Source: Bacteroidetes bacterium 37-13 (GTDB lineage Bacteria; Bacteroidota; Bacteroidia; Chitinophagales; LD1). From it: a DNA stretch of 64,000 nt. Below the pieces are notes generated by a model, which did not search any database, was not told the origin of the DNA, and worked only from the letters and a program-made list of their open reading frames with translations. The stretch spans positions 186,958 through 250,957 of the forward strand of contig MKTC01000016.1 in the NCBI GenBank assembly GCA_001897535.1. The letters run 5' to 3'. This document shows positions 1-64,000 of this stretch, piece after piece; position 1 is the first letter of the stretch; each line of letters starts with the position of its first letter. The translations under genes were made by a program, and so were the position numbers.

Positions 1-98
1 TCAGTTACCACAAAAGTTTTTTTATCCAATGGCACATTGAAATCTACTCTCACAAGTGCTCTTTTTCCTTTGAAATTTAAGTTATCTACAGTTTGCAT
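1..98 (-). CDS. pgk: Phosphoglycerate kinase, N-terminal fragment (cut by window edge)
   Basis: This is the first 32 codons of a gene that runs off the left edge. Residues 16-23 read VRVDFNVP, the N-terminal signature of phosphoglycerate kinase; its Asp and Asn bind 3-phosphoglycerate. The enzyme makes ATP from 1,3-bisphosphoglycerate in glycolysis. The ATG at 96-98 is the natural start because the signature lies at the usual distance from it. The short length leaves little room for doubt about the family but nothing can be said about the rest of the protein. Confidence 0.9.
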
Positions 99-189
99 CA
101 AAAATTTATTTGAGGCGCAAAAATATCTTTATTGCCGATATAGAAAACGTGAGAAATAAACATGCGTAAGCACAAACAAAAATTGAAAT

Positions 190-1272
190 CTATTTCAATT
201 TCACTTGCATTCTCACAGGATTGTGGTCGCTGGAGCGAAAACCTAAATCTACAGTTTCTACATTTAGTGCTTCGATATTGGGAGAAACCAAGAAATAATC
301 AATAATGGTTGTGAATGTTTTCCCTGCAATGTATGCAGTCTTATTTTTTCTATTAGATCCACGGCTTGAATCATAAACATATTTCCAGCCCGGTATATAA
401 TTAGAATCTGCATTTATATGTAAATAATCTGTTTCCTGTTCTATTGCAAACTTAAATGCATCAACACCCGGAGGCGCAATATTCCAATCACCACCAAGCA
501 CCACGTAATTGTCTTTTGCATATTCTTGTTCTAATATTTTTTTGGTGAATTCCATTTGCTTTTTCTTTACCTCACCATTATCATAAGCCTCAAAATGTGT
601 GTTGATTACAACCAATTCTTTAGTAGAAGAAGCAATAGGAAATCGTTGCAAAAGTAGGCAGCGTTCTAAGTAAAAAAGTTGATCAGGAAACTTATCTTTA
701 TTCGGTAACTGTATGCGTTCGCTAAATGTTGGTTTTACTTTAGAAAGTGAAAGCAACCCACCCAAAACTCTACCCATCGGGTTGGTGTATGGCACAGGCA
801 CAAATCGCACATCATAATTTATGGCAAACGAATAATTGTAATTCGGAAGTGCGTTTGCAATTTCTTCTTTCTGATTGATATCCCAGCTTCTTCTTCCGGC
901 AGTATCTGCTTCTTGCAGCATGATAAAATCAGCTTGATTATTTTTTAAAAAATCCACAATTCCTACATTATATTTTTCAACCCAATCCTTTGGACTCACA
1001 ACCATTTTACCACCATCGTAGAAAAAATTAGCTTCGGCACCTAGTCCGCCATAGCCAATATTCCAAATTAAAAATTGCAAGCTCGAAGTTGAATCTAACT
1101 GAACATTTTGCGGACTTTGCTCTGTACTTTTTTTATTGTTTGAAAGTGCTTCTAAAGGCTCAGGGCTAAACTTTGTAGCGGTTGCAAACACAATATTCCC
1201 TACTACATAAAGTGCGAAAAGCAAAACCGGCACCAATAAAACAAGCAGCATTATTTTCATTATCTTTTTCAT
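190..1272 (-). CDS. Endonuclease/exonuclease/phosphatase-fold protein, membrane-anchored
   Basis: The 360-residue protein has an N-terminal hydrophobic segment (about residues 7-30) that should anchor or export it, followed by an endonuclease/exonuclease/phosphatase domain. Visible fold motifs are WN at 70-71, QE at 120-121, NTH at 224-226, GDWN at 261-264 and SDH at 348-350; these supply the metal-binding and catalytic Asn, Glu, His and Asp residues. The family includes DNases, sphingomyelinases and inositol phosphatases, so the substrate is open. An extracytoplasmic location argues against a DNA-repair role. It lies 17 bases downstream of the UbiB-like gene on the same strand and may be co-transcribed with it. 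Confidence 0.8.
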   Translation of the reverse strand: MKKIMKIMLLVLLVPVLLFALYVVGNIVFATATKFSPEPLEALSNNKKSTEQSPQNVQLDSTSSLQFLIWNIGYGGLGAEANFFYDGGKMVVSPKDWVEKYNVGIVDFLKNNQADFIMLQEADTAGRRSWDINQKEEIANALPNYNYSFAINYDVRFVPVPYTNPMGRVLGGLLSLSKVKPTFSERIQLPNKDKFPDQLFYLERCLLLQRFPIASSTKELVVINTHFEAYDNGEVKKKQMEFTKKILEQEYAKDNYVVLGGDWNIAPPGVDAFKFAIEQETDYLHINADSNYIPGWKYVYDSSRGSNRKNKTAYIAGKTFTTIIDYFLVSPNIEALNVETVDLGFRSSDHNPVRMQVKLK

Positions 1273-1289
1273 CTTAATCTTTTAAATTA

Positions 1290-2978
1290 CTATTTGTAAA
1301 CTCGTTTTCTCAATATGGTGTAGAGTAAAATTAAGAATAAGCCTCCCGCAATGCAATAACCAATAAAGCTCCATTTGTTTATACCGTAGATAAATTTCAT
1401 TTCTTCCGGGAACTTAGCCAATAACGCAATAGATGAACCTAAAATAAGCGCACAAATAATGTATGTAATTACAATTCTATTCGTAACACTATCCCATTTT
1501 TTTAGCGCGTAACCGTAGCCTTGCAGTTCTATTTCAAAATGAAGTTTTCCACGTTGTGTTTTTTGTAAAATATTTCTGAGCTCAACCGGAAAAGAATTTA
1601 AAAACGCACTAAAATTTGAAATGCGCGACTGCGCTTCAGCAGCTAAATTTTCGGGTTTAAGTTGTTCGGCAATTAAGCGCTGTCCATAAGGTTTTATGAA
1701 GTCGTAAGTTTTAAAATTCGGGTGCATTTTTTTACCTATCCCTTCTAAAATTGCAAAGGCTCTAAAGATAATAAACACTCCACCGGGCACCGTAATTTTG
1801 TAATCAAACATTATTTTTTGCAAGCGAACAATCACATCTTGAATGCTACTTTCACTCACATCTAAATAGGCATAATCTTCAATTAAATCGTTTAGGTCGT
1901 AAACAAACTGGCGCATATCAGTAATATTGTCTTCTACCGCCAACTTGCGGAATTGCACCGCCATTTCACGCGCATCGCTACGGCTCATGGCAATAAAAAT
2001 TCCGGCAAAAGCATATTTATCTTTCTTCATCAACTGCCCAACCATTCCAAAATCTAATAGAATAATTGTACCGTCTTGGCGCACTAAAACATTGCCCGGG
2101 TGCGGATCTCCATGAAAAAATCCATGCTCAAAAATTTGAGTGAGATAAATATCCATGCCGCGCTCCACAACTTTTTCCGGTTTTATTCCCCACTCTCGAA
2201 GTTGGCGCACATCTGTAATTTTACAGCCGCGCACGAACTCCATTATCATAATTTTAGAGGTGCTGAACTCGCGGTAAACTTTCGGCACATAAAAGTTTTT
2301 TGCTCCTTTGTAATAGTTCCTAAACCTTTCAATGTTGCGGGCTTCATTCAAGTAATCAAGCTCTTTGTGCATAGAGCGCTCAAAAACATGCACCACTTCT
2401 TCTGCATTCAAAATTCCTTGTTTCTTTAAATAGCGGTCGCTTCTTCGCACCACTTCGCGCAAAATATTTAAGTCGCGCTCTACAATTTCTTGCACTTCGG
2501 GGCGCTGCACTTTCACCACCACTTCTTCACCTGTTTTCAGCTTTGCTTTATGCACTTGCCCAATAGAAGCCGAAGCGATAGGCACTTCGCTAAATTCATC
2601 AAAAATATCGGTGAGTTTTTTGTGTGTTTCACGCTCAATAATCAGTTTCACTTTTACAAACTCAAAAGGTGGCACACGGTCTTGCAGTTTTTCAAATTCC
2701 TTTACCAATGGCTCAGGTACAATATCTGGACGATTGCTAAGTACTTGCGCCAACTTCACAAATGTGGGACCTAACTCCACCGCTGCCATGCGAATGCGCT
2801 CCCAGCGTGTATATTCTAAAGCCGGTTTATCATCGCGCAGCCAATGCAAACGCATTTTTTCAGTAACCAAATTTCGCAAAGTGCTATTGGCAATAAGGTC
2901 TTCAAACCCATATTTAATAAGTACACCAATAATTTCGCGGGTGCGACCTAAGTTGCGAAAAGTGTTATTTAAACTCAT
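1290..2978 (-). CDS. UbiB/ABC1 (AarF) family atypical kinase
   Basis: The 562-residue protein shows the ABC1/UbiB kinase-like motifs in order: a KxGQ-type motif in the variant form KLAQ (75-78), an alanine-rich nucleotide loop ASASIGQVH (about 135-143), the ATP-binding Lys in VVVKVQRP (156), the catalytic-loop-like HGDPHPGN (288-295) and DFG (308-310). Two hydrophobic segments at the C terminus (about 500-520 and 535-555) fit a membrane anchor. In other bacteria the family supports ubiquinone synthesis and lipid homeostasis as an ATPase. Bacteroidota use menaquinone, so the partner lipid is uncertain here. Confidence 0.9.
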   Translation of the reverse strand: MSLNNTFRNLGRTREIIGVLIKYGFEDLIANSTLRNLVTEKMRLHWLRDDKPALEYTRWERIRMAAVELGPTFVKLAQVLSNRPDIVPEPLVKEFEKLQDRVPPFEFVKVKLIIERETHKKLTDIFDEFSEVPIASASIGQVHKAKLKTGEEVVVKVQRPEVQEIVERDLNILREVVRRSDRYLKKQGILNAEEVVHVFERSMHKELDYLNEARNIERFRNYYKGAKNFYVPKVYREFSTSKIMIMEFVRGCKITDVRQLREWGIKPEKVVERGMDIYLTQIFEHGFFHGDPHPGNVLVRQDGTIILLDFGMVGQLMKKDKYAFAGIFIAMSRSDAREMAVQFRKLAVEDNITDMRQFVYDLNDLIEDYAYLDVSESSIQDVIVRLQKIMFDYKITVPGGVFIIFRAFAILEGIGKKMHPNFKTYDFIKPYGQRLIAEQLKPENLAAEAQSRISNFSAFLNSFPVELRNILQKTQRGKLHFEIELQGYGYALKKWDSVTNRIVITYIICALILGSSIALLAKFPEEMKFIYGINKWSFIGYCIAGGLFLILLYTILRKRVYK

Positions 2979-3143
2979 TTAGGTGCTAAAAGTAGTATTA
3001 GTTTGAAATTTGGGAAATGCGTGCGAAAGTAAATCTTTATTCTATCATTTTTCCCGAAGGAAGGCAAGCCAAATCATATCTCTTAAATAAATTTAGAATT
3101 GATTTACCTCTCATTTCATACTTTCGCGCTCCATTTACTTTTT

Positions 3144-4145
3144 ATGCGTTTTATAGGGTTAGTTTGTACTGTTTTAATTTGTACAGTATTTGCAAGAGCA
3201 CAAGATGTTGCATTCTCTCAAATACATGCTTTGCCACAATATTTAAACCCTGCCATGACCGGTTTTTTCGATGGAAATATTCGTGCTTCTGCCATATACC
3301 GCAATCAATGGTTCACTGTAAACTCAAAATATGGAAACAGTATGTTGCAAACAGTTGGTGCAGCGGTAGATGGCTCATTTTTAAAAGGTAAATACAAGCG
3401 TAATTATTTGGGAATTGGCTTATGCGTGTACAACGATTGGGCGGGCGATTTAAGTTTTAGAACTACCGATGCCACCATCAATATTGCTTACTCAAAAGGT
3501 TTTGGCAGAGGCGATGTGAAACACTCTTTAGCACTTGGTTTACAAGGTGAATTTAGAATGTATGGCATCAATGCCGCGAAAGCAGTTTTTTCTGATGGCG
3601 TTACTGAAAACATTTCACCTAATGTAATGAATTTTGATGCCGGAGTTGGCTTGCGCTACCACATTGCTTTTCGTAGCCGATTAAGTTGGTATGTTGCAGG
3701 TGCTTATACACATATATTGCAACCACGCCAAAAATTTATTTCTATGGGTAGCAAAACTCAAGGAAAAATCACAGTTCACTCTGGTGCGGTGGTTGATATT
3801 ACTCCGCGTTTCAACTTATTGCCATCAGCCATGTTTGTTTATCAAGGCGGGCTTTGGCAGGTAAATGCGGGAACTTATGTTCAATATATTTTCGATTCAT
3901 TCAGCGATGAAAGGAACGGAATTTCTTTTGGTATTTTTTCGCGTTTTGCCAATCCTGCTCCAGATGCTTTAATTGCGAGTGTTCGCTTAGATTACAAAGG
4001 TTTTCAAGCAGTAGTTGGTTACGATTTTAATATTAGCGCTTTACACCGCGCTACAAATGCGCAAGGCGCAATAGAATTAGGGGTTTCATACATTGCGCAG
4101 CTTCAAAAAAATAAGCGCGACAAAACGCCTTGCATTCAGTTTTAA
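3144..4145 (+). CDS. PorP/SprF family type IX secretion system membrane protein
   Basis: The product is about 333 residues with a short signal peptide ending in an AQD-type cleavage region. The text after it (FSQIHALPQYLNPAMTG) is the hallmark of PorP/SprF proteins: the mature protein begins just before a Tyr-Leu-Asn-Pro-Ala motif and then forms a predicted outer-membrane beta barrel. These proteins associate with the T9SS and in gliding species help place SprB-type adhesins. I chose the ATG at 3144 rather than an upstream in-frame codon because it gives a clean signal peptide, and a -7 like motif TACTTTCG lies at 3119-3126. No T9SS core gene is adjacent. Confidence 0.88.
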   Translation: MRFIGLVCTVLICTVFARAQDVAFSQIHALPQYLNPAMTGFFDGNIRASAIYRNQWFTVNSKYGNSMLQTVGAAVDGSFLKGKYKRNYLGIGLCVYNDWAGDLSFRTTDATINIAYSKGFGRGDVKHSLALGLQGEFRMYGINAAKAVFSDGVTENISPNVMNFDAGVGLRYHIAFRSRLSWYVAGAYTHILQPRQKFISMGSKTQGKITVHSGAVVDITPRFNLLPSAMFVYQGGLWQVNAGTYVQYIFDSFSDERNGISFGIFSRFANPAPDALIASVRLDYKGFQAVVGYDFNISALHRATNAQGAIELGVSYIAQLQKNKRDKTPCIQF

Positions 4146-4149
4146 TCCT

Positions 4150-7107
4150 CTATCCTACAATTCTTTTTATCCAATCGGCAGGTTTGCCAAGATTGAATTT
4201 TGCTGTAAAAGTTATACGTTGAAAAAAGCGTTTATAGCCTAAAATTTGCTCCTGATTTTCTTTAATATTTTTAGTAGTTGCTATTGGTACATTTATTTCA
4301 AAAATATTCTTCCAACCAATTGTAAAGCCAACCTCTGCGGCAAATTCAACTTTGTTTAATTCGGTTAAAACCATAGCTGTTGAAGCCCATGGATAAATAG
4401 GCACAGGAATTGGCAAATCGGGTGCAAAATTTGCACTCATTAAAAAGTTGCGTGTGCCACCAAAGGTGGTAAGCGAACGGAAAGCGCCTTGCGTTAAAGC
4501 TACTTGCCTTCCAAGATATTTATCGTAGCCATTTCTATCTATAAAAGTTTCATCAAACATATAATCGCGCTGCAACCAATAAATATTGTTTTGCGCAGTG
4601 TTCATGCTTAAATACAATCTTCCGAGTGGAGCAGAAATATCATTTTTAGGTTTGAAATAAACTGGATTTCCTCCTGCAAAAATTCGTATATCAAATCCCT
4701 TATTGTTTTTCTTATAGCTTATCTTAAAATTGGCTTCGGCTCTAAGTTGCAAGAAGTAATCGCTCTGCTGCGCCAACACTTGAATACAAAACGGATTAAG
4801 CGTAGTGTTGCGTTCAAAAGTATATGCAATTTCGTTTACATAATAGTGTTGCGTTTTACTCACCACGCTTTTCATTTGCTTGTAAGAATAATCGAGCCAA
4901 ATATTTGTGCTGCGCAATTTTAAGTAATGCGTGTTGGGGCTTCTGGCATTTTTCTTTTTAAATTCAATAGCAATATTGGGCTCTATTTTATTAAACTGTT
5001 TTGCTTCCGGAAATAATAAATAGCTGTATCTTTTTCCATTTACACCAAAAGTAATTTGCTGAATATTTCCTTCTATTGGAAACACATTGTAGCGCAAATT
5101 AAAACCTCCAATTACTGTTTTTGCAGCAATGCTATATGCCGGGGCAATTAAATATTGAAACTTTTGAGTGGGGAAAATTGGGCTATAAAATGCTACTCCA
5201 AATTCACTTTTATCATAGTTATTCCAGCCATACCAAGGTGCAAAACAAATTTGTGTACGTTCAGGATTTTCTAAGCTTTGCAAAAATTGCAAGCGTAGCG
5301 GTGGCGTGCGTTTTGCTACTCTTTTAGGGTAGTAATAATTGTTTTTGTAATTCACATCTAAAGATGCCATTGCGGAGTCGTTTATTATTTTCTTCCCGTC
5401 AAAAACTGTTGGAAGTGGAGGCACTCCAGCAATGTTTTGTTTCAAATCTGCTTGCACTGTTCCATCATCAAGAAGTTGAGCTCGCTTTACTTTTACGTCA
5501 AATTTTTTAGTGGTGTTTAATAGCGAATCAAACCACCACGAGAGATTTTGCGTGCTTACTTCTTCAAACACATTTCTAAAATTTTGCGGCTGCGGATGTT
5601 TAAACTGCCAACGGTTGAAATAAGTTTGCATGGCTTTATCGAAAACATTTTCACCCAAATTATTTTTTAGATAATCTAAAAGCAAAGCTGTTTTCATATA
5701 TATCACAACTCCTGTATTTATTTCAGTAAAAGCATCGGCAGCTAAAGTTGCAGCTTGGTCGCGGTTTTCGCGGGCTTGCATTAAATATGCCAGATAATTC
5801 AAATCCGATTTTCGCCAACGTTTTAAATCTAACATTGCTGCGAGTCCGGTATTCCCAAACTTGCCCAGTAATTTTTCGTTTGGATATTTTGTTTTCATAT
5901 ACAAGCGCTCGTAATAACTGTTTACACCTTCATCCATCCAAGGGTTTGCACGCTCATTGCTACCTAAAACACCATAAAACCAGTTGTGCCCAATTTCATG
6001 TGTAATTACTTCGTCTAAACTTACTGGATTATCAACCTTTCCAATCACTGTAATGGTTGGATATTCCATTCCGCCACCGGCTTCTAATGCGCCTTCCACC
6101 GCAGTTACAACCGAATACGGGTACTCACCCACTTTCTTGCTGTAGAATAAAACTGCATCTTTAATATAACTTGTTGCATTCTTCCAAACCGGCAAACTCG
6201 ATTTTAAAAATAAAGCTGTTGCTAGTACTTTTTTATTGCTTTGAGGTAGCACAATTGTGTCGCGATAAACTCTATATCTCTTATCTGCAAACCACGCAAA
6301 ATCATGTACGTTTTCCTGTATAAAATGAAGTGTTTTAGTGGTTGAACTTGAAACAGGAAATGCATCACCATTTTTTCTCTGTCTTTTCTTTACGGGAGCA
6401 TAAGCGGTATCAGTTTTAAAAACTGTAATTAGGGAATCAATCCATTGGTGTTCCGAAGCGGTTTGCAACACGCCTGTGGCAGCTACAATATAGTTTTTGG
6501 GAAGTGTAATTGTTACATCAAACGAGCCATATTCGCTATAAAATTCTCCCATATCTAAATATGGCATAGCGTGCCAGCCGCTTTGGTCAAACACAGCAGG
6601 TTTGGGATACCACTGCGAAATTTGGTACGATTGTCCTTCGTGTCCGAAGCGCGAAAATGTCTTAGGAATTTTCACAAAAAAAGGAGTGCTTATTGTGATG
6701 CTTTCTCCAGATTTTAAAGGTTGATTGAGTGTGATTTTTGCAATATCAATATGCTTATCATCTAAATTCCACTTTACAGTTTCGGCATTTACTTTAAACT
6801 CCAATTTATTGATATAACCTTTTTGATAAGTTTTGCTGAAGCGAAAATCTGTTCTTCCATTTTCGAGTAATTGCTTAGCAAATGCCGTAGAATTATCTTT
6901 ATAGGCATTAGGCCAAAGATGCATCCAAATTTCGTTCAATATTTCAGGTGAATTGTTTTTATACTGAATGGTGATAAACCCATCTAAAGTGTGAGCCGTG
7001 TCGTTTAGTGCAACATCAATATTGTAGTTTACTTCTTGCTGCCAATAGCTTTGAGAATTACCTTCAAGAAAAAATAAAACTAAAAGTAGTATATAAATAT
7101 TTTTCAT
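4150..7107 (-). CDS. M1 family zinc metallopeptidase (aminopeptidase-like), secreted
   Basis: The 985-residue protein starts with a signal peptide (MKNIYILLLVLFF...) and has an M1 peptidase domain. The zinc site is HEIGH at about 370-374 with the third ligand Glu 19 residues later in WMDEG; the substrate-binding loop reads GGMEYP instead of the classical GAMEN. The C-terminal 350 residues look beta-rich and membrane-associated. M1 enzymes trim N-terminal residues from peptides, so a role in peptide use at the envelope is likely. The start at 7107 is preferred over an upstream codon because it opens the signal peptide. It converges on the PorP/SprF gene with only 4 bases between stops. Confidence 0.88.
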   Translation of the reverse strand: MKNIYILLLVLFFLEGNSQSYWQQEVNYNIDVALNDTAHTLDGFITIQYKNNSPEILNEIWMHLWPNAYKDNSTAFAKQLLENGRTDFRFSKTYQKGYINKLEFKVNAETVKWNLDDKHIDIAKITLNQPLKSGESITISTPFFVKIPKTFSRFGHEGQSYQISQWYPKPAVFDQSGWHAMPYLDMGEFYSEYGSFDVTITLPKNYIVAATGVLQTASEHQWIDSLITVFKTDTAYAPVKKRQRKNGDAFPVSSSTTKTLHFIQENVHDFAWFADKRYRVYRDTIVLPQSNKKVLATALFLKSSLPVWKNATSYIKDAVLFYSKKVGEYPYSVVTAVEGALEAGGGMEYPTITVIGKVDNPVSLDEVITHEIGHNWFYGVLGSNERANPWMDEGVNSYYERLYMKTKYPNEKLLGKFGNTGLAAMLDLKRWRKSDLNYLAYLMQARENRDQAATLAADAFTEINTGVVIYMKTALLLDYLKNNLGENVFDKAMQTYFNRWQFKHPQPQNFRNVFEEVSTQNLSWWFDSLLNTTKKFDVKVKRAQLLDDGTVQADLKQNIAGVPPLPTVFDGKKIINDSAMASLDVNYKNNYYYPKRVAKRTPPLRLQFLQSLENPERTQICFAPWYGWNNYDKSEFGVAFYSPIFPTQKFQYLIAPAYSIAAKTVIGGFNLRYNVFPIEGNIQQITFGVNGKRYSYLLFPEAKQFNKIEPNIAIEFKKKNARSPNTHYLKLRSTNIWLDYSYKQMKSVVSKTQHYYVNEIAYTFERNTTLNPFCIQVLAQQSDYFLQLRAEANFKISYKKNNKGFDIRIFAGGNPVYFKPKNDISAPLGRLYLSMNTAQNNIYWLQRDYMFDETFIDRNGYDKYLGRQVALTQGAFRSLTTFGGTRNFLMSANFAPDLPIPVPIYPWASTAMVLTELNKVEFAAEVGFTIGWKNIFEINVPIATTKNIKENQEQILGYKRFFQRITFTAKFNLGKPADWIKRIVG

Positions 7108-7156
7108 TGCAAGCGAAGAAAAGAGGTTTCTGAAACTATTAGCTAAAAATAGGCAC

Positions 7157-7181
7157 AAAAAAAGCGGCACGAATGCCGCTT
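7157..7181 (-). terminator. Rho-independent terminator after the small lipoprotein gene
   Basis: On the minus strand an 8-bp stem (AAGCGGCA / TGCCGCTT) closes a UUCG loop and runs into a U-rich tract. It lies 18 bases past the stop of the Cys-rich lipoprotein gene and separates that gene from the M1 peptidase gene. Confidence 0.85.
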
Positions 7182-7198
7182 ATGTTTTCAGTTAGTGC

Positions 7199-7405
7199 TT
7201 ATTTTTTCTGCCAAACTCCACCATCTGCAGAACATTGAGCTTCAGCTTGTGAGTATTCATCTACTCCCAATGCAGAAAGTGTTGTATTTTTGCAAACAGC
7301 ATCGCTAGTAGACCCATTGGCATATTTGCAAAATCCACACTTTTTACAAGAAGTAACAGATGTAAGAATGGCAACAGCCGCAAATGCGAAAAGTAATTTT
7401 TTCAT
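7199..7405 (-). CDS. Small cysteine-rich lipoprotein, function unknown
   Basis: A 68-residue product with a lipoprotein signal peptide (MKKLLFAFAAVAILTSVTSC) whose Cys at 20 would be lipidated. The mature part is rich in cysteine: a C-x-x-C-x-x-C cluster at the front (CKKCGFC), then single Cys residues near the middle and end. This could form disulfides or bind a metal. I do not recognise a named family. The ATG at 7403-7405 is chosen because it opens the signal peptide. It is a single-gene unit with its own terminator. Confidence 0.75.
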   Translation of the reverse strand: MKKLLFAFAAVAILTSVTSCKKCGFCKYANGSTSDAVCKNTTLSALGVDEYSQAEAQCSADGGVWQKK

Positions 7406-7491
7406 AATAAATAATTTTGGTTGATTAATGTATTGCGAAAATAAACTTAATTGGCACACTTTATTACTATAAAGTAAGAATTATCTCAAAA

Positions 7492-9957
7492 ATGGACAAA
7501 ATCAAACTTTACACTTTTATTTCTTTTTTGGTATTAGGCTCAATAAGCAATGCTCAACCAAATAGCAACTCCTCAAATATCTTTCATCAAATTCAGTCGC
7601 TTCCTGTTTGTGGTAGTGTATTGTATTTTGCAGCACACCCAGATGATGAAAATACTCGCTTAATAAGCTATTTAACTAATGAACTGCATTTGCGAACCGG
7701 TTATCTTTCGCTCACCAGAGGTGATGGCGGACAAAATTTAATTGGAAATGAACAAGCCGAGGCACTTGGCTTAATTCGTACCAATGAACTTTTGCAAGCA
7801 CGGAAAATTGATGGCGCACAGCAATTTTTTAGCCGTGCTTTCGATTTCGGATTTTCTAAGAACCCGGAAGAAACATTTCAATTTTGGGATAAAGAAAAAG
7901 TACTTGCTGATGCGGTTTGGGTTATCAGAAATTTTCAACCAGATGTAATTATTTGCCGTTTCCCAACCACAGGAGAAGGTGGACATGGACACCACACTGC
8001 GTCTGCAATAATTGCGGAAGAGGCTTTTAAAGCTGCAGCCGACCCAAAACAATTCCCGGAACAACTTAAATATGTAAGCACTTGGCAAGCAAAAAGATTA
8101 CTCTGGAACACATTTAATTTTGGAGGAAGAAATACAACTTCTCCTAACCAATTTAAAATAAATGTGGGCGAATACAATGCACTTTTAGGAAAAAGCTATG
8201 GCGAAATTGCAGCCGAAAGCCGCAGTAAACATAGCAGCCAGGCATTTGGAACAGCAAAAAACAGAGATAATCAATTTGAATTTTTTAAAACTATTTTGGG
8301 CGATGCACCTAAAGAAACACTCACCGATAATGTGGATATTACATTCAATAGGTTTGGTAATTCTTCTTTACAAGATTTAGCAAGTAGCATTGTTTCGAAC
8401 TATGATTTCAAAAACCCCTCAAAATCTGTTTCCGCACTCGTAAATCTTTACACTCAAATAGAGCAAAATAAGGCTATGAGTAAAGTTTGGCAACATGAAA
8501 AGTTAGAGCAAATTAAACAGCTTATTATTGAGTGTAGTGGTTTATATATGGAAGCTATATGCACCAAGCAATTTGCGGCTATTGACGATACACTGAAAGT
8601 AACCACAAACCTTGTGAACAGAAGTAATGAAAAAATAGTGTATAAAAACTTCTTTGCAGCAGGCGCTAATATTCTACAAGATTCTGTGCTACCATTAAAC
8701 CAAACAGTTACATCTTCTAATGTATTGTTGGTAAACAAAACCACCGATTTATCTCAACCATATTGGCTGAAAGAACCACGCACACTCGGTATGTTTGTTG
8801 TAAATAATCAAACACTTATTGGAAAAGCAATCAATAATCCTGCTCTTTCTGTTCCCGTAACGCTAAACATAAATGGCACAAATTTTAATTTTGAACTCCC
8901 TGTCCAATACAAAAAAGTTGAACCTTCGAAAGGTGAAGTATATGAGCCACTTTATATTGTACCGCCTGCAACAGCAAATTTTTCGCAAGAAGTTTTTGTA
9001 ACCACAGCAATTAAAAAGGAAGTTTCTGTTACCGTAAAAGCATTCATAAAAAACGCTTCAGGAACTTTAGAATTAGTACTGCCTGCGGGGTGGATAGCAG
9101 ATAAAAACAACGAACAATTTTCTTTGAAAAATGAAGGCGATGAAAAAGTTTTCAAGTTTACTTTGCAATCAACTTCAAACAAAATTACCGATAGTATTTT
9201 TACGATTGGCGCAACACTCGTGGTGAATGGAAATAAATACAACAACAGCTTTACTGAAATAAAATACGACCATATTCCATATCTGATTTTGCTCAACGCA
9301 AGTGCTGCAAAATTGGCCACTATTAACCTTAAAAACACTTCACTTAATGTTGGCTATATTGCTGGTGCAGGCGATAAAATTCCGCAGCTTTTAAAAGAAA
9401 CCGGTGTAAAAGTTACAGAACTAAACAGTGCTGAATTTCACAAAATAGACTTAAAAAAATATGATGCAATTATTACAGGGGTGAGAGCTTACAATACTGA
9501 TGCACACTTAAAAAATATTTATCCTGAATTGATGCGCTATGTTGAAAGTGGAGGAAAACTTTTGGTACAATATAACACAAGCATGAATTTACTTACCAAT
9601 GAAATTGGTCCTTTTCCGTTTACAATTTCACGCGATAGAGTTACCGATGAAAACAGTGAAGTAAAATTTACTAACCCGAAAGATTCGCTACTTAATTTTC
9701 CGAATAAAATTACGGAAAACGATTTCCTCCATTGGATTCAAGAACGCGGGCTTTATTTTCCTGCTAATTTAGATAAACAATACAAAACCGTTATCAGTAT
9801 GCACGACAAAGGCGAAAGCGCTTTGGATAATTCCATCATTTACTGCAACTACGGCAAAGGGAAATTTGTTTACACAGGACTATCGTTTTTTAGAGAATTG
9901 CCTGCCGGAGTTCCCGGTGCATTTCGATTGTTTTCAAACTTAATGGCGAAGCCGTAA
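7492..9957 (+). CDS. Secreted PIG-L (LmbE-like) family deacetylase with C-terminal extension
   Basis: The 821-residue protein has a signal peptide and then a PIG-L domain. The zinc motif AHPDD (about 45-49) and the downstream HGHH (about 165-168) are both present, as is a conserved GDGGQN segment. Enzymes of this family remove acetyl groups from N-acetylglucosamine-type substrates. The remaining 500 residues contain beta-sandwich-like sequence and a final region resembling a type 1 glutamine amidotransferase-like (ThuA-type) fold, a layout often seen in Bacteroidota. A role in breakdown of acetylated glycans outside the cytoplasm is an inference; the exact substrate is unknown. Confidence 0.82.
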   Translation: MDKIKLYTFISFLVLGSISNAQPNSNSSNIFHQIQSLPVCGSVLYFAAHPDDENTRLISYLTNELHLRTGYLSLTRGDGGQNLIGNEQAEALGLIRTNELLQARKIDGAQQFFSRAFDFGFSKNPEETFQFWDKEKVLADAVWVIRNFQPDVIICRFPTTGEGGHGHHTASAIIAEEAFKAAADPKQFPEQLKYVSTWQAKRLLWNTFNFGGRNTTSPNQFKINVGEYNALLGKSYGEIAAESRSKHSSQAFGTAKNRDNQFEFFKTILGDAPKETLTDNVDITFNRFGNSSLQDLASSIVSNYDFKNPSKSVSALVNLYTQIEQNKAMSKVWQHEKLEQIKQLIIECSGLYMEAICTKQFAAIDDTLKVTTNLVNRSNEKIVYKNFFAAGANILQDSVLPLNQTVTSSNVLLVNKTTDLSQPYWLKEPRTLGMFVVNNQTLIGKAINNPALSVPVTLNINGTNFNFELPVQYKKVEPSKGEVYEPLYIVPPATANFSQEVFVTTAIKKEVSVTVKAFIKNASGTLELVLPAGWIADKNNEQFSLKNEGDEKVFKFTLQSTSNKITDSIFTIGATLVVNGNKYNNSFTEIKYDHIPYLILLNASAAKLATINLKNTSLNVGYIAGAGDKIPQLLKETGVKVTELNSAEFHKIDLKKYDAIITGVRAYNTDAHLKNIYPELMRYVESGGKLLVQYNTSMNLLTNEIGPFPFTISRDRVTDENSEVKFTNPKDSLLNFPNKITENDFLHWIQERGLYFPANLDKQYKTVISMHDKGESALDNSIIYCNYGKGKFVYTGLSFFRELPAGVPGAFRLFSNLMAKP

Positions 9958-10079
9958 TTAGCATTAAAACTTACAAAAAATTATACAACTTTTAAAGCAA
10001 TTCCCGAAAAATTGCAAAGTAACTTTTTGCATAGAATTGCAATTCTATTTTCGCTTTTCAAATTTTAAACACCAAAATA

Positions 10080-10679
10080 ATGAAGCATTTTTTTTCTATC
10101 ATCTTAATGGCAATTTCTGTTGCAACATTTGCACAAATTAAAACTTTTAATGCAGACGTAAACACAACTTCCATTGCTTGGACAGGCAAAAAAATTGGCT
10201 TGGAAAACAAAGGGCTTATTAAACTAAAATCCGGTTACTTTGGTGTAAAAAATGGAGCAATTGAATTTGGTAAATTTGTAATAGATATGAATTCTATGAC
10301 TTGCACCAATATTTCTGATGCAGACAAATGCTCACGCCTAATCAACCACTTAAAAAATGACGATTTTTTTAGCGTAGAAAAGTTTGCAACTGCGGAATTA
10401 CACATTACCAAAGTGGAACCAATTAGCAATGCAGCAAAAGGTCAGCCAAACTATACTTTTCATGGTAATTTGAAGATAAAAGGAAAGACCAATCCTATTC
10501 AGTTTCCTGCATTAGTTGAAGTAAATGGAAACACGCTAAAAGGCAATGCCAAATTTTCTATTGATAGAACAAAATGGGGTGTAAATTTCAATTCCGGAAC
10601 AGTATTTTCTATTTTGGCAGAGAAAGCCATTTCCGACAATATAGATTTTGAAGTGGCTGTAAACGCCAACTTAAAATGA
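10080..10679 (+). CDS. YceI-like domain protein, secreted
   Basis: A 199-residue protein with a signal peptide (cleavage near ATFAQ) and a YceI-type lipocalin-like barrel. Features typical of the family are SIAWTGKK near the start, a central run of beta strands, the KIKGKTNPI segment at about 137-145, and WGVNFNSG near the C terminus. YceI proteins bind isoprenoid or other hydrophobic molecules in the periplasm. The stop overlaps the start of the next gene (ATGA), so the two are translated from one message. Confidence 0.87.
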   Translation: MKHFFSIILMAISVATFAQIKTFNADVNTTSIAWTGKKIGLENKGLIKLKSGYFGVKNGAIEFGKFVIDMNSMTCTNISDADKCSRLINHLKNDDFFSVEKFATAELHITKVEPISNAAKGQPNYTFHGNLKIKGKTNPIQFPALVEVNGNTLKGNAKFSIDRTKWGVNFNSGTVFSILAEKAISDNIDFEVAVNANLK

Positions 10680-11821
10680 TTTCGTACTGGGAAAAACAAT
10701 CGTTTCTAAGCTTTGATGTAGCCATAATTGGCGCAGGAATTACAGGATTAAGCGCAGCAATTTCACTAAAAGAAAAGCAACCTAATTTATCAGTTGCCGT
10801 TTTTGAACGCGGTATTTTGCCAAGTGGTGCAAGCACCAAAAATGCAGGCTTTGCATGTATTGGAAGTGCTGGTGAAATACTGAGCGACTTATCTACAATT
10901 GATACAGAAAAAGCATTACAGTTAGTTCAACTTAGGTTGGAAGGCTTGCAACTGCTTAGAAACCGCTTAGGCGATAAAAATATTCGGTATAGAGAAAATG
11001 GAAGTTTTGAATTGCTGAATAAAAATGAATTAGATGTTTTAGACAAGATTGAATACTTAAACAATTTGCTCAAGCCAATTACTAAAAAGCAAACGTACAG
11101 CATTCAAAAAGAGGAAGCAGTAAATAATTTGGGGCTAAACAAAAACTACTTTAAAGCTATTGTACAAAACAACTGCGAAGGCGAATTGCACACAGGCGAA
11201 ATGATGAAATCGCTTTATTTATTTGCAATTCAAAAAGGAGTGCAAGTGTTTACGGGCTGCAATGTTCAACAGATTGAGAGCAAAAATAACACTATCAGTT
11301 TTAGCGTTTCAAATCCTGTTCACCAAAATGATTTTAAGTTTTCTGCAAGAAAAATTATTGCTGCCACAAATGCTTTCACAAACAGTATTTTTCCTAATGC
11401 AGAAGTTAAGCCTGGCAGAGGTTTAGCAGTTGTTACAAAACCAATTTCAAACTTAAAGTTGAAAGGAATTTTTCACTTCGATGAAGGATTTTACTACTTC
11501 CGCGAAATTGACAACAGAATACTTTTTGGTGGCGGAAGAAACCTTGATTTTGAAGGTGAAACCACTACTGAATTTGGCATAAATTCTATAATATTAAACG
11601 ACCTGCTACATAAACTAAAAAACGATATTCTACCTGAAAATAATTTTGAAATTGATTTGTATTGGAGTGGAATTATGGCTTTCGGGAAAGATAAATTTCC
11701 ACACTTTAAATGGTTAGAAAAAAATATTTTCGGAGTTTACAAAATGGGTGGAATGGGCGTTGCTATTGGTAGCAAAGCAGGCGAAATTGCCGCTCAAGAA
11801 ATCATCAATTCTCTTACCTAA
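10676..11821 (+). CDS. FAD-dependent amino-acid-oxidase-type oxidoreductase
   Basis: The 381-residue protein opens with a dinucleotide-binding fold (VAIIGAGITGLSAA, about 14-27) followed by the conserved STKNAGF segment that contacts FAD in the DadA/glycine oxidase family. The C-terminal part has the second FAD contact (GGMGVAIGSKAGE). It likely oxidises an amine or imino acid, but the substrate is not evident. The start codon overlaps the yceI-like stop by the ATGA arrangement. Its stop abuts the pyrE stop on the other strand with no bases between. Confidence 0.85.
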   Translation: MISYWEKQSFLSFDVAIIGAGITGLSAAISLKEKQPNLSVAVFERGILPSGASTKNAGFACIGSAGEILSDLSTIDTEKALQLVQLRLEGLQLLRNRLGDKNIRYRENGSFELLNKNELDVLDKIEYLNNLLKPITKKQTYSIQKEEAVNNLGLNKNYFKAIVQNNCEGELHTGEMMKSLYLFAIQKGVQVFTGCNVQQIESKNNTISFSVSNPVHQNDFKFSARKIIAATNAFTNSIFPNAEVKPGRGLAVVTKPISNLKLKGIFHFDEGFYYFREIDNRILFGGGRNLDFEGETTTEFGINSIILNDLLHKLKNDILPENNFEIDLYWSGIMAFGKDKFPHFKWLEKNIFGVYKMGGMGVAIGSKAGEIAAQEIINSLT

Positions 11822-12469
11822 CTATTTTGTTTCAAACCAAGTTTCAGGATTTTTATACCAACTCAATAATGCTTCGTGTTGTGCAGCAGAAATGTAATTC
11901 TTTGTTGCGGCAGTTTCTAAAAGTATTTTATAGTTACTTAAAGTAAAAAAGCTACAATCAGCTTCTGCAAATGCCTTATCCGCTCTTTCAAAACCATAAG
12001 TAAAAATTGCGCCTAAGCCAATCACTTCCGCTCCGGCTTCGCGCACTGCTTCAACTGCCTTTAAACTACTTCCTCCGGTAGAAATTAAATCTTCAATTAC
12101 CAATACTTTTTTTCCTGCTTCTAAAAAGCCTTCAATTCTATTTTCTAATCCATGTGCTTTCGGCTTATCGCGAACATAAATAAATGGCTTGCCAAGCGCA
12201 TCGGCAACCAATGCACCATGCGGAATACCTGCGGTAGCAACACCTGCCACAACATCACAAGCAGCAAACTTTTCTTGAATAAGTTGTGCAAAACTATCTT
12301 TTAAGAAATTACGAACTTTTGGAAATGATAAAGTTTTGCGATTATCGCAATAAATAGGACTTTTAATACCGCTTGCCCAAGTAAATGGATTTTCGGGAGA
12401 AAGTACAACTGCTTTTATTTCGAGCAAATATTCAGCTACTTCGCTTGCAATAGAATTATTAAGTATCAT
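11822..12469 (-). CDS. pyrE: Orotate phosphoribosyltransferase
   Basis: The 215-residue enzyme joins orotate to PRPP to make orotidine 5'-phosphate in pyrimidine synthesis. Visible family marks are the N-terminal FTWASG segment with SPIYCDNR, and the PRPP-binding loop VLVIEDLISTGGSS around residues 120-133. The ATG at 12467-12469 fits the usual N terminus of Bacteroidota PyrE. It shares two bases with the ATG of the divergent Nudix gene, so no intergenic space exists. An exact -7 element (TATGTTTG) lies four bases upstream of the start codon, suggesting a leaderless message. Confidence 0.93.
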   Translation of the reverse strand: MILNNSIASEVAEYLLEIKAVVLSPENPFTWASGIKSPIYCDNRKTLSFPKVRNFLKDSFAQLIQEKFAACDVVAGVATAGIPHGALVADALGKPFIYVRDKPKAHGLENRIEGFLEAGKKVLVIEDLISTGGSSLKAVEAVREAGAEVIGLGAIFTYGFERADKAFAEADCSFFTLSNYKILLETAATKNYISAAQHEALLSWYKNPETWFETK

Positions 12470-13100
12470 GGCGCAAACATACACCATCTGGTTCAACACT
12501 TCATTTTTGAAAATAACATCTCCACATTTTGTTGATGATGGATCGGAATTTGTTTTCGATAAAACCATTACCACAGAGCAAGAATTGCTTGATTTTTTAA
12601 AGCCTGATTCTATTTTGTTTAAGGCTGATAACTCGCACCAGATATTGGTTTCAGTAAAAGAGCCGGAAGAAGTTTTAGAAATTTTCAAGCAAAATTTAAA
12701 ACTCATTTATGCTGCCGGAGGAGTAGTAATAAATGAACTTAATCAAATTCTTTTAATTAAAAGAAATAGTTTTTGGGATTTGCCGAAAGGCAAACGCGAG
12801 CCTGAAGAGCAACTGCGTTTTACAGCAATTCGCGAAGTGGAAGAAGAAACCGGAGTGAAGGTAGAAACAGCATCGGAGCAAAGCATTACTACTTACCATT
12901 GTTACTGTTTACGAGGAGAATACTGCATTAAAGAAACGCATTGGTTTGAAATGAATGTAACGATTGGAGAGCAAATGCTTACTCCACAAACTGACGAAGG
13001 AATTGAAACTGTAATTTGGGTAGAAACTGCTGATTTACCTTTATACAAAGAAGAAATGTATCCAATGATTTGGAGCATTTTGGAGAGTTATCACTTTTAG
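12468..13100 (+). CDS. Nudix hydrolase
   Basis: The 210-residue protein has an N-terminal part of about 75 residues and then a Nudix domain. The Nudix box is complete: G at the start of GKREPEE, then after seven residues REVEEETGV, matching GX5EX7REUXEEXGU. It should hydrolyse a nucleoside diphosphate linked to another group, using Mg at the Glu cluster. The start codon overlaps that of divergent pyrE, which hints at shared control with nucleotide metabolism. The ATG at 12468 is kept because the 75-residue N-terminal part is open and shows no later good start. Confidence 0.88.
   Translation: MAQTYTIWFNTSFLKITSPHFVDDGSEFVFDKTITTEQELLDFLKPDSILFKADNSHQILVSVKEPEEVLEIFKQNLKLIYAAGGVVINELNQILLIKRNSFWDLPKGKREPEEQLRFTAIREVEEETGVKVETASEQSITTYHCYCLRGEYCIKETHWFEMNVTIGEQMLTPQTDEGIETVIWVETADLPLYKEEMYPMIWSILESYHF
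12474..12481 (-). promoter_or_regulatory. Predicted pyrE -7 element inside the Nudix coding region
   Basis: On the minus strand the bases read TATGTTTG, an exact match to the Bacteroidota -7 element TAnnTTTG. Only four bases separate it from the pyrE ATG. The same spacing is found between the SRP RNA -7 element and the predicted RNA 5' end, so transcription should start at or next to the A of the ATG. No good -33 TTTG is seen. Confidence 0.5.
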
Positions 13101-13148
13101 CACAAAATTTTTCTTAACTAAAAACATATTACACTAAACCATTCAAAT

Positions 13149-15404
13149 TTGAAGAAGCTGCTCCTTGTTTTCTTTGTGGCATTTACAATTTGCGAAGTGG
13201 CAAAAGCACAATCTGGCTTCACACAAAAGTTTAAGGTTTTTATTCAAGAAGAAGACGAGGAAGAACCACTGCAAGATGTGGTTGCAAATATTGTAGGAAC
13301 AAATATTTCTTCAGTTTCTGATAGTTCAGGAAAGGTTATTTTAAGCAATGTTCCACAAGGGAATTACGTGATTGAATTTTCGCTTATCGGTTATTTTAAA
13401 AAGAAAGTAAAACGCAATGTTGTAAAGTCTGATTCCACTTTTGTAAAAGTATATATTGAACCAAAAGAAGAAGCACTTGAAACTATTACTGTTGTTACAT
13501 CGCGAACCAATACACGCATAGAAATGAACCCGATTGCTATTGATGTGGTGAACAACGAAGAAATGACAGAACGCAGCGTAGATAAACCTTCCAGTATATC
13601 GCACGCACTAAAAGAGCAACAAGGCGTGCAAGTGCAGAGAACTTCTGCCACATCGGGCACATTCAATATTCGCCTGCAAGGCTTAAACGGAAAATATTCT
13701 CAATTTTTAAAAGATGGGTTTTCAACTTTTGGAGGTTTAAGCAGCGGTATTGGCATTGCACAAATTCCGCCACTCGACCTGCAACAAATAGAAATTATTA
13801 AAGGTCCGGCTTCAACACTTTATGGTGGCGATGCTATAGCAGGCGTTGTCAATTTAATTTCAAAAAAGCCGGTTGAAAATAATCCTGAAAGAGATATTTT
13901 GTTGAACATAGAAAGTACACGTTCAGTTGATGCAGGCGTATTTTTGAGTGAAAAAATAAAGTGGTTTGGCTTCACGCTCACATCAATGTATAGAAACCAA
14001 AAAGAGCGCGACTGGAACAACGATAATTTTGTGGAATATCCTAAACTGCAAAGGATTTACGCAGCACCAAAAATGTTTTTTGATATCGGAGAAAAAGTAA
14101 AAATAACATTAGGCGGGCAATACACCTACGAAACACGTTTAGGTGGCGCACTACCTTACATTAAAGGCTTAAACGATTCTACTTACAGTTACTTTGAACA
14201 AAACACCACACACCAAGCCATTTCAAATTTTTTACTCGAATACAAAGTTAATTCCGAAGGCAAGATTACTATTCGCAATGCCGTAAACTATTTCAATCGA
14301 AGTATAGAGTTGCCTAACTATAAATTTCATGGAATTCAAATAGCTTCAATAAGTGAAATCAACTACACTTACACGCACAAAAATCATACGCTCATCACAG
14401 GAATTGATGCGCGAACTGATGCTTTTCAAGACAAAATAAAAGATACCGTTTCCAATAGAAATTATGCTTACCAAACTATTGGTTTTTTTGCTCAATACAC
14501 ACTCAACTTAAAACGTGGAACCACAATAGAAACAGGTTTTAGAGGCGATTACAATATCCAAAAAGGGTTTATGCCATTGCCTTTTGTAGCCATTATGCAA
14601 AAATGGAATAAGCACTTTATTACAAGATTAAATGGTGGAATGGGATACAAACTTCCAACAATTTTTCAAGGAGAAAGTGAAGAGAAAAATTTTAAAAATG
14701 TACGAGCGCTGTCTGCCAATTTAAAACCTGAACTTTCTGCCGGAGGAACGCTGCATTTGTTAGCACCATTGCCTAATTTTAATGGTGTAAACATCACCAT
14801 TTCACAACTGTGGTTCTACACACATATTTTTCAACCTTTAGTGGCTAAAACACAGCCAATTTTTAATTGCCTCACACTCGATTGTGATGAACTATTATTC
14901 AACAATAATTCAGGAAATATTACAACCAAAGGAGTTGAAACGCGCTTCCAGCTTTATTATCGTGGCTTTAATTTCTCAACAGGATATACTTATACCAACC
15001 ACACTCAAACGCAAAATGGCGCAACTCGTGCAGCCATTTTAACTGCACCGCATCAAGTTTCACTTTTGTTTGGCTATGAACTTTTTAAAAGGTTTAGTGC
15101 AGGTTTAGATGCTTATTGGTTCAGCCCGCAAACACTTAGCGATGGCAGCACCACAAAATCAATTTGGGAACTTGGAATAAACACACAACTCAATTTAAAA
15201 TATGTAATTGTTTTTGCCAATGTTGAAAATATTTTAGACATCAGACAAAGCAAATACGGTAGTTTAGTAAAGCCATTTCCAACATACAGAAATCCGCAAT
15301 TCGCAGAAGTTTATGCGCCATTGGAAGGCACTATTTTTAATGTAGGATTTAAAGCTGTGCTTGGCAGCTTAGGCAAAAAGAAAAATACTAACGATGATGA
15401 TTAG
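13149..15404 (+). CDS. TonB-dependent outer-membrane receptor
   Basis: The 751-residue protein has a signal peptide ending near AKAQ, a carboxypeptidase-regulatory-like domain (about 30-115), a plug domain (about 120-235, with the typical VEIIKGPASTLYG-like segment here as IEIIKGPASTLYG) and a large beta barrel to the C terminus. Such receptors import siderophores, vitamins, metal chelates or oligosaccharides using energy from TonB. The ligand cannot be told. The start is a TTG at 13149; no ATG gives a complete signal peptide. Its TAG stop interlocks with the TAA stop of the aldolase gene on the other strand in the four bases TTAG. Confidence 0.9.
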   Translation: MKKLLLVFFVAFTICEVAKAQSGFTQKFKVFIQEEDEEEPLQDVVANIVGTNISSVSDSSGKVILSNVPQGNYVIEFSLIGYFKKKVKRNVVKSDSTFVKVYIEPKEEALETITVVTSRTNTRIEMNPIAIDVVNNEEMTERSVDKPSSISHALKEQQGVQVQRTSATSGTFNIRLQGLNGKYSQFLKDGFSTFGGLSSGIGIAQIPPLDLQQIEIIKGPASTLYGGDAIAGVVNLISKKPVENNPERDILLNIESTRSVDAGVFLSEKIKWFGFTLTSMYRNQKERDWNNDNFVEYPKLQRIYAAPKMFFDIGEKVKITLGGQYTYETRLGGALPYIKGLNDSTYSYFEQNTTHQAISNFLLEYKVNSEGKITIRNAVNYFNRSIELPNYKFHGIQIASISEINYTYTHKNHTLITGIDARTDAFQDKIKDTVSNRNYAYQTIGFFAQYTLNLKRGTTIETGFRGDYNIQKGFMPLPFVAIMQKWNKHFITRLNGGMGYKLPTIFQGESEEKNFKNVRALSANLKPELSAGGTLHLLAPLPNFNGVNITISQLWFYTHIFQPLVAKTQPIFNCLTLDCDELLFNNNSGNITTKGVETRFQLYYRGFNFSTGYTYTNHTQTQNGATRAAILTAPHQVSLLFGYELFKRFSAGLDAYWFSPQTLSDGSTTKSIWELGINTQLNLKYVIVFANVENILDIRQSKYGSLVKPFPTYRNPQFAEVYAPLEGTIFNVGFKAVLGSLGKKKNTNDDD

Positions 15405-16057
15405 CCGTTTACTTTTTTGTGGTCTTCTAAAAACTTAGCTAAACCAATATCGGTAAGCGGATGGCTAAACAATGAAACTATTGACGAAAGCGGACAAGTA
15501 GCAATATCTGCTCCTACTTCTGCGCAGCGCACAATGTGCATACTATTTCTAATTGATGCTGCTAAAATTTCAGTTTTGTAATCGTAGTTATCGTAAATCA
15601 ATCGAATTTGCTCTATTAACTGAACGCCATCCCAGTTGCTATCATCTACTCTTCCGATAAATGGCGAAACCATTGTGGCTCCAGCCTTTGCAGCTAAAAG
15701 TGCTTGTGCTGCGCTAAACACTAAAGTACAATTGGTTTTTATTCCATTCTCAGTAAACCATTTTATGGCTTTGATGCCATCTTTTATCATTGGCACTTTC
15801 ACTACAATATTTTTGTGGAGCGCTGCCAACTTTTTACCTTCCTCTACCATGCCTTTAAATTCAGTAGAAATCACTTCTGCACTCACAGGTCCGTTTACAA
15901 GATTGCAGATAGCAACGTAGTGTTCTAAAACTGCTGCATCGCCTTTAATTCCTTCTTTTGCCATTAACGATGGATTAGTAGTAACACCATCTAAAACGCC
16001 TAATTCATTTGCTTCTTTAATTTGAGCAAGGTTTGCGGTATCTATAAAAAATTTCAT
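15401..16057 (-). CDS. fsa: Transaldolase-like fructose-6-phosphate aldolase
   Basis: The 218-residue protein belongs to the short transaldolase/TalC-Fsa group. It begins MKFFIDTANL, has GVTTNPSL (about 24-31), the Schiff-base Lys in VVKVPMI (about 85-91), NCTLVFS and SPFIGRVDD. These single-domain enzymes carry out aldol cleavage or transaldol transfer on sugar phosphates. The length is typical. It overlaps the end of the TonB receptor gene by 4 bases and lies downstream of the SRP RNA on the same strand. Confidence 0.92.
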   Translation of the reverse strand: MKFFIDTANLAQIKEANELGVLDGVTTNPSLMAKEGIKGDAAVLEHYVAICNLVNGPVSAEVISTEFKGMVEEGKKLAALHKNIVVKVPMIKDGIKAIKWFTENGIKTNCTLVFSAAQALLAAKAGATMVSPFIGRVDDSNWDGVQLIEQIRLIYDNYDYKTEILAASIRNSMHIVRCAEVGADIATCPLSSIVSLFSHPLTDIGLAKFLEDHKKVNG

Positions 16058-16129
16058 GGTAAATATTTTTGCTGATTTAAGAATGATATTTGAAACAAAA
16101 CTATATGCAATTCAACAAAAGCCTTAAAT

Positions 16130-16230
16130 AAAAAAAGGCAAGTTACTTATATCGCACCGCTCAACCATCTACCTTTGCTGGGTTTCCCCCCTGGAGGATT
16201 CAACAGGAGCTGGTCGTATAAGACTTGCCC
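16130..16230 (-). ncRNA. ffs: Small SRP RNA (4.5S RNA)
   Basis: On the minus strand a segment of about 95 bases is closed by a terminal GGCAAGU/ACUUGCC stem and contains the conserved SRP helix 8 region: CCAGG, a GGAA-type loop (GGGGGGAAACCC), AGCA and AAGGUAGAUGG. These match the order of elements in bacterial 4.5S RNA, including the Bacteroidota variant that has a GAAUCCUCCAGG stretch. The RNA binds Ffh for co-translational targeting to the membrane. The 3' stem runs into seven U residues, so it ends as an intrinsic terminator. A perfect promoter sits upstream with the right spacing. Confidence 0.9.
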
Positions 16231-16234
16231 GTAG

Positions 16235-16265
16235 CAAAAATAGAAGCAAGTTTTTCATTACCAAA
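16235..16265 (-). promoter_or_regulatory. Perfect Bacteroidota promoter for the SRP RNA
   Basis: On the minus strand TTTG (16265-16262), a 19-base spacer and TATTTTTG (16242-16235) match the primary sigma consensus TTTG-N19-TAnnTTTG exactly. The predicted start site falls about five bases further on, at the first G of the SRP RNA. Confidence 0.85.
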
Positions 16266-16326
16266 TTAAAATTTCTGAAAAGAGAAATGAATTATCACTT
16301 AGCTACGCTCCTTTCGTTGGTATTGT

Positions 16327-16334
16327 TACATTTG
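16327..16334 (+). promoter_or_regulatory. Predicted ychF -7 element
   Basis: The bases read TACATTTG, an exact TAnnTTTG match, 21 bases upstream of the ychF ATG. A clear -33 TTTG at the right distance was not seen. Confidence 0.5.
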
Positions 16335-16355
16335 CGCCCTCAAAAAAAAAGAATT

Positions 16356-17453
16356 ATGGGCTTACAATGTGGTATTGTTGGTTTACCAAATGTTGGAAAA
16401 TCAACTCTTTTCAATGCAATTTCTTCAGCAAAAGCACAAGCTGCAAACTTTCCGTTTTGCACTATTGACCCAAACGTGGGCGTGGTTACTGTGCCTGATG
16501 TGAGGTTAGATAACTTGAGCGAAATTGTGAAGCCGCAACGCGTATTGCCTACTACTATTGAGTTTGTCGATATTGCAGGTTTGGTAAAAGGCGCACACAA
16601 AGGCGAAGGCTTAGGCAATCAATTTTTAGGAAATATCCGCACGGTTGATGCTATTATTCACGTACTTCGTTGTTTTGAAGACCCAAATATTATTCACGTA
16701 GATGGAAGTGTGAATCCTGTGCGCGACAAAGAAATTATTGATACAGAACTTCAACTTAAAGATTTAGAAAGCGTAGATAAAAAGCTTGATAAGCAAAAAA
16801 AATTATCTAAAAGCAACGATAAAGAAGTTTTAAAAAGTATTGAAGTGCTTGAAGTGTATAAACGCCACTTAGAAGAAGGCAAAAGCGCCCGCAATGCTCC
16901 GGTTGAAGAGGAAGACAAAAAATATATTGAAGATATTCAGTTGCTTACTGCAAAGCCGGTAATTTATGCTTGTAATGTGGACGAAGCGAGTGTGGTAAAT
17001 GGCAATAGTTTTGTAGAAACTGTGAGAGCAGCAGTTGCGCATGAAGATGCGCAAGTAGTGATTATTTCAGCAGCTATAGAAAGCGAAATTGCTTCTTTGG
17101 AAAGTGCAGAAGACCGCGCTGTATTTTTAGCAGATTTAGGGTTGAAAGAAAGCGGACTAAACCGTTTAATTCAAGCAGCATACAAGTTACTAAAACTACA
17201 AACTTACTTTACTGCTGGCGAAAAAGAAGTGCGCGCTTGGACAATTTACGAAGGCACAAAAGCACCACAAGCAGCAGCTGTTATCCACTCAGATTTTGAA
17301 CGCGGTTTTATTCGTGCACAAGTAATCTCTTACAACGATTATATTACTTACAGAAGTGAAGCAGCGGCACGCGATGCAGGCAGGCTGCGTAGCGAAGGCA
17401 AAGAATATATTGTGCAAGATGGAGATGTGATGCACTTTATGTTTAACGTGTAA
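16356..17453 (+). CDS. ychF: Redox-regulated ATPase/GTPase YchF (Obg family)
   Basis: The 365-residue protein starts MGLQCGIVGLPNVGKST, with the P-loop GLPNVGKST, then the switch region and G3 motif (DIAGLVKGAHKGEGLG), followed by a coiled-coil helix pair and a C-terminal TGS domain that ends in the usual FMFNV. YchF/EngD binds ribosomes and hydrolyses ATP, and is linked to stress responses. I moved the start to the ATG at 16356 because the canonical N terminus begins there and a -7 element lies just upstream; an upstream in-frame ATG would overlap it. Confidence 0.95.
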   Translation: MGLQCGIVGLPNVGKSTLFNAISSAKAQAANFPFCTIDPNVGVVTVPDVRLDNLSEIVKPQRVLPTTIEFVDIAGLVKGAHKGEGLGNQFLGNIRTVDAIIHVLRCFEDPNIIHVDGSVNPVRDKEIIDTELQLKDLESVDKKLDKQKKLSKSNDKEVLKSIEVLEVYKRHLEEGKSARNAPVEEEDKKYIEDIQLLTAKPVIYACNVDEASVVNGNSFVETVRAAVAHEDAQVVIISAAIESEIASLESAEDRAVFLADLGLKESGLNRLIQAAYKLLKLQTYFTAGEKEVRAWTIYEGTKAPQAAAVIHSDFERGFIRAQVISYNDYITYRSEAAARDAGRLRSEGKEYIVQDGDVMHFMFNV

Positions 17454-17571
17454 TTGAGAGCAAAGTTTTTGTTTCAACTTCTTATACAATTCAATTTATA
17501 TACTGTTAATTTCAATAAAAGAAACGCAGCTTTTTTTTTAGAGTGTAGAAAAAAATATTTTTTTGTACCCA

Positions 17572-17868
17572 ATGAAACTAAGAGCTATCGGCTTTCTACT
17601 TATTTTAATAGCTTTCATAACATTGCCACCAATTGCAAATCACTATAGCGGCAGTGTAAAAAACACTTCTATCTACACACTTTCTGAGGAAGAAGAACAT
17701 AGAGAAGAATGCTCTAAAACTGTAGATGTTTTTGCATCAAACCTTTACGAGTTTAATTTCTTTAAACCTAACACAACCATTATGGCCATTGCTACTGAGT
17801 TTATTAAAACGCATAGCAACTTCGGTTTAGAAATTCCTTTTCCCCCTCCCGAACAAAATTTAGTGTAA
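17572..17868 (+). CDS. Hypothetical small exported or membrane-anchored protein
   Basis: A 98-residue product with an N-terminal hydrophobic stretch (about 4-24) that could be a signal peptide or anchor, an acidic SEEEEHREE segment at about 38-46, and a short tail with a PFPPPEQ motif. I recognise no family. It lies 118 bases after ychF on the same strand. A hairpin with an 8-bp stem (GAATGAAT / ATTCATTC, 17901-17920) follows but has no clean T run. It may be real given its signal-like N terminus, yet codon evidence is limited by length. Confidence 0.5.
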   Translation: MKLRAIGFLLILIAFITLPPIANHYSGSVKNTSIYTLSEEEEHREECSKTVDVFASNLYEFNFFKPNTTIMAIATEFIKTHSNFGLEIPFPPPEQNLV

Positions 17869-17992
17869 TCATCATTTTTTCCTAAGGAAGAAAAGATTTT
17901 GAATGAATTTTTATTCATTCCTGAATTGCCATACAACAAAACTGTATTGGCAAACTTTCAAAAATTTATTACACTAATTTCTTTCTATTTAG

Positions 17993-19693
17993 ATGATAAA
18001 AAAAGAACAACTTTTCGCTAACCTGAAGTATGATTTTGCTTCCGGATTAGTGGTATTTTTAGTAGCACTTCCGCTATGTTTAGGAATTGCAATGGCATCT
18101 GGTGCGCCACTATTTGCAGGGATTATTACCGGAATAATTGGCGGTATTGTAGTGGGCAGTATTTCAAATTCAAACATCAGCGTTTCCGGCCCTGCTGCGG
18201 GGCTCACAGCTATTATTATTGCAGCAATTTCTTCTTTAGGTTCGTATGAAACATTTTTAACTACCGTGTTTATTGCCGGTATCATTCAACTTATATTAGG
18301 AATTTTAAAAACCGGAGCAGTTTCTAATTATTTTCCCAATAATGTAATTGAAGGAATGTTGGCAGGTATTGGCATTATTATTATTACAAAGCAAATTCCT
18401 AAAGCGCTTGGCGCTGATATAGAAGTAGGCAGCGGTTTGGCAATTTTTACAGATATAGCTGAGTCGTTTACACAAATACAGCCTGGGGTTTTGGTTATTA
18501 CGGTGGCTTCGCTGGCTATTATTTTGGCTTGGGATAAAGTGAATTTTTTGAAAAAAATTAAAGTTCTCCCTAGTGCTTTGGTGGCAGTAATTGTCGGCAC
18601 AATGCTGAATGAAATATTTATTGCAACAGGAAATTCTCTTGCTGTTACTTCAAATAACTATTTAGTTACACTTCCCATAATTTCAAATTTCAACGAACTA
18701 AAAGAAGTATTTATTCAGCCCGATTTTCTAAACTTTTCAAACGGGTTTAATTACCAAAGTTTCCTTAATAAAGAAGTATGGACAATTGCCGGAACTATTG
18801 CTATTGTGGCTTCATTGGAAACACTTTTATGTATTGAAGCAACCGATAGAATTGACCCGCAAAAAAGGCTTACCGATACTAATTTAGAACTTAAAGCGCA
18901 AGGCATTGGAAACATCATCAGTTCGCTTGTTGGCGGCTTACCAATGACCTCTGTTGTGGTACGCTCATCAGCCAATGCCAATGCTGGTGCCAAAACCAAA
19001 ATGTCCACCATTGTTCATGGTTTATTACTTTTGGTTTGTGTATTAACTATTCCATTTTTCTTAAACAAAATACCTTTAGCAACATTAGCTGCAATACTTT
19101 TAGTCATCGGTTTCAAATTAGCCCGACCGGCAGTTTTCAAACACTTCTTTAAAAGAGGGAAATACCAATTTACGCCTTTTATAGTAACGGTTGTAACAGT
19201 TGTATTTCAAGATTTACTTATTGGTGTTGCATTAGGAATGGGTGTGAGTATTTTCTCCATTTTAAAAGGAAATATGGAACGCGCTTACTACTTCAGAAAA
19301 GAAGAATATAAAGATGGAGATATAATTCATATTCACTTAGCCCAAGAAGTTTCTTTCCTAAACAAAGCCGCAATTTTATTTACACTCGATGCTATTCCAA
19401 ACAACTCAAAAGTAATTATCAATGCTTCGGATACGGTTTACATTGCGCACGACATCTTAGATAGCCTGCGGGAATTTCGGGATATTAGAGCTCCGCTTAG
19501 AGATGTGGAAATTACGCTTATTGGCTTTAAAGATGAATACAACTTAGAGAACACTGACACAAATTCAAAACGAGTTTCTATAGAACATTCACTTTTAATA
19601 AAGCATAGAAACAGAATGAAAACTTCTGATAAGCTGATTGAAGAAATAAAAAGTGAAAAGAAGAAGAAAAGGGCAAAATCTACAACTCTATAA
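17993..19693 (+). CDS. SulP family anion transporter, likely bicarbonate
   Basis: The 566-residue protein opens with the SulP signature region (about 10-60: a DFASGLVVFLVALPLCLGIA segment), carries about 12 membrane segments and has a C-terminal cytoplasmic part (about 440-530) resembling a STAS domain. SulP proteins carry sulfate, bicarbonate or other anions. The next gene, 66 bases downstream on the same strand, is a beta-carbonic anhydrase, which suggests bicarbonate as the substrate, as in known SulP-carbonic anhydrase pairs and fusions. The link is an inference from context. Confidence 0.9.
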   Translation: MIKKEQLFANLKYDFASGLVVFLVALPLCLGIAMASGAPLFAGIITGIIGGIVVGSISNSNISVSGPAAGLTAIIIAAISSLGSYETFLTTVFIAGIIQLILGILKTGAVSNYFPNNVIEGMLAGIGIIIITKQIPKALGADIEVGSGLAIFTDIAESFTQIQPGVLVITVASLAIILAWDKVNFLKKIKVLPSALVAVIVGTMLNEIFIATGNSLAVTSNNYLVTLPIISNFNELKEVFIQPDFLNFSNGFNYQSFLNKEVWTIAGTIAIVASLETLLCIEATDRIDPQKRLTDTNLELKAQGIGNIISSLVGGLPMTSVVVRSSANANAGAKTKMSTIVHGLLLLVCVLTIPFFLNKIPLATLAAILLVIGFKLARPAVFKHFFKRGKYQFTPFIVTVVTVVFQDLLIGVALGMGVSIFSILKGNMERAYYFRKEEYKDGDIIHIHLAQEVSFLNKAAILFTLDAIPNNSKVIINASDTVYIAHDILDSLREFRDIRAPLRDVEITLIGFKDEYNLENTDTNSKRVSIEHSLLIKHRNRMKTSDKLIEEIKSEKKKKRAKSTTL

Positions 19694-19759
19694 TAATCAA
19701 AATTACAGTTTCGATTATGCCGCAAAATCATTTTTCATTAAAACAAAATACAAATTAAA

Positions 19760-20404
19760 ATGTCAGACTTTTATAGTAAAATAATAGAGAATAATAAGAA
19801 ATGGGTTGAAACACAATTAGCATTAGACCCTGATTTTTTTAACCGCTTAAAAGATGTTCAAAACCCACCACTGCTGTGGATTGGTTGCTCTGATAGTCGC
19901 GTGCCGGCAAACCAAATTATTGGAGCAAAACCGGGTGAAGTTTTTGTTCATCGCAATATTGCAAATATGGTTGTGCATTCAGACATGAATATGCTGAGTG
20001 TATTAGACTATTCCGTGAATATTTTAAAAGTGAAACACATTATTGTGTGTGGACACTACGGCTGCGGTGGCGTGAAAGCTGCGATGGGCAAATCATCTTT
20101 TGGAGTAATTGATAACTGGATTCGCCATATTAAAGACAGCTACAAATTTCATAAAACAGAAATTGAAAATTGTGCCAATGAAAAGGATAAACTCAATTGC
20201 TTTGTTGAATGGAATATAAAACAGCAAGTGCTTAATCTTGCTTCAACATCTATTGTGCAACAAGCATGGCACAACAAGCAAGAGCTTTCAATACACGGCT
20301 GGGTTTATGGGCTAGAAACCGGTTTGGTAAAAGACTTAGACGTTTCTTTTAGTTCGCATAGCGACCTTAAATACAGTGATGTTTACAAATTAGAATTTGA
20401 ATAA
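19760..20404 (+). CDS. Beta-class carbonic anhydrase
   Basis: The 214-residue enzyme interconverts CO2 and bicarbonate with zinc. The zinc ligands are visible in CSDSRVP (Cys and the Asp-Arg dyad, about 40-46) and HYGCGGV (His and Cys, about 99-105). Length and motif order are typical of beta carbonic anhydrases. It follows the SulP transporter and is followed by a strong bidirectional terminator, so the pair forms one unit. Confidence 0.94.
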   Translation: MSDFYSKIIENNKKWVETQLALDPDFFNRLKDVQNPPLLWIGCSDSRVPANQIIGAKPGEVFVHRNIANMVVHSDMNMLSVLDYSVNILKVKHIIVCGHYGCGGVKAAMGKSSFGVIDNWIRHIKDSYKFHKTEIENCANEKDKLNCFVEWNIKQQVLNLASTSIVQQAWHNKQELSIHGWVYGLETGLVKDLDVSFSSHSDLKYSDVYKLEFE

Positions 20405-20412
20405 AAAGCATA

Positions 20413-20445
20413 AAAAAAGGGATAGTGTTATTACTATCCCTTTTC
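20413..20445. terminator. Bidirectional intrinsic terminator between carbonic anhydrase and pdhB
   Basis: An 8-bp stem (GGGATAGT / ACTATCCC) with a 6-base loop is flanked by an A run on the left and a T run on the right, so it can terminate both the rightward carbonic anhydrase message and the leftward pdhB message. Confidence 0.85.
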
Positions 20446-20466
20446 TACTCAAGAGCTAATGTGTAT

Positions 20467-21444
20467 TTACTTATAGCAAACCGACTTTACTACTTCTACT
20501 ACTTTTTCTACCGAAGGCAAGTAAGCTTCAACTAAGTTTGGCGCATAGTGCATAGAAGCATCAGCACCGCAAACACGTCTAATTGGCGCGTCTAAATAAT
20601 CAAAAGCATTGCGCTGTACCTGGAAAGTAATTTCCGAAGCAATAGAAGCGAATGGCCAACTTTCATCTACAATTACCAAGCGGTTAGTTTTCTTTACCGA
20701 TTGCAGAATTGTTTCCACATCTAAAGGGCGAATAGTTCTTAAATCAATTACTTCAGCATTTATACCACTCTCTGCAAGTGCATCTGCTGCTTGCAAAGCA
20801 ATTTTCATCATCTTATTATAGCTCACCAAGGTTACATCTGTTCCTTCGCGTTTCACATCTGCTTTTCCAATTTCAATCACATACTCTTCATCAGGAATTT
20901 CGCCCATATCAGAATACATCACTTCACTCTCCATAAAAACAACCGGATCGTTATCGCGAATGGCAGCTTTTAGCAAACCCTTGGCATCGTAAGGATTAGA
21001 AGGAGAAATTACTTTTAAACCCGGCACACAAGCCAGCATATTGGTAAACATTTGAGAGTGCTGTGCCGCCAACTGTCCGGCACTGCCTTGCGGCCCTCTA
21101 AACACAATTGGGCATAGAAATTCGCCAGCGCTCATTGCATTTACTTTTGCCGCACCATTTATGATTTGGTCAAACGCTAAAAGCGCAAAGTTCCAAGTCA
21201 TAAATTCAATAATTGGCTTAGTGCCATTCATGGCAGCGCCAACTCCAATACCTGCAAAACCTAATTCAGAAATTGGCGTATCAATTACTCTTTTGGCTCC
21301 AAACTCAGCTAACATTCCTTGGCTCACTTTGTAAGCTCCATCATAGTCTGCCACTTCTTCGCCCATTAAAAAAACACGTGGGTCGTTTCGCATTTCTTCG
21401 CTCATGGCTTCGCGTAAAGCTTCGCGGAATCTAAGTTTTCTCAT
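20467..21444 (-). CDS. pdhB: Pyruvate dehydrogenase E1 component, beta subunit
   Basis: The 325-residue protein matches transketolase-type E1 beta subunits: MRKLRFREALREAM at the start, the MGEEV segment (about 27-31), the E1 beta thiamine-diphosphate and K-ion region (GFAGIGVGAAMNG, about 83-95), and the C-terminal transketolase domain with VIDLRTIRPLD. It works with the alpha subunit to feed pyruvate carbon into acetyl-CoA; the alpha gene is not adjacent in this window. The sister enzymes for branched-chain 2-oxo acids are similar, so the substrate is likely but not certain. Confidence 0.88.
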   Translation of the reverse strand: MRKLRFREALREAMSEEMRNDPRVFLMGEEVADYDGAYKVSQGMLAEFGAKRVIDTPISELGFAGIGVGAAMNGTKPIIEFMTWNFALLAFDQIINGAAKVNAMSAGEFLCPIVFRGPQGSAGQLAAQHSQMFTNMLACVPGLKVISPSNPYDAKGLLKAAIRDNDPVVFMESEVMYSDMGEIPDEEYVIEIGKADVKREGTDVTLVSYNKMMKIALQAADALAESGINAEVIDLRTIRPLDVETILQSVKKTNRLVIVDESWPFASIASEITFQVQRNAFDYLDAPIRRVCGADASMHYAPNLVEAYLPSVEKVVEVVKSVCYK

Positions 21445-21483
21445 TTTCTTTTCCGTTTAAAACGTTTTTAAAAGCGGTGCAAA

Positions 21484-21513
21484 ATAAAAAAGGTTGGCAG
21501 TAAAACCAACCTT
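21484..21513 (-). terminator. Intrinsic terminator after tRNA-His
   Basis: On the minus strand an 8-bp stem (AAGGTTGG / CCAACCTT) with an 8-base loop is followed by a run of T. It sits three bases beyond the tRNA 3' end and insulates the tRNA from pdhB. Confidence 0.8.
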
Positions 21514-21516
21514 TTG

Positions 21517-21591
21517 GGCGACCAATGGGACTCGAACCCACGACCAACGGAACCACAAACCGCTACTCTAACCAACTGAGCTATGGTCGCC
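21517..21591 (-). tRNA. tRNA-His (anticodon GTG)
   Basis: The minus strand folds into a full cloverleaf: acceptor stem GCGACCA/TGGTCGC, D arm with AGTTGG, an anticodon loop centred on GTG, and a T arm with GGTTCGAGTCC. An extra G at the 5' end pairs with C at position 73, the identity mark of tRNA-His (G-1). The CCA end is not fully encoded. The 31-39 pair of the anticodon stem is a T-T mismatch. Confidence 0.95.
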
Positions 21592-21702
21592 ATTTTTATG
21601 AGGCGCGAAGATAATGCCTTATTCGCAAAAGTTGAAGTTTCTTTGCAAGAAAAAAATAAGAGCAAACTAAATCCAAAGTAGGCTTAAATATTGAATACAC
21701 TA

Positions 21703-23454
21703 TTACTCTACTTGGAAACGCCAACGCTCAGTCTCTTCTTTATCTTTTTGAACTTGTTTTTTCTTTCCTTTTGCTATTGATGTATTCTTAAATAGTACAT
21801 CAAAATTTTTATCGTTTTGAATTACTGCAATTGCCTTTTGCAAAGGATTATTCAACACATTACTCACTTGCCAAAACACATTTGCATCAAATAAATTACG
21901 AGCCAAATTTGCTTTTACTGCAATTGGCAAAGCTTTTGAAGAACGTTTTAAATCATGCGCTTTTGAAGTGCGATAATCTTTATCTCCAAACTTTATAGTT
22001 GTAAATTCCGTGATTACAGTATCTTCTTTTGGCACAGTAATATCGTTTAAAAAAGAAGTGTCGGACTCAGCTGCGGCATATAAGTTTTGGTAAAAAGAAT
22101 CGGGCACCACATAGCTACTGATGAACGACTCGGCAGTTGGAAACTGCGCCAAAATTTTAGCTCTATTTTTATCTAAATATTCTGCCCCGTGTTGAACCAA
22201 AAATCCTCTGCGAATTAAAGCATTGTAATAGCGCGAACCACCGGTGGTATCAACAGGAACAAAATAATCGGGCGAAACACCACCTCCGCCATAAACTGTT
22301 CTGCCCGAATAAATTGTTTTATACTTTAAAGAATCGGGCTGCTTAAATGTATCGCTACCAAAAAGCTCGCCACTATTGTATCTGCGCATGTATTCATCGT
22401 TGTAATCTTTTTTGCCATTATCGTAAGGACGCTGAATGCAGCGATCGCTTGGAATATAATAATGCGCTGTAGTAAGTTTTATTTGTGAGCCATCGGGCAG
22501 GTTAAATGGCTTTTGCACTAAACCTTTTCCCCATGTTCTTCTGCCAACCAATAAACCTCTATCGTTATCTTGAATACAGCCTGAAAGAATTTCACTGGCA
22601 GAAGCAGAACCTTCGTTGATTAAAACAATTACTTTTCCGAACTTAAACATACCATTTCCATTGGCTCTGCTTTCGCTCTTTTGGCTATGCAGGCCTTGGG
22701 TGTAAACAATCATTTGGTCTTTCATTAAAAATTGATTGCAAAGATCAATTGCTGTGTATAGGTAACCTCCGGTATTATCTTGCAAATCAACAATAATATT
22801 CTTCATGCCTTTGTTGCGCAAGTCCTTTACTGCTGTATGAAATTCTTGCATAGTAGTTGCAGCAAATCTTGAAATTTTCACATAACCAACATCGGGCAAA
22901 ACCATGTAATGCGCTTCTACACTGTATATTGGAATTTTATCGCGCTGAATTACAAACGTTAATGGCTGAGTGTTTCCTTTTCGAATAATACTTACGCTCA
23001 CTTTGCTACCTTTCGGTCCACGCAAATGTTTTATCACCCAATTATTATCCAAACCTTTAAAAACTGCTGTGGTATCATCTACTTTCACAATTCTATCGCC
23101 AACGCGAATACCAACCTTTTCTGATGGGCAACCGCTAATTACTTCTTGAACGGTAATTGTATCTTTTAAAATTTGAAATGAAATTCCAACGCCTTCAAAA
23201 TTGGCTTGCAAAGGTTCTTCGCTACGTTTTACATCTTGAGCTTTCACATAAGAACTATGCGGATCTAAATCTTCTAAAATTTTCGCAATAGCATCATCAA
23301 CCAATTTTTTATTATCAACTGTATCCGTGTAATAAGCATTTACAATATTCAATACATCTTTAAACTTTTGTCCTTGGTCGTAAGTTGGAAGTTGCGAAAA
23401 CGCTGAACTTGCTGCCATTGCAAAACATGCAGCTACTACAATTATTTTTTTCAT
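21703..23454 (-). CDS. C-terminal processing peptidase (S41 family), exported
   Basis: The 583-residue protein has a signal peptide, a PDZ domain (about 75-160) and an S41 protease core. The catalytic Ser lies in GSASASE (about 282-288) and the catalytic Lys in TWGKGLVQ roughly 25 residues later. Tail-specific proteases of this kind cut envelope proteins near the C terminus. The start at 23454 is preferred because MKKIIVVAA opens the signal peptide. The gene is the last of a run of leftward envelope genes that begins with the OmpH pair. Confidence 0.92.
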   Translation of the reverse strand: MKKIIVVAACFAMAASSAFSQLPTYDQGQKFKDVLNIVNAYYTDTVDNKKLVDDAIAKILEDLDPHSSYVKAQDVKRSEEPLQANFEGVGISFQILKDTITVQEVISGCPSEKVGIRVGDRIVKVDDTTAVFKGLDNNWVIKHLRGPKGSKVSVSIIRKGNTQPLTFVIQRDKIPIYSVEAHYMVLPDVGYVKISRFAATTMQEFHTAVKDLRNKGMKNIIVDLQDNTGGYLYTAIDLCNQFLMKDQMIVYTQGLHSQKSESRANGNGMFKFGKVIVLINEGSASASEILSGCIQDNDRGLLVGRRTWGKGLVQKPFNLPDGSQIKLTTAHYYIPSDRCIQRPYDNGKKDYNDEYMRRYNSGELFGSDTFKQPDSLKYKTIYSGRTVYGGGGVSPDYFVPVDTTGGSRYYNALIRRGFLVQHGAEYLDKNRAKILAQFPTAESFISSYVVPDSFYQNLYAAAESDTSFLNDITVPKEDTVITEFTTIKFGDKDYRTSKAHDLKRSSKALPIAVKANLARNLFDANVFWQVSNVLNNPLQKAIAVIQNDKNFDVLFKNTSIAKGKKKQVQKDKEETERWRFQVE

Positions 23455-23507
23455 CTGTAAAAAATGTAATTTCAAATAAAAGAAAACCTACGCTCTGTGC
23501 AAGAAAG

Positions 23508-24692
23508 TTATTTCCCTTCCACTAAAATCTTTTTTAATTCTTCTGCTCCCACAGTAGGCACGCGCTCTTCTTTTGCTCGAAGAATGGCGTAATCACAAGC
23601 TTTTATTGCTTCTTTTATGTTGCCTGTTTTGTAAAGTAAATAAGCGTAAGTGAGATTATTGGTTGAAGTATTTTTCAAATTCACAGCTTCAAAAGCCCAT
23701 TTTTCTGCTTTCTTTAAAAGTGGCTTGTCGCTTACATTTAAGTAATAATTCCAAGCAATATCATTTAAAAGATAGGCATCTTTTTTATCTGCTTTTTTTA
23801 AATAATTAGTTGCAAATTTATCGTAGCTAACCCAATCATTATTGCGTGCGGCATATTCCATAGAAAGCTTGTTTATTTGTTGCTTTGAGTCCGCTGCATT
23901 ATAGCTTTCAAGCATTTTAATTCCGGCATCAAAAAGTGCTTTGTCATTTTTGCTAAGCGCATCATTCATGCTTCTTTCTGCAAGTTGATTTAATTTTCCT
24001 TCTACCACTTTTGCACCTAAATTTTGGTTGTAGTATTCTTTATTTTTTAAAATATAAGGTAAACCCGGAGATGCAATATGTGTGGTATAAGTAAAAATAT
24101 CTTTCACCATTTTTGGATTTTGCAATTCACTTTCCGGTAAAGATTTTAGCAATTCCGAAAAAGCCTTTTCAAAATTTTCGCCTTCATTAAAAAGAGCTTC
24201 TACATAGGTTTTCATAAATTCAGGAGTGCGATTTCCGGCATCGTATTTTCCCTTTAAAGCATCTAACTCACCCGGAAGTTGATTGTTTGATTTCTTTCCT
24301 GTAGCAACCAATAAATCAGGCGTTGCTAAACCCACCAAACGGTTCACTACTTTTCTATTGCCATCAATCCAAAGCATGGTTGGGTAAGCGCGCACACCAA
24401 ACTCCGCGGCAATGGAAGGTCCTTCCCCTTTTTCCATATCAAATTTGGAGTTAATGAATTTTGCATTGAAATAATTTCCTACTTCTTCTTTTGGAAACAC
24501 ATCTGCTGCCAATCTTTTACAAGGTCCGCACCAAGTGGTGTAGCAATCCATAAAAATAAGTTTGTTTTCTTGCTTAGCTTTTGCCAAAAGTTGCTCGAAA
24601 GTTTTATCGTGTTCAAAAATTATTCCTTGAGCATTGGATTGAATACCAAATGCGGAAAGAAGAATTAAAAGAATAAAAGTTCCTTTTTTCAT
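23508..24692 (-). CDS. Thioredoxin-fold protein with helical C-terminal extension
   Basis: The 394-residue protein has a signal peptide, then a thioredoxin-like domain with the redox motif CGPC in TTWCGPCKRL (about 53-62) and the cis-Pro region AYPTMLW (about 107-113). The C-terminal 230 residues are helical and look like tetratricopeptide-type repeats. It probably reduces or isomerises disulfides of exported proteins. It lies just downstream of murI on the same strand with a 12-base gap. Confidence 0.87.
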   Translation of the reverse strand: MKKGTFILLILLSAFGIQSNAQGIIFEHDKTFEQLLAKAKQENKLIFMDCYTTWCGPCKRLAADVFPKEEVGNYFNAKFINSKFDMEKGEGPSIAAEFGVRAYPTMLWIDGNRKVVNRLVGLATPDLLVATGKKSNNQLPGELDALKGKYDAGNRTPEFMKTYVEALFNEGENFEKAFSELLKSLPESELQNPKMVKDIFTYTTHIASPGLPYILKNKEYYNQNLGAKVVEGKLNQLAERSMNDALSKNDKALFDAGIKMLESYNAADSKQQINKLSMEYAARNNDWVSYDKFATNYLKKADKKDAYLLNDIAWNYYLNVSDKPLLKKAEKWAFEAVNLKNTSTNNLTYAYLLYKTGNIKEAIKACDYAILRAKEERVPTVGAEELKKILVEGK

Positions 24693-24704
24693 AACTGATT
24701 TTTT

Positions 24705-25523
24705 TTAACTGAGTTTCCAAATTTTAGCGAGTTCTAATTTAATTTTTTCTCCATAAAAAATTTGAGTTGTTTGCTCAAAGTTTTCGGTGTAATCGCTTAC
24801 ATAAAATTCATTTTCACTGCTTTTCTTGTTGCTAAGTAAATAAAGTCTTTGTAACTCTAATTGTACTTCGCGTGCGGCATAAATAGTATTATCAAAAATT
24901 TTGACATGCGGAGGCAGCAGATCTGCAATTTTATCTTTAATGAGCGGATAGTGTGTGCAAGCTAAAATTAGTGCATCAATATCTTCAAATTCTTTGCGGT
25001 TGATGTAATACTGCAAAACTCCGTCAATAGTTGAATTTGGCGCAAATCCTGCTTCTATCATTGGTGCTAAAAGCGGAGTTGCCAACGAAGTAATTTCCAA
25101 CTCTGGTTTTTGTTGCTTAAACAATGATTCATAAACGCCTGATTGCACCGTTGCTTGCGTTCCAATTATTCCTATTTTTTTTATGCTTTCATCTTGTGTT
25201 ACTGCAAGTACTACAGGATGTATCACACCAAAAATATGAATGTCATCTTTGTACATTTCGTGTAAAAAACGGTACGAAACCGCTGTTGCAGAATTGCAAG
25301 CAATCACAATGGCTTTGCAGCCTTTCTCGATTAAAAAATCAGTGATAATATAGGAATATTGCTTTATAGCTCTTGCCGATTTATCGCCATAAGGCAGATG
25401 TGCTGTATCGCCAAAATAGATAAGTTTTTCGTTTGGCAGTAGCTTAGAAATAGCATTGGCGACCGTTAGGCCGCCAATACCACTATCAAAAACACCAATA
25501 GGTTGAGATTTATTTAACTTCAA
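24705..25523 (-). CDS. murI: Glutamate racemase
   Basis: The 272-residue enzyme makes D-glutamate for peptidoglycan. The two catalytic Cys motifs are present: ACNSATA (about 76-82) and ACTHYPLI (about 188-195), and the N terminus GVFDSGIGGLTV is typical. It is separated from the OmpH gene upstream by only 6 bases, and the order ompH-ompH-murI is common in Bacteroidota near bamA. Confidence 0.95.
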   Translation of the reverse strand: MKLNKSQPIGVFDSGIGGLTVANAISKLLPNEKLIYFGDTAHLPYGDKSARAIKQYSYIITDFLIEKGCKAIVIACNSATAVSYRFLHEMYKDDIHIFGVIHPVVLAVTQDESIKKIGIIGTQATVQSGVYESLFKQQKPELEITSLATPLLAPMIEAGFAPNSTIDGVLQYYINRKEFEDIDALILACTHYPLIKDKIADLLPPHVKIFDNTIYAAREVQLELQRLYLLSNKKSSENEFYVSDYTENFEQTTQIFYGEKIKLELAKIWKLS

Positions 25524-25529
25524 AATATT

Positions 25530-26096
25530 TTATTTTGTGCCTGCAGGTTTTACCGGTGTAGTTGTTTTAGGTGCAGTTGGAGCAGCAGGAGCGCTGGCTG
25601 CAATTTTCTTTTTCAAACTTTCGGTTACATCAAATTCTCCTTTAGGGAAGTATGGTACGCCACCACTTGCAACATCTAAAATGTAAGTGTAGTTACCTTC
25701 TTTAGCCACTTCATCTAAAAGTTTAATGTACTTATCGTTAATTGGCTTCATCAATTCCATTTGATATTTTTCTAATTCGCCTTGTACTTTTTCTTCAAAA
25801 GCTTGAATACGTCTTTGCAAATCTTGAAGCTCTTGAATTTTTGCTTCTAAAATTGCTTCCATCATATTCTTGCCGTTGTCTTGCACATCTTTACTTTTGG
25901 TTTCGTACTCTTTGTACATGGTTTCAAGCACTTTGGTGTAATCGCCTTTCTTCTTTTCTAATGCTTCTTGCATTTGCTTAAATTCCGGCATTGAGTGCAA
26001 CACTTCTGCTGAATTTAAGTGCCCTATTTTTTGAGTTTGAGTGTAAGCGCTTGTTAATAAAAAAGCACAAAATACAGTTGCTAATAATTTCTTCAT
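25530..26096 (-). CDS. OmpH/Skp family periplasmic chaperone (second copy)
   Basis: The 188-residue protein has a signal peptide and then a long coiled-coil stretch (about 35-130) typical of Skp/OmpH, ending in an Ala/Pro/Thr-rich tail. Skp proteins hold unfolded outer-membrane proteins on their way to the Bam complex. It lies 54 bases after the first copy on the same strand. A -7 like motif (TATCTTCG) lies just upstream, so it may also have its own promoter. Confidence 0.9.
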   Translation of the reverse strand: MKKLLATVFCAFLLTSAYTQTQKIGHLNSAEVLHSMPEFKQMQEALEKKKGDYTKVLETMYKEYETKSKDVQDNGKNMMEAILEAKIQELQDLQRRIQAFEEKVQGELEKYQMELMKPINDKYIKLLDEVAKEGNYTYILDVASGGVPYFPKGEFDVTESLKKKIAASAPAAPTAPKTTTPVKPAGTK

Positions 26097-26150
26097 GTCT
26101 TGTTTTTAATTAAAAAAGGTTTGCGAAGATAGAAACTTCGGTTAATTATT

Positions 26151-26687
26151 TTACTTAGTTGCCGGAGCGGTGGTTGTTTTAGAAATTCCAAGTGCCGATA
26201 AAATATCTTCACTTCTATTTAAGCGCTCGCTGTAATAAAGGATTGAAGGCCCGCTCGATTTATCTAAAATTAAGTCGTAGCCTTTAGCTTCAGCATATTT
26301 CTTCATCTCGTTATATACTTTGTCTTGAATTGGTTTTACTAATTCTTGGCGCTTTGTAAAAAGTTCGCCATTGGGGCCAAACTTTGCTTTTTGGAAATCC
26401 TTAACAGCACTCTCTTTGGTTTCAATTTCTTTGATTCGTTGCTGCTTCATTTGGTCGGTAAGCAATACTTGCTCCGATTGAAATTTACGATAAGCATTGT
26501 CCACATCTTTCATTTGTGCATCTACATCTTTTTGCCAGCCGGCTGCAATGTTATCTAATTGCGTTTGGGCATCGGTGTATTGTTTCATTTTAGAAAGTAT
26601 GTATTCTACATCTACAATACAATACTTTTGGGCATTTGCAGCAAATGTTGCTGTTGTTACCAATAATAGAACAAGTAATTTTTTCAT
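26151..26687 (-). CDS. OmpH/Skp family periplasmic chaperone (first copy)
   Basis: The 178-residue protein has a signal peptide ending near NAQK, a short hydrophobic strand (YCIVDVEYIL) and a long coiled coil (about 40-130). It is a paralogue of the next gene, and both end in Ala/Thr/Pro-rich tails. Both would act in the periplasm on outer-membrane protein precursors. The stretch upstream, up to the decayed toxin gene, has no further Bam gene. Confidence 0.9.
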   Translation of the reverse strand: MKKLLVLLLVTTATFAANAQKYCIVDVEYILSKMKQYTDAQTQLDNIAAGWQKDVDAQMKDVDNAYRKFQSEQVLLTDQMKQQRIKEIETKESAVKDFQKAKFGPNGELFTKRQELVKPIQDKVYNEMKKYAEAKGYDLILDKSSGPSILYYSERLNRSEDILSALGISKTTTAPATK

Positions 26688-26787
26688 GGTGAATAATTTC
26701 GGAATTGGAAACGAAGATGTGGGCTAAAGATTATTGAACCTAATTTTCTTAACAGAACTTATCAATTTTTTCTTGAGCCAAAGTATT

Positions 26788-27100
26788 TCACTTTTGCTTG
26801 CGAGCAATTCTAGTTCTCCATGTTTTAGGATATCGCGCTAAATGAAGTATTGCAATTACTGTTATCACATCTTCTTGCACCACATAAAATATGCCAAACG
26901 GAAATCGTTTTGTTTTTATCTTTCTAATTTCTTTATACTCTACAGCACGCAATAATGGCTTGCGTAAAATTGCATTTATTGCTACATCAACAGACAATAA
27001 AAAATCTTCACCTAACCCTTGGAACCTGCAACTCTTACCAATTATATGCTTCTTGAACATCTTGTTCAACCTTCGTGAGCAAATTTAGCTGGTAGTTCGT
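26788..27100 (-). pseudogene. ParE/RelE-type toxin, frameshifted and without a start codon
   Basis: The C-terminal two thirds in one frame show the family pattern: GLGEDF, then IRKIKTKRFPFGIFYVV, IAILHLARYPKTW. The missing N terminus is found in another frame just upstream (LLTKVEQDVQEAYNW). The frames meet at 27034-27037, where the codons for W-Y-E-S have lost about two bases. The expected start (MNYQLNLL) has ACG at 27098-27100 in place of ATG. Both defects would stop the toxin being made. It overlaps the end of the antitoxin frame by 16 bases, the usual antitoxin-toxin order. Confidence 0.78.
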
Positions 27101-27303
27101 TTTGCCTTTTTCGTACGCACACTTTTCTTAACTACTTCCCACGTTGTACGTTTGGCAGTACTTTTGTACATATTTAATCGTTCGTCCAACATTTCTTTCT
27201 GCTGTTTAGAAAGAGTGATTTTATCTTCTGCAATACTGTCCCAAATTTCTTCAACTAATAACACTTTTTCTGACGTGCTTAAGTCTTTGTAATTCAGTAA
27301 ATC
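27085..27303 (-). pseudogene. Addiction-module antitoxin, start codon apparently lost
   Basis: An open frame on the minus strand encodes about 70 residues of the putative addiction module component family: KDLSTSEKVLLVEEIWDSI with the hallmark IWDSI, then KQQKEMLDERL and TTWEVVKK. It ends at 27085, overlapping the toxin frame. Upstream, a stop at about 27304 precedes the family N terminus and no ATG, GTG or TTG lies between; CTG at 27295-27297 is the only near-start. Either an unusual start is used or the start was lost as the module decayed. Confidence 0.65.
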
Positions 27304-27416
27304 TATATACGATGTTTATACAAAGATAATAATGTTTGCAACACATTGCTCTTGCCTAATCACACTTATTAAACTCCTCCTTAAATAAAAAAAACTACTC
27401 AAAAAGCCTCTCACTT

Positions 27417-28076
27417 CTAATTTGTATCCGGCTCTAATCCAAATTTCTTTTGAAGTACTTTTATTATTGGATTGATTTCTAACAAGCGTTTCAGCATATC
27501 TTCATCGGTATAATAAATTGCAGTAGTTGCTGAATTTTCTTTGTCCACCGAAATTTTTACTTCTAAATTTACTCCGGTGTGTGCGCTCAGAAATTTCTCT
27601 AATGAAATTGCTACTTCATTTAGCTTTTCAAATTGCGCTTCGGCTTGAACGGTTACAAGAATTTTGCTTTCGTGCATTACAAGTTCCGGAGAAAAAATTG
27701 AAAATAATGCTTTGGCACCACGCTTAACTTCGGGAAGTTGCTCAGCAAATTTTTTCCAAAGCAATAAAATATTGTCTTGGTTTAGTTCCAGAATTTCTAC
27801 TGGTGTAGCAATATATTTTTCAGACTCAGTTTCTTCTACTTTTTGAACCTGCTTCTTAATATTTTCTACATTATCTGAAGCATTAAAAACCTTGCCTGTT
27901 CTGCGAATTACAGTAGCTGCACTTTTAGGTTCCGGTTTAGAATTACTTACAGCAGGTGCGTTTCCGATGGCCGGCTTTTCACTCACTTTAGGTTCGGGTT
28001 TTGGTGCAGTACTTAGCTTCGTCAAGTCTGCTAATTCTGCAGCTTCATCTTCTTCAGAAATGTTTAGTTCACCATT
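27417..28076 (-). CDS. dnaX: DNA polymerase III tau-specific C-terminal part, read after frameshift
   Basis: This segment, in the frame one base shifted from the gamma frame, encodes about 219 residues. It starts in an acidic stretch, passes a Pro/Lys-rich linker (PKPEPKVSEKPA) and ends in a folded part (about 120-219: LLWKKFAEQLPEVKRG, then EVKISVDK). That layout matches the C-terminal tau region that binds the polymerase core. No good start codon lies in the right place, so it is most likely reached by slipping in the A run at 28075-28084. Combined with gamma residues 1-376 it would give a tau of about 595 residues. Confidence 0.8.
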   Translation of the reverse strand, partial: NGELNISEEDEAAELADLTKLSTAPKPEPKVSEKPAIGNAPAVSNSKPEPKSAATVIRRTGKVFNASDNVENIKKQVQKVEETESEKYIATPVEILELNQDNILLLWKKFAEQLPEVKRGAKALFSIFSPELVMHESKILVTVQAEAQFEKLNEVAISLEKFLSAHTGVNLEVKISVDKENSATTAIYYTDEDMLKRLLEINPIIKVLQKKFGLEPDTN

Positions 28077-29203
28077 TTTTTTTTGTCGGTAGAAAAACCA
28101 ACTTCACTCAAACGATTTACAAAGCACATTTTTACTAATGCCAACTCCACCGTGAGCCGTTTGTTTTTGCTCATTCTATAGCGAACATCACATTCGTTGC
28201 CAAGTGCTAAGCAGTTGATTAAAAAATTTCCATTGGCAACTAAAGCTTGCTGTAAATATTTTTCTTTTAGTGTAGAACTAAGTTCTAAAATATTAGCTGT
28301 TGCTTCACTTTTACAGAACAATAAATTTCTGAAATGTTCGCACAAACCAATCATAAAATCATCGCCTTCAAATCCCTTTTGCAATATTTGATGAAAGAGC
28401 GTGAGCAAGTCCGATACGTTTTCTGCCAAAAGAGCATCTGTTACTTTAAAAAAATAGTCGTAATCGAGCACATTCAGGTTTTCAAGCACTTCGGAATATG
28501 CTAATTTTCCTCCGCCAAAACTCACCAAACGGTCGAGCATGCTAAGTGCATCGCGCATACCGCCATCTGCTTTTTGTGAAATAATGTGCAGCGTATCTTC
28601 ATCGAATGGAATATTTTCTTGCACACAAATTTCGCGCAAATGCTTTACGATAGTTTCAATAGAAATTCTACGAAAATCAAACACCTGGCAACGCGAAAGT
28701 ATGGTTGGAAGTATCTTGTGCTTTTCGGTAGTGGCAAGTATAAATTTGCAATAAGCAGGTGGCTCTTCTAAGGTTTTTAAAAACGCATTAAAAGCTGCTT
28801 GCGAAAGCATGTGAACCTCATCTATAATATAGATTTTAAACGTTCCACTTTGTGGCGGAAAACGAACTTGGTTCACCAACTCGCGAATATCTTCAACAGA
28901 GTTATTCGATGCTGCATCTAATTCATAAATATTGAATGAACTGTTTTGCGCAAACGAAGTACAAGAATGGCAAGTACCGCAAGCCTCAAAATCGGCAGTA
29001 GGTGTTTCGCAGTTAATAGTTTTTGCAAGAATACGTGCAGCCGTAGTTTTGCCCACACCACGCGGACCGCAAAACAAAAACGCATGAGCTAACTTGCCGC
29101 TCTTTATTGCATTGCGCAGCGTATTGCTCACGTGCTCTTGCCCCATCATTTCCGAAAAAACTTGAGGGCGATATTTTCTTGCACTAACTAAAAAATCTGC
29201 CAT
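28064..29203 (-). CDS. dnaX: DNA polymerase III clamp-loader subunit gamma (short dnaX product)
   Basis: The 379-residue product has the AAA+ clamp-loader core: Walker A GPRGVGKTT (about 45-53), a zinc-binding Cys cluster (C-x8-C-x2-C type, CGTCHSC), Walker B region IIDEVHMLS, SRC (sensor 1/arginine region: LSRCQVFDF) and the lid and collar helices. It stops three codons after a run of ten A, soon after the collar domain, much as E. coli gamma does. The ATG at 29203 opens the standard MADFLVSARKYRP. An upstream in-frame codon was rejected. A consensus promoter lies seven bases before the ATG. Confidence 0.93.
   Translation of the reverse strand: MADFLVSARKYRPQVFSEMMGQEHVSNTLRNAIKSGKLAHAFLFCGPRGVGKTTAARILAKTINCETPTADFEACGTCHSCTSFAQNSSFNIYELDAASNNSVEDIRELVNQVRFPPQSGTFKIYIIDEVHMLSQAAFNAFLKTLEEPPAYCKFILATTEKHKILPTILSRCQVFDFRRISIETIVKHLREICVQENIPFDEDTLHIISQKADGGMRDALSMLDRLVSFGGGKLAYSEVLENLNVLDYDYFFKVTDALLAENVSDLLTLFHQILQKGFEGDDFMIGLCEHFRNLLFCKSEATANILELSSTLKEKYLQQALVANGNFLINCLALGNECDVRYRMSKNKRLTVELALVKMCFVNRLSEVGFSTDKKKMVN
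28075..28084 (-). other. A10 slip site in dnaX (gamma/tau switch)
   Basis: Ten consecutive A on the coding strand separate the gamma and tau frames. Slippage by the RNA polymerase adding one A, or a -1 ribosomal shift on A-AAA-AAA, would both open the tau frame. No strong stem-loop lies just downstream (only a 5-bp TTCTG/CAGAA pairing), which favours the transcriptional type known from Thermus dnaX. A sequencing or assembly error in the homopolymer is the alternative. Confidence 0.6.
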
Positions 29204-29210
29204 GGAAACA

Positions 29211-29240
29211 CAAACGTACCTATTTTTTTTGCTTATCAAA
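29211..29240 (-). promoter_or_regulatory. Consensus promoter for dnaX
   Basis: On the minus strand TTTG (29240-29237), an 18-base spacer and TACGTTTG (29218-29211) match the Bacteroidota consensus. The start site should fall only two or three bases before the ATG at 29203. Confidence 0.78.
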
Positions 29241-29380
29241 GTTTTGGGAAGTGCAAATAATTTCAAATAACTTTCTTCATCAGCAACTGAAACTAAAGAC
29301 AAAAGTTCTGTACGCTCTTGAGTAAAAGCCTAAACTTGTTTTAACAATTTATACAAAAATAAAAAACAATATCCTCTATA

Positions 29381-30370
29381 TCACCTTTTTAGAAATTTAT
29401 ACACTGAGCTATTGCCATCATTTTCTGCAATTTTAATTACATACAACCCATTGCTAAGATGGGTTACATCTATGCTGGAGTTAATTTTATCAATTTCATT
29501 ACTCTCAAACATCAGACTGCCGCTTGTGTTGTATATACTTATCTGCCGTATTTGCTTATTCCCCAAGTTCACTATGTTGAGCATACTATTTGCAGGGTTT
29601 GGGTATAACAAATAGGCATTATCTTTTTTACCTTGTAATGGTAGCTCCGATATGCTTGTTGCTATCATGTGGCACTGGGTATGCCCCATAAAGCTCTGAG
29701 TTGAAAATGATATACTGCCTCTTATTGAATCTGAATAGCAAATCAATTCTTCGAACCCTGAGTAATAACTACATTGAGGATAATTAACCTCAGGAAATGG
29801 TTTTGTAAGCCCCCCGATTTTAGAAAGAACAGGGCCTAAAAATAAGTTCCTGTCCATACTGGTATTATAGGAATTATAGAGGCGGTTTTCATAAACTCTT
29901 GTTTCTGTGCTTGTTACGTATAATGTATCAAAAGTAGGAAAAGTACTATCGGTAAGGCAGCGTATCCGGCTGTTGCCCACTATAAAAGTATCACCTACCT
30001 GAGGATTAAAAGAATATAGAAAATTAAACTTCTCCATTATCTTATCGTACCAAAATATACTGTCGTTGCTTTCTGCTAAAAATTCATAGCCTATAATATT
30101 TTCTGAGCGCCCTTGCCACTTTTCAATACCCATAAAACTGATACTGGACGCTATAAGTTTTTTTGTATTTACATTGTTTATAACCGTATCCTTTTCGTAT
30201 GCCAATTTAATATAGTAATCATAAGTCTGCGAGTTTTGTTTGTATATCCATGTTGCTCCGGGCGGGCACCAAGGAGCATTATCTATAATTGGCTGGGCAT
30301 TTGTTTCCTTACATAGCAAGCTGAAAGCCAATAGCAATGTAAGCAGTATATGTTTTGTTACATTTTCCAT
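29381..30370 (-). CDS. Secreted protein with T9SS type A sorting domain
   Basis: The 329-residue protein has a signal peptide (cleavage near TNAQP), a middle part of about 220 residues with no family I recognise and several Cys, and a C-terminal sorting domain of about 75 residues. The sorting domain shows LLYPNPANSMLNI, IYNTSGSLMF and LSNGLYVIKI in the usual order. It should be exported by Sec, then by the T9SS, to the cell surface or medium. It lies 21 bases after the S74-type gene on the same strand, so the two are likely co-transcribed. Confidence 0.85.
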   Translation of the reverse strand: MENVTKHILLTLLLAFSLLCKETNAQPIIDNAPWCPPGATWIYKQNSQTYDYYIKLAYEKDTVINNVNTKKLIASSISFMGIEKWQGRSENIIGYEFLAESNDSIFWYDKIMEKFNFLYSFNPQVGDTFIVGNSRIRCLTDSTFPTFDTLYVTSTETRVYENRLYNSYNTSMDRNLFLGPVLSKIGGLTKPFPEVNYPQCSYYSGFEELICYSDSIRGSISFSTQSFMGHTQCHMIATSISELPLQGKKDNAYLLYPNPANSMLNIVNLGNKQIRQISIYNTSGSLMFESNEIDKINSSIDVTHLSNGLYVIKIAENDGNSSVYKFLKR

Positions 30371-30391
30371 AGCTGCAAGTGCTTATTTCTT

Positions 30392-31088
30392 TTATAAAAT
30401 TAAAAGCCTCTTTTCTAAATCTTGCACTTTTGCATTTTGCTCCTGTAATGCTTTTATCAGCAGCGGAATAAACTCCACATAATTAACCGAAAGGTATCCT
30501 TTATCATCTACCGATACCAAATGAGGATACAATACTTGAATTTCCTGTGCAGAAAAACCAAAATGCAACTTATTGTCAAAATTATAGCTTCCTAAGTCGT
30601 CTTTTAAAACATTTACACTTAATGAGTCGTTATTAGGATATTTATTAAAAGACTGGTCAAATGTATATTGATATGGCTTTAGGAGGAGCAGACTGCTTAA
30701 TCCATTTTGTATTGGCGTAATATTCTTTTTAAATCTCACATCTGAATAATAGTTTGTAGTGTTTACAAGAAGGTTTCCGCTTATCCAAAGTTTGTGGGTA
30801 GTATTTCCTTGGTTTCCGATTCCAATGTTACCGTTGTCTTTAATAAACATTAAATAGTTTGCACTGCCTGAAGTAGGCCACGGCTTCCAAATATTTAATC
30901 CGTTACCATAATACTCTATAGCAAAACTACCATTATTGGGAGAACCTGTGCTTTGTCCAAATGTTAATGCTTTGTAGGCATCATAACCTATTTGTATAAA
31001 AGCATCATTTCTAATTTTAAACTGCCCTTGAGAAAACAAGGTAGAAGTAACAGCAATAAAAACGAAGGTGGTAAAGATTTTTTTTCAT
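30392..31088 (-). pseudogene. Tail-fibre-like protein with S74 intramolecular chaperone domain, frameshifted after the start
   Basis: The body encodes a collagen- or spike-like region with NIGIGNQG and then a peptidase S74 chaperone domain: SDVRFKKNI (with the Ser at which this family cleaves itself), the segment FGFSAQEIQVLYPHLV, and a C-terminal coiled coil. An ATG at 31086-31088 begins with eight A. Read with seven A, it gives a fine signal peptide (MKKIFTTFVFIAVTSTLFSQ) joined to the body; read with eight, it stops after 23 codons. The only in-frame start left is a TTG at 31039, which lacks the signal peptide. Confidence 0.75.
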
Positions 31089-31184
31089 GATTTTGTTTTT
31101 TGGTTTCATAAATAAACACATTTTATTTGTAGATTTTAAAAAAAACTTAATATTTTATTTTTATACAATTATCCGAGTGATTAT

Positions 31185-31192
31185 TACTTTCG
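31185..31192 (+). promoter_or_regulatory. Predicted thyA -7 element
   Basis: The bases read TACTTTCG, one mismatch from TAnnTTTG, and end four bases before the GTG start of thyA. The same spacing as for pyrE and the SRP RNA suggests a leaderless message. The -33 region is only T-rich. Confidence 0.4.
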
Positions 31193-31196
31193 GCAC

Positions 31197-32096
31197 GTGA
31201 TTCAATACCAACAATTACTCAAACATATTTTAGAAACGGGAACTTTTAAAAGCGACCGCACAGGAACAGGAACTTACAGCGTTTTCGGTTATCAAATGCG
31301 CTTAAATTTGCAAGAAGGCTTTCCGCTTGTTACCACTAAAAAACTGCATTTAAAATCTATTATTTATGAGTTGCTTTGGTTCTTGAAAGGGGAAAACAAT
31401 ATCCGCTACTTGTGCCAAAACGGTGTGCGGATTTGGGACGATTGGCCTTATGCAAAATTCAAAAACAGTGCCGAGTTTAATGGTGAAGATATTAAAGCCT
31501 TTGCCTTAAAAGTTTCTGAAGATGAAAACTTTGCTGCAAAGTGGGGAAATTTAGGTCCTGTGTATGGTGTGCAATGGCGCAGTTGGCAGGGTGCAAACGG
31601 TGAAACGATTGACCAAATTTCTGATTTAATAAAACAGCTAAAAACCAATCCGGATTCACGCAGATTGATTGTGAGTGCATGGAATGTTCCATTTATTTCT
31701 GAAATGGCGTTACCGCCTTGCCACACAATGTTTCAGTTTTATACGGCAATAGATGCCAAGAGCGGAAAGCGCAAGTTGAGTTGCCAGCTTTACCAGCGCA
31801 GTGCCGATGTGTTTTTAGGTGTTCCTTTCAATATTGCATCTTATGCTTTGCTCACCATGATGATTGCCCAAGTTTGCGATATGCTGCCGGGCGATTTTGT
31901 GCATACTTTGGGCGATGCGCATTTATATTCAAACCACACGGAGCAAGCAAAATTGCAGCTTTCGCGTGAGCCGCGCACACTTCCGCAAATGAAGATAAAC
32001 GAAAGTGTAAAAGATATTTTTGGATTTAGCTACGAAGATTTTACGCTCGAAAATTACAATCCACATCCACATATTCCGGCAGTAGTTGCGGTGTAA
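31197..32096 (+). CDS. thyA: Thymidylate synthase
   Basis: The 299-residue enzyme methylates dUMP to dTMP with methylene-tetrahydrofolate. Visible marks are SDRTGTGT near the N terminus, WGNLGPVYG, the catalytic Cys in [24 protein letters not shown] and the C-terminal [10 protein letters not shown]. It is longer than E. coli ThyA by an insert around 90-110. The start is a GTG at 31197, which places the family N terminus ([11 protein letters not shown]) correctly; no ATG fits. It is divergent from the S74-type gene. Confidence 0.95.
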
Positions 32097-32113
32097 AACA
32101 ACTATGCGTTTTA

Positions 32114-33613
32114 CTAATAATTTAATTCTAATTTTTCTTTGGTATAGCTCCTTATTTGTGCAGTAAGTTCTGCATCTGCAGCTAATTTTTTCCCATAAGA
32201 AGGTATCATTTTCAAAATATTATCATGCCACTCATTTGTCATTTTATCGGGGAAGCATTTTTCTAAAACAGTAAGCATAGCAGCTACAGAGGTAGAAGCG
32301 CCTGGTGAAGCGCCTAACAACGATGCCAAAGTACCTTTTTTGTTTACTACTATTTCGGTTCCAAACTCTAATTTGCCGCCTTCTTCTTCATCTTTTTTAA
32401 TTATCTGAACTCTTTGTCCTGCAACTTTCAATTCCCAATCTTCTTCATTAGCATCTTTAATAAATTGGCGTAAAGCCGCCACGCGCTGCTCTTTCGACAT
32501 GCTAACTTGCTCAATTAAATATTTAGTAAGTGGAATATTGTGCCACCACGCACCAAACAACGAACGAATATTTTTGTAGTTGATGCTTTCAGGCAAATCT
32601 AAATAGCTTCCTTCTTTTAAAAACTTAGTTGAAAATCCGGCAAACGGTCCAAACAATAAGGCTTTTTCGCCATCAATTATTCGTAAATCTAAATGCGGAA
32701 CCGACATTGGTGGAGCACCAATGGAAGCCTGCGTGTAAACCTTAGCGTGATGCTGCGATACCAACGCTGGATTTTTGGTTACCAACCACTGACCCGAAAC
32801 AGGAAAGCCGCCATAGCCTTCGCTTTCTTCAATGTCTGAACTTTCTAACAATGGTAAGGCGTAACCACCGGCACCTATAAATACAAAATCTGTATTTAGA
32901 TTATGCTCCACATTACTCATTCTATCTTTTACTTCCACATTCCAACCGCCATTTTCATTCGCAGTTATTTCTTTTGCTTCGTGATAAAAGAATACATCTA
33001 CACTCGATTTTTCGGTTAAAAAATGTTCCATTTTTTGCGTTAAAGCACCAAAATTCACATCTGTACCTAAGTCCATTTTGGTTGCTGCCAATGCTTCGTT
33101 TGCTTCGCGTTTGTGCATAATCAACGGAATCCATTCTTTTAATTTTTCTTTATCGGTAGAAAATTGCATAGCAGCAAACAAATGCGATTTGGTGAGTGCC
33201 GCGTATCTTCGCTCAAGAAAATCAACATCTTTTTCACCCAAAACCAAACTCATGTGTGGGCAAGAATTGATAAATTCTTTCGGATTACTGATGTGTCCTT
33301 TGCTTAATAAATACGACCAAAATTGTTTAGAAAGTTCAAACTCTTCAACAATTTTTTCTGCCTTAGAAATATTGATTTCACCATTAGCATTTTGTGGCGT
33401 GTAGTTTAATTCACAAAAGCCTGAATGCCCCGTTCCTGCATTGTTCCAAGGTGCAGAACTTTCAAGTGCGAAACTCTTTAACCTTTCAAAAATTGCAATT
33501 TTAAGTGTGGGTTGAAGTTCATGCAGAAACGTTCCTAAAGTAGCGCTCATTATTCCGCCTCCAATTAAAATAAAATCGTAGTGTGTCTTCGGAAGTTTAT
33601 TGTTATCACTCAT
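32114..33613 (-). CDS. mqo: Malate:quinone oxidoreductase
   Basis: The 499-residue flavoprotein has the FAD fold at the N terminus (DFILIGGGIMSATLG, about 13-27) and family segments SSAPWNNAGTGHSGFCELNYTP, and GASPGASTSV near the C terminus. It oxidises malate to oxaloacetate and passes electrons to menaquinone at the inner face of the cytoplasmic membrane. It provides quinol alongside the nuo complex encoded in this window. It converges on thyA with a 17-base gap. Confidence 0.94.
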   Translation of the reverse strand: MSDNNKLPKTHYDFILIGGGIMSATLGTFLHELQPTLKIAIFERLKSFALESSAPWNNAGTGHSGFCELNYTPQNANGEINISKAEKIVEEFELSKQFWSYLLSKGHISNPKEFINSCPHMSLVLGEKDVDFLERRYAALTKSHLFAAMQFSTDKEKLKEWIPLIMHKREANEALAATKMDLGTDVNFGALTQKMEHFLTEKSSVDVFFYHEAKEITANENGGWNVEVKDRMSNVEHNLNTDFVFIGAGGYALPLLESSDIEESEGYGGFPVSGQWLVTKNPALVSQHHAKVYTQASIGAPPMSVPHLDLRIIDGEKALLFGPFAGFSTKFLKEGSYLDLPESINYKNIRSLFGAWWHNIPLTKYLIEQVSMSKEQRVAALRQFIKDANEEDWELKVAGQRVQIIKKDEEEGGKLEFGTEIVVNKKGTLASLLGASPGASTSVAAMLTVLEKCFPDKMTNEWHDNILKMIPSYGKKLAADAELTAQIRSYTKEKLELNY

Positions 33614-33741
33614 GGCATTTTAAGTTTAATACATTAAAAGAAATACACTCGTGAAGTTGCGCTATTATTAAAATGCTTGCATTGCTAAATAGAACTATTT
33701 AACAAAAATGAGATAATATCAGATTTCGAAACGTATGCCTA

Positions 33742-34089
33742 CTAAAAAAACTTCTCCCACCAATGTTTTATTGGTTCAGGCTTTGATTTACTTATGAATA
33801 CGAAAACATCTTCATTGTCGCGTTTCATAAAGTAATGTTCGCGTGCAAATTTTTCTTTGGTTTCGCTATTGGTTCGCAATTCGTAAAGTTCTGTTTTAGT
33901 TTGGGCTATTTGCTGATTGTAGTAATCAATCTGTGTGTTCAATGCATTAAGCTTACTATTGAGCTTCCACTGTGCAGAAAGGTTGTTTTCATCAAAGAAA
34001 ATCATCCACACAATAAAAAATATGCCAACAATTAAAAATGGATTTTTCACCCATTTCGGAATAAATTTCAGCCTTTCAGAAATTGACAT
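33742..34089 (-). CDS. DivIC/FtsB-type septum formation initiator
   Basis: A 115-residue protein with one membrane segment (about 17-33), a coiled coil (about 45-75) and a C-terminal region containing EKFAREHYFMKRDNEDVF, which is the conserved tail of DivIC/FtsB proteins. It should sit in the divisome with the FtsL/FtsQ partners, outside the cytoplasmic membrane. An ATG at 34087-34089 is chosen; a GTG three codons upstream is possible. The neighbours do not help further. Confidence 0.88.
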   Translation of the reverse strand: MSISERLKFIPKWVKNPFLIVGIFFIVWMIFFDENNLSAQWKLNSKLNALNTQIDYYNQQIAQTKTELYELRTNSETKEKFAREHYFMKRDNEDVFVFISKSKPEPIKHWWEKFF

Positions 34090-34271
34090 TTTACCCACTT
34101 TGCTAAAATGAAAATTTATGTGCGAATACTAAGTTGCATGTTCACAATAAAAATGTGTAGTGAACTGTTTTGAATATGAACTAAGCGCTTACTGTTGTTT
34201 TTCGTTTACGAAAGATAAACTATTAGTGGGTATTTTTTTATTTCACACCTAAACTGTAGCGCAAATTTGTG

Positions 34272-34279
34272 TAGGTTTG
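34272..34279 (+). promoter_or_regulatory. Predicted -7 element for the LRR gene
   Basis: TAGGTTTG matches TAnnTTTG exactly, 21 bases before the ATG at 34301, the same distance as for ychF. No clear -33 TTTG. Confidence 0.4.
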
Positions 34280-34300
34280 GCAACTGTAAAATATAAATAA

Positions 34301-35995
34301 ATGGTTTTAAAAAAGGTAATGCTTTCAATACTCTTAGTATGTACGAGTATATTTTTTTATGCACAAGATATGGGTGCAATAAATACCGAACCAAAATATA
34401 CCGATGCACAATTGGACTCGCTTGGAAAGATTGCTTACTTAAAGCGAATGGCTTCTGAAGAAGCTGCAGGTTTGGAAAGTGTAAAAAATGCACTGCAACG
34501 AGCCAAAGAAGACAAGGCAAAAGAAATTTCAATTGTTGGCTTCACCAAAAACGAACTTCCAGACTTTTCTACCTTCACACAAATAGAAACTTTTAGCTGC
34601 GAAAGATGTAGAAACTTAAACATAGAAAAACTACTTGCACAATTAGCTCAACTTCCCAACCTAAAACAGCTCACATTGGCAAGTTGCAATATAAAAACGC
34701 TGCCAGCAAGTATTGAAAATTTAAAAAATTTAGAAAAGCTAAATTTAAAAGACAATCTTTTTAGAGCGCTGCCTTCGCTTTCTAATTTAAAACAATTAAA
34801 AACATTAAATCTTGAGCACTGTGGCTATTTATTAGACGAAAGTGTTTGGGACGCACTACACCATTCCAACCTTGAAAACCTAAATTTTTCAGCATCAGAA
34901 ATTACAGAAATAAATGGAAAAATCGGCAATTTAAAATCATTGAAATCACTTGATTTATCTATCAATGATATTCGCATTTTGCCTGAAACTTTTGGCAAAC
35001 TCCAAACGCTACAAACCTTAACGCTCACGCAAAATTTACAGCTTCGCTTACCTGAAATATTCTTGAAACTAAAAGAAAACAAATCGCTTACAGAGCTTAA
35101 CATCAATGAATGTTTACTTGAAATTATTCCAATAGAAATTGGAGAACTCAAAAGTTTGAAACGCTTAAATTTAAAGGGAAACAGGCTAAAAGAAATTCCT
35201 GTAACATTAGGAACACTCGCCAATTTGGAGGTTTTAGATTTGGGAGGTTTGCAAGGCGGTTTTAGATATAACAGCCTCACAACTTTGCCCCCAAATATTT
35301 CTGAACTTAAAAATCTGAAATCACTCAATTTATTTGGCAATCAATTAACTACTATTCCTAACCTTGCTCCACTTGCTAACTTAGAAACACTCAATATCTC
35401 GTTGAATAAACTAAGTGAATTTCCTTCCTCGGTTTGCACTTTGCCGAATTTGAAAACTTTGGATTTATCACAAAATAACATTAGTACAATTCCTGCAGGT
35501 ATCGGTTCACTACAAAATTTAGAACAACTTTTTCTAGATGGGAATTTCTTCAACACCTTTGATAAAAAACTAAAATCGCTGCCTGATGAAATTTGCAATT
35601 TGAAAAACTTAAAAGTGCTTACTTTAAAAGATAATGTATTTCCACAACTTCCTAATTGCATTGGAAACCTTAGCAATTTAGAGCAATTAGATGTGCGTGG
35701 AAATTTGCTTTCTTCATTACCTGAAAATATTTCGCAGTTAAAGAATTTACAGAAACTACTTTTAAAAGGAAATGAACTTACAAGTTTTCCAAAAAATTTA
35801 GCACAACTTACTTCGCTTCAAGAAATTGATTTTGCAATGAACCCAAATTTGAATTACGATTTATTGATTCCTGTTTTAAAACAAATGCAGCAGTTGAGAT
35901 TTATTGATTTAAGTTTTAATAAAATTGATAGAGATAAAGTAGTTCAGTTAAAATCGGATATGCCCAACACAAAAATTGCGAAGTACGAGTTGTAA
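34301..35995 (+). CDS. Secreted leucine-rich repeat protein
   Basis: The 564-residue protein has a signal peptide (cleavage near FYAQD), a short acidic-basic N-terminal part, and then roughly 16-18 leucine-rich repeats of about 23 residues in the LxxLxxLxLxxNxLxxLP form. Repeats near 240-260 and 335-350 are slightly irregular. The solenoid gives a binding surface; the ligand cannot be told. There is no T9SS sorting domain at the C terminus, so it may stay in the periplasm or at the outer membrane. Confidence 0.85.
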   Translation: MVLKKVMLSILLVCTSIFFYAQDMGAINTEPKYTDAQLDSLGKIAYLKRMASEEAAGLESVKNALQRAKEDKAKEISIVGFTKNELPDFSTFTQIETFSCERCRNLNIEKLLAQLAQLPNLKQLTLASCNIKTLPASIENLKNLEKLNLKDNLFRALPSLSNLKQLKTLNLEHCGYLLDESVWDALHHSNLENLNFSASEITEINGKIGNLKSLKSLDLSINDIRILPETFGKLQTLQTLTLTQNLQLRLPEIFLKLKENKSLTELNINECLLEIIPIEIGELKSLKRLNLKGNRLKEIPVTLGTLANLEVLDLGGLQGGFRYNSLTTLPPNISELKNLKSLNLFGNQLTTIPNLAPLANLETLNISLNKLSEFPSSVCTLPNLKTLDLSQNNISTIPAGIGSLQNLEQLFLDGNFFNTFDKKLKSLPDEICNLKNLKVLTLKDNVFPQLPNCIGNLSNLEQLDVRGNLLSSLPENISQLKNLQKLLLKGNELTSFPKNLAQLTSLQEIDFAMNPNLNYDLLIPVLKQMQQLRFIDLSFNKIDRDKVVQLKSDMPNTKIAKYEL

Positions 35996-36058
35996 TAATC
36001 TCAATTCAAAAATCGTTTAATTAAAAGACCTAATTCATTTAAGTTTTAAATACAAAAA

Positions 36059-36601
36059 GTGCTTTTTATAGTCTTTCTTTCTTCAATTGTAATAGGAATT
36101 TGGATGGGTTATTTTACCAAAAATGCCTATACCACTTTGAATTTCTTTAAATGGAATGAGCGAAGAGTAATGCGAGTATGGCTTACCGTTTTTGTGCTAG
36201 GCATGGTGACAACTTATGCTTTTAGCCAAGGTACAATTTTTCAACTTCGCCAACCTGAAATTGCACAAGACAGCGCTGATAAATTTCGTGATTGGCGTTC
36301 TATGTTTGAATTCTCACTTGCATTTTTCTTTCTGCCGCTATTAGTTTTATCGAATTTATATAGCCTTACAACAAGACGCGTAAATTTTGTTCTTTATCTA
36401 TTCACATTTTTATATACAGCCATTTTTAGCTATAAAAATCTGCAAAACATGAGCGAACTGTTGTTTAATTGGGAAAAACATTTTGGCATTTTAAAAGATA
36501 GCTTAGAGCTAAGCAACACTTCGTTTTGGGTGCATATTTTCGCGTATGCCTTTATATGTATTTTTAATTCTGTTCTAATTTGGTGGGGACTTAAAAAGTA
36601 A
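36059..36601 (+). CDS. Hypothetical four-segment membrane protein
   Basis: A 180-residue product with four predicted membrane segments (about 1-17, 38-58, 85-105 plus 112-130, and 155-178), ending in LKK. I recognise no family. The start is a GTG at 36059; the next in-frame ATG (codon 16) would remove the first membrane segment, so the GTG is preferred. It lies 63 bases downstream of the LRR gene on the same strand and may be co-transcribed with it. Confidence 0.6.
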   Translation: MLFIVFLSSIVIGIWMGYFTKNAYTTLNFFKWNERRVMRVWLTVFVLGMVTTYAFSQGTIFQLRQPEIAQDSADKFRDWRSMFEFSLAFFFLPLLVLSNLYSLTTRRVNFVLYLFTFLYTAIFSYKNLQNMSELLFNWEKHFGILKDSLELSNTSFWVHIFAYAFICIFNSVLIWWGLKK

Positions 36602-36621
36602 TACACCCTACTTTTCAGAAA

Positions 36622-36655
36622 CAAAAAAACCTGCCCAATTAGCGGACAGGTTTCT
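36622..36655 (-). terminator. Intrinsic terminator of the T9SS cargo pair
   Basis: On the minus strand a 10-bp stem (AAACCTGTCC / GGGCAGGTTT, one G-U pair) closes a 7-base loop and leads into seven T. It ends the leftward pair of T9SS cargo genes. Confidence 0.85.
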
Positions 36656-36675
36656 TATCATTCACAAACAAAAAT

Positions 36676-37371
36676 TTATTTCGTAAGCTTTCTTGTAGCA
36701 ATAGTTTTATTGCTTTCAAGTATTTGTAAAATATATACTCCTGATGGAAGTGTTGCAGTGTTTACCATTGGATTTTTTGCAGTTACATTTTCATGTACTA
36801 CTTGCTTTCCTGCGGCATCAAAAATTAAGATTGTGCGCGCTGCTTCGTTTTCAAAATTCAAGTTCAGCTTATCTGCCATTGGTACTGGAGAAACACTTAC
36901 TTTTTGAGTAGTATTTTCAGCAATACCCGAAACGCAATCTTGGCTTTGTGTAATCGTAACTGAATAATTAAGCGTTACCGCACTTGCTGCACTATCGCCA
37001 TCAATCCATGCTAAAAATGAACCTGTTGCGGAGCCTGCTTCGCAGTGTGCTGAAATGCCAAATTTCATAAAAGTGCTATCGCCATTGTTGAGTGTAACTT
37101 CGCGAACAATGTTGCTCATTTGGTAGCAATTTTCAATATCGCACATAGAAAATGTGTATGTGCTATTAGGAGAACTTGCTGAAACAAATTTCCATTTCAA
37201 CAAAGCTGTACTTCCTGAATTATTTTTAATATAAGTAATTGATTCTACATCTCTACCGGGAATGGTTTCTATTGATTCTGTAATGCTTGCACTTGGCGAT
37301 ACAATGAGTTTCTGTGCTTGTGTAAACGAAAGGCTTGCTACCAAAATTAGTGTGATTGAAATTAAGCGCAT
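36676..37371 (-). CDS. Secreted protein with T9SS type A sorting domain
   Basis: The 231-residue protein has a signal peptide (cleavage near TQAQK), a beta-rich middle of about 130 residues with three pairs of Cys, and a sorting domain: SVSPVPMADKLNLNF, ILIFDAAGKQV, LPSGVYILQI. The usual PNP motif is SPVP here. It lies 11 bases downstream of the larger T9SS gene on the same strand, so the two form an operon that ends at the terminator. Confidence 0.82.
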   Translation of the reverse strand: MRLISITLILVASLSFTQAQKLIVSPSASITESIETIPGRDVESITYIKNNSGSTALLKWKFVSASSPNSTYTFSMCDIENCYQMSNIVREVTLNNGDSTFMKFGISAHCEAGSATGSFLAWIDGDSAASAVTLNYSVTITQSQDCVSGIAENTTQKVSVSPVPMADKLNLNFENEAARTILIFDAAGKQVVHENVTAKNPMVNTATLPSGVYILQILESNKTIATRKLTK

Positions 37372-37382
37372 ACTTGTATTTT

Positions 37383-39281
37383 TTAATGTTGAACAACAAA
37401 TGAAGTTTTAGCAATATTATTTTTAGAAACAACTTGCACAAAGTATAAGCCTGCACTAAAGTTGGCAGTGTTTATTTTTAACTCAGAATTGTTCTCTGCT
37501 AACGTATTTTGCATTTCTACACCACGTGCATCAAATATTTTTACTATAGCACTTTCAATAGTTTCACCAAACGAAATTGTAATTGTGCTATTAGCAGGAT
37601 TAGGGAATAAATGAATATTGTTGGAAGAGAGCATCTGCGCAATTCCGGTTGGGTGTTGAGGTCCGCCATTGGTAGTATTTGTGCTTTCCACATTCAAATT
37701 ATCTACATACAAATTATTGCCATACTCACTTATTCCTTTTAAGCGGATAAAAACTTTTGTATCACCTGCAAAATAATCGAGGCTGGCAGTATCACTCTTC
37801 CATTGGTTTGCATTAGAAGGTTTAAATTCCGAAGTGGTATTTGGTGCTGTAGCCAAAGCTGTTCCTTCTTTTTTCCAAAGCGAAATCCATGTTTTGCCAC
37901 AATCTTTTGAGCCTTGAATTTCTAAGCCATCGTTGTAGCTTGAATTATATCTTGCATAAGCTTTATCAAAAGTCATGCGAACAAAACTTGCAGAACTTAA
38001 ATCTAATGTTGGCAGATAAATGTAATTATCATCACTTTCAGGAATAGCATAAAAACGCATTAAAATTGATTTAGACCCAACTCCATTTGCACTATAATTA
38101 GCTATTTTCCAAGAACTGCCGCTTTTGTTTGGTTCAACAATAAATGACGATGGTATATTGTTTTCAAAATCTTCACTTAAAGGAATCGCAACTGCATCAT
38201 CAGGGAAAGCAAACGCGCTTGTAATTGTATCGTTAAAATTATTTTGGTCGTTTTCTAAATTTGGATTCTTGGCAACTACTTTAATAATGTGCACGCCAAG
38301 TGTTTTACTTATAGCAGGTAAAGTAACAGTTGCTTCCGCATTTGAAGCTAAATTACCGCTCCAAGATTTTGTAGAAGCAAGTGTTCCATCAACATAAATA
38401 TCTAAATCGCAATAAGTGAGCGCATCGCTTCCATTGTTTTTAATTTTCACAATCGGCTCAAAACCTGTAGGATCGCAAACTAAAAACGAAGACTCATAAT
38501 CATCAGCCATAGCATCTAAGCGAACCGATTTCTTTGCGCTTTGTGCGGCTTGTTGTACTTCTTTAGTAATATCATCTTGAATAAATGCAACAATTGCAAT
38601 TTCATTTTTATCGAAGATATACGATGGAATAAGCACTCCAAATGTAACTGTTTGCGATTGTCCGTTTGTCCAATTCTGCGCTAAAGTAGTTCCGCTCGGT
38701 CCGGGATACATTTTTCTCATTACATCAACAAATTCCGATTCTCCATTTACGGCAGGCGGTGTAAGCGTAATTTCGCGCTCTACCATTGCCACTCTAAGCT
38801 TTAAAGAAGAAGCACCTCCGGCTGAAAATGCTTGGCTCGCCTCAATATTTACGGTAATGTAAACTGAATCGGCATTAACCGAAAAATCGTGATTTACACT
38901 TAAATTAAAACTACTTGGAGCCGAAAAACGATTATCAAAATCCGTTTGCACAAAATTTGCGGCATGTGATTTTTTTACATTGCCATCTAAAATACCATAA
39001 GGTAAAGATGTATTGCTATAATAACTGCCACGCGCATTAGATTCTGCTTTAGTTTGAGTATATAAAACATTTCGCGAACTTGAAGAAACAATAGATTGGT
39101 ATTTTAATCCAATTACTGTTCCGTCATTATCAGAAAGTAAAGCATTTACTCCAGGGTTCGCAGCAGCACACGGGCCACAATCTTCTCCTGTAAATTCTTC
39201 AAACAACATAGTGCGCTGAGATTGCGAAAAAACAGTTGAGAATACTCCCAAACTGAAAAACATAAGTAAAACCTTTTTCAT
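37383..39281 (-). CDS. Omp28-like secreted protein with T9SS type A sorting domain
   Basis: The 632-residue protein has a signal peptide, then an Omp28-like domain (about 20-240) whose front reads FEEFTGEDCGPCAAANPG, a thioredoxin-like CGPC-containing pattern. A middle jelly-roll-like part follows (about 370-545, with a W-K-I-A-N segment and several beta strands), then a sorting domain (HLFPNPANSTITISF, FDARGVEMQN, SAGLYFVQVV). It is surface-exposed or released by the T9SS. The Omp28 group is known from Porphyromonas as an outer-membrane adhesin; function here is an inference. Confidence 0.85.
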   Translation of the reverse strand: MKKVLLMFFSLGVFSTVFSQSQRTMLFEEFTGEDCGPCAAANPGVNALLSDNDGTVIGLKYQSIVSSSSRNVLYTQTKAESNARGSYYSNTSLPYGILDGNVKKSHAANFVQTDFDNRFSAPSSFNLSVNHDFSVNADSVYITVNIEASQAFSAGGASSLKLRVAMVEREITLTPPAVNGESEFVDVMRKMYPGPSGTTLAQNWTNGQSQTVTFGVLIPSYIFDKNEIAIVAFIQDDITKEVQQAAQSAKKSVRLDAMADDYESSFLVCDPTGFEPIVKIKNNGSDALTYCDLDIYVDGTLASTKSWSGNLASNAEATVTLPAISKTLGVHIIKVVAKNPNLENDQNNFNDTITSAFAFPDDAVAIPLSEDFENNIPSSFIVEPNKSGSSWKIANYSANGVGSKSILMRFYAIPESDDNYIYLPTLDLSSASFVRMTFDKAYARYNSSYNDGLEIQGSKDCGKTWISLWKKEGTALATAPNTTSEFKPSNANQWKSDTASLDYFAGDTKVFIRLKGISEYGNNLYVDNLNVESTNTTNGGPQHPTGIAQMLSSNNIHLFPNPANSTITISFGETIESAIVKIFDARGVEMQNTLAENNSELKINTANFSAGLYFVQVVSKNNIAKTSFVVQH

Positions 39282-39520
39282 TAGACTATTTCTTGACCTT
39301 TTTTAATTTTAAAGAAGTTGCGAAATTAAACTTTCCCTTTATTTGAAAAGATATTAACAGTGCGTTTGAAATATTTTAGTGAAATCACAATTTTTTCAGT
39401 CTTATTGATACATAAAATCAAAGCAACCGAATCTTAAAATACTGCTAAAATTGCTGTTCTAATTGTTTTTCATACTCCATAACCATAAAATAGGCAACTT
39501 ATTTACAATATCTAAGCAGC

Positions 39521-40411
39521 CTATTTCTCGTACATATTGTATTGGTGGTAGCTTTTATCTTTATCGGCAAGTATGGTAGTGTAGTTTTTCTCACTTCTAA
39601 TATAGAAATAGAAATAAAAGCCTGCCACGCCACTAAGCAAATGCCAAAGCCCGTGTGGCTGTATAAAACTATCCGGATAACATAAAATTCGCAATATATC
39701 AAATTCAAAAAACATGGCAGCTAAAGAAATACTAATGATGGTAAGCCACATGTAAAGCTTGTTGGTTCTGCCCGGGTCTTTTTGCTCCACGATAATGGCA
39801 AAAACGAACATGGTAATAATCATTCCCAACACAATGTACATTCCTATTACTTCTGGAGAAAAAAAAGTGAGATAAACATAAAGTAGCGAAAAAGTTAAGG
39901 TTAAAACAAACACCTCCATTGGATGTTTTGCATTACTCGGCAATCCACGTGCTACCAAAACTACACGATGTGTAAAATACATAAGCGGATACAAACTCAA
40001 ACTAAAAACACCCGAATAATCTAAATCGCGACCAAACAAAGTAAGCCCCGAATGGAAATAACTGCTCGCTACAAACAAATACATTTGAATAGCCGCATAA
40101 GTATATGAATACCAAGGGTTTGCCGAAATTAAATTATATCTTTTCTGCTGCCTTGTATCGCGAATGGCAATGCCTAAAACATACAACCCCACCAATAAAT
40201 AAATAACATTTGTAAAAGTATTTACCGGCTGCCGAACCGGATTGAGCATGTTTGTGCGCTCACAAAAATGCGTAGCAATACCATCGTAAAAAGGCGTATG
40301 AAGCCAAAACCCATTATTATGAAAAATAGAATTTACAAGATTGATACTGCCGGCATAAGCAATTGAAATAACAAAAGCCACTAAAAGTTGCTGAATAAAA
40401 CGCTTGGTCAC
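39521..40411 (-). CDS. Ceramidase-like (CREST superfamily) membrane protein
   Basis: The 296-residue protein has about seven membrane segments. Marks of the alkaline ceramidase group are the Cys-Glu pair in HFCERTN (about 48-54) with PVRQPVNTFTN after it, the Ser-His-Asp region ASSYFHSGLTLFGRDLDYSGV (about 115-135), and IQPHGLWHLLSG near the C terminus; the His and Asp residues would bind zinc. Such enzymes release fatty acid from ceramide. Sphingolipid-making Bacteroidota could use it for remodelling, but other amide hydrolases share this fold. Confidence 0.72.
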   Translation of the reverse strand: MTKRFIQQLLVAFVISIAYAGSINLVNSIFHNNGFWLHTPFYDGIATHFCERTNMLNPVRQPVNTFTNVIYLLVGLYVLGIAIRDTRQQKRYNLISANPWYSYTYAAIQMYLFVASSYFHSGLTLFGRDLDYSGVFSLSLYPLMYFTHRVVLVARGLPSNAKHPMEVFVLTLTFSLLYVYLTFFSPEVIGMYIVLGMIITMFVFAIIVEQKDPGRTNKLYMWLTIISISLAAMFFEFDILRILCYPDSFIQPHGLWHLLSGVAGFYFYFYIRSEKNYTTILADKDKSYHQYNMYEK

Positions 40412-40526
40412 TTCTCTCCTACGCTTACTTTTTACTTAAAATTATCTTTCCACAAGCCAAAACACCTTATTTTGTAATAGTTTCAACTTATTGCGAAAAT
40501 ACTATTCCTACCTTCGATAGTAATGT

Positions 40527-40534
40527 TACTTTTG
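40527..40534 (+). promoter_or_regulatory. Predicted ettA -7 element
   Basis: TACTTTTG matches TAnnTTTG exactly and lies 20 bases before the ettA ATG. The -33 position holds ATTC, so the match there is weak. Confidence 0.5.
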
Positions 40535-40554
40535 CCCGCCTAAATGTGTTTAGT

Positions 40555-42234
40555 ATGGCTGAAGCTACACAGCGAGTAATTTTTTCTATGACGGGCGTTA
40601 GTAAAACGATTCCGCCTAACAGACAGATTTTAAAGGACATATATCTGTCTTTCTTTTATGGTGCAAAAATTGGAATTATCGGAGCCAACGGCTCTGGTAA
40701 ATCTACTTTAATGAAAATTATTGCCGGACTTGACCAAAGTTACAACGGCAAAATTGAAAGCAACAAAGACTTCTCTGTAGGCTATTTGGAACAAGAACCA
40801 AAATTAGACGATAGCAAAACAGTAGTTGAAATTGTGCGCGAAGGCAAAAAAGAAATCTTCGATATGTTGCAAGAGTTTAACGACATAAGCGAAAAATTTG
40901 CCGAGCCGATGGACGATGACTTAATGAATAAGTTATTGGAAAGACAAGGTGCTTTGCAAGATAAAATTGATGCTGCAAATGCTTGGGAAATTGATAGCGT
41001 ACTTGAACGTGCAATGGATGCGCTGCAATGTCCTGAACCTGACACACTCGTAAAAACTCTTTCAGGAGGAGAAAAAAGAAGAGTAGCGCTTTGCCGCTTA
41101 CTTTTGCAAGAGCCCGATGTGCTTTTATTAGACGAACCTACCAACCACTTAGATGCCGAATCTATACTTTGGTTAGAGCACCATTTGGAACTCTACAAAG
41201 GCACTGTAATTTGTATTACGCACGACCGCTATTTCTTAGATAATGTTGCTGGCTGGATTTTAGAACTCGACCGTGGCGAAGGTATTCCATATAAAGGAAA
41301 TTACTCTTCGTGGTTAGACCAAAAATCTAAACGCATGGAGCAAGAAGAAAGAACCGAAAGCAAGCGCCAAAAAACACTTCAGCGCGAGTTAGATTGGGTT
41401 CGCCAATCGCCAAAAGCAAGGCAAGCAAAGAGCAAAGCACGTATTACCAACTACGAAAAAATGTTGGAAGAAGATGCTAAGCAAAACGAAGAAAAGTTAG
41501 AAATTTACATTCCACCGGGACCAAGATTAGGAGCTAAAGTAATTGAAGCCAAAAATGTATCGAAAGCATTTGGCGACCGCTTGCTCTACGAAAACCTAAA
41601 CTTTAGTTTACCCCAAGGTGGTATCGTAGGGATTATCGGGCCAAACGGAGCAGGAAAGACCACACTTTTCAGAATGATAATGGGTCAAGAAAAACCGACC
41701 AGCGGAACATTCGAAATTGGAGAAACGGTAAAGATTTCGTACGTAGATCAGAGCCACACCAACTTAAATCCAGAAAAAACTGTTTGGGAAACCATAAGCA
41801 ACGAGGACGAATGGATAGAACTCGGCAAACTAAAAATGAACAGTCGCGGCTATGTTTCGCGCTTTAACTTTAACGGAGCCGACCAGCAGAAAAAACTAAA
41901 AATACTTTCGGGCGGAGAAAGAAACAGACTGCACTTAGCACTTACTTTACGCGAAGAAGCCAACGTACTTTTATTAGACGAGCCAACCAACGACTTAGAC
42001 GTGAACACTATTCGCGCCTTAGAAGAAGCATTGGAAAGTTTTGCCGGCTGTGCCGTAATTATTTCGCACGACCGCTGGTTTTTAGATAGAGTTTGCACGC
42101 ACATTTTAGCTTTTGAAGGCGATGCGCAAGTGTATTATTTTGAAGGAACTTTTAGCGAATACGAAGAAAACAAAAAGCAAAGATTGGGCGATACGCTTGA
42201 AAAGAAATTCAAATATCGCAAGCTCGTGGTGTAG
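40555..42234 (+). CDS. ettA: Energy-dependent translational throttle protein EttA (ABC-F)
   Basis: The 559-residue soluble protein has two ATP-binding cassettes in tandem. First domain: Walker A GANGSGKST, signature LSGGEKRR, Walker B LLLDEPTNHLD. Second domain: GPNGAGKTT, LSGGERNR, LLLDEPTNDLD. A charged linker with many Arg and Lys (about 250-300: QKSKRMEQEE onwards) lies between them, as in EttA. ABC-F proteins bind the ribosomal E site; EttA gates translation according to energy charge. The ATG at 40555 is chosen over a GTG three codons upstream. It precedes the nuo genes but has its own promoter. Confidence 0.93.
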   Translation: MAEATQRVIFSMTGVSKTIPPNRQILKDIYLSFFYGAKIGIIGANGSGKSTLMKIIAGLDQSYNGKIESNKDFSVGYLEQEPKLDDSKTVVEIVREGKKEIFDMLQEFNDISEKFAEPMDDDLMNKLLERQGALQDKIDAANAWEIDSVLERAMDALQCPEPDTLVKTLSGGEKRRVALCRLLLQEPDVLLLDEPTNHLDAESILWLEHHLELYKGTVICITHDRYFLDNVAGWILELDRGEGIPYKGNYSSWLDQKSKRMEQEERTESKRQKTLQRELDWVRQSPKARQAKSKARITNYEKMLEEDAKQNEEKLEIYIPPGPRLGAKVIEAKNVSKAFGDRLLYENLNFSLPQGGIVGIIGPNGAGKTTLFRMIMGQEKPTSGTFEIGETVKISYVDQSHTNLNPEKTVWETISNEDEWIELGKLKMNSRGYVSRFNFNGADQQKKLKILSGGERNRLHLALTLREEANVLLLDEPTNDLDVNTIRALEEALESFAGCAVIISHDRWFLDRVCTHILAFEGDAQVYYFEGTFSEYEENKKQRLGDTLEKKFKYRKLVV

Positions 42235-42305
42235 TGAACATTTTTGTTGTTGAAAAACAAGCTTTTATTGCACAGAAACAATAATATTGCAATCGGATAT
42301 TTGAA

Positions 42306-42311
42306 AAGGAG
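42306..42311 (+). promoter_or_regulatory. Strong Shine-Dalgarno site before nuoI
   Basis: AAGGAG lies six bases before the nuoI ATG, with more purines around it. The other genes in this window generally lack such a site, as is usual in Bacteroidota. Confidence 0.65.
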
Positions 42312-42317
42312 AAAGAT

Positions 42318-42860
42318 ATGAGCAATTCAATAAAAGAAATATCACTTAGCGGAAGAAAAATAGAGGTTTCCAACAAGGAAATGACTTTCGCTGAGCGTAT
42401 TTACTTACCCGGAATATTAAAAGGAATGGGCATCACGCTCAAACACTTTTTCCGCCCCAAAAACACCATACAATATCCGGAAGAAAAACGAGAATTTTCT
42501 CCTGTTTTCCGCGGCAGGCACATTTTGATGCGCGATGAAAATGGTGCAGAACGCTGCACAGCCTGCGGTTTGTGTGCCGTTAGTTGCCCGGCTGAAGCTA
42601 TTACAATGGTTGCTGCCGAGCGCAAACCGGGCGAAGAAAAACTTTACAGAGAAGAAAAATATGCTTCTACTTATGAAATAAATATGCTCCGTTGTATTTT
42701 CTGTGGCTTGTGCGAAGAGGCTTGCCCAAAAGAAGCAATTTTCCTTACGCAAGATATGGCTCCGGCAGATTATATAAGAGATGGCTTTATTTATGGAAAA
42801 GAAAAACTCGTGATGCCATTAGAAGAAGATAGCAGAGTGGATAATTCACAAAAAGGATAA
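42318..42860 (+). CDS. nuoI: NADH-quinone oxidoreductase subunit I
   Basis: The 180-residue subunit has the two 8Fe ferredoxin motifs CTACGLCAVSCP and CIFCGLCEEACP, which hold clusters N6a and N6b on the way to quinone. Length is that of E. coli NuoI. It heads a rightward run nuoI-J-K-L-M-N. Subunits A to H are not in this window. The start is set by a clear Shine-Dalgarno site. Confidence 0.96.
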   Translation: MSNSIKEISLSGRKIEVSNKEMTFAERIYLPGILKGMGITLKHFFRPKNTIQYPEEKREFSPVFRGRHILMRDENGAERCTACGLCAVSCPAEAITMVAAERKPGEEKLYREEKYASTYEINMLRCIFCGLCEEACPKEAIFLTQDMAPADYIRDGFIYGKEKLVMPLEEDSRVDNSQKG

Positions 42861-42915
42861 TCTGAAAAACTATTAAAATCGTAGCGAATAAAATTTCACA
42901 TATAACAATATAGCA

Positions 42916-43431
42916 GTGACATTCTACATATTCTTATTTCTTGCAGCTTTAGCGGTGTTTTGCGGTTTAATGACCGTAACTTCACGCAATCCCGTACACT
43001 CGGTAATCTTTTTAATTGGCTGCTTTTTTGCCATAGCCGGACACTATTTATTGCTAAACGCACAATTTCTTGCAGTTGTACACATTATCGTGTATGCCGG
43101 AGCCATTATGGTTTTGTTTTTATTCACCTTAATGATGATGAATTTAAACGAAGCTTCAGAAGGACATAAACCTGCGTTAGCGCGTATTTCAGCAGTTGTT
43201 TCAGCAGGGTTATTGCTGTTTATTTTAATTGCAGCATTAAAAAAAACAGAGCCTTTTGCGCCACCGCTTACAATTGACCACAGCATTGGTTTAGTAAAAG
43301 CACTTGGCAATACTTTATTAAATGAATATCTACTACCTTTTGAATTTGTAAGTATTCTTTTGCTTTCTTCAATGGTGGGAGCAGTTTTAATTGCCAAAAG
43401 AGATAAATCACCAAAACCTGAATTAGAATGA
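42916..43431 (+). CDS. nuoJ: NADH-quinone oxidoreductase subunit J
   Basis: The 171-residue membrane subunit has about five segments and the pattern of Nuo[15 protein letters not shown] at about 25-38, [20 protein letters not shown] at about 55-74. It links the peripheral arm to the membrane arm of complex I. The start is a GTG at 42916. Its TGA overlaps the ATG of nuoK (ATGA). Confidence 0.94.
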
Positions 43432-43757
43432 GTTTGTTAATGAACATATTTCAAGAAATACCGCTGCACAACTACCTTTTTTTAAGTGCCATACTTTTTT
43501 GTATTGGCGTGTTTGGTGTGTTGCTTCGCAGAAATGCCATTATTATTTTTATGAGCATTGAATTGATGTTTAATGCCGTAAACCTTTTACTGGTTGCGTT
43601 CTCAACTTATTACAGCGATTCCGGTGGGCAAGTTTTTGTATTCTTTATTATGGCAGTTGCTGCCGCAGAAGTGTCGGTTGGCTTGGCAATTTTGGTAACT
43701 ATTTATCGAAATTTACATTCCGTAGATATTGATGAACTGAAATCATTGAAATGGTAA
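43428..43757 (+). CDS. nuoK: NADH-quinone oxidoreductase subunit K
   Basis: The 109-residue subunit has three membrane helices. Conserved Glu residues lie in the second and third helices, as in [16 protein letters not shown] and [14 protein letters not shown], and are part of the proton path. It begins with four extra residues before the usual N terminus (an internal ATG at codon 5 is the alternative). It overlaps nuoJ by 4 bases, so the two are translated together. Confidence 0.94.
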
Positions 43758-43822
43758 ACGCGTAACAATATGAAATTGAATTTTAATTACATGAAAATAT
43801 ACTGCTAAAAACAATAGAACAA

Positions 43823-45721
43823 ATGCAATTAGTATATCTGCTTATTCTTCTTCCGCTTATTGGCTTTTTAGTGAATGGTTTATTTGGAAGTAAACTTTCT
43901 AAAACTGTTTCGGGCTGGCTTGGCTCATTAGTAGTGTTAGGATCTTTCGCTATTTCAACCAAATACTTTTTAGATTTTTATACCGGCAGTTTAGCTGCTC
44001 CAATTGATATTAAAGCTTTTGAAATTCTTTACTTCCAAAATATTAGTATTCATTTTGGAATTTTAGTGGATCAATTATCTGTTTTGTGGCTCATGATTGT
44101 AACGGGAATTGGCTTTTTAATTCACGTTTACTCCATCGGCTATATGCACGATGACGAAAACTTCAGCCGCTTTTTTGCTTACCTAAATCTCTTTATATTT
44201 TTCATGCTATTATTGGTTTTGGGAAATAACCTTTTAGTAACTTATGCAGGCTGGGAAGGTGTGAGTTTGTGTTCTTATTTCTTGGTAGGTTTTTGGTATA
44301 AAAATGAAAGTTACAGCAATGCCGGCAAAAAAGCATTTATAGTAAACCGCGTTGGCGATTTGGGCTTTTTATTGGCAATGTTCGTATTACTTTACTATGT
44401 AGGCTCGCTAAACTTCAGCGACTTAAAAGCTGAAGCATTAGGAGGAAATATTCCTTCAAATGTAGCATTGGCAGCAGCATTATTTTTATTTGTTGGTGCA
44501 GCGGCTAAAAGTGCTCAAATTCCTTTATACACTTGGTTGCCAGATGCAATGGCAGGCCCAACACCTGTTTCTGCATTGATACACGCAGCCACGATGGTTA
44601 CGGCAGGTATTTACTTAGTTGTGCGCACTAATTTCTTATACGACTTAGCTCCGGAAGCAATGCAAGTAGTTGCCGTAGTTGGCGCTGCTACTGCATTGTT
44701 TGCTGCTACAATTGGTATTTTTCAAAACGATATTAAAAAAGTGCTTGCTTACTCAACTGTTTCGCAGTTAGGTTTAATGTTTTTGGCAGTAGGCGTTGGA
44801 GCTTATACCGCAGCAGTTTTTCATGTAATTACACACGCTTTCTTTAAAGCCTGTTTGTTCTTAGGAAGCGGCTCTGTAATTCACGCACTGCATGGTGAAC
44901 AAGACATTCGCAACATGGGTGGTTTAAAGAAATGGATGCCAATTACTTTTGTAACTTTTCTTATTTCTTCTTTAGCTATTTCGGGCATTCCGCCTTTTAG
45001 CGGTTTCTTTTCTAAAGATGAAATTTTAGCTGCCGCTTACGAACACAATATCGGACTTTGGTTAGTGGCTTCTTTGGCTTCTCTTTTCACAGCGTTTTAT
45101 ATGTTCCGCTTAGTGTTCCTTACTTTCAACACTAATTTCCGTGGCACAGAAGAGCAACAAAAACATTTGCACGAAAGTCCTTCGTTAATTACTATACCAT
45201 TGATTATTTTGGCAGCATTAGCAGTGGTAGGTGGCGCAATGGGAATTCCTGAAGTATTTGGAGGCACACATTGGATGAAAAACTTCCTTGCCCCAGTGGT
45301 AGCAAGCGGCTCAGGAGCAGCACACGCAATTTCGCACAGTACCGAATTGATGCTTATTTCAATAGCTTCAATAGCAGCCGTTGTAGGTATTGCATTTGCT
45401 TATTTCCGCTTTGTGAAAGGTGGTGCATTGCCTCTAAAAGATGGTGAAGAAAAAGGTTTGCAAAAAGTTATTTACAACAAGTTTTATGTAGATGAAATTT
45501 ACAATGCAATTATTGTAAAACCTTTGATGACCTTATCTTCATTAGCTTATGAAATATTTGATGTGCTTGTAGTTGATGGCGTTGTAAATACTTTAGCGAG
45601 CATCACTTATTGGAAAGGAAAACAAATTAGATTGTTGCAAAGTGGGAATATTGGATTTTACTTAATTATGATGGTTTTAGGTGCTTGTGCAATTTTAGGA
45701 ATTACAATTTGGCAACTGTAG
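43823..45721 (+). CDS. nuoL: NADH-quinone oxidoreductase subunit L
   Basis: The 632-residue antiporter-like subunit has about 16 membrane helices. The conserved Glu in AGWEGVSLCSY (about 149-159), the Lys of helix 7 in GAAAKSAQIPL and the HAATMVTAGIYL segment are present, and the C-terminal amphipathic lateral helix is there. It moves protons in the membrane arm. A 92-base gap follows before nuoM. Confidence 0.96.
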   Translation: MQLVYLLILLPLIGFLVNGLFGSKLSKTVSGWLGSLVVLGSFAISTKYFLDFYTGSLAAPIDIKAFEILYFQNISIHFGILVDQLSVLWLMIVTGIGFLIHVYSIGYMHDDENFSRFFAYLNLFIFFMLLLVLGNNLLVTYAGWEGVSLCSYFLVGFWYKNESYSNAGKKAFIVNRVGDLGFLLAMFVLLYYVGSLNFSDLKAEALGGNIPSNVALAAALFLFVGAAAKSAQIPLYTWLPDAMAGPTPVSALIHAATMVTAGIYLVVRTNFLYDLAPEAMQVVAVVGAATALFAATIGIFQNDIKKVLAYSTVSQLGLMFLAVGVGAYTAAVFHVITHAFFKACLFLGSGSVIHALHGEQDIRNMGGLKKWMPITFVTFLISSLAISGIPPFSGFFSKDEILAAAYEHNIGLWLVASLASLFTAFYMFRLVFLTFNTNFRGTEEQQKHLHESPSLITIPLIILAALAVVGGAMGIPEVFGGTHWMKNFLAPVVASGSGAAHAISHSTELMLISIASIAAVVGIAFAYFRFVKGGALPLKDGEEKGLQKVIYNKFYVDEIYNAIIVKPLMTLSSLAYEIFDVLVVDGVVNTLASITYWKGKQIRLLQSGNIGFYLIMMVLGACAILGITIWQL

Positions 45722-45813
45722 TGCTTTATTTTGTAATGAAAGAAATTGAGAATTGATACTGATATAAATTATTGTTGGCAGAAAGAAAAAATACATAAAG
45801 AAGAAATTAGAAC

Positions 45814-47262
45814 ATGTTACTCATAATAATTTTATCACTTGCTTTGGCAGGTGCCGTGTTTACAAAACTTTCCGGAGATAAACTCGCTTCTAAAGTAGCT
45901 TTCCTTTTTTCCGGTATAAATGTGATTGCCACAGGCTATGCTTTAAAGTTAGCGTCATTAGGCGAATTTGCACAATTGCAGTTTGCATCAGCATGGATTA
46001 CTTCACCCAAAATTGATTTTCTTTTAAATGCAGATGGTTTAAGCATTTTAATGATTGGCTTAACCAATGTGCTAATTCCTTTGATTGTATTAGCTTCTTC
46101 ATCACGAAAATTAGAAAACGAAAGTAGCTACTATGGCTTAATTCTATTCATGCAGTTTGCGCTAATTGGCGTGTTTGCTGCAATGGACGCATTTTTATAC
46201 TACATATTTTGGGAGCTAACTTTATTGCCTATTTTCTTTATCGCTTTGTTTTGGGGCGATGGCAACAAGCAATATCGCAGCAAAGTAGTTTTGAAGTTCT
46301 TCATCTACACTTTAGCAGGTTCGCTTTTCATGCTCTTTACTTTCATTTATTTATATCAACAAGCAGGCTCATTTAACATTAACGATTTGTATGCTTTAGA
46401 GCTTTCAAACAAAGAACAATATTGGCTATTTTGGGCTTTCTTCCTCGCTTTCGCAGTAAAAATTCCGGTATTTCCTTTCCACACTTGGCAGCCTGAAACT
46501 TATACAGAATCGCCAACTGCCGGCTCAATGTTGCTGAGCGGTATTATGCTTAAAATGGGTTTATACTCCATGTTGCGTTGGTTGTTGCCAATTATTCCAA
46601 CAGGTGTTGAAGCATGGACTCCGGTTGTAATTACACTTTGCGCCATTGGCATTGTATATGGTTCAATTATCGCATTTAAGCAAGATAACATTAAACGACT
46701 AATTGCTTATTCATCATTAGCGCACGTTGGGCTAATTGCAGCAGGTATTCTCACTGTTACCAAAGCGGGTTTTCAAGGTAGCGTGGTGCAAATGATTGCA
46801 CACGGCTTTAACGTTATAGGTCTGTTTTTTGTAGCAGAAATTATTTTCCGCAGACTGGGAACTTACGATATTTCAAAAATGGGTGGCATTCGTGCTTTAG
46901 CGCCCAAACTTACCACGCTATTTTTTATTGTAGTGTTGGCATCAGTTGCTTTACCAAGCACCAACTCATTTATAGGAGAGTTTTTGCTGCTTTTTGGTTT
47001 GTATGAATACAATACCATACTTGCAGCAGTTTCGGGTTTAACTATCATTTTAAGCGCTGTTTATATGCTTCGCATGTATCAACGTGTGATGTTAAATGAA
47101 TTAAAATCTACCATAACAGCATTTGCCGATTTAAGTTTAAGTGAAATGGCAGTGATGGTTCCTATTGCTTTAGTAATTTTTGCTTGCGGTGTTTATCCAC
47201 ACTATATTCTAAAAGTGGCAGAACCTGCGTTGGATATAATTTTGAAAAACACTTTAAGATAA
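45814..47262 (+). CDS. nuoM: NADH-quinone oxidoreductase subunit M
   Basis: The 482-residue subunit has about 14 membrane helices and the antiporter signature: the Glu of FWELTLLPIFF, the Lys in FAVKIPVFPFHTWQPE and HVGLIAAGI. It is slightly shorter than E. coli NuoM. Nearby nuoL and nuoN have the same fold, so the three form the proton-pumping set. The start at 45814 gives the full first helix. Confidence 0.95.
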   Translation: MLLIIILSLALAGAVFTKLSGDKLASKVAFLFSGINVIATGYALKLASLGEFAQLQFASAWITSPKIDFLLNADGLSILMIGLTNVLIPLIVLASSSRKLENESSYYGLILFMQFALIGVFAAMDAFLYYIFWELTLLPIFFIALFWGDGNKQYRSKVVLKFFIYTLAGSLFMLFTFIYLYQQAGSFNINDLYALELSNKEQYWLFWAFFLAFAVKIPVFPFHTWQPETYTESPTAGSMLLSGIMLKMGLYSMLRWLLPIIPTGVEAWTPVVITLCAIGIVYGSIIAFKQDNIKRLIAYSSLAHVGLIAAGILTVTKAGFQGSVVQMIAHGFNVIGLFFVAEIIFRRLGTYDISKMGGIRALAPKLTTLFFIVVLASVALPSTNSFIGEFLLLFGLYEYNTILAAVSGLTIILSAVYMLRMYQRVMLNELKSTITAFADLSLSEMAVMVPIALVIFACGVYPHYILKVAEPALDIILKNTLR

Positions 47263-47289
47263 AACAGTTGTAAGTTACGAGTATAAAAA

Positions 47290-48678
47290 ATGAATGCACT
47301 AATATATACATCAGCTCTTGGAATTATCTGCCTTTTGGCTGAAATTTTCAATTTGCGCAAACTTATTATTCCTATTGCTATTGCAGGGTTATTGGCTATT
47401 CTGGGAACTGTAGCTTTAGATTGGAATGCCGATAATTCTATTCGCGAAGCAGCATTGTACAATATGCTTAGAGCAGATAGTTTTTCACTTACATTTTCGG
47501 GATTACTTATTAGCTTAACCGTGCTTTTGCTTATGCTTAGCACCGATTTTTACAAAACAGAACAAGCGAAAATTTCAGATTACATTGCGCTAATACTTTT
47601 CATACTTGCAGGTAGTTTGGCAATGGCAAGTTTCGGCAATTTAGCTATGCTCTTTTTAGGTATTGAAGTGCTTTCTATTTCGCTTTATATTATGGCTGGC
47701 GCAAACAAGCACGATAAGCGCAGCAACGAAGCCGGAATGAAATATTTCTTAATGGGTTCTTTTGCTTCAGGTTTGTTATTGTTTGGTATTGCTTTGGTTT
47801 ATGGCGAAACAGGCTCTTTCGACATTGTTGAAATCCGCGATTTTATTGCTACACATCAGCCTACTTCAATGCTTTACGTTGGTGTTGGCTTAATGCTAAT
47901 GGCACTATTGTTTAAAACTGGTGCAGCACCATTTCACTATTGGGCACCTGATGTTTACGAAGGTGCGCCAATGTTTCACACTGCCATTTTAATGACCGTT
48001 GCTAAGATTGGAGCGTTTGCTGCTTTCTATCGCTTATTCTCTGCTTGCTTTATTCCTGTAATGATGCCTTTTGGCTGGGTTTTAAGTATAGTAGTTGCAC
48101 TCACTATCACGGTTGGAAACTTATCTGCTTTAGTTCAAGATTCGTTCAAGCGTATGTTGGCGCTATCGGGCGTGAGCAATGCGGGTTATTTAATGATTGC
48201 CATTGTTACGCTTTACGGCAAAACCGATAACGCAGTATTCTACTATTCTTTAGCTTATGGTATGGCTTTAATTACTGCATTTACCATTGCAATTTTAGTT
48301 TATAGAAGTTCAGAGACCGAAAGTTTCAGCGGCTTTAATGGCTTAGCAAAGCGCCATCCGTTTATTGCGGCATCTTTAACTATTGCCATGCTTTCGCTTG
48401 CAGGTATTCCGCCATTTGCAGGCTTCTTTGGTAAATATTATATCTTTAGCGAAGCTGTGCGCAACGGAAGAATGTGGTTAGTAATTATTGCAACCATCAA
48501 TTCAATAATTGGTGTTTACTATTACTTAAAAGTGGTTTTTGCCATGTACTTAAAAGAGAGCGATTCCAATGCTGCTCCATTGCAAATTCCGGTTATATAC
48601 AGTGTGGTAATTGCCATTACACTCACGGTAATTCTTGCAGTTGGCTTATTTCCTTCAACTGTTCTTGGTTGGTTATAA
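47290..48678 (+). CDS. nuoN: NADH-quinone oxidoreductase subunit N
   Basis: The 462-residue subunit has about 14 membrane helices. The Glu in LFLGIEVLSISLYIM (helix 5), the Lys in LLFKTGAAPFHYWAPDVYEGAP, and SGVSNAGYLMIAI match NuoN. It ends the nuo run; 27 bases separate it from nuoM. No clear terminator was seen after it, and the Crp/Fnr gene follows 156 bases later on the same strand. Confidence 0.95.
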   Translation: MNALIYTSALGIICLLAEIFNLRKLIIPIAIAGLLAILGTVALDWNADNSIREAALYNMLRADSFSLTFSGLLISLTVLLLMLSTDFYKTEQAKISDYIALILFILAGSLAMASFGNLAMLFLGIEVLSISLYIMAGANKHDKRSNEAGMKYFLMGSFASGLLLFGIALVYGETGSFDIVEIRDFIATHQPTSMLYVGVGLMLMALLFKTGAAPFHYWAPDVYEGAPMFHTAILMTVAKIGAFAAFYRLFSACFIPVMMPFGWVLSIVVALTITVGNLSALVQDSFKRMLALSGVSNAGYLMIAIVTLYGKTDNAVFYYSLAYGMALITAFTIAILVYRSSETESFSGFNGLAKRHPFIAASLTIAMLSLAGIPPFAGFFGKYYIFSEAVRNGRMWLVIIATINSIIGVYYYLKVVFAMYLKESDSNAAPLQIPVIYSVVIAITLTVILAVGLFPSTVLGWL

Positions 48679-48834
48679 GCAATTAGAATACTTTTTCGAT
48701 TTAGCAACAAATGAATATTTTCTTTTTCGTAAAAAGATAGATTCAACTTTCTTAATTTTAAAGAAAATTTGTGATGTAAGTAAAGGAGTTCTCATATTGC
48801 ACCTTCAACGCAAATTGAAATGATGCTTTAGGCA

Positions 48835-49425
48835 ATGCAGATAGACTACAATGTACTTATAGCTTACGGTGGTGTTGCTCAAAAAATTGCAAAGGGCGAT
48901 TTCATATTCAAGGAAGGTTCATTTCCGCGTTACTTTTTTCAAATTTTACAAGGCGAAGTGAGGCTTTTTTCATCAAACAAAGAAGGGCGAATTTTGTTAC
49001 AAGGCATTTTTAAAAACGGACAAACTTTTGGTGAAGCTCCGTTGCTAAACGATAAGCCATATCCTAATACCGCACAAGCCACGCAGCCCACAGTAATTGT
49101 AAAAATAAGCAAGGAAAAGTTTGTTAGCTTACTAAAAGATTTTCCTGATACAACAACGGCATTACTCTTTTCGCTCACGAAAAGAATATATAATAATACG
49201 CTATTGGCACAAATATGGGTTGCCCAAACTCCTGAAGAAAAAATTCTCTTGTTTCTTAAAAACTATAAGGCAGAATTAAATACTGCCGAGCAAATTTTAA
49301 TTACGCTTACACGCCAGCAAATAGCTGATTTTACAGGCTTGCGCGTAGAGACCGTGATTAGAACAATAAAAAAAATGTGTACACAAGGGAAAGTAAAAAT
49401 TATCAATCATAAACTCTATTATTAA
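48835..49425 (+). CDS. Crp/Fnr family transcriptional regulator
   Basis: The 196-residue protein has a cyclic-nucleotide-binding-type domain (about 15-120, with KGDFIFKEGS and LQGEVRLFSS) and a C-terminal winged helix (about 145-196, with the recognition helix in TRQQIADFTGLRVETVIRTIKKM). The only Cys lies in the winged helix, so there is no FNR iron-sulfur cluster. Key cAMP-binding residues (RxS) are missing too. It may sense a different small molecule or heme. It is 5 bases ahead of a polytopic membrane protein, which it may control. Confidence 0.9.
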   Translation: MQIDYNVLIAYGGVAQKIAKGDFIFKEGSFPRYFFQILQGEVRLFSSNKEGRILLQGIFKNGQTFGEAPLLNDKPYPNTAQATQPTVIVKISKEKFVSLLKDFPDTTTALLFSLTKRIYNNTLLAQIWVAQTPEEKILLFLKNYKAELNTAEQILITLTRQQIADFTGLRVETVIRTIKKMCTQGKVKIINHKLYY

Positions 49426-49430
49426 AATAT

Positions 49431-50663
49431 ATGGCAGAAGTATTACTATACAGAAAATGGTTTAAGTGGGGCGTTTTTAATCTGGCAATTGTAGCACTTT
49501 ATGGCACTTTAATGCGCTATAAAATAGCTTATGACTTACCGTTTTTAAATCAAAAATTTCTGTTGCATGCACACTCACATTTTGCCTTTAGCGGCTGGCT
49601 CGGGCATATTTTTTATTCCGGAATTGCAATGCTTCTATTTCCTGTAATTAATGAAGCAAGGCAGAAAATATATAAAGGTCTAATACTCCTTAATTTGATT
49701 AGCTCATTTGGTATGCTCATTGCTTTTACCATTCAAGGATATAAAACAATTTCTATTACCTTTTCTACGCTAAGCATAGTTGTACCGGTGCTATTTGCAC
49801 TGTTTTATATTAAAGACAGCAAACAATTATCAAAAGATGCAGCCTATAAGCCATGGATTGGCGGGGCATTGTTTTTTAATGTACTCTCAATTTTCGGGCC
49901 ATTAACTTTAGCATACTTAATGGTTACTAAAAATTTTGATAATAATATGTATCGCGCAGCGGTTTACTACTTCCTACATTTTCAATACAATGGTTGGTTT
50001 TTCTTTGCGGCAGTAGCTCTAATTACCACTTTACTTCCTAAAAATTTCCCTGACATAAAAATCTATTTCACCATATTTTTACTTACTGTTATCCCTACCT
50101 ATTTTCTTTCAATAATGTGGGTAAAAATACCGTTGTGGTTATATGTAATAACTGTGATTGCATCAATAATTGAAATGGGTGCTTGGGTAAGTTTGCTGGT
50201 GCGCGTCTTTCCTATTTTGCACAACAATCAACACAAAGGAGAAACTTCGTGGGTAAATATTTTGCTCTACATTGCCACCTTCGCAATGACCGTAAAGTTT
50301 CTACTCCAAACACTTTCGGTAATTCCTTCGCTCAGCAATTTGGTGTTTGGATTTCGCTCCATTGTAATTGCATATTTACATTTAATACTACTTGGCGTTT
50401 ATAGTATTTTCGTGTTAGGTTATGCTTTCCGTTCGGGAATTTTACAAAGCACCAACTTTGCAAAGTATGCTTCGTTTGTGTTTGTATTTGGTGTTTTTTT
50501 AAATGAATCTGCCTTAGGCATTCAAGGATTTGCAGCATTTAGCTATACTCCGGTGCCACATATCAATGGCGTATTATTATTTGCAGCATTAACACTTTTG
50601 TTAGGCGGAATTCTTTTAACCACTTCGCAGCTTGTGGCAAAGGGCAACAACAGTAAGAAATAG
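49431..50663 (+). CDS. Polytopic membrane protein with conserved His motifs, oxidase-subunit-I-like
   Basis: The 410-residue protein has about 12 membrane segments. Conserved His residues stand in LLHAHSHFAFSGWLGH (about 45-60), YYFLHFQYNGWFFFA (about 185-200) and AYLHLILLGVYS (about 310-321), placed as possible heme or metal ligands. Similar proteins occur next to Crp/Fnr-type regulators in Bacteroidota and are described only as hypothetical; a distant link to heme-copper oxidase subunit I or NnrS is possible. It is 5 bases downstream of the Crp/Fnr gene and should be under the same control. Confidence 0.65.
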   Translation: MAEVLLYRKWFKWGVFNLAIVALYGTLMRYKIAYDLPFLNQKFLLHAHSHFAFSGWLGHIFYSGIAMLLFPVINEARQKIYKGLILLNLISSFGMLIAFTIQGYKTISITFSTLSIVVPVLFALFYIKDSKQLSKDAAYKPWIGGALFFNVLSIFGPLTLAYLMVTKNFDNNMYRAAVYYFLHFQYNGWFFFAAVALITTLLPKNFPDIKIYFTIFLLTVIPTYFLSIMWVKIPLWLYVITVIASIIEMGAWVSLLVRVFPILHNNQHKGETSWVNILLYIATFAMTVKFLLQTLSVIPSLSNLVFGFRSIVIAYLHLILLGVYSIFVLGYAFRSGILQSTNFAKYASFVFVFGVFLNESALGIQGFAAFSYTPVPHINGVLLFAALTLLLGGILLTTSQLVAKGNNSKK

Positions 50664-50755
50664 TTACACTATTTTTAGTTGTGAGTTCGGCTGCCTGTTT
50701 TTCTCGCATCTAAGATTGAAAAGCGAAACAAGCGAGTTTATTAGAATATCATCTC

Positions 50756-52024
50756 CTACTTCACTTCTATCAATTTCTTGTAATCTTTAAGCAAAAACAT
50801 TGATGCAGAAACACAGATTACTGCTAATAAAATAATTGGGTAAAGAATGGTAGTTGGCGTATGGAAAAATGGCAGCGCAAATAATCCAATCAACATTAAA
50901 CGCATTAAGATATTCACCACAAAAAACACGCTTCCTGCTCTACCGATTACCTCGTTTGGCACATGGTGAAAAATATAGGTAATACGCTGAATACGAACTC
51001 CTGCATTGCAAAATCCAATAATAAAATTTGCCATATAAAACAGTATCGTAAGTTTAGTAGCTATCATCGCTAAATACATAAATCCTGCGATTGCATTTAA
51101 TGCAATTAAACTGCTTATATTTTGGTCTTGTTTAAATATTCGCGCAGTAAAAACACCTGCTAACAATGCGCCAATAGAAAATGTCATATCAGAAATGGCA
51201 AACGCATCGCCTCCGCGCTCTAAAAATAGTTTCACATACATGGGCGATAGTTGTGTACCAAACACAATTACGGTTAAAAACAATAATAAAGAAACCACTC
51301 CAAACCTAAGCAGCAATGGGTTTTTGTGTAAAAATGAAAAACCAATTTCTAATTGTTTTTTAAGTGATGCTGCTTCGTGTCCTTTTTTCACCTTAGTGAA
51401 AGATTTTATATTGTAGATAATAGCAAATGCCACTAAATAGGTAAATGAATTTATGCCGAAAATTGTCCAGATTTCTACTGGTTTAAACTTGAAATTTTCC
51501 AAGAAAGAAAATCCAAAAAAATGAAACCCTGAACCATCTAGACCTTGCAATAAAATGGCAGCCACACCACCGGCAACCGTAAACGAAATTTGACCTTGAA
51601 TTTCTAATAAAGAAGTAACTCTTACGTAATCTTTTTTAGGCGTAATTTCTTGTGCAAAAGCGTACAAATTCGGAAAATGCAAATTGTAAATAAACGCAGT
51701 AGCAGCGAAAGGAATTCCTGCAAGCAGCCACGGCAATTCCTGATAAAAATAGCCATAAGCCGAAACGCCCCCCAGAATAAACAATCCGGCAATATTCATA
51801 ATTAAGAAAATGCTTTTGCGGTTGTATCGATCAATTAAAGTGCCGGAATAAACACCCCAAAACAACGACACTAAAGTTACCACAAAATAAATATCGCCAA
51901 AAAGCCCTTCTTGATTGATGATGCCTGTGAAATACCACGGCACAGCCAACATAGTAATACCTTGGCTAATACCCGAAATAGCATTGGCAATTAACAGCAA
52001 GGAAATGGTGCTTGAACTTTTCAA
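50756..52024 (-). CDS. Major facilitator superfamily transporter
   Basis: The 422-residue protein has 12 membrane segments with the MFS layout, a central loop near residue 200-215 (KSFTKVKKGHEAASLKK), and the typical loop motif between segments 2 and 3 (GTLIDRYNRKS). The substrate is not evident; close relatives are often called drug or solute efflux proteins. The start at 52024 gives the first full segment. It is divergent from nothing close by and converges on the oxidase-like gene. Confidence 0.87.
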   Translation of the reverse strand: MKSSSTISLLLIANAISGISQGITMLAVPWYFTGIINQEGLFGDIYFVVTLVSLFWGVYSGTLIDRYNRKSIFLIMNIAGLFILGGVSAYGYFYQELPWLLAGIPFAATAFIYNLHFPNLYAFAQEITPKKDYVRVTSLLEIQGQISFTVAGGVAAILLQGLDGSGFHFFGFSFLENFKFKPVEIWTIFGINSFTYLVAFAIIYNIKSFTKVKKGHEAASLKKQLEIGFSFLHKNPLLLRFGVVSLLLFLTVIVFGTQLSPMYVKLFLERGGDAFAISDMTFSIGALLAGVFTARIFKQDQNISSLIALNAIAGFMYLAMIATKLTILFYMANFIIGFCNAGVRIQRITYIFHHVPNEVIGRAGSVFFVVNILMRLMLIGLFALPFFHTPTTILYPIILLAVICVSASMFLLKDYKKLIEVK

Positions 52025-52110
52025 CTTATGCTAAGTGTATTGATTTTTAGCGGGTGCGAATGTAAATCAATTCCATTTAGAAATAGCCAAACAGTCTTAA
52101 TGCAATTCTC

Positions 52111-53106
52111 TTACTCCGTTCCGCTTTCCGGGTGAAAATGCCCAAACATTGGCTTTGGTTTCGTACGCCAAAGTCTATCTTCTTCTTCCATTTCTTTTCT
52201 TTCTTCTTCGCTTAGCGGCAACTCTTTCGCTTCATTTAAAACCTGCTGTCCGGCATTTATCCAACAAGTGTACCAAATATCTGCAACCGATTTAATTGCA
52301 CTTCTCATTCTTCGCTCCACCATTTTTTGCATACTATCACTATAAGCTTGGCTAAATTCTTTTGAATAAACGCGCACCATGGTTGCACCTCGGCTTTCGT
52401 AAGTATATTTTATATCATCAGGAAAAGTTGCGCTTAGTTTTTTTTCCATGCCGAAAACAGTATCTAAAGCAGCATGGCTTTGTAATACTATTTTCCAAGT
52501 GTAATCTAAAGGTTTATCAATGTATTCTGCTTTGCCAATAAAATAGTCGTAGTCTTCTCCAAAAAGTTCAGGAATGCGGCTCTCCCAAAAACCGTGTATG
52601 CCAACTTGGTTAGTCATTTGTCCGTTATAGTTTTCGGTTGTGTGAAGCGGCACACTTGCATCGGCAACATAATGCCCAAGTTCAGTACTTGTTTTTAGAA
52701 TTTTGTTTTTATCCTTCATTTTAAAAGCATCGGTGAGCCTATACATCATTGTTTGAATGTGCCAAGGCACTATTCCATAAGCCTTCAAAGTATCTTCAGA
52801 ATATTTAGCCACAGCATCTTTCCACCTGCGCGGAAAACTATCACACGGATATTGGCAATAGTGGTCTAAATCTATAAAATGCCGCGCGCCTTCATCGGGT
52901 AAAGCATAACGCCTTTTATCTGGATCTACAGCATGAACCGTAATGTATTCAATATTGGCTTTGTAAAAATCAATCATTGCCGGAGGGAGTAGAAAAACAG
53001 CAATTCTATTTATTCGCTGATGCCCCCAAAATCCCCATGCTTGTGCATTTTTAAATGTAAACACTATTAAAAACAACACTAAAATTTTTGCAATGGGATA
53101 TTTCAT
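52111..53106 (-). CDS. Zinc-dependent phospholipase C-like secreted protein
   Basis: The 331-residue protein has a signal peptide ending at AQA, after which Trp is the first residue (WGFWGHQRINR), as in zinc-dependent phospholipase C and S1/P1 nuclease relatives where the mature N-terminal Trp and His bind zinc. Other zinc ligands are visible in FIDLDHY (about 78-84), ELGHYVADASVPLHTTENY (about 143-161) and IHGFWE. It could cut phospholipids or nucleic acids outside the cell. The acidic tail EEERKEMEEED is unusual. Confidence 0.82.
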   Translation of the reverse strand: MKYPIAKILVLFLIVFTFKNAQAWGFWGHQRINRIAVFLLPPAMIDFYKANIEYITVHAVDPDKRRYALPDEGARHFIDLDHYCQYPCDSFPRRWKDAVAKYSEDTLKAYGIVPWHIQTMMYRLTDAFKMKDKNKILKTSTELGHYVADASVPLHTTENYNGQMTNQVGIHGFWESRIPELFGEDYDYFIGKAEYIDKPLDYTWKIVLQSHAALDTVFGMEKKLSATFPDDIKYTYESRGATMVRVYSKEFSQAYSDSMQKMVERRMRSAIKSVADIWYTCWINAGQQVLNEAKELPLSEEERKEMEEEDRLWRTKPKPMFGHFHPESGTE

Positions 53107-53386
53107 TTTTTAAATATAAAAAGTATAAGCAAAAACAATAGCAATTCGCTCTTTCACATATCCTCGTGATATGTAGTAGCATAGAGTTTTTCAAATCACA
53201 AAACAAGGCACAAAATGATTGGTAAAATACTTGCACAATACAACTGAACATAGCCAATTGGTTGATTTTGTAATCACGACTGCACATGCCGACCAAAATA
53301 TAAAACTGTTGAATAATGAACTAAGTTTATCACAAGTGGTCTATCACTTACAACAACTAAAAACCTGTTGTGCATTTAGATTAAAC

Positions 53387-53561
53387 CCAAATTACGCATT
53401 AGCTAATTTAATTTACTAAGTTTTCATTTCATTATAGCCAGAAGCCCTTGTATATATTGATTTTTAGAAGATTATTTCAATAAAAATCTCTAATGCTACG
53501 CATTAGAAAAAACACGCTTTTTGTTGTTGATTTTCAGGTATTTGTAAATTGCGTAATTTGG
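53387..53561. repeat. Inverted and direct repeat cluster
   Basis: CCAAATTACGCA (53387-53398) is repeated in exact inverse as TGCGTAATTTGG (53550-53561). Between them lies a perfect 7-bp palindrome CTAATGC-TAC-GCATTAG (53490-53506), and its TACGCATTAG half also occurs at 53393-53402. The layout resembles a short inverted-repeat element. Confidence 0.6.
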
Positions 53562-53585
53562 ATTAAATTGAAACATTACTTGCCT

Positions 53586-53608
53586 GGACGCAGGCTGTGC
53601 CTGCGTTC
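53586..53608. repeat. GC-rich hairpin 1
   Basis: ACGCAGGC-TGT-GCCTGCGT is a perfect 8-bp hairpin at 53588-53606, extendable by a G-U and a G-C pair. It is GC-rich in an AT-rich gap. No T run follows on either strand. Confidence 0.7.
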
Positions 53609-53676
53609 TGTAAGTGCAGTAGCTTCTGCCTACAAAAGATAACTTTAAAACAATAAATAAATGATTGCTTTTGTAC

Positions 53677-53702
53677 GCAGAGTGCCTTGTAGGACACTCT
53701 GC
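53677..53702. repeat. GC-rich hairpin 2, just after the tail-fibre-like gene
   Basis: GCAGAGTG pairs with CACTCTGC, plus two inner C-G pairs beside a bulged A, around a 5-base loop. It lies 17 bases beyond the stop of the leftward tail-fibre-like gene and may act as its terminator, although no T run follows. Confidence 0.6.
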
Positions 53703-53718
53703 TGGGAAGGCAAATAAA

Positions 53719-56094
53719 CTATTGCATAATTCTAAATCTCATATCAATATTCTGAGTACCACTATGTTCTTCAATCCAAGCAGCAATAAAATAAGTGGTG
53801 GTTGTTTGAATAATAGTCCAAAAGCCATCATTGTCATTATTCCAGTTACCGGTATTATTTGATATAGAGTTAAGAATTACAACATAATTATCTGTTGGTA
53901 ATGCAGCACTAAAATTAAATTGGTATCGTGCATCTGTACCATTATTATCCAACCTAGATATACTCGAAAAATTAAAATCATTTTTTTTAACACTTGGGAT
54001 TGATATACCTGGATCTCCAATATATGCTTGCCCTGAAGCCATTACACCAGGTATTCTTTGCCATGCAGTTGAAGCAGAGTTATTTGTTTTTCTAAAATAA
54101 ATATTTTGATCAAAAAAACTACCGGCAAACTGCATAGCATAGTTATTGATAGGGTTACTATGCCTTACATCTAATAAATGCCACCAGCCGCTTGCTCCTG
54201 AAGGCCAACTTGAGGCTGGAGAAGGTGCGCTAGTTTGGTAAAATCCACTCTTTGCTCCTGCATTACCTTGCAAACCTGCATCTTCCCTACTTTCTGTACG
54301 TGTTTGATCGTCACCCCAATAAACAATACCGTTTGCCATAATATTTCCATTCACTTGTAGTTTTTCAACAGGATTGGTTGTTCCAATACCTACATTGCCA
54401 TTGCTGCGCACACGCATAATTTCTGTATTCGCGGCTCCATTCCATGTATTAAATATTAAGTCTGCGCTTGTACCTGAAAAGCCATTTTCTGAGGCGACAA
54501 TAGAAGCATTGGGAATAGGGTCAGTACTATAATCAGTACTAAATGCAAGTTTGGTATTATTACCTGCCACCCAAATATCGCCACCATGCACCCAAAGTTT
54601 GCCTTGTGCTGGATTAGTTGTTCCAATACCTACATTGCCGTTTTTAGGCATAAGGGCAATATGGTTGTTGTTAGTGTTTAATGTAAGCAGGTTACTATTT
54701 TCAGCCGTAAGAGAAAACTCGTTGGTTAAATTATTTGCACCAGACCAAGCTCCGTCCCAAAGCATAATTCCTTGGCGTGTTCCACCCGAATAGTAGCCTA
54801 TCCACTCATAACTATTATCATCAGCACGGTTTGTAAAAAAACCAATGTTGTCGCTTGGGCTATTTAAACTTGGAACATTAGTTATTCCATTGCCACTCAT
54901 ATTTAAGGTTGTAGTAGCAGTATGATTTCCTAAATTGTCTCCGGTTGGGGCGGTAATACCTAGCACGCTTAATGCTTGAGCCGGAGTTAAATCTTCCGGG
55001 TCTCCACTTCCTGAGCTATACCTTCCTTTAATACGATTCTGTGCCATATCGCTTAGCTTGGTGTTAGTAACTGTATTACTTCCTATAGTTGTGCTTATTG
55101 CAGTAGTCCCACTTCCTGATACATCACCGCTAAGTGTAATATTCTGATTCCCTGTTAAATATGCAGCATTGCTCCCACCCGTAACCTGACCTTTAGAATT
55201 TACGGTTACATTGTTGTAAGTGTTTGCAGTTACACCGGTTGTGGCTAAGTCGGCAGCAGTAATAGTGCCATCTAATATTTTACCCGTTGTTACAGCATTG
55301 TTTGCAATGGTCGGGCTCGGGTAAGTTCCAGTTAAATCGCCTCCTGCCGTTCCGCTTGGAGGTAATGTGCTTGGCGTTCCTGCAACATCACTATATTGCA
55401 CTTGTGCAAATTCATACGCTGTGTTGGTATTGTTTCTTCTCAATACTTGATTGCCTGATGATGATGCTACGCCACTTACCGGGCTTGAGCCATTGCCAAT
55501 TACTGCACCTGTTATTGTATTCACGCCTGTGCCGCCATTGCTCACAGGTAAAACGTTATTTACTTTTTGGGTTAAATCTATGGTGTTGTTTTGTATATCT
55601 GTGCCGGTTATTGTTCCATCTAAAATATGGGCAGAAGTAACTTTATTGTTACCAATAGAAGGGTTCGGATAAGTTCCCGTTAAATCGCCTCCGGCTGCGC
55701 CTGTTGGCGGACCGCCAGCACCATCGCCTACGGCTTTCCAAGCTGAGCCATCCCAAAAGTCTGTTCGGTTTAAATCGGTATCAAATACCAATAAGCCTTT
55801 ATTTGTTCCGTTTAATGTTCCTCCTAAAGTAGTTTTCTGCGCAGTAGTTAAACGCGGTATATAAAATCCTTTATTGGTAATATCTGTACTAAATATTGCT
55901 TTTGCAGTATCTGCTGTAACCGCTCCTGCCACAAAGCCGCGTGTGCCTATTACTTTATCATTTGCTTTAGCGCTTCCTGCCACATCTAATTTCTGTTCAG
56001 GATTGCTTGTGCCTATTCCCACTCTGCCGCTTTGAGAGTAAGAAAAAGTAAATGCAATAGTTGCTGCTACAGTTAATAGTAAATGCTTTATCAT
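53719..56094 (-). CDS. Large secreted tail-fibre-like protein with pyocin-knob-like segment
   Basis: The 791-residue protein has a signal peptide (cleavage near YSQS). It carries three RVGIGTxNPxxKLxVxG-type units (near 24-40, 487-503, 567-583), as found in phage-like fibre and S74 proteins, and two copies of GGDLTGTYP-x-P-x-IxNNxVTxxxILDGTIT (near 135-165 and 251-281). A segment at about 636-681 (WWHLLDVRHSNPINNYA..QNIYFRK..TAWQRI) resembles the pyocin knob domain of phage receptor-binding proteins. The last 90 residues are beta-rich. There is no S74 domain and no T9SS sorting domain, so the export and attachment route is unclear. Confidence 0.8.
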   Translation of the reverse strand: MIKHLLLTVAATIAFTFSYSQSGRVGIGTSNPEQKLDVAGSAKANDKVIGTRGFVAGAVTADTAKAIFSTDITNKGFYIPRLTTAQKTTLGGTLNGTNKGLLVFDTDLNRTDFWDGSAWKAVGDGAGGPPTGAAGGDLTGTYPNPSIGNNKVTSAHILDGTITGTDIQNNTIDLTQKVNNVLPVSNGGTGVNTITGAVIGNGSSPVSGVASSSGNQVLRRNNTNTAYEFAQVQYSDVAGTPSTLPPSGTAGGDLTGTYPSPTIANNAVTTGKILDGTITAADLATTGVTANTYNNVTVNSKGQVTGGSNAAYLTGNQNITLSGDVSGSGTTAISTTIGSNTVTNTKLSDMAQNRIKGRYSSGSGDPEDLTPAQALSVLGITAPTGDNLGNHTATTTLNMSGNGITNVPSLNSPSDNIGFFTNRADDNSYEWIGYYSGGTRQGIMLWDGAWSGANNLTNEFSLTAENSNLLTLNTNNNHIALMPKNGNVGIGTTNPAQGKLWVHGGDIWVAGNNTKLAFSTDYSTDPIPNASIVASENGFSGTSADLIFNTWNGAANTEIMRVRSNGNVGIGTTNPVEKLQVNGNIMANGIVYWGDDQTRTESREDAGLQGNAGAKSGFYQTSAPSPASSWPSGASGWWHLLDVRHSNPINNYAMQFAGSFFDQNIYFRKTNNSASTAWQRIPGVMASGQAYIGDPGISIPSVKKNDFNFSSISRLDNNGTDARYQFNFSAALPTDNYVVILNSISNNTGNWNNDNDGFWTIIQTTTTYFIAAWIEEHSGTQNIDMRFRIMQ

Positions 56095-56130
56095 AAGTGA
56101 ATGTTTTAATTTATTCGTTTATATTAACTA

Positions 56131-56138
56131 CAAAGATA
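56131..56138 (-). promoter_or_regulatory. Predicted -7 element for the tail-fibre-like gene
   Basis: On the minus strand TATCTTTG matches TAnnTTTG exactly, 36 bases before the ATG at 56094. The -33 region has a T-rich TTTC at the right distance. Confidence 0.5.
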
Positions 56139-56372
56139 ATGCCAAAGTTATGAGAGAAAGGTGTTTTTTAACCTTTCCTTATACGGCAATGTATTCACTT
56201 TGTTTCTATTGAAAAATTTCACTTATAGCCGAGGAATAATGCACATTAAAAAAGACAGTTGATGTAGCATAATAAATACAACTCAAAAATTAGAAACGAA
56301 CTTTCTACATAGCATAATTAAACCCGAATTATACAGTATAAATTTTATTAAGCAAAAGGGGGCAGTTCAGCA

Positions 56373-57017
56373 TTAAACTATTTTATTCTGCTGTGCTTTT
56401 TGTATTGCTTCAATTTTATTGTTTACGCTAAGTTTGCGATATATTTTCTCTATGTGTTTTCTCACCGTTCCTTTACTAATAAATAAAGTAACGGCTATTT
56501 GGTCGTAAGTATAACCTAAAACAAGGTTTTCTAAAATTTCTTTTTCTCTTATAGTAATACCAAAATTTTCAACTTCTGCCTGCAAAACCGGCTTGCTATG
56601 CCTAAGCAACTGCAATACTTTTTTGGCGATACCTGCCGACATTGGCGCACCTCCATCAACAGCTTCTAAAACTGATTCTTGCCAACTTTCGTACGATTTA
56701 TCTTTTACTAAATACCCACATGCTCCGGCAAGAATTGCACTAAAAATATTCTCTTCATCATCATACACAGTGCTCATTACTATTTTAATAGATGGCCAAC
56801 TTTTATTGATAATTTTTGCAGCTTCAATACCATTCAATTTCGGCATATTTATATCCATCAGCAGTACCTCAATATCAGAATCTTTACTTAGAATTTCTAT
56901 TGCCTCTTCTCCATTAAAAGCGTGCCACACAACTGTAATTTGCTTATTTTGGGTAAGATTATCTTTAAGCATTTCTGCCATAAAAGTTACGTCTTCCACA
57001 ATTCCTACTCTAATCAT
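56373..57017 (-). CDS. NarL/LuxR-type response regulator
   Basis: The 214-residue protein has a receiver domain (about 1-120: acidic VEDV pocket, the phospho-acceptor Asp in LLMDINMPKLNG, Thr/Ser region MSTVYDD and the Lys in YLVKDKSYE) and a LuxR-type winged helix (about 150-205, with TIREKEILENLVLGYTYDQIA and SKGTVRKHIEKIYRKL). No histidine kinase lies next to it. The ATG at 57017 is preferred because it opens the receiver domain. A consensus-like promoter is just upstream and faces away from the divergent receiver gene. Confidence 0.92.
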   Translation of the reverse strand: MIRVGIVEDVTFMAEMLKDNLTQNKQITVVWHAFNGEEAIEILSKDSDIEVLLMDINMPKLNGIEAAKIINKSWPSIKIVMSTVYDDEENIFSAILAGACGYLVKDKSYESWQESVLEAVDGGAPMSAGIAKKVLQLLRHSKPVLQAEVENFGITIREKEILENLVLGYTYDQIAVTLFISKGTVRKHIEKIYRKLSVNNKIEAIQKAQQNKIV

Positions 57018-57027
57018 AATATAAACA

Positions 57028-57057
57028 CAAACATAACTATGTTCCTTGCTAATAAAA
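57028..57057 (-). promoter_or_regulatory. Promoter of the NarL-type regulator
   Basis: On the minus strand TTTT (57057-57054), an 18-base spacer and TATGTTTG (57035-57028) match the consensus with one mismatch. The ATG follows 10 bases later. Confidence 0.65.
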
Positions 57058-57072
57058 TACGCACTTGTTCGT

Positions 57073-57103
57073 ATTGTAGTAACTAATAGCAAGTATAGTT
57101 TTG
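57073..57103 (+). promoter_or_regulatory. Promoter of the lone receiver gene
   Basis: ATTG (57073-57076), a 19-base spacer and TAGTTTTG (57096-57103) match the consensus with one mismatch in the -33 element. The ATG lies 30 bases downstream. It is back to back with the promoter of the NarL-type gene. Confidence 0.65.
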
Positions 57104-57133
57104 TAACGCACATAAAGAAAAGTAATTATATTG

Positions 57134-57628
57134 ATGAAAAACATACAAGCTCAACCAAAGTTCAACTTCCACTTATTCGATTTTAGCTTACTGGAAGAAG
57201 TATGCCTAATTGATGATGAACACTCATTTTTATTCCTAAATCAAATGATTTTTAAAGATACGTTCCCTAAGCTTAAAGTAATAAGTTACAATAACATTAA
57301 AGATGCATTTGTTCATCTGCAAAACAACAACGATATTAAGCGTTTAGTAATCTTAGATATAAACTTAGGCTACACCACAGGTTTTGAGCTATTAGATCTG
57401 CTAAACCCTTTTAGCTTCAAAAACTTAAATGTGATTATACATTCATCGTGCACGAGTAACAAAAACATAGAAAAAGCCTTTACCTATCCACTTGTAAAAG
57501 CCTTTATAGAAAAGCCCTTGTTTGTTGAAACTATCGAATTGATTTCGGGGAAAATATCTTCTTTTAATAATAAATTAGATTGCGGAGGCACAATATTTAC
57601 AAGAGAAACTTTTGCCCTGCATCTTTAA
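57134..57628 (+). CDS. Stand-alone receiver-domain protein
   Basis: The 164-residue protein has a receiver fold: an acidic pair in CLIDDEHSF (about 24-32), the phospho-acceptor Asp in LVILDINLG (about 75-83), a Ser in IHSSCTS and the conserved Lys in FIEKPLF (about 132-138). A short N-terminal extension precedes it and no output domain follows. It may pass phosphate on or tune the divergent NarL-type regulator. An in-frame TTG one codon upstream was passed over for the ATG at 57134. Confidence 0.82.
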   Translation: MKNIQAQPKFNFHLFDFSLLEEVCLIDDEHSFLFLNQMIFKDTFPKLKVISYNNIKDAFVHLQNNNDIKRLVILDINLGYTTGFELLDLLNPFSFKNLNVIIHSSCTSNKNIEKAFTYPLVKAFIEKPLFVETIELISGKISSFNNKLDCGGTIFTRETFALHL

Positions 57629-57659
57629 GTTAAACAAGGCGTAAGCCTTCCTATTTTTT

Positions 57660-59354
57660 TTAAATAATTTCCTCTTTTGCTCTTGCTGAAATAATAAATT
57701 GAAATAGAACGCCAAACACAATTACCGAAACGCAACCAATCATATTCAACCACAAAAATGCAGTAGCATCTGTTTTAAATAAAACTATTACAATTAACTC
57801 GGCAATTACTGCAGCAAAAAACACTGCTGTTCCTTTAATATATTTCACAAAAAAAGCTACCACAAAAACGCCTAAAACAGTTCCATAAAACAACGACCCA
57901 AGCACATTCACTGCTTCAATCATACTACCTAATTCGCTGGCAAATTGTGCTACCGCAATAGCAATTAAGCCCCAAAAAACAGTAAGTATTTTTGAAATAA
58001 ACACGTAGTGATTTTCATTTCTATCAGTTATTATTAAACGTTTATACAAATCAATTACAGAAGTAGAAGAAAGTGCGTTTAACTCCGATGCTGTGCTGCT
58101 CCACGATGCACAAAAAATTACCGCAATAAGCAAGCCGATTAAACCAGCCGGAAGATAGCGCAACACAAAGTTCATAAAAATATAATTCACGTCATTCGTA
58201 TCAACGGAAGCATCTGTTTGGGCAATTAAACTTTTAGTTTCCGCACGCAATTTTTGTTCTTCGCTTTTTAAGTTTTTCAAATCCCTTTTTAGTTGCAATT
58301 GTGCTTGTTCATCTTCTGCTTTCAAAAATGCAAATGCTGTTTCCTTTTTCTTCTTTTCCAATAGTGAAAAATCTGTATTCAGCTTATGGAAATCATCAGC
58401 CGCAGCCGTGTTTTCTATTTTTTGAATTACAGCTTCATTAAAAAACAAGGGTGAAGAATGAAAATGATAAAAAGCCACCAGCAATGCACCAATTAAAAGA
58501 ATAGAATATTGCATTGGAATTTTAACTGCCGCAGTACTCAATAATCCTTTCCTGCTTTCACTTTCGCTTTTACCTGTAAGGTAGCGCCCCACTTGGCTTT
58601 GGTCTGTTCCAAAATAGGCAAGCGAAAGAAAAAAACCGCCAATTAAACCACTCCAAACATTGTACTTATCACTCATGTTGAAATTGGTTGTAATTGTGTT
58701 CATATTGCCAACCGCATCAGAAATTTTTATAGCATCAAAAAAGCTAACTCCTTCCGGCAACAATTTCACTACCATAAAACCTGCAATAAACATCCCTAAA
58801 GTAATTACCAACATCTGCTGAAACTGCGTGTATGCAACAGCTTTTGCACCTCCGCTTACTGTGTAAATAATTACCAAACCACCCATCACCAAATTAGAAA
58901 CGAAAATATTCCAACCTAAAACTGAACTCAAAATTAAAGCAGGCGCATAAATGGTTAATCCGGCAGAAAGCCCGCGCTGAAGCAAAAAAAGCATTGCAGT
59001 AAATGCCCGTGTTTTCACATCGAACCGCTGCTCCAAAAATTGATAGGCAGTAAACACATTTGCTTTGCGAAACATAGGCATAAAAACAAAACTCACTACC
59101 AACATCGCCAGCGGCATACCAAAATAAAATTGCACAAAACGCATACCATCGGTAAAGGCTTGGCCAGGCGCAGAAATAAATGTAATGGCGCTTGCTTGCG
59201 TACTGATAACCGAAAACATAACCAAATACCAAGGCATTTCATTGCTGCCCAAAAAGTAATCGCTCATGTTTTTGTTGCCACGACTTTTGTAAATACCATA
59301 AAGTACGATTGCAAGCAGAGTTCCTACCAAAACAATCCAGTCTAAAATGTGCAT
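57660..59354 (-). CDS. Sodium:solute symporter family transporter
   Basis: The 564-residue protein has the SSS layout of about 13 membrane segments, with the family region MSDYFLGSNEMPWYLVMFSVISTQASAITF reduced here to FLGSNEMPW and ISTQASAITFI (about 35-65), which holds sodium-site residues. A charged coiled-coil stretch of about 65 residues (about 310-375, EKKKKETAFAFLKAEDE...) sits in a loop between membrane segments, as in many Bacteroidota members. The solute is unknown; sugars, amino acids or sialic acid are typical. Confidence 0.9.
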   Translation of the reverse strand: MHILDWIVLVGTLLAIVLYGIYKSRGNKNMSDYFLGSNEMPWYLVMFSVISTQASAITFISAPGQAFTDGMRFVQFYFGMPLAMLVVSFVFMPMFRKANVFTAYQFLEQRFDVKTRAFTAMLFLLQRGLSAGLTIYAPALILSSVLGWNIFVSNLVMGGLVIIYTVSGGAKAVAYTQFQQMLVITLGMFIAGFMVVKLLPEGVSFFDAIKISDAVGNMNTITTNFNMSDKYNVWSGLIGGFFLSLAYFGTDQSQVGRYLTGKSESESRKGLLSTAAVKIPMQYSILLIGALLVAFYHFHSSPLFFNEAVIQKIENTAAADDFHKLNTDFSLLEKKKKETAFAFLKAEDEQAQLQLKRDLKNLKSEEQKLRAETKSLIAQTDASVDTNDVNYIFMNFVLRYLPAGLIGLLIAVIFCASWSSTASELNALSSTSVIDLYKRLIITDRNENHYVFISKILTVFWGLIAIAVAQFASELGSMIEAVNVLGSLFYGTVLGVFVVAFFVKYIKGTAVFFAAVIAELIVIVLFKTDATAFLWLNMIGCVSVIVFGVLFQFIISARAKEEII

Positions 59355-59451
59355 TGCTGATTAAATGTTTTTTCGCTTATTTGTGCAGCAATTTTAAAGA
59401 AATAAAAAGTTAAGGAAAGCGAATATTCTCTTTGCTTTCGCGAAACAAAAA

Positions 59452-60147
59452 ATGAGAGATTACAAACATATCTTTTTCGATTTAGATCACACGCTATGGG
59501 ATTTTGAAAGCAATTCAAAAAAGACTTTAGCCGAGATTTTCGACACCTTTCAACTAAAGCAAAAAGGTATTTTTAATTTCGACCAATTTTACCAAACCTA
59601 CCAACCCATAAACGACCAATATTGGTATTTGTATCACAACAAAAAAGTTGCAAAAGCAGAATTGAGAGTTGGTAGATTTCGTGAAACACTTTCTCGTTTT
59701 AATATCGAAGATGAAGCAATGGCAGAAGGAATTGCAGCTATGTATTTGAATGAAAGCCCAAAAAAACATATACTTTTTCCCAATGCGCTCGAAATACTTG
59801 AACAGCTTGCTAAGCGCTATACTTTGCACATCATCACCAACGGGTTTAAAGAAGTTCAGCATCAAAAAATTGAGAACTCAGGATTAAATCCATTTTTCAA
59901 AACCACTATTATTTCTGAAGATATTGGTTTTCAAAAACCGCAGCCCGAAATTTTTGACTACGCTTTAAAAATTGCTAATGCAGAAAAAAATAATTGCTTA
60001 ATGATTGGCGATAATATTCTCACCGATATTGAAGGAGCAATGAATTTTGGCATAGATGCGGTGCTTTTTAACCCACAAAAAAAATGGCACAAAGCCAAAC
60101 CAACTTTTGAAATAAATTCACTAAACGAACTAAATTCATTACTTTAA
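59452..60147 (+). CDS. YjjG family noncanonical pyrimidine nucleotidase (HAD)
   Basis: The 231-residue HAD phosphatase has motif I FFDLDHTLWDF (about 8-18, with the catalytic Asp pair), motif II TNGF (about 127-130), motif III Lys in FQKPQPEIF and motif IV MIGDNILTDIEGA (about 184-196). HTLWDF marks the YjjG group, which clears noncanonical pyrimidine nucleotides. The next two genes run the same way with short gaps and could share a message. Confidence 0.9.
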   Translation: MRDYKHIFFDLDHTLWDFESNSKKTLAEIFDTFQLKQKGIFNFDQFYQTYQPINDQYWYLYHNKKVAKAELRVGRFRETLSRFNIEDEAMAEGIAAMYLNESPKKHILFPNALEILEQLAKRYTLHIITNGFKEVQHQKIENSGLNPFFKTTIISEDIGFQKPQPEIFDYALKIANAEKNNCLMIGDNILTDIEGAMNFGIDAVLFNPQKKWHKAKPTFEINSLNELNSLL

Positions 60148-60169
60148 TTTTTAAATAAAATAATTACAA

Positions 60170-60838
60170 ATGAGCAATACAATTGTAGAAGTAAAAGAAG
60201 CACAATTTATTAGCAACAACATTAAGCGATTTATCATTGAAAAGCCCGCCAACTATACTTTTGTTCCGGGGCAAGCCGCAGAAATTGCTATCAATAAAGA
60301 AGGTTGGGACACGCATTTTCGTCCCTTTACTTTTACAAGTTTAAACGCATGGGAAAATTTAGAGTTCCTAATTAAAATTTATCCTGAACACAAAGGCATC
60401 ACTGCAGAACTTGGCAAAACAAATGCCGGAGCAAGTCTTGTTTTAAGCGAGCCATTTGGTGCAATCGAATACAAAGGTCCGGGAGTGTTTATTGCCGGAG
60501 GTTCAGGCGTTACGCCTTTCATTTCAATCTTTAGAGAATTGAAAAAACAAAACAGAATTGCAACCAACAAATTGATATATTCCAACTACACTGCGCAAGA
60601 TGTAATTGTCGGTGCAGAATTACATGATTTACTAAAAGAAAACTACATTAACCATTACACCAAAGAAGGGGTTATTGGCTTTAGAGAAAAGCGCTTAAAC
60701 AAAGATGCGCTTATTGATTACATTAAAGATTTTAGCCAACGATTTTATGTGTGCGGCTCGCATAGTTTTGTTCATGATATTAGCGGCATGTTACTGGAAC
60801 TTGGTGCCACTGCCGAAAGTTTAGTTGTAGAGCAATAA
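60170..60838 (+). CDS. Flavodoxin/ferredoxin-NADP reductase-like protein
   Basis: The 222-residue protein has an FAD-binding barrel with the RPFTFTS motif (about 44-50) and an NAD(P)-binding part with GGSGVTPFISI (about 106-116) and YVCGSHSF. It lacks a 2Fe-2S domain, so it probably moves electrons between NAD(P)H and a flavin or ferredoxin partner. It lies 22 bases after the YjjG gene on the same strand. The partner is not adjacent. Confidence 0.85.
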   Translation: MSNTIVEVKEAQFISNNIKRFIIEKPANYTFVPGQAAEIAINKEGWDTHFRPFTFTSLNAWENLEFLIKIYPEHKGITAELGKTNAGASLVLSEPFGAIEYKGPGVFIAGGSGVTPFISIFRELKKQNRIATNKLIYSNYTAQDVIVGAELHDLLKENYINHYTKEGVIGFREKRLNKDALIDYIKDFSQRFYVCGSHSFVHDISGMLLELGATAESLVVEQ

Positions 60839-60888
60839 ATTTTCAACCCAACCTAAAAATCTACACTAAATTGCAACACAAATTTGGT

Positions 60889-62571
60889 ATGGAACAACAG
60901 CATAACACAGCAGGAAAATTTCCTTTGCCATACATTATCGAAGATTTACGCGAATGGCCAATTTATAAATTGAGCGAGAACAGAGATGCGTTTATGAACG
61001 AAGTGAAACAAACTACATTGCGCAAAATCTATGAAGAATTTCCAAACGATACACTGCTGAAAGATGAACTCTCAAAAGTATTATTTCAAGAAAGAATTCG
61101 CCTTACCGAAAAACCGTGGAAAGCAGACCCGCCAGATGAAAGAGCATTTTGGGGAAGCGTAAAAAGTAAGTTTATGAAGTTGAGCGATGCCGATACGGTA
61201 ATTACGCCACAGCAACTCACAGAAGAAATTCTCGACCGCTACATCAATGAAATAACAGGAAATTTCGACATCAATTCTTTTCAATTTGCACGCACAGTTT
61301 TACCGCAATTTTTCAGTCGAGTTTTTAATGCCGCACCGGGTAAATGGTTTAAATCAATTAGCCAAGGCGCGCGCACCATTCACGAAAAAATTCCAATTAC
61401 GGGAGATGTAGAACTCATTAGAAAATTAGCGCAAAAAGGAACAATTGTTGTTGTACCAACTCACTTCAGCAATATGGACTCCATAATGATTGGTTGGGTG
61501 CTTAGCGAATTGGGCTTGCCGGCATTCACTTATGGCGCAGGACTAAATTTATATAGTATCAAACTCCTCTCCTATTTTATGGAAAGGCTGGGCGCATACA
61601 AAGTAGATAGAAGAAAGAAAAATAACTTTTATCTTGAAACCTTAAAAACATACTCCACCACTGCCTTACAGCGTGGCACACACAGTATTTTCTTTCCCGG
61701 AGGCACGCGTTCGCGTTCAGGAATGTTAGAAAAAAAATTGAAACTCGGTTTGCTCGGCACAGCTTTAGAATCTCAAAAACAACATTTCAAAAATTTTAAT
61801 GAAGACTTAGCGCCTAAAGTTTTTGTGGTACCGATGGTTATCAATTATCACTTTGTTTTAGAAGCTTCCGGTTTAATAAACGACTACCTGAAAGAAACCG
61901 GAAAACATCTTTTTTTCAGAGAAAACGATGAGTATTCTACTTCCATAAAAATGATTCGCTTTATGCTGAAATTTCTTTCGGCAAGTTCTTCGCTCACTAT
62001 TTCATTTGGAAAAGTTTTAGATGTGTTTGGAAACGAAGTGGATAGCGAAGGAAACAGCTTTAACCATCTTGGAAATAAAATAGATATTAAGCGCTATTTT
62101 ATGACCAATGGCGAAATGACAGACGACCACCAGCGCGAAGAAGAATACACCAAAATTTTAGGCGAAAAAATTGTGGAGCAATACTGGAAAGCAAATACAG
62201 TACTCACCAGCCATTTGGTTTGTTTCACCTTGTTTGAACTCATTAAAAAGCAATTTAAAAACATAGACCTTTTCACTTTGTTGCGCACGCCCGAAGATGA
62301 AATTTCAATACCCGAAGGTACTTTGCACGAAGCGCTTAATTTGCTAAAAGAGCGATTAAAAGAAATGAGTGCCGCAGGTGATATTCAGATTTCTCCTGAG
62401 ATAAGATGGAACGTAGATAAGATTTTAGAACATGGAATGCGCAATGTAAACTTGTATCACGTTGATAGTCCGATTATGCGAAATGGCTCCAATTTCACTA
62501 GCGAAGATTTAAAACTTTTATACTACTACCACAACCGCTTAGATGGCTACAATCTGCATAAATACTTGTAG
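60889..62571 (+). CDS. PlsB-like glycerol-phosphate acyltransferase
   Basis: The 560-residue protein has the acyltransferase block I HFSNMD (HX4D, about 191-196), block II GAGLNLYS, block III FPGGTRSRSG and block IV VVPMVINYHF. The long N- and C-terminal helical parts and the block order fit a PlsB-type acyl-transfer enzyme that adds the first or second fatty acid to glycerol phosphate. The ATG at 60889 is chosen over a TTG six codons upstream. It follows the reductase by 50 bases on the same strand. Confidence 0.85.
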   Translation: MEQQHNTAGKFPLPYIIEDLREWPIYKLSENRDAFMNEVKQTTLRKIYEEFPNDTLLKDELSKVLFQERIRLTEKPWKADPPDERAFWGSVKSKFMKLSDADTVITPQQLTEEILDRYINEITGNFDINSFQFARTVLPQFFSRVFNAAPGKWFKSISQGARTIHEKIPITGDVELIRKLAQKGTIVVVPTHFSNMDSIMIGWVLSELGLPAFTYGAGLNLYSIKLLSYFMERLGAYKVDRRKKNNFYLETLKTYSTTALQRGTHSIFFPGGTRSRSGMLEKKLKLGLLGTALESQKQHFKNFNEDLAPKVFVVPMVINYHFVLEASGLINDYLKETGKHLFFRENDEYSTSIKMIRFMLKFLSASSSLTISFGKVLDVFGNEVDSEGNSFNHLGNKIDIKRYFMTNGEMTDDHQREEEYTKILGEKIVEQYWKANTVLTSHLVCFTLFELIKKQFKNIDLFTLLRTPEDEISIPEGTLHEALNLLKERLKEMSAAGDIQISPEIRWNVDKILEHGMRNVNLYHVDSPIMRNGSNFTSEDLKLLYYYHNRLDGYNLHKYL

Positions 62572-62620
62572 TGCAGTAAAAAAATTAAACAGATAATTTC
62601 TTATAGTAAAAACAAAAACA

Positions 62621-63475
62621 ATGCTGAAAGTAATTCCGGGTGAAATTCCACAACCACAACTGCACCAATTTTTACTGGGCTGTGTGGCACCACGTCCAAT
62701 ATCTTTTGTTTCCACGATTGATGCTTCCGGCAATGTAAATCTTGCGCCATTTTCATTTTTCAATGCCTTTGGTTCCAATCCTCCAATTTTAGTTTTTTCG
62801 CCTGCCGTGAATGGCAGAACAGGTAAATTAAAAGACACTTTAAACAACTTAAAAGAAGTGGGCGAATGTGTGGTAAACATTGTTACACACGATATTATTC
62901 ACCAATGCAATTTAGCCTCAACTGAATTTGAAAAAGGCGTAGATGAATTTGTGAAAGCAGGTTTCACCAAACTGCCAAGCGACTTTGTGAAACCGCCAAG
63001 AGTGGCAGAAAGCAAAGCACATTTAGAATGTAAAGTACTTCAGATTATTGAAACTGGAACCGGTGGTGGTGCAGCCAACTTAGTAATTTGCGAAATACTT
63101 GCCATGCACATCAGCAAAGAAGTTTTAGATGAAACAGGCGCTATTTCTCCTTTTAAATTTGACCAAGTAGCACGATTAAACGCAAACTTTTGGGCACGAA
63201 TGATTCCTGAAAGTATTTTTGAAATGCCACGCGCACCGAGAGCTTCAGCTTTGGGTTTTGATAAGCTTCCCAAATTCATCAGCGCTTCACCATATTTAAG
63301 CGGCAACGACATCGCACTTTTAGCCAATAATGACCATTTACCTAATGCCGAAGAATTATTATCAGTTCAAGAATTTAAAAGCCTGAGCAAACCAGAAATT
63401 GCTGCAAAATGCAAAGCCCAAATTGCAGTAGGAAACTGGTTTGATGCACTATGCACCGCAATGCTTTTGGAGTAA
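62621..63475 (+). CDS. Flavin reductase-like (FMN-binding split barrel) protein
   Basis: The 284-residue protein starts with a flavin reductase-type domain (about 5-190): RPISFVST (about 24-31), NLAPFSFFNAF, and the GECVVNIVT segment that follow the family order. The C-terminal 90 residues are a helical extension. These proteins reduce FMN or transfer it to partner oxygenases; some are simply FMN-binding. The stop nearly touches the mutS stop on the other strand (1-base gap). Confidence 0.87.
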   Translation: MLKVIPGEIPQPQLHQFLLGCVAPRPISFVSTIDASGNVNLAPFSFFNAFGSNPPILVFSPAVNGRTGKLKDTLNNLKEVGECVVNIVTHDIIHQCNLASTEFEKGVDEFVKAGFTKLPSDFVKPPRVAESKAHLECKVLQIIETGTGGGAANLVICEILAMHISKEVLDETGAISPFKFDQVARLNANFWARMIPESIFEMPRAPRASALGFDKLPKFISASPYLSGNDIALLANNDHLPNAEELLSVQEFKSLSKPEIAAKCKAQIAVGNWFDALCTAMLLE

Positions 63476-63476
63476 A

Positions 63477-64000
63477 CTAATTGCCCAGCAAGCGCTTCAA
63501 CTCATTTAACTTAATGAGCGCTTCAATTGGCGTGAGCGTATTTACATCTAAAGCAGAAAGTGTTTCGCCTAAATTTTTCAATGTAGGGTCGGCAGTTTCA
63601 AAAATACTAAGTTGAAAAGATGGTGAAATATTTTTCACTTTTTGGCGTGTGTCATTATTCATTCTTTTACTTTCTAACTCTTGCAAAACTTCATTTGCGC
63701 GGTTTAAAACTGCCACAGGCATTCCGGCCATTTTCGCCACGTGAATACCAAAGCTGTGCTCGCTTCCGCCACTTTCTAACTTCCGCAGAAAAATAATTTT
63801 CCCCGCAGCTTCTTTCACCGTTACATGAAAATTTTCTATGCGTTTATATTTTCCTGCAAGCTCATTCAACTCGTGATAATGCGTGGCAAAAAGTGTTCGC
63901 GGGTGGGCGGTGGTGTTATTGTGTAGAAATTCTACAATACTCCATGCAATAGAAACGCCATCGTAAGTAGAAGTTCCTCTGCCAATTTCATCTAATAAAA
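63477..64000 (-). CDS. mutS: DNA mismatch repair protein MutS, C-terminal part (cut by window edge)
   Basis: The last 174 residues of MutS are present. They begin with the Walker B region LLDEIGRGTSTYDG, then LFATHYHELNEL, the HVTVKE segment, GSEHSFGIHVAKMAGMP and the helical C-terminal tail ending LNELKRLLGN. The ATPase domain couples mismatch binding to repair. The N-terminal mismatch-binding part lies beyond the right edge. It converges on the flavin reductase gene. Confidence 0.95.
   Translation of the reverse strand, partial: LLDEIGRGTSTYDGVSIAWSIVEFLHNNTTAHPRTLFATHYHELNELAGKYKRIENFHVTVKEAAGKIIFLRKLESGGSEHSFGIHVAKMAGMPVAVLNRANEVLQELESKRMNNDTRQKVKNISPSFQLSIFETADPTLKNLGETLSALDVNTLTPIEALIKLNELKRLLGN

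Follow-up and report, generated by a model that had tools for sequence, protein, structure and literature searches.

The window, a stretch of 64,000 nucleotides from contig MKTC01000016.1 of Bacteroidetes bacterium 37-13, carries on its minus strand a dnaX gene that is broken at a run of ten A (Table 1). The gamma frame (29203..28064) begins with ATG at 29203, reads ...GFSTDKKKMVN at its C-terminal end, and stops three codons past the run, which appears as ten T on the plus strand and supplies AAA at codons 374-376. The translation of the tau frame (28079..27417) opens with KNGELNISEEDEAAELADLTK. Both halves match NCBIfam PRK14971 (614 positions), one at 1-364 (E = 1.9e-194) and the other at 432-612 (E = 6.7e-15), and neither alone reaches the whole-protein cut-off of that model. 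The match to Pfam PF12169 (domain III) stops at residue 365, nine codons before the one at which the run begins; with the AAA+, lid and domain III matches ending there, gamma ends directly behind the collar. An earlier note on this DNA had described a gamma frame ending three codons after A10 and past the collar, followed by a tau frame one base out of register without a start codon of its own, and both descriptions proved accurate. Counted from the run, the tau frame offers no start codon before a TTG 20 codons on and no ATG before one 136 codons on.

Table 1 Features of the dnaX locus in the window
Feature	Position	Strand	Remarks
dnaX gamma frame	28064..29203	-	379 aa: AAA+ ATPase, lid, domain III/collar, then KKKMVN
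A10 run, proposed slippage site	28075..28084	-	first A is base 1 of codon 374
tau-specific C-terminal frame	27417..28079	-	220 residues to stop; one base off the gamma register
TAA ending gamma in the unslipped frame	28064..28066	-	
TGA closing the third frame (two extra A or one fewer)	28069..28071	-	two codons past the run

A single dnaX scores above the family cut-off in this genome; six other matches, all below the cut-off, were considered as a second copy and rejected. The nearest named loci (71-75% identity to gamma) belong to metagenome-assembled genomes (MAGs) called Bacteroidetes, Sphingobacteriales or Chitinophagales. A search against Rfam gave two hits on the other strand, far under their gathering scores, which we judged to be due to chance. 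The splitting of dnaX at A10 in the window is confirmed as a real observation.

We compared dnaX in 235 genomes of the phylum, one per species: 62 from the same order (58 of 60 genomes read plus four added, with the weak matches G029 and G035 left out), 112 from the rest of the class (ten genomes added; G068 and G125, which had no match, and G072, with a partial one, left out), and 61 from the rest of the phylum (read from the 87 with a match among 89 genomes). A run of A9 to A11 occupies the same place in 188 of the 235 loci (same order: 59/62; rest of class: 96/112; rest of phylum: 33/61), whereas A8 occurs there in none; A11 accounts for 12 loci. The run is absent from 16 of the 112 class loci and 28 of the 61 outgroup loci, where the length stated is that of the longest A run in the searched interval, and L042 (G033), a gene cut by a contig end, was scored as run-less. 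When species are grouped by family, 77 of 96 groups include at least one run-bearing member (21/21, 45/55 and 11/20 in the three sets). The earlier note had named an A run in the dnaX of relatives as the comparison to make, and its presence in most of them favours a built-in stutter over a sequencing error.

The frame analysis covered 186 genes, L130 and L195 being omitted since contig ends cut these run-bearing genes. Outside the site, the 186 genes (327,760 nt) contain 34 runs of A8 and six of A9 or longer. The run is not tied to one codon phase (37, 92 and 57 genes for the three phases), even though 69% of lysine codons elsewhere are AAA, so that no fixed peptide motif is being kept; its distance from the start codon also varies, and a fixed lysine motif was ruled out as the cause.

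In the whole genome of 3.1 Mb, 13 pattern hits correspond to 12 runs of at least ten A, as one run is an A11. With the other 11 read, and with an open frame of 90 codons or more taken as a gene, dnaX and truB are the only two genes that have such a run well in their interior. The truB run is an in-frame A10 near the start of the gene (L367, about 2350) and, unrelated to dnaX, it is not conserved: a run of A9 or longer is found in 3 of 30 truB loci of relatives with the genome itself counted, as against the same-order proportion given above for dnaX. Runs of A9 are commoner, with 88 in the genome, and 14 of the 30 that were read sit in an open frame of at least 120 codons on either strand. One glycosyltransferase-like open frame (L361, labelled by eye from its first residues) has an A10 seven codons ahead of its stop.

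Tau is in frame in 131 of the 186 genes, requires one extra A in 51, and requires two extra or one fewer in four (L038, L124, L171 and L226). Both layouts occur inside a single family group in 10 of the 96 groups; a FastTree phylogeny of the gamma part requires a minimum of 24 switches of the default product in Bacteroidia and 30 in all, counts that are rough because 82 of the 232 inner branches are weakly supported. In 181 of the 186 genes, no more than 45 nt separate the run from a stop in each non-tau frame; when the codons after the run are shuffled, this holds for a mean of 42.8% (highest of 50 shuffles: 50.5%). The median distance to the stop is 4 nt in the nearer non-tau frame (shuffled: 21) and 11 nt in the other (shuffled: 38); in the window TAA and TGA close the two frames within two to three codons. 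Outside the 235 genomes, to which the named loci (Algoriphagus, the Chitinophaga pinensis MAG and others) do not belong, split dnaX genes are also found in named isolates (Algoriphagus, L074, L075 and L108). A MAG labelled Chitinophaga pinensis (L073) has a split dnaX with A10 in which tau needs two extra or one fewer A.

The proportion of run-bearing genes that look broken (55 of 186, or 30%) is a warning for annotation, as such genes risk being labelled as pseudogenes or as short proteins. The same appearance would arise in the window if an A11 had been read as A10 in this assembly, or if the gene were a pseudogene, with no switch at all. Homopolymers are prone to error, A11 is known among the relatives, and a neighbour from the same genus (G002) has A10 with tau in frame, so that an error of one base would produce the split. 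A miscount of this kind could have happened here, as the earlier note had cautioned when it wrote that a homopolymer error would look the same. Split genes are present in many relatives, isolates among the named ones, and the window's gene is the only dnaX of its genome. With A11 the run would still be slippery and the two other frames would still be closed, and A10 and A11 are both within the range of lengths seen in relatives. The tau part of the split genes is, moreover, under purifying selection, with dN/dS between 0.03 and 0.28 in eight of ten split-gene pairs (the other two being saturated) and 0.24 between the window and its in-frame neighbour G002; these values are rough because synonymous distances are large (0.9 to 3.1), but they imply that split genes make use of the tau part. 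We consider an error or a decayed gene very improbable, and regard the earlier note's finding as correct and as more than an accident of a single assembly.

It is also conceivable that gamma functions alone, or that re-initiation yields the C-terminal part as a protein of its own. The gamma frame does end cleanly behind the collar, and the TTG in the tau frame could serve as a start. Yet none of the 55 split genes has a start codon at the junction (the first start of any kind in the tau frame comes 7 to 119 codons after the beginning of the run, and the first ATG at least 26 codons after it), the tau parts are conserved, and split and fused states interchange among relatives. With no start codon at the junction and purifying selection on tau, re-initiation and pseudogene formation were both judged unlikely, and gamma alone or a separately started C-terminal protein is scarcely credible.

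We propose instead, with a probability of roughly three in four, that one dnaX gene yields two clamp-loader subunits through programmed slippage of RNA polymerase on A10. RNA polymerase would slip on the run and leave a mixture of mRNAs differing in their number of A. The unslipped mRNA would be translated into gamma, with 379 aa comprising the ATPase and the collar, and an mRNA that has gained one A, or has otherwise come back into register, into tau, with about 595 aa and the C-terminal part added. In E. coli, this C-terminal part of tau contacts the polymerase and the helicase. As stops lie just past the run in both non-tau frames, all other mRNAs would be expected to yield a clean gamma. 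The run, the frames, the stops, their conservation and the selection on the tau part can be read directly from the sequences; a slip at the level of transcription, the production and use of both proteins, and the ratio between them are inferred.

The main competitor is a ribosomal -1 frameshift, in which lysine tRNAs would slip back on A_AAA_AAA within the run, so that the mRNA is uniform and some ribosomes reach tau. Any run of A9 or longer contains such a heptamer, A_AAA_AAA is in frame in every run of at least nine, and 51 of the 55 split genes need the -1 direction, all of which counts against slippage in transcription. The only lysine tRNA found in the genome has the anticodon UUU, although a tRNA may have been missed, as 150 of 265 candidates were scored (32 matches, 30 of them read with ARAGORN; the other two, of 88 and 84 nt, have lengths of the Ser/Leu/Tyr type). 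Four run-less relatives have a heptamer of this kind at the same place, and PMC5009743 treats reversed dnaX genes, such as that of a Chlorobium, as ribosomal candidates. A ribosomal shift would, however, be served by seven A in one phase, and the run is nine to eleven long in all loci that have it and never eight; it would not require the third frame to be closed, which it is; and it would not reach tau in the four split genes that need the opposite direction.

The stimulatory signals of a ribosomal shift were also looked for. E. coli dnaX undergoes a -1 ribosomal frameshift at A_AAA_AAG, with a Shine-Dalgarno sequence upstream and a stem-loop downstream. In the window A_AAA_AAG was not found at the run, which is followed by T and offers A_AAA_AAA only, and the 24 nt ahead of the run hold no Shine-Dalgarno-like AGGAG or GGAG, which speaks against a ribosomal shift, as does the weak folding described below. 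Across the 186 genes, upstream Shine-Dalgarno-like matches of at least 5 nt are present in 6.5% (control: 7.8%), and those of at least 4 nt are commoner than in the control (47.8% vs. 26.9%). Folding downstream of the window's run is weak (-7.1 kcal/mol, vs. -22.1 kcal/mol in E. coli), in line with the remark in the earlier note that the lack of a strong stem-loop favours slippage. The remark carries little weight, as the fold z-score gives only -0.28 for the known stem-loop stimulator of E. coli; since it misses that structure, we did not use the z-score as evidence (186 genes, downstream: mean z = -0.41 vs. -0.25 in controls, z < -2 in 7.5% vs. 4.3%; the 60 nt upstream of the run: mean z = -0.56, z < -2 in 11.3%).

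Transcriptional slippage is preferred on three grounds: in this sample no run at the site is eight long and the shortest have nine A, both non-tau frames are closed, and four split genes lie beyond the reach of a -1 shift. The preference voiced in the earlier note is supported; a ribosomal shift in the window is unlikely by comparison. Slippage would explain the long run, its freedom of phase, the closure of both frames, and the genes of the other direction. The lower limit of nine is not absolute, since PMC3711429 names two Chlorobium cases below it, with eight and seven A. Selection against coding runs of A or T from nine nucleotides is reported for many genomes in PMC1088944, which contains hints that eight suffice in some.

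The closest known system is dnaX of Thermus thermophilus, in which a stretch of nine A is the site of transcriptional slippage (Larsen et al. 2000, cited through PMC1088944 and PMC5009743). The window resembles it in having at least nine A in dnaX, stops nearby in both other frames, and gamma and tau assigned to one gene; it differs in that tau is the unslipped frame in Thermus and gamma the unslipped frame in the window, the Thermus-type layout being that of the 131 relatives with tau in frame. Thermus has two lysine tRNAs according to PMC5009743, and the UUU one alone was found here. From E. coli, whose dnaX switches between its two products at this same position, the window differs in its longer run, the T that follows, the sequence upstream, and the reversed default product. 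In Caulobacter, gamma is also a product of the tau gene, released by proteolysis with no change of frame (PMC5009743); the gamma of the window has its own stop. The same source states that, at an efficiency near 50%, one base change can reverse the roles of the products, and calls the importance of the gamma subunit controversial.

The earlier note knew of no description of such a switch in this group, but split dnaX genes with A10 have been in print since 2013, and the kind is therefore already known. The set of Antonov et al. (2013; PMC3711429) comprises 17 split dnaX genes in 12 genera; nine have A10, and slippage was put forward as the mechanism. Their main text names three Chlorobi species, and the species with A10 are given only in the supplement. 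Those genes share with the window a gamma ORF that comes first and a tau reached by a -1 frame change at a poly-A junction. The present analysis traces the run across 235 species, and 131 of the genes covered keep tau in frame. No phylum-wide survey of the site was found in the literature by title or start of abstract, subscription journals being mostly outside that coverage. As far as the literature was searched, the conservation on the scale of the phylum, the repeated swap of the default product, and the possible substitution of a ribosomal heptamer for the run appear to be new.

For Bacteroidota as a whole, we lean, with somewhat less assurance than for the window, towards slippage on at least nine A as the old and usual route to gamma and tau, with the default product swapping almost freely and a few lineages having a heptamer in place of the run. 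Slippage would mix the frames so strongly that single-base changes beside the run suffice to swap the default. That the site is kept in most sampled members of the phylum through such swaps is comparative evidence that both products are selected. The published cases with seven and eight A, together with the background of heptamers described below, weigh against the strictest form of this claim.

Four of the 47 run-less loci have an A_AAA_AAN heptamer at codons 367-382, where relatives have the run: A_AAA_AAA in L011 (the window's own genus) and L061, A_AAA_AAC in L134, and A_AAA_AAG in L140, which also has GGAGG a little upstream. The -1 frame stops one to four codons on in each. A ribosomal heptamer may have replaced the run in these four. 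The same scan, over about 150 codons, also found A_AAA_AAN in L160, L198, L214 and L259, where it sits farther along, and in L176, where no -1 stop is close; several outgroup loci have other slippery heptamers with close -1 stops. Because of this background, replacement is a lead from four cases and not a proof.

Apart from these four, the run-less class loci gave no clear signal. Twelve of them (L141, L147, L154, L156, L160, L169, L170, L172, L173, L176, L177 and L213) have neither A9 nor a heptamer at the usual place with a near -1 stop, and are candidates for the loss of gamma or for another route to it. Lineages in which the signal is missing, or in which a heptamer takes its place, constitute a natural experiment on the purpose of gamma. 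One class genome of 0.5 Mb in a single contig (G083) has a DnaX frame of about 353 aa without A9 (L214), perhaps encoding gamma only. In Pseudoalteromonas, an A9 near codon 397 is present in 5 of 15 dnaX loci (L090, L091, L092, L102 and L106), with the two other frames closing within 5-11 to 14 codons, and in the remaining ten loci every A run there is shorter than eight; this A9 is possibly a separate gain of the same device.
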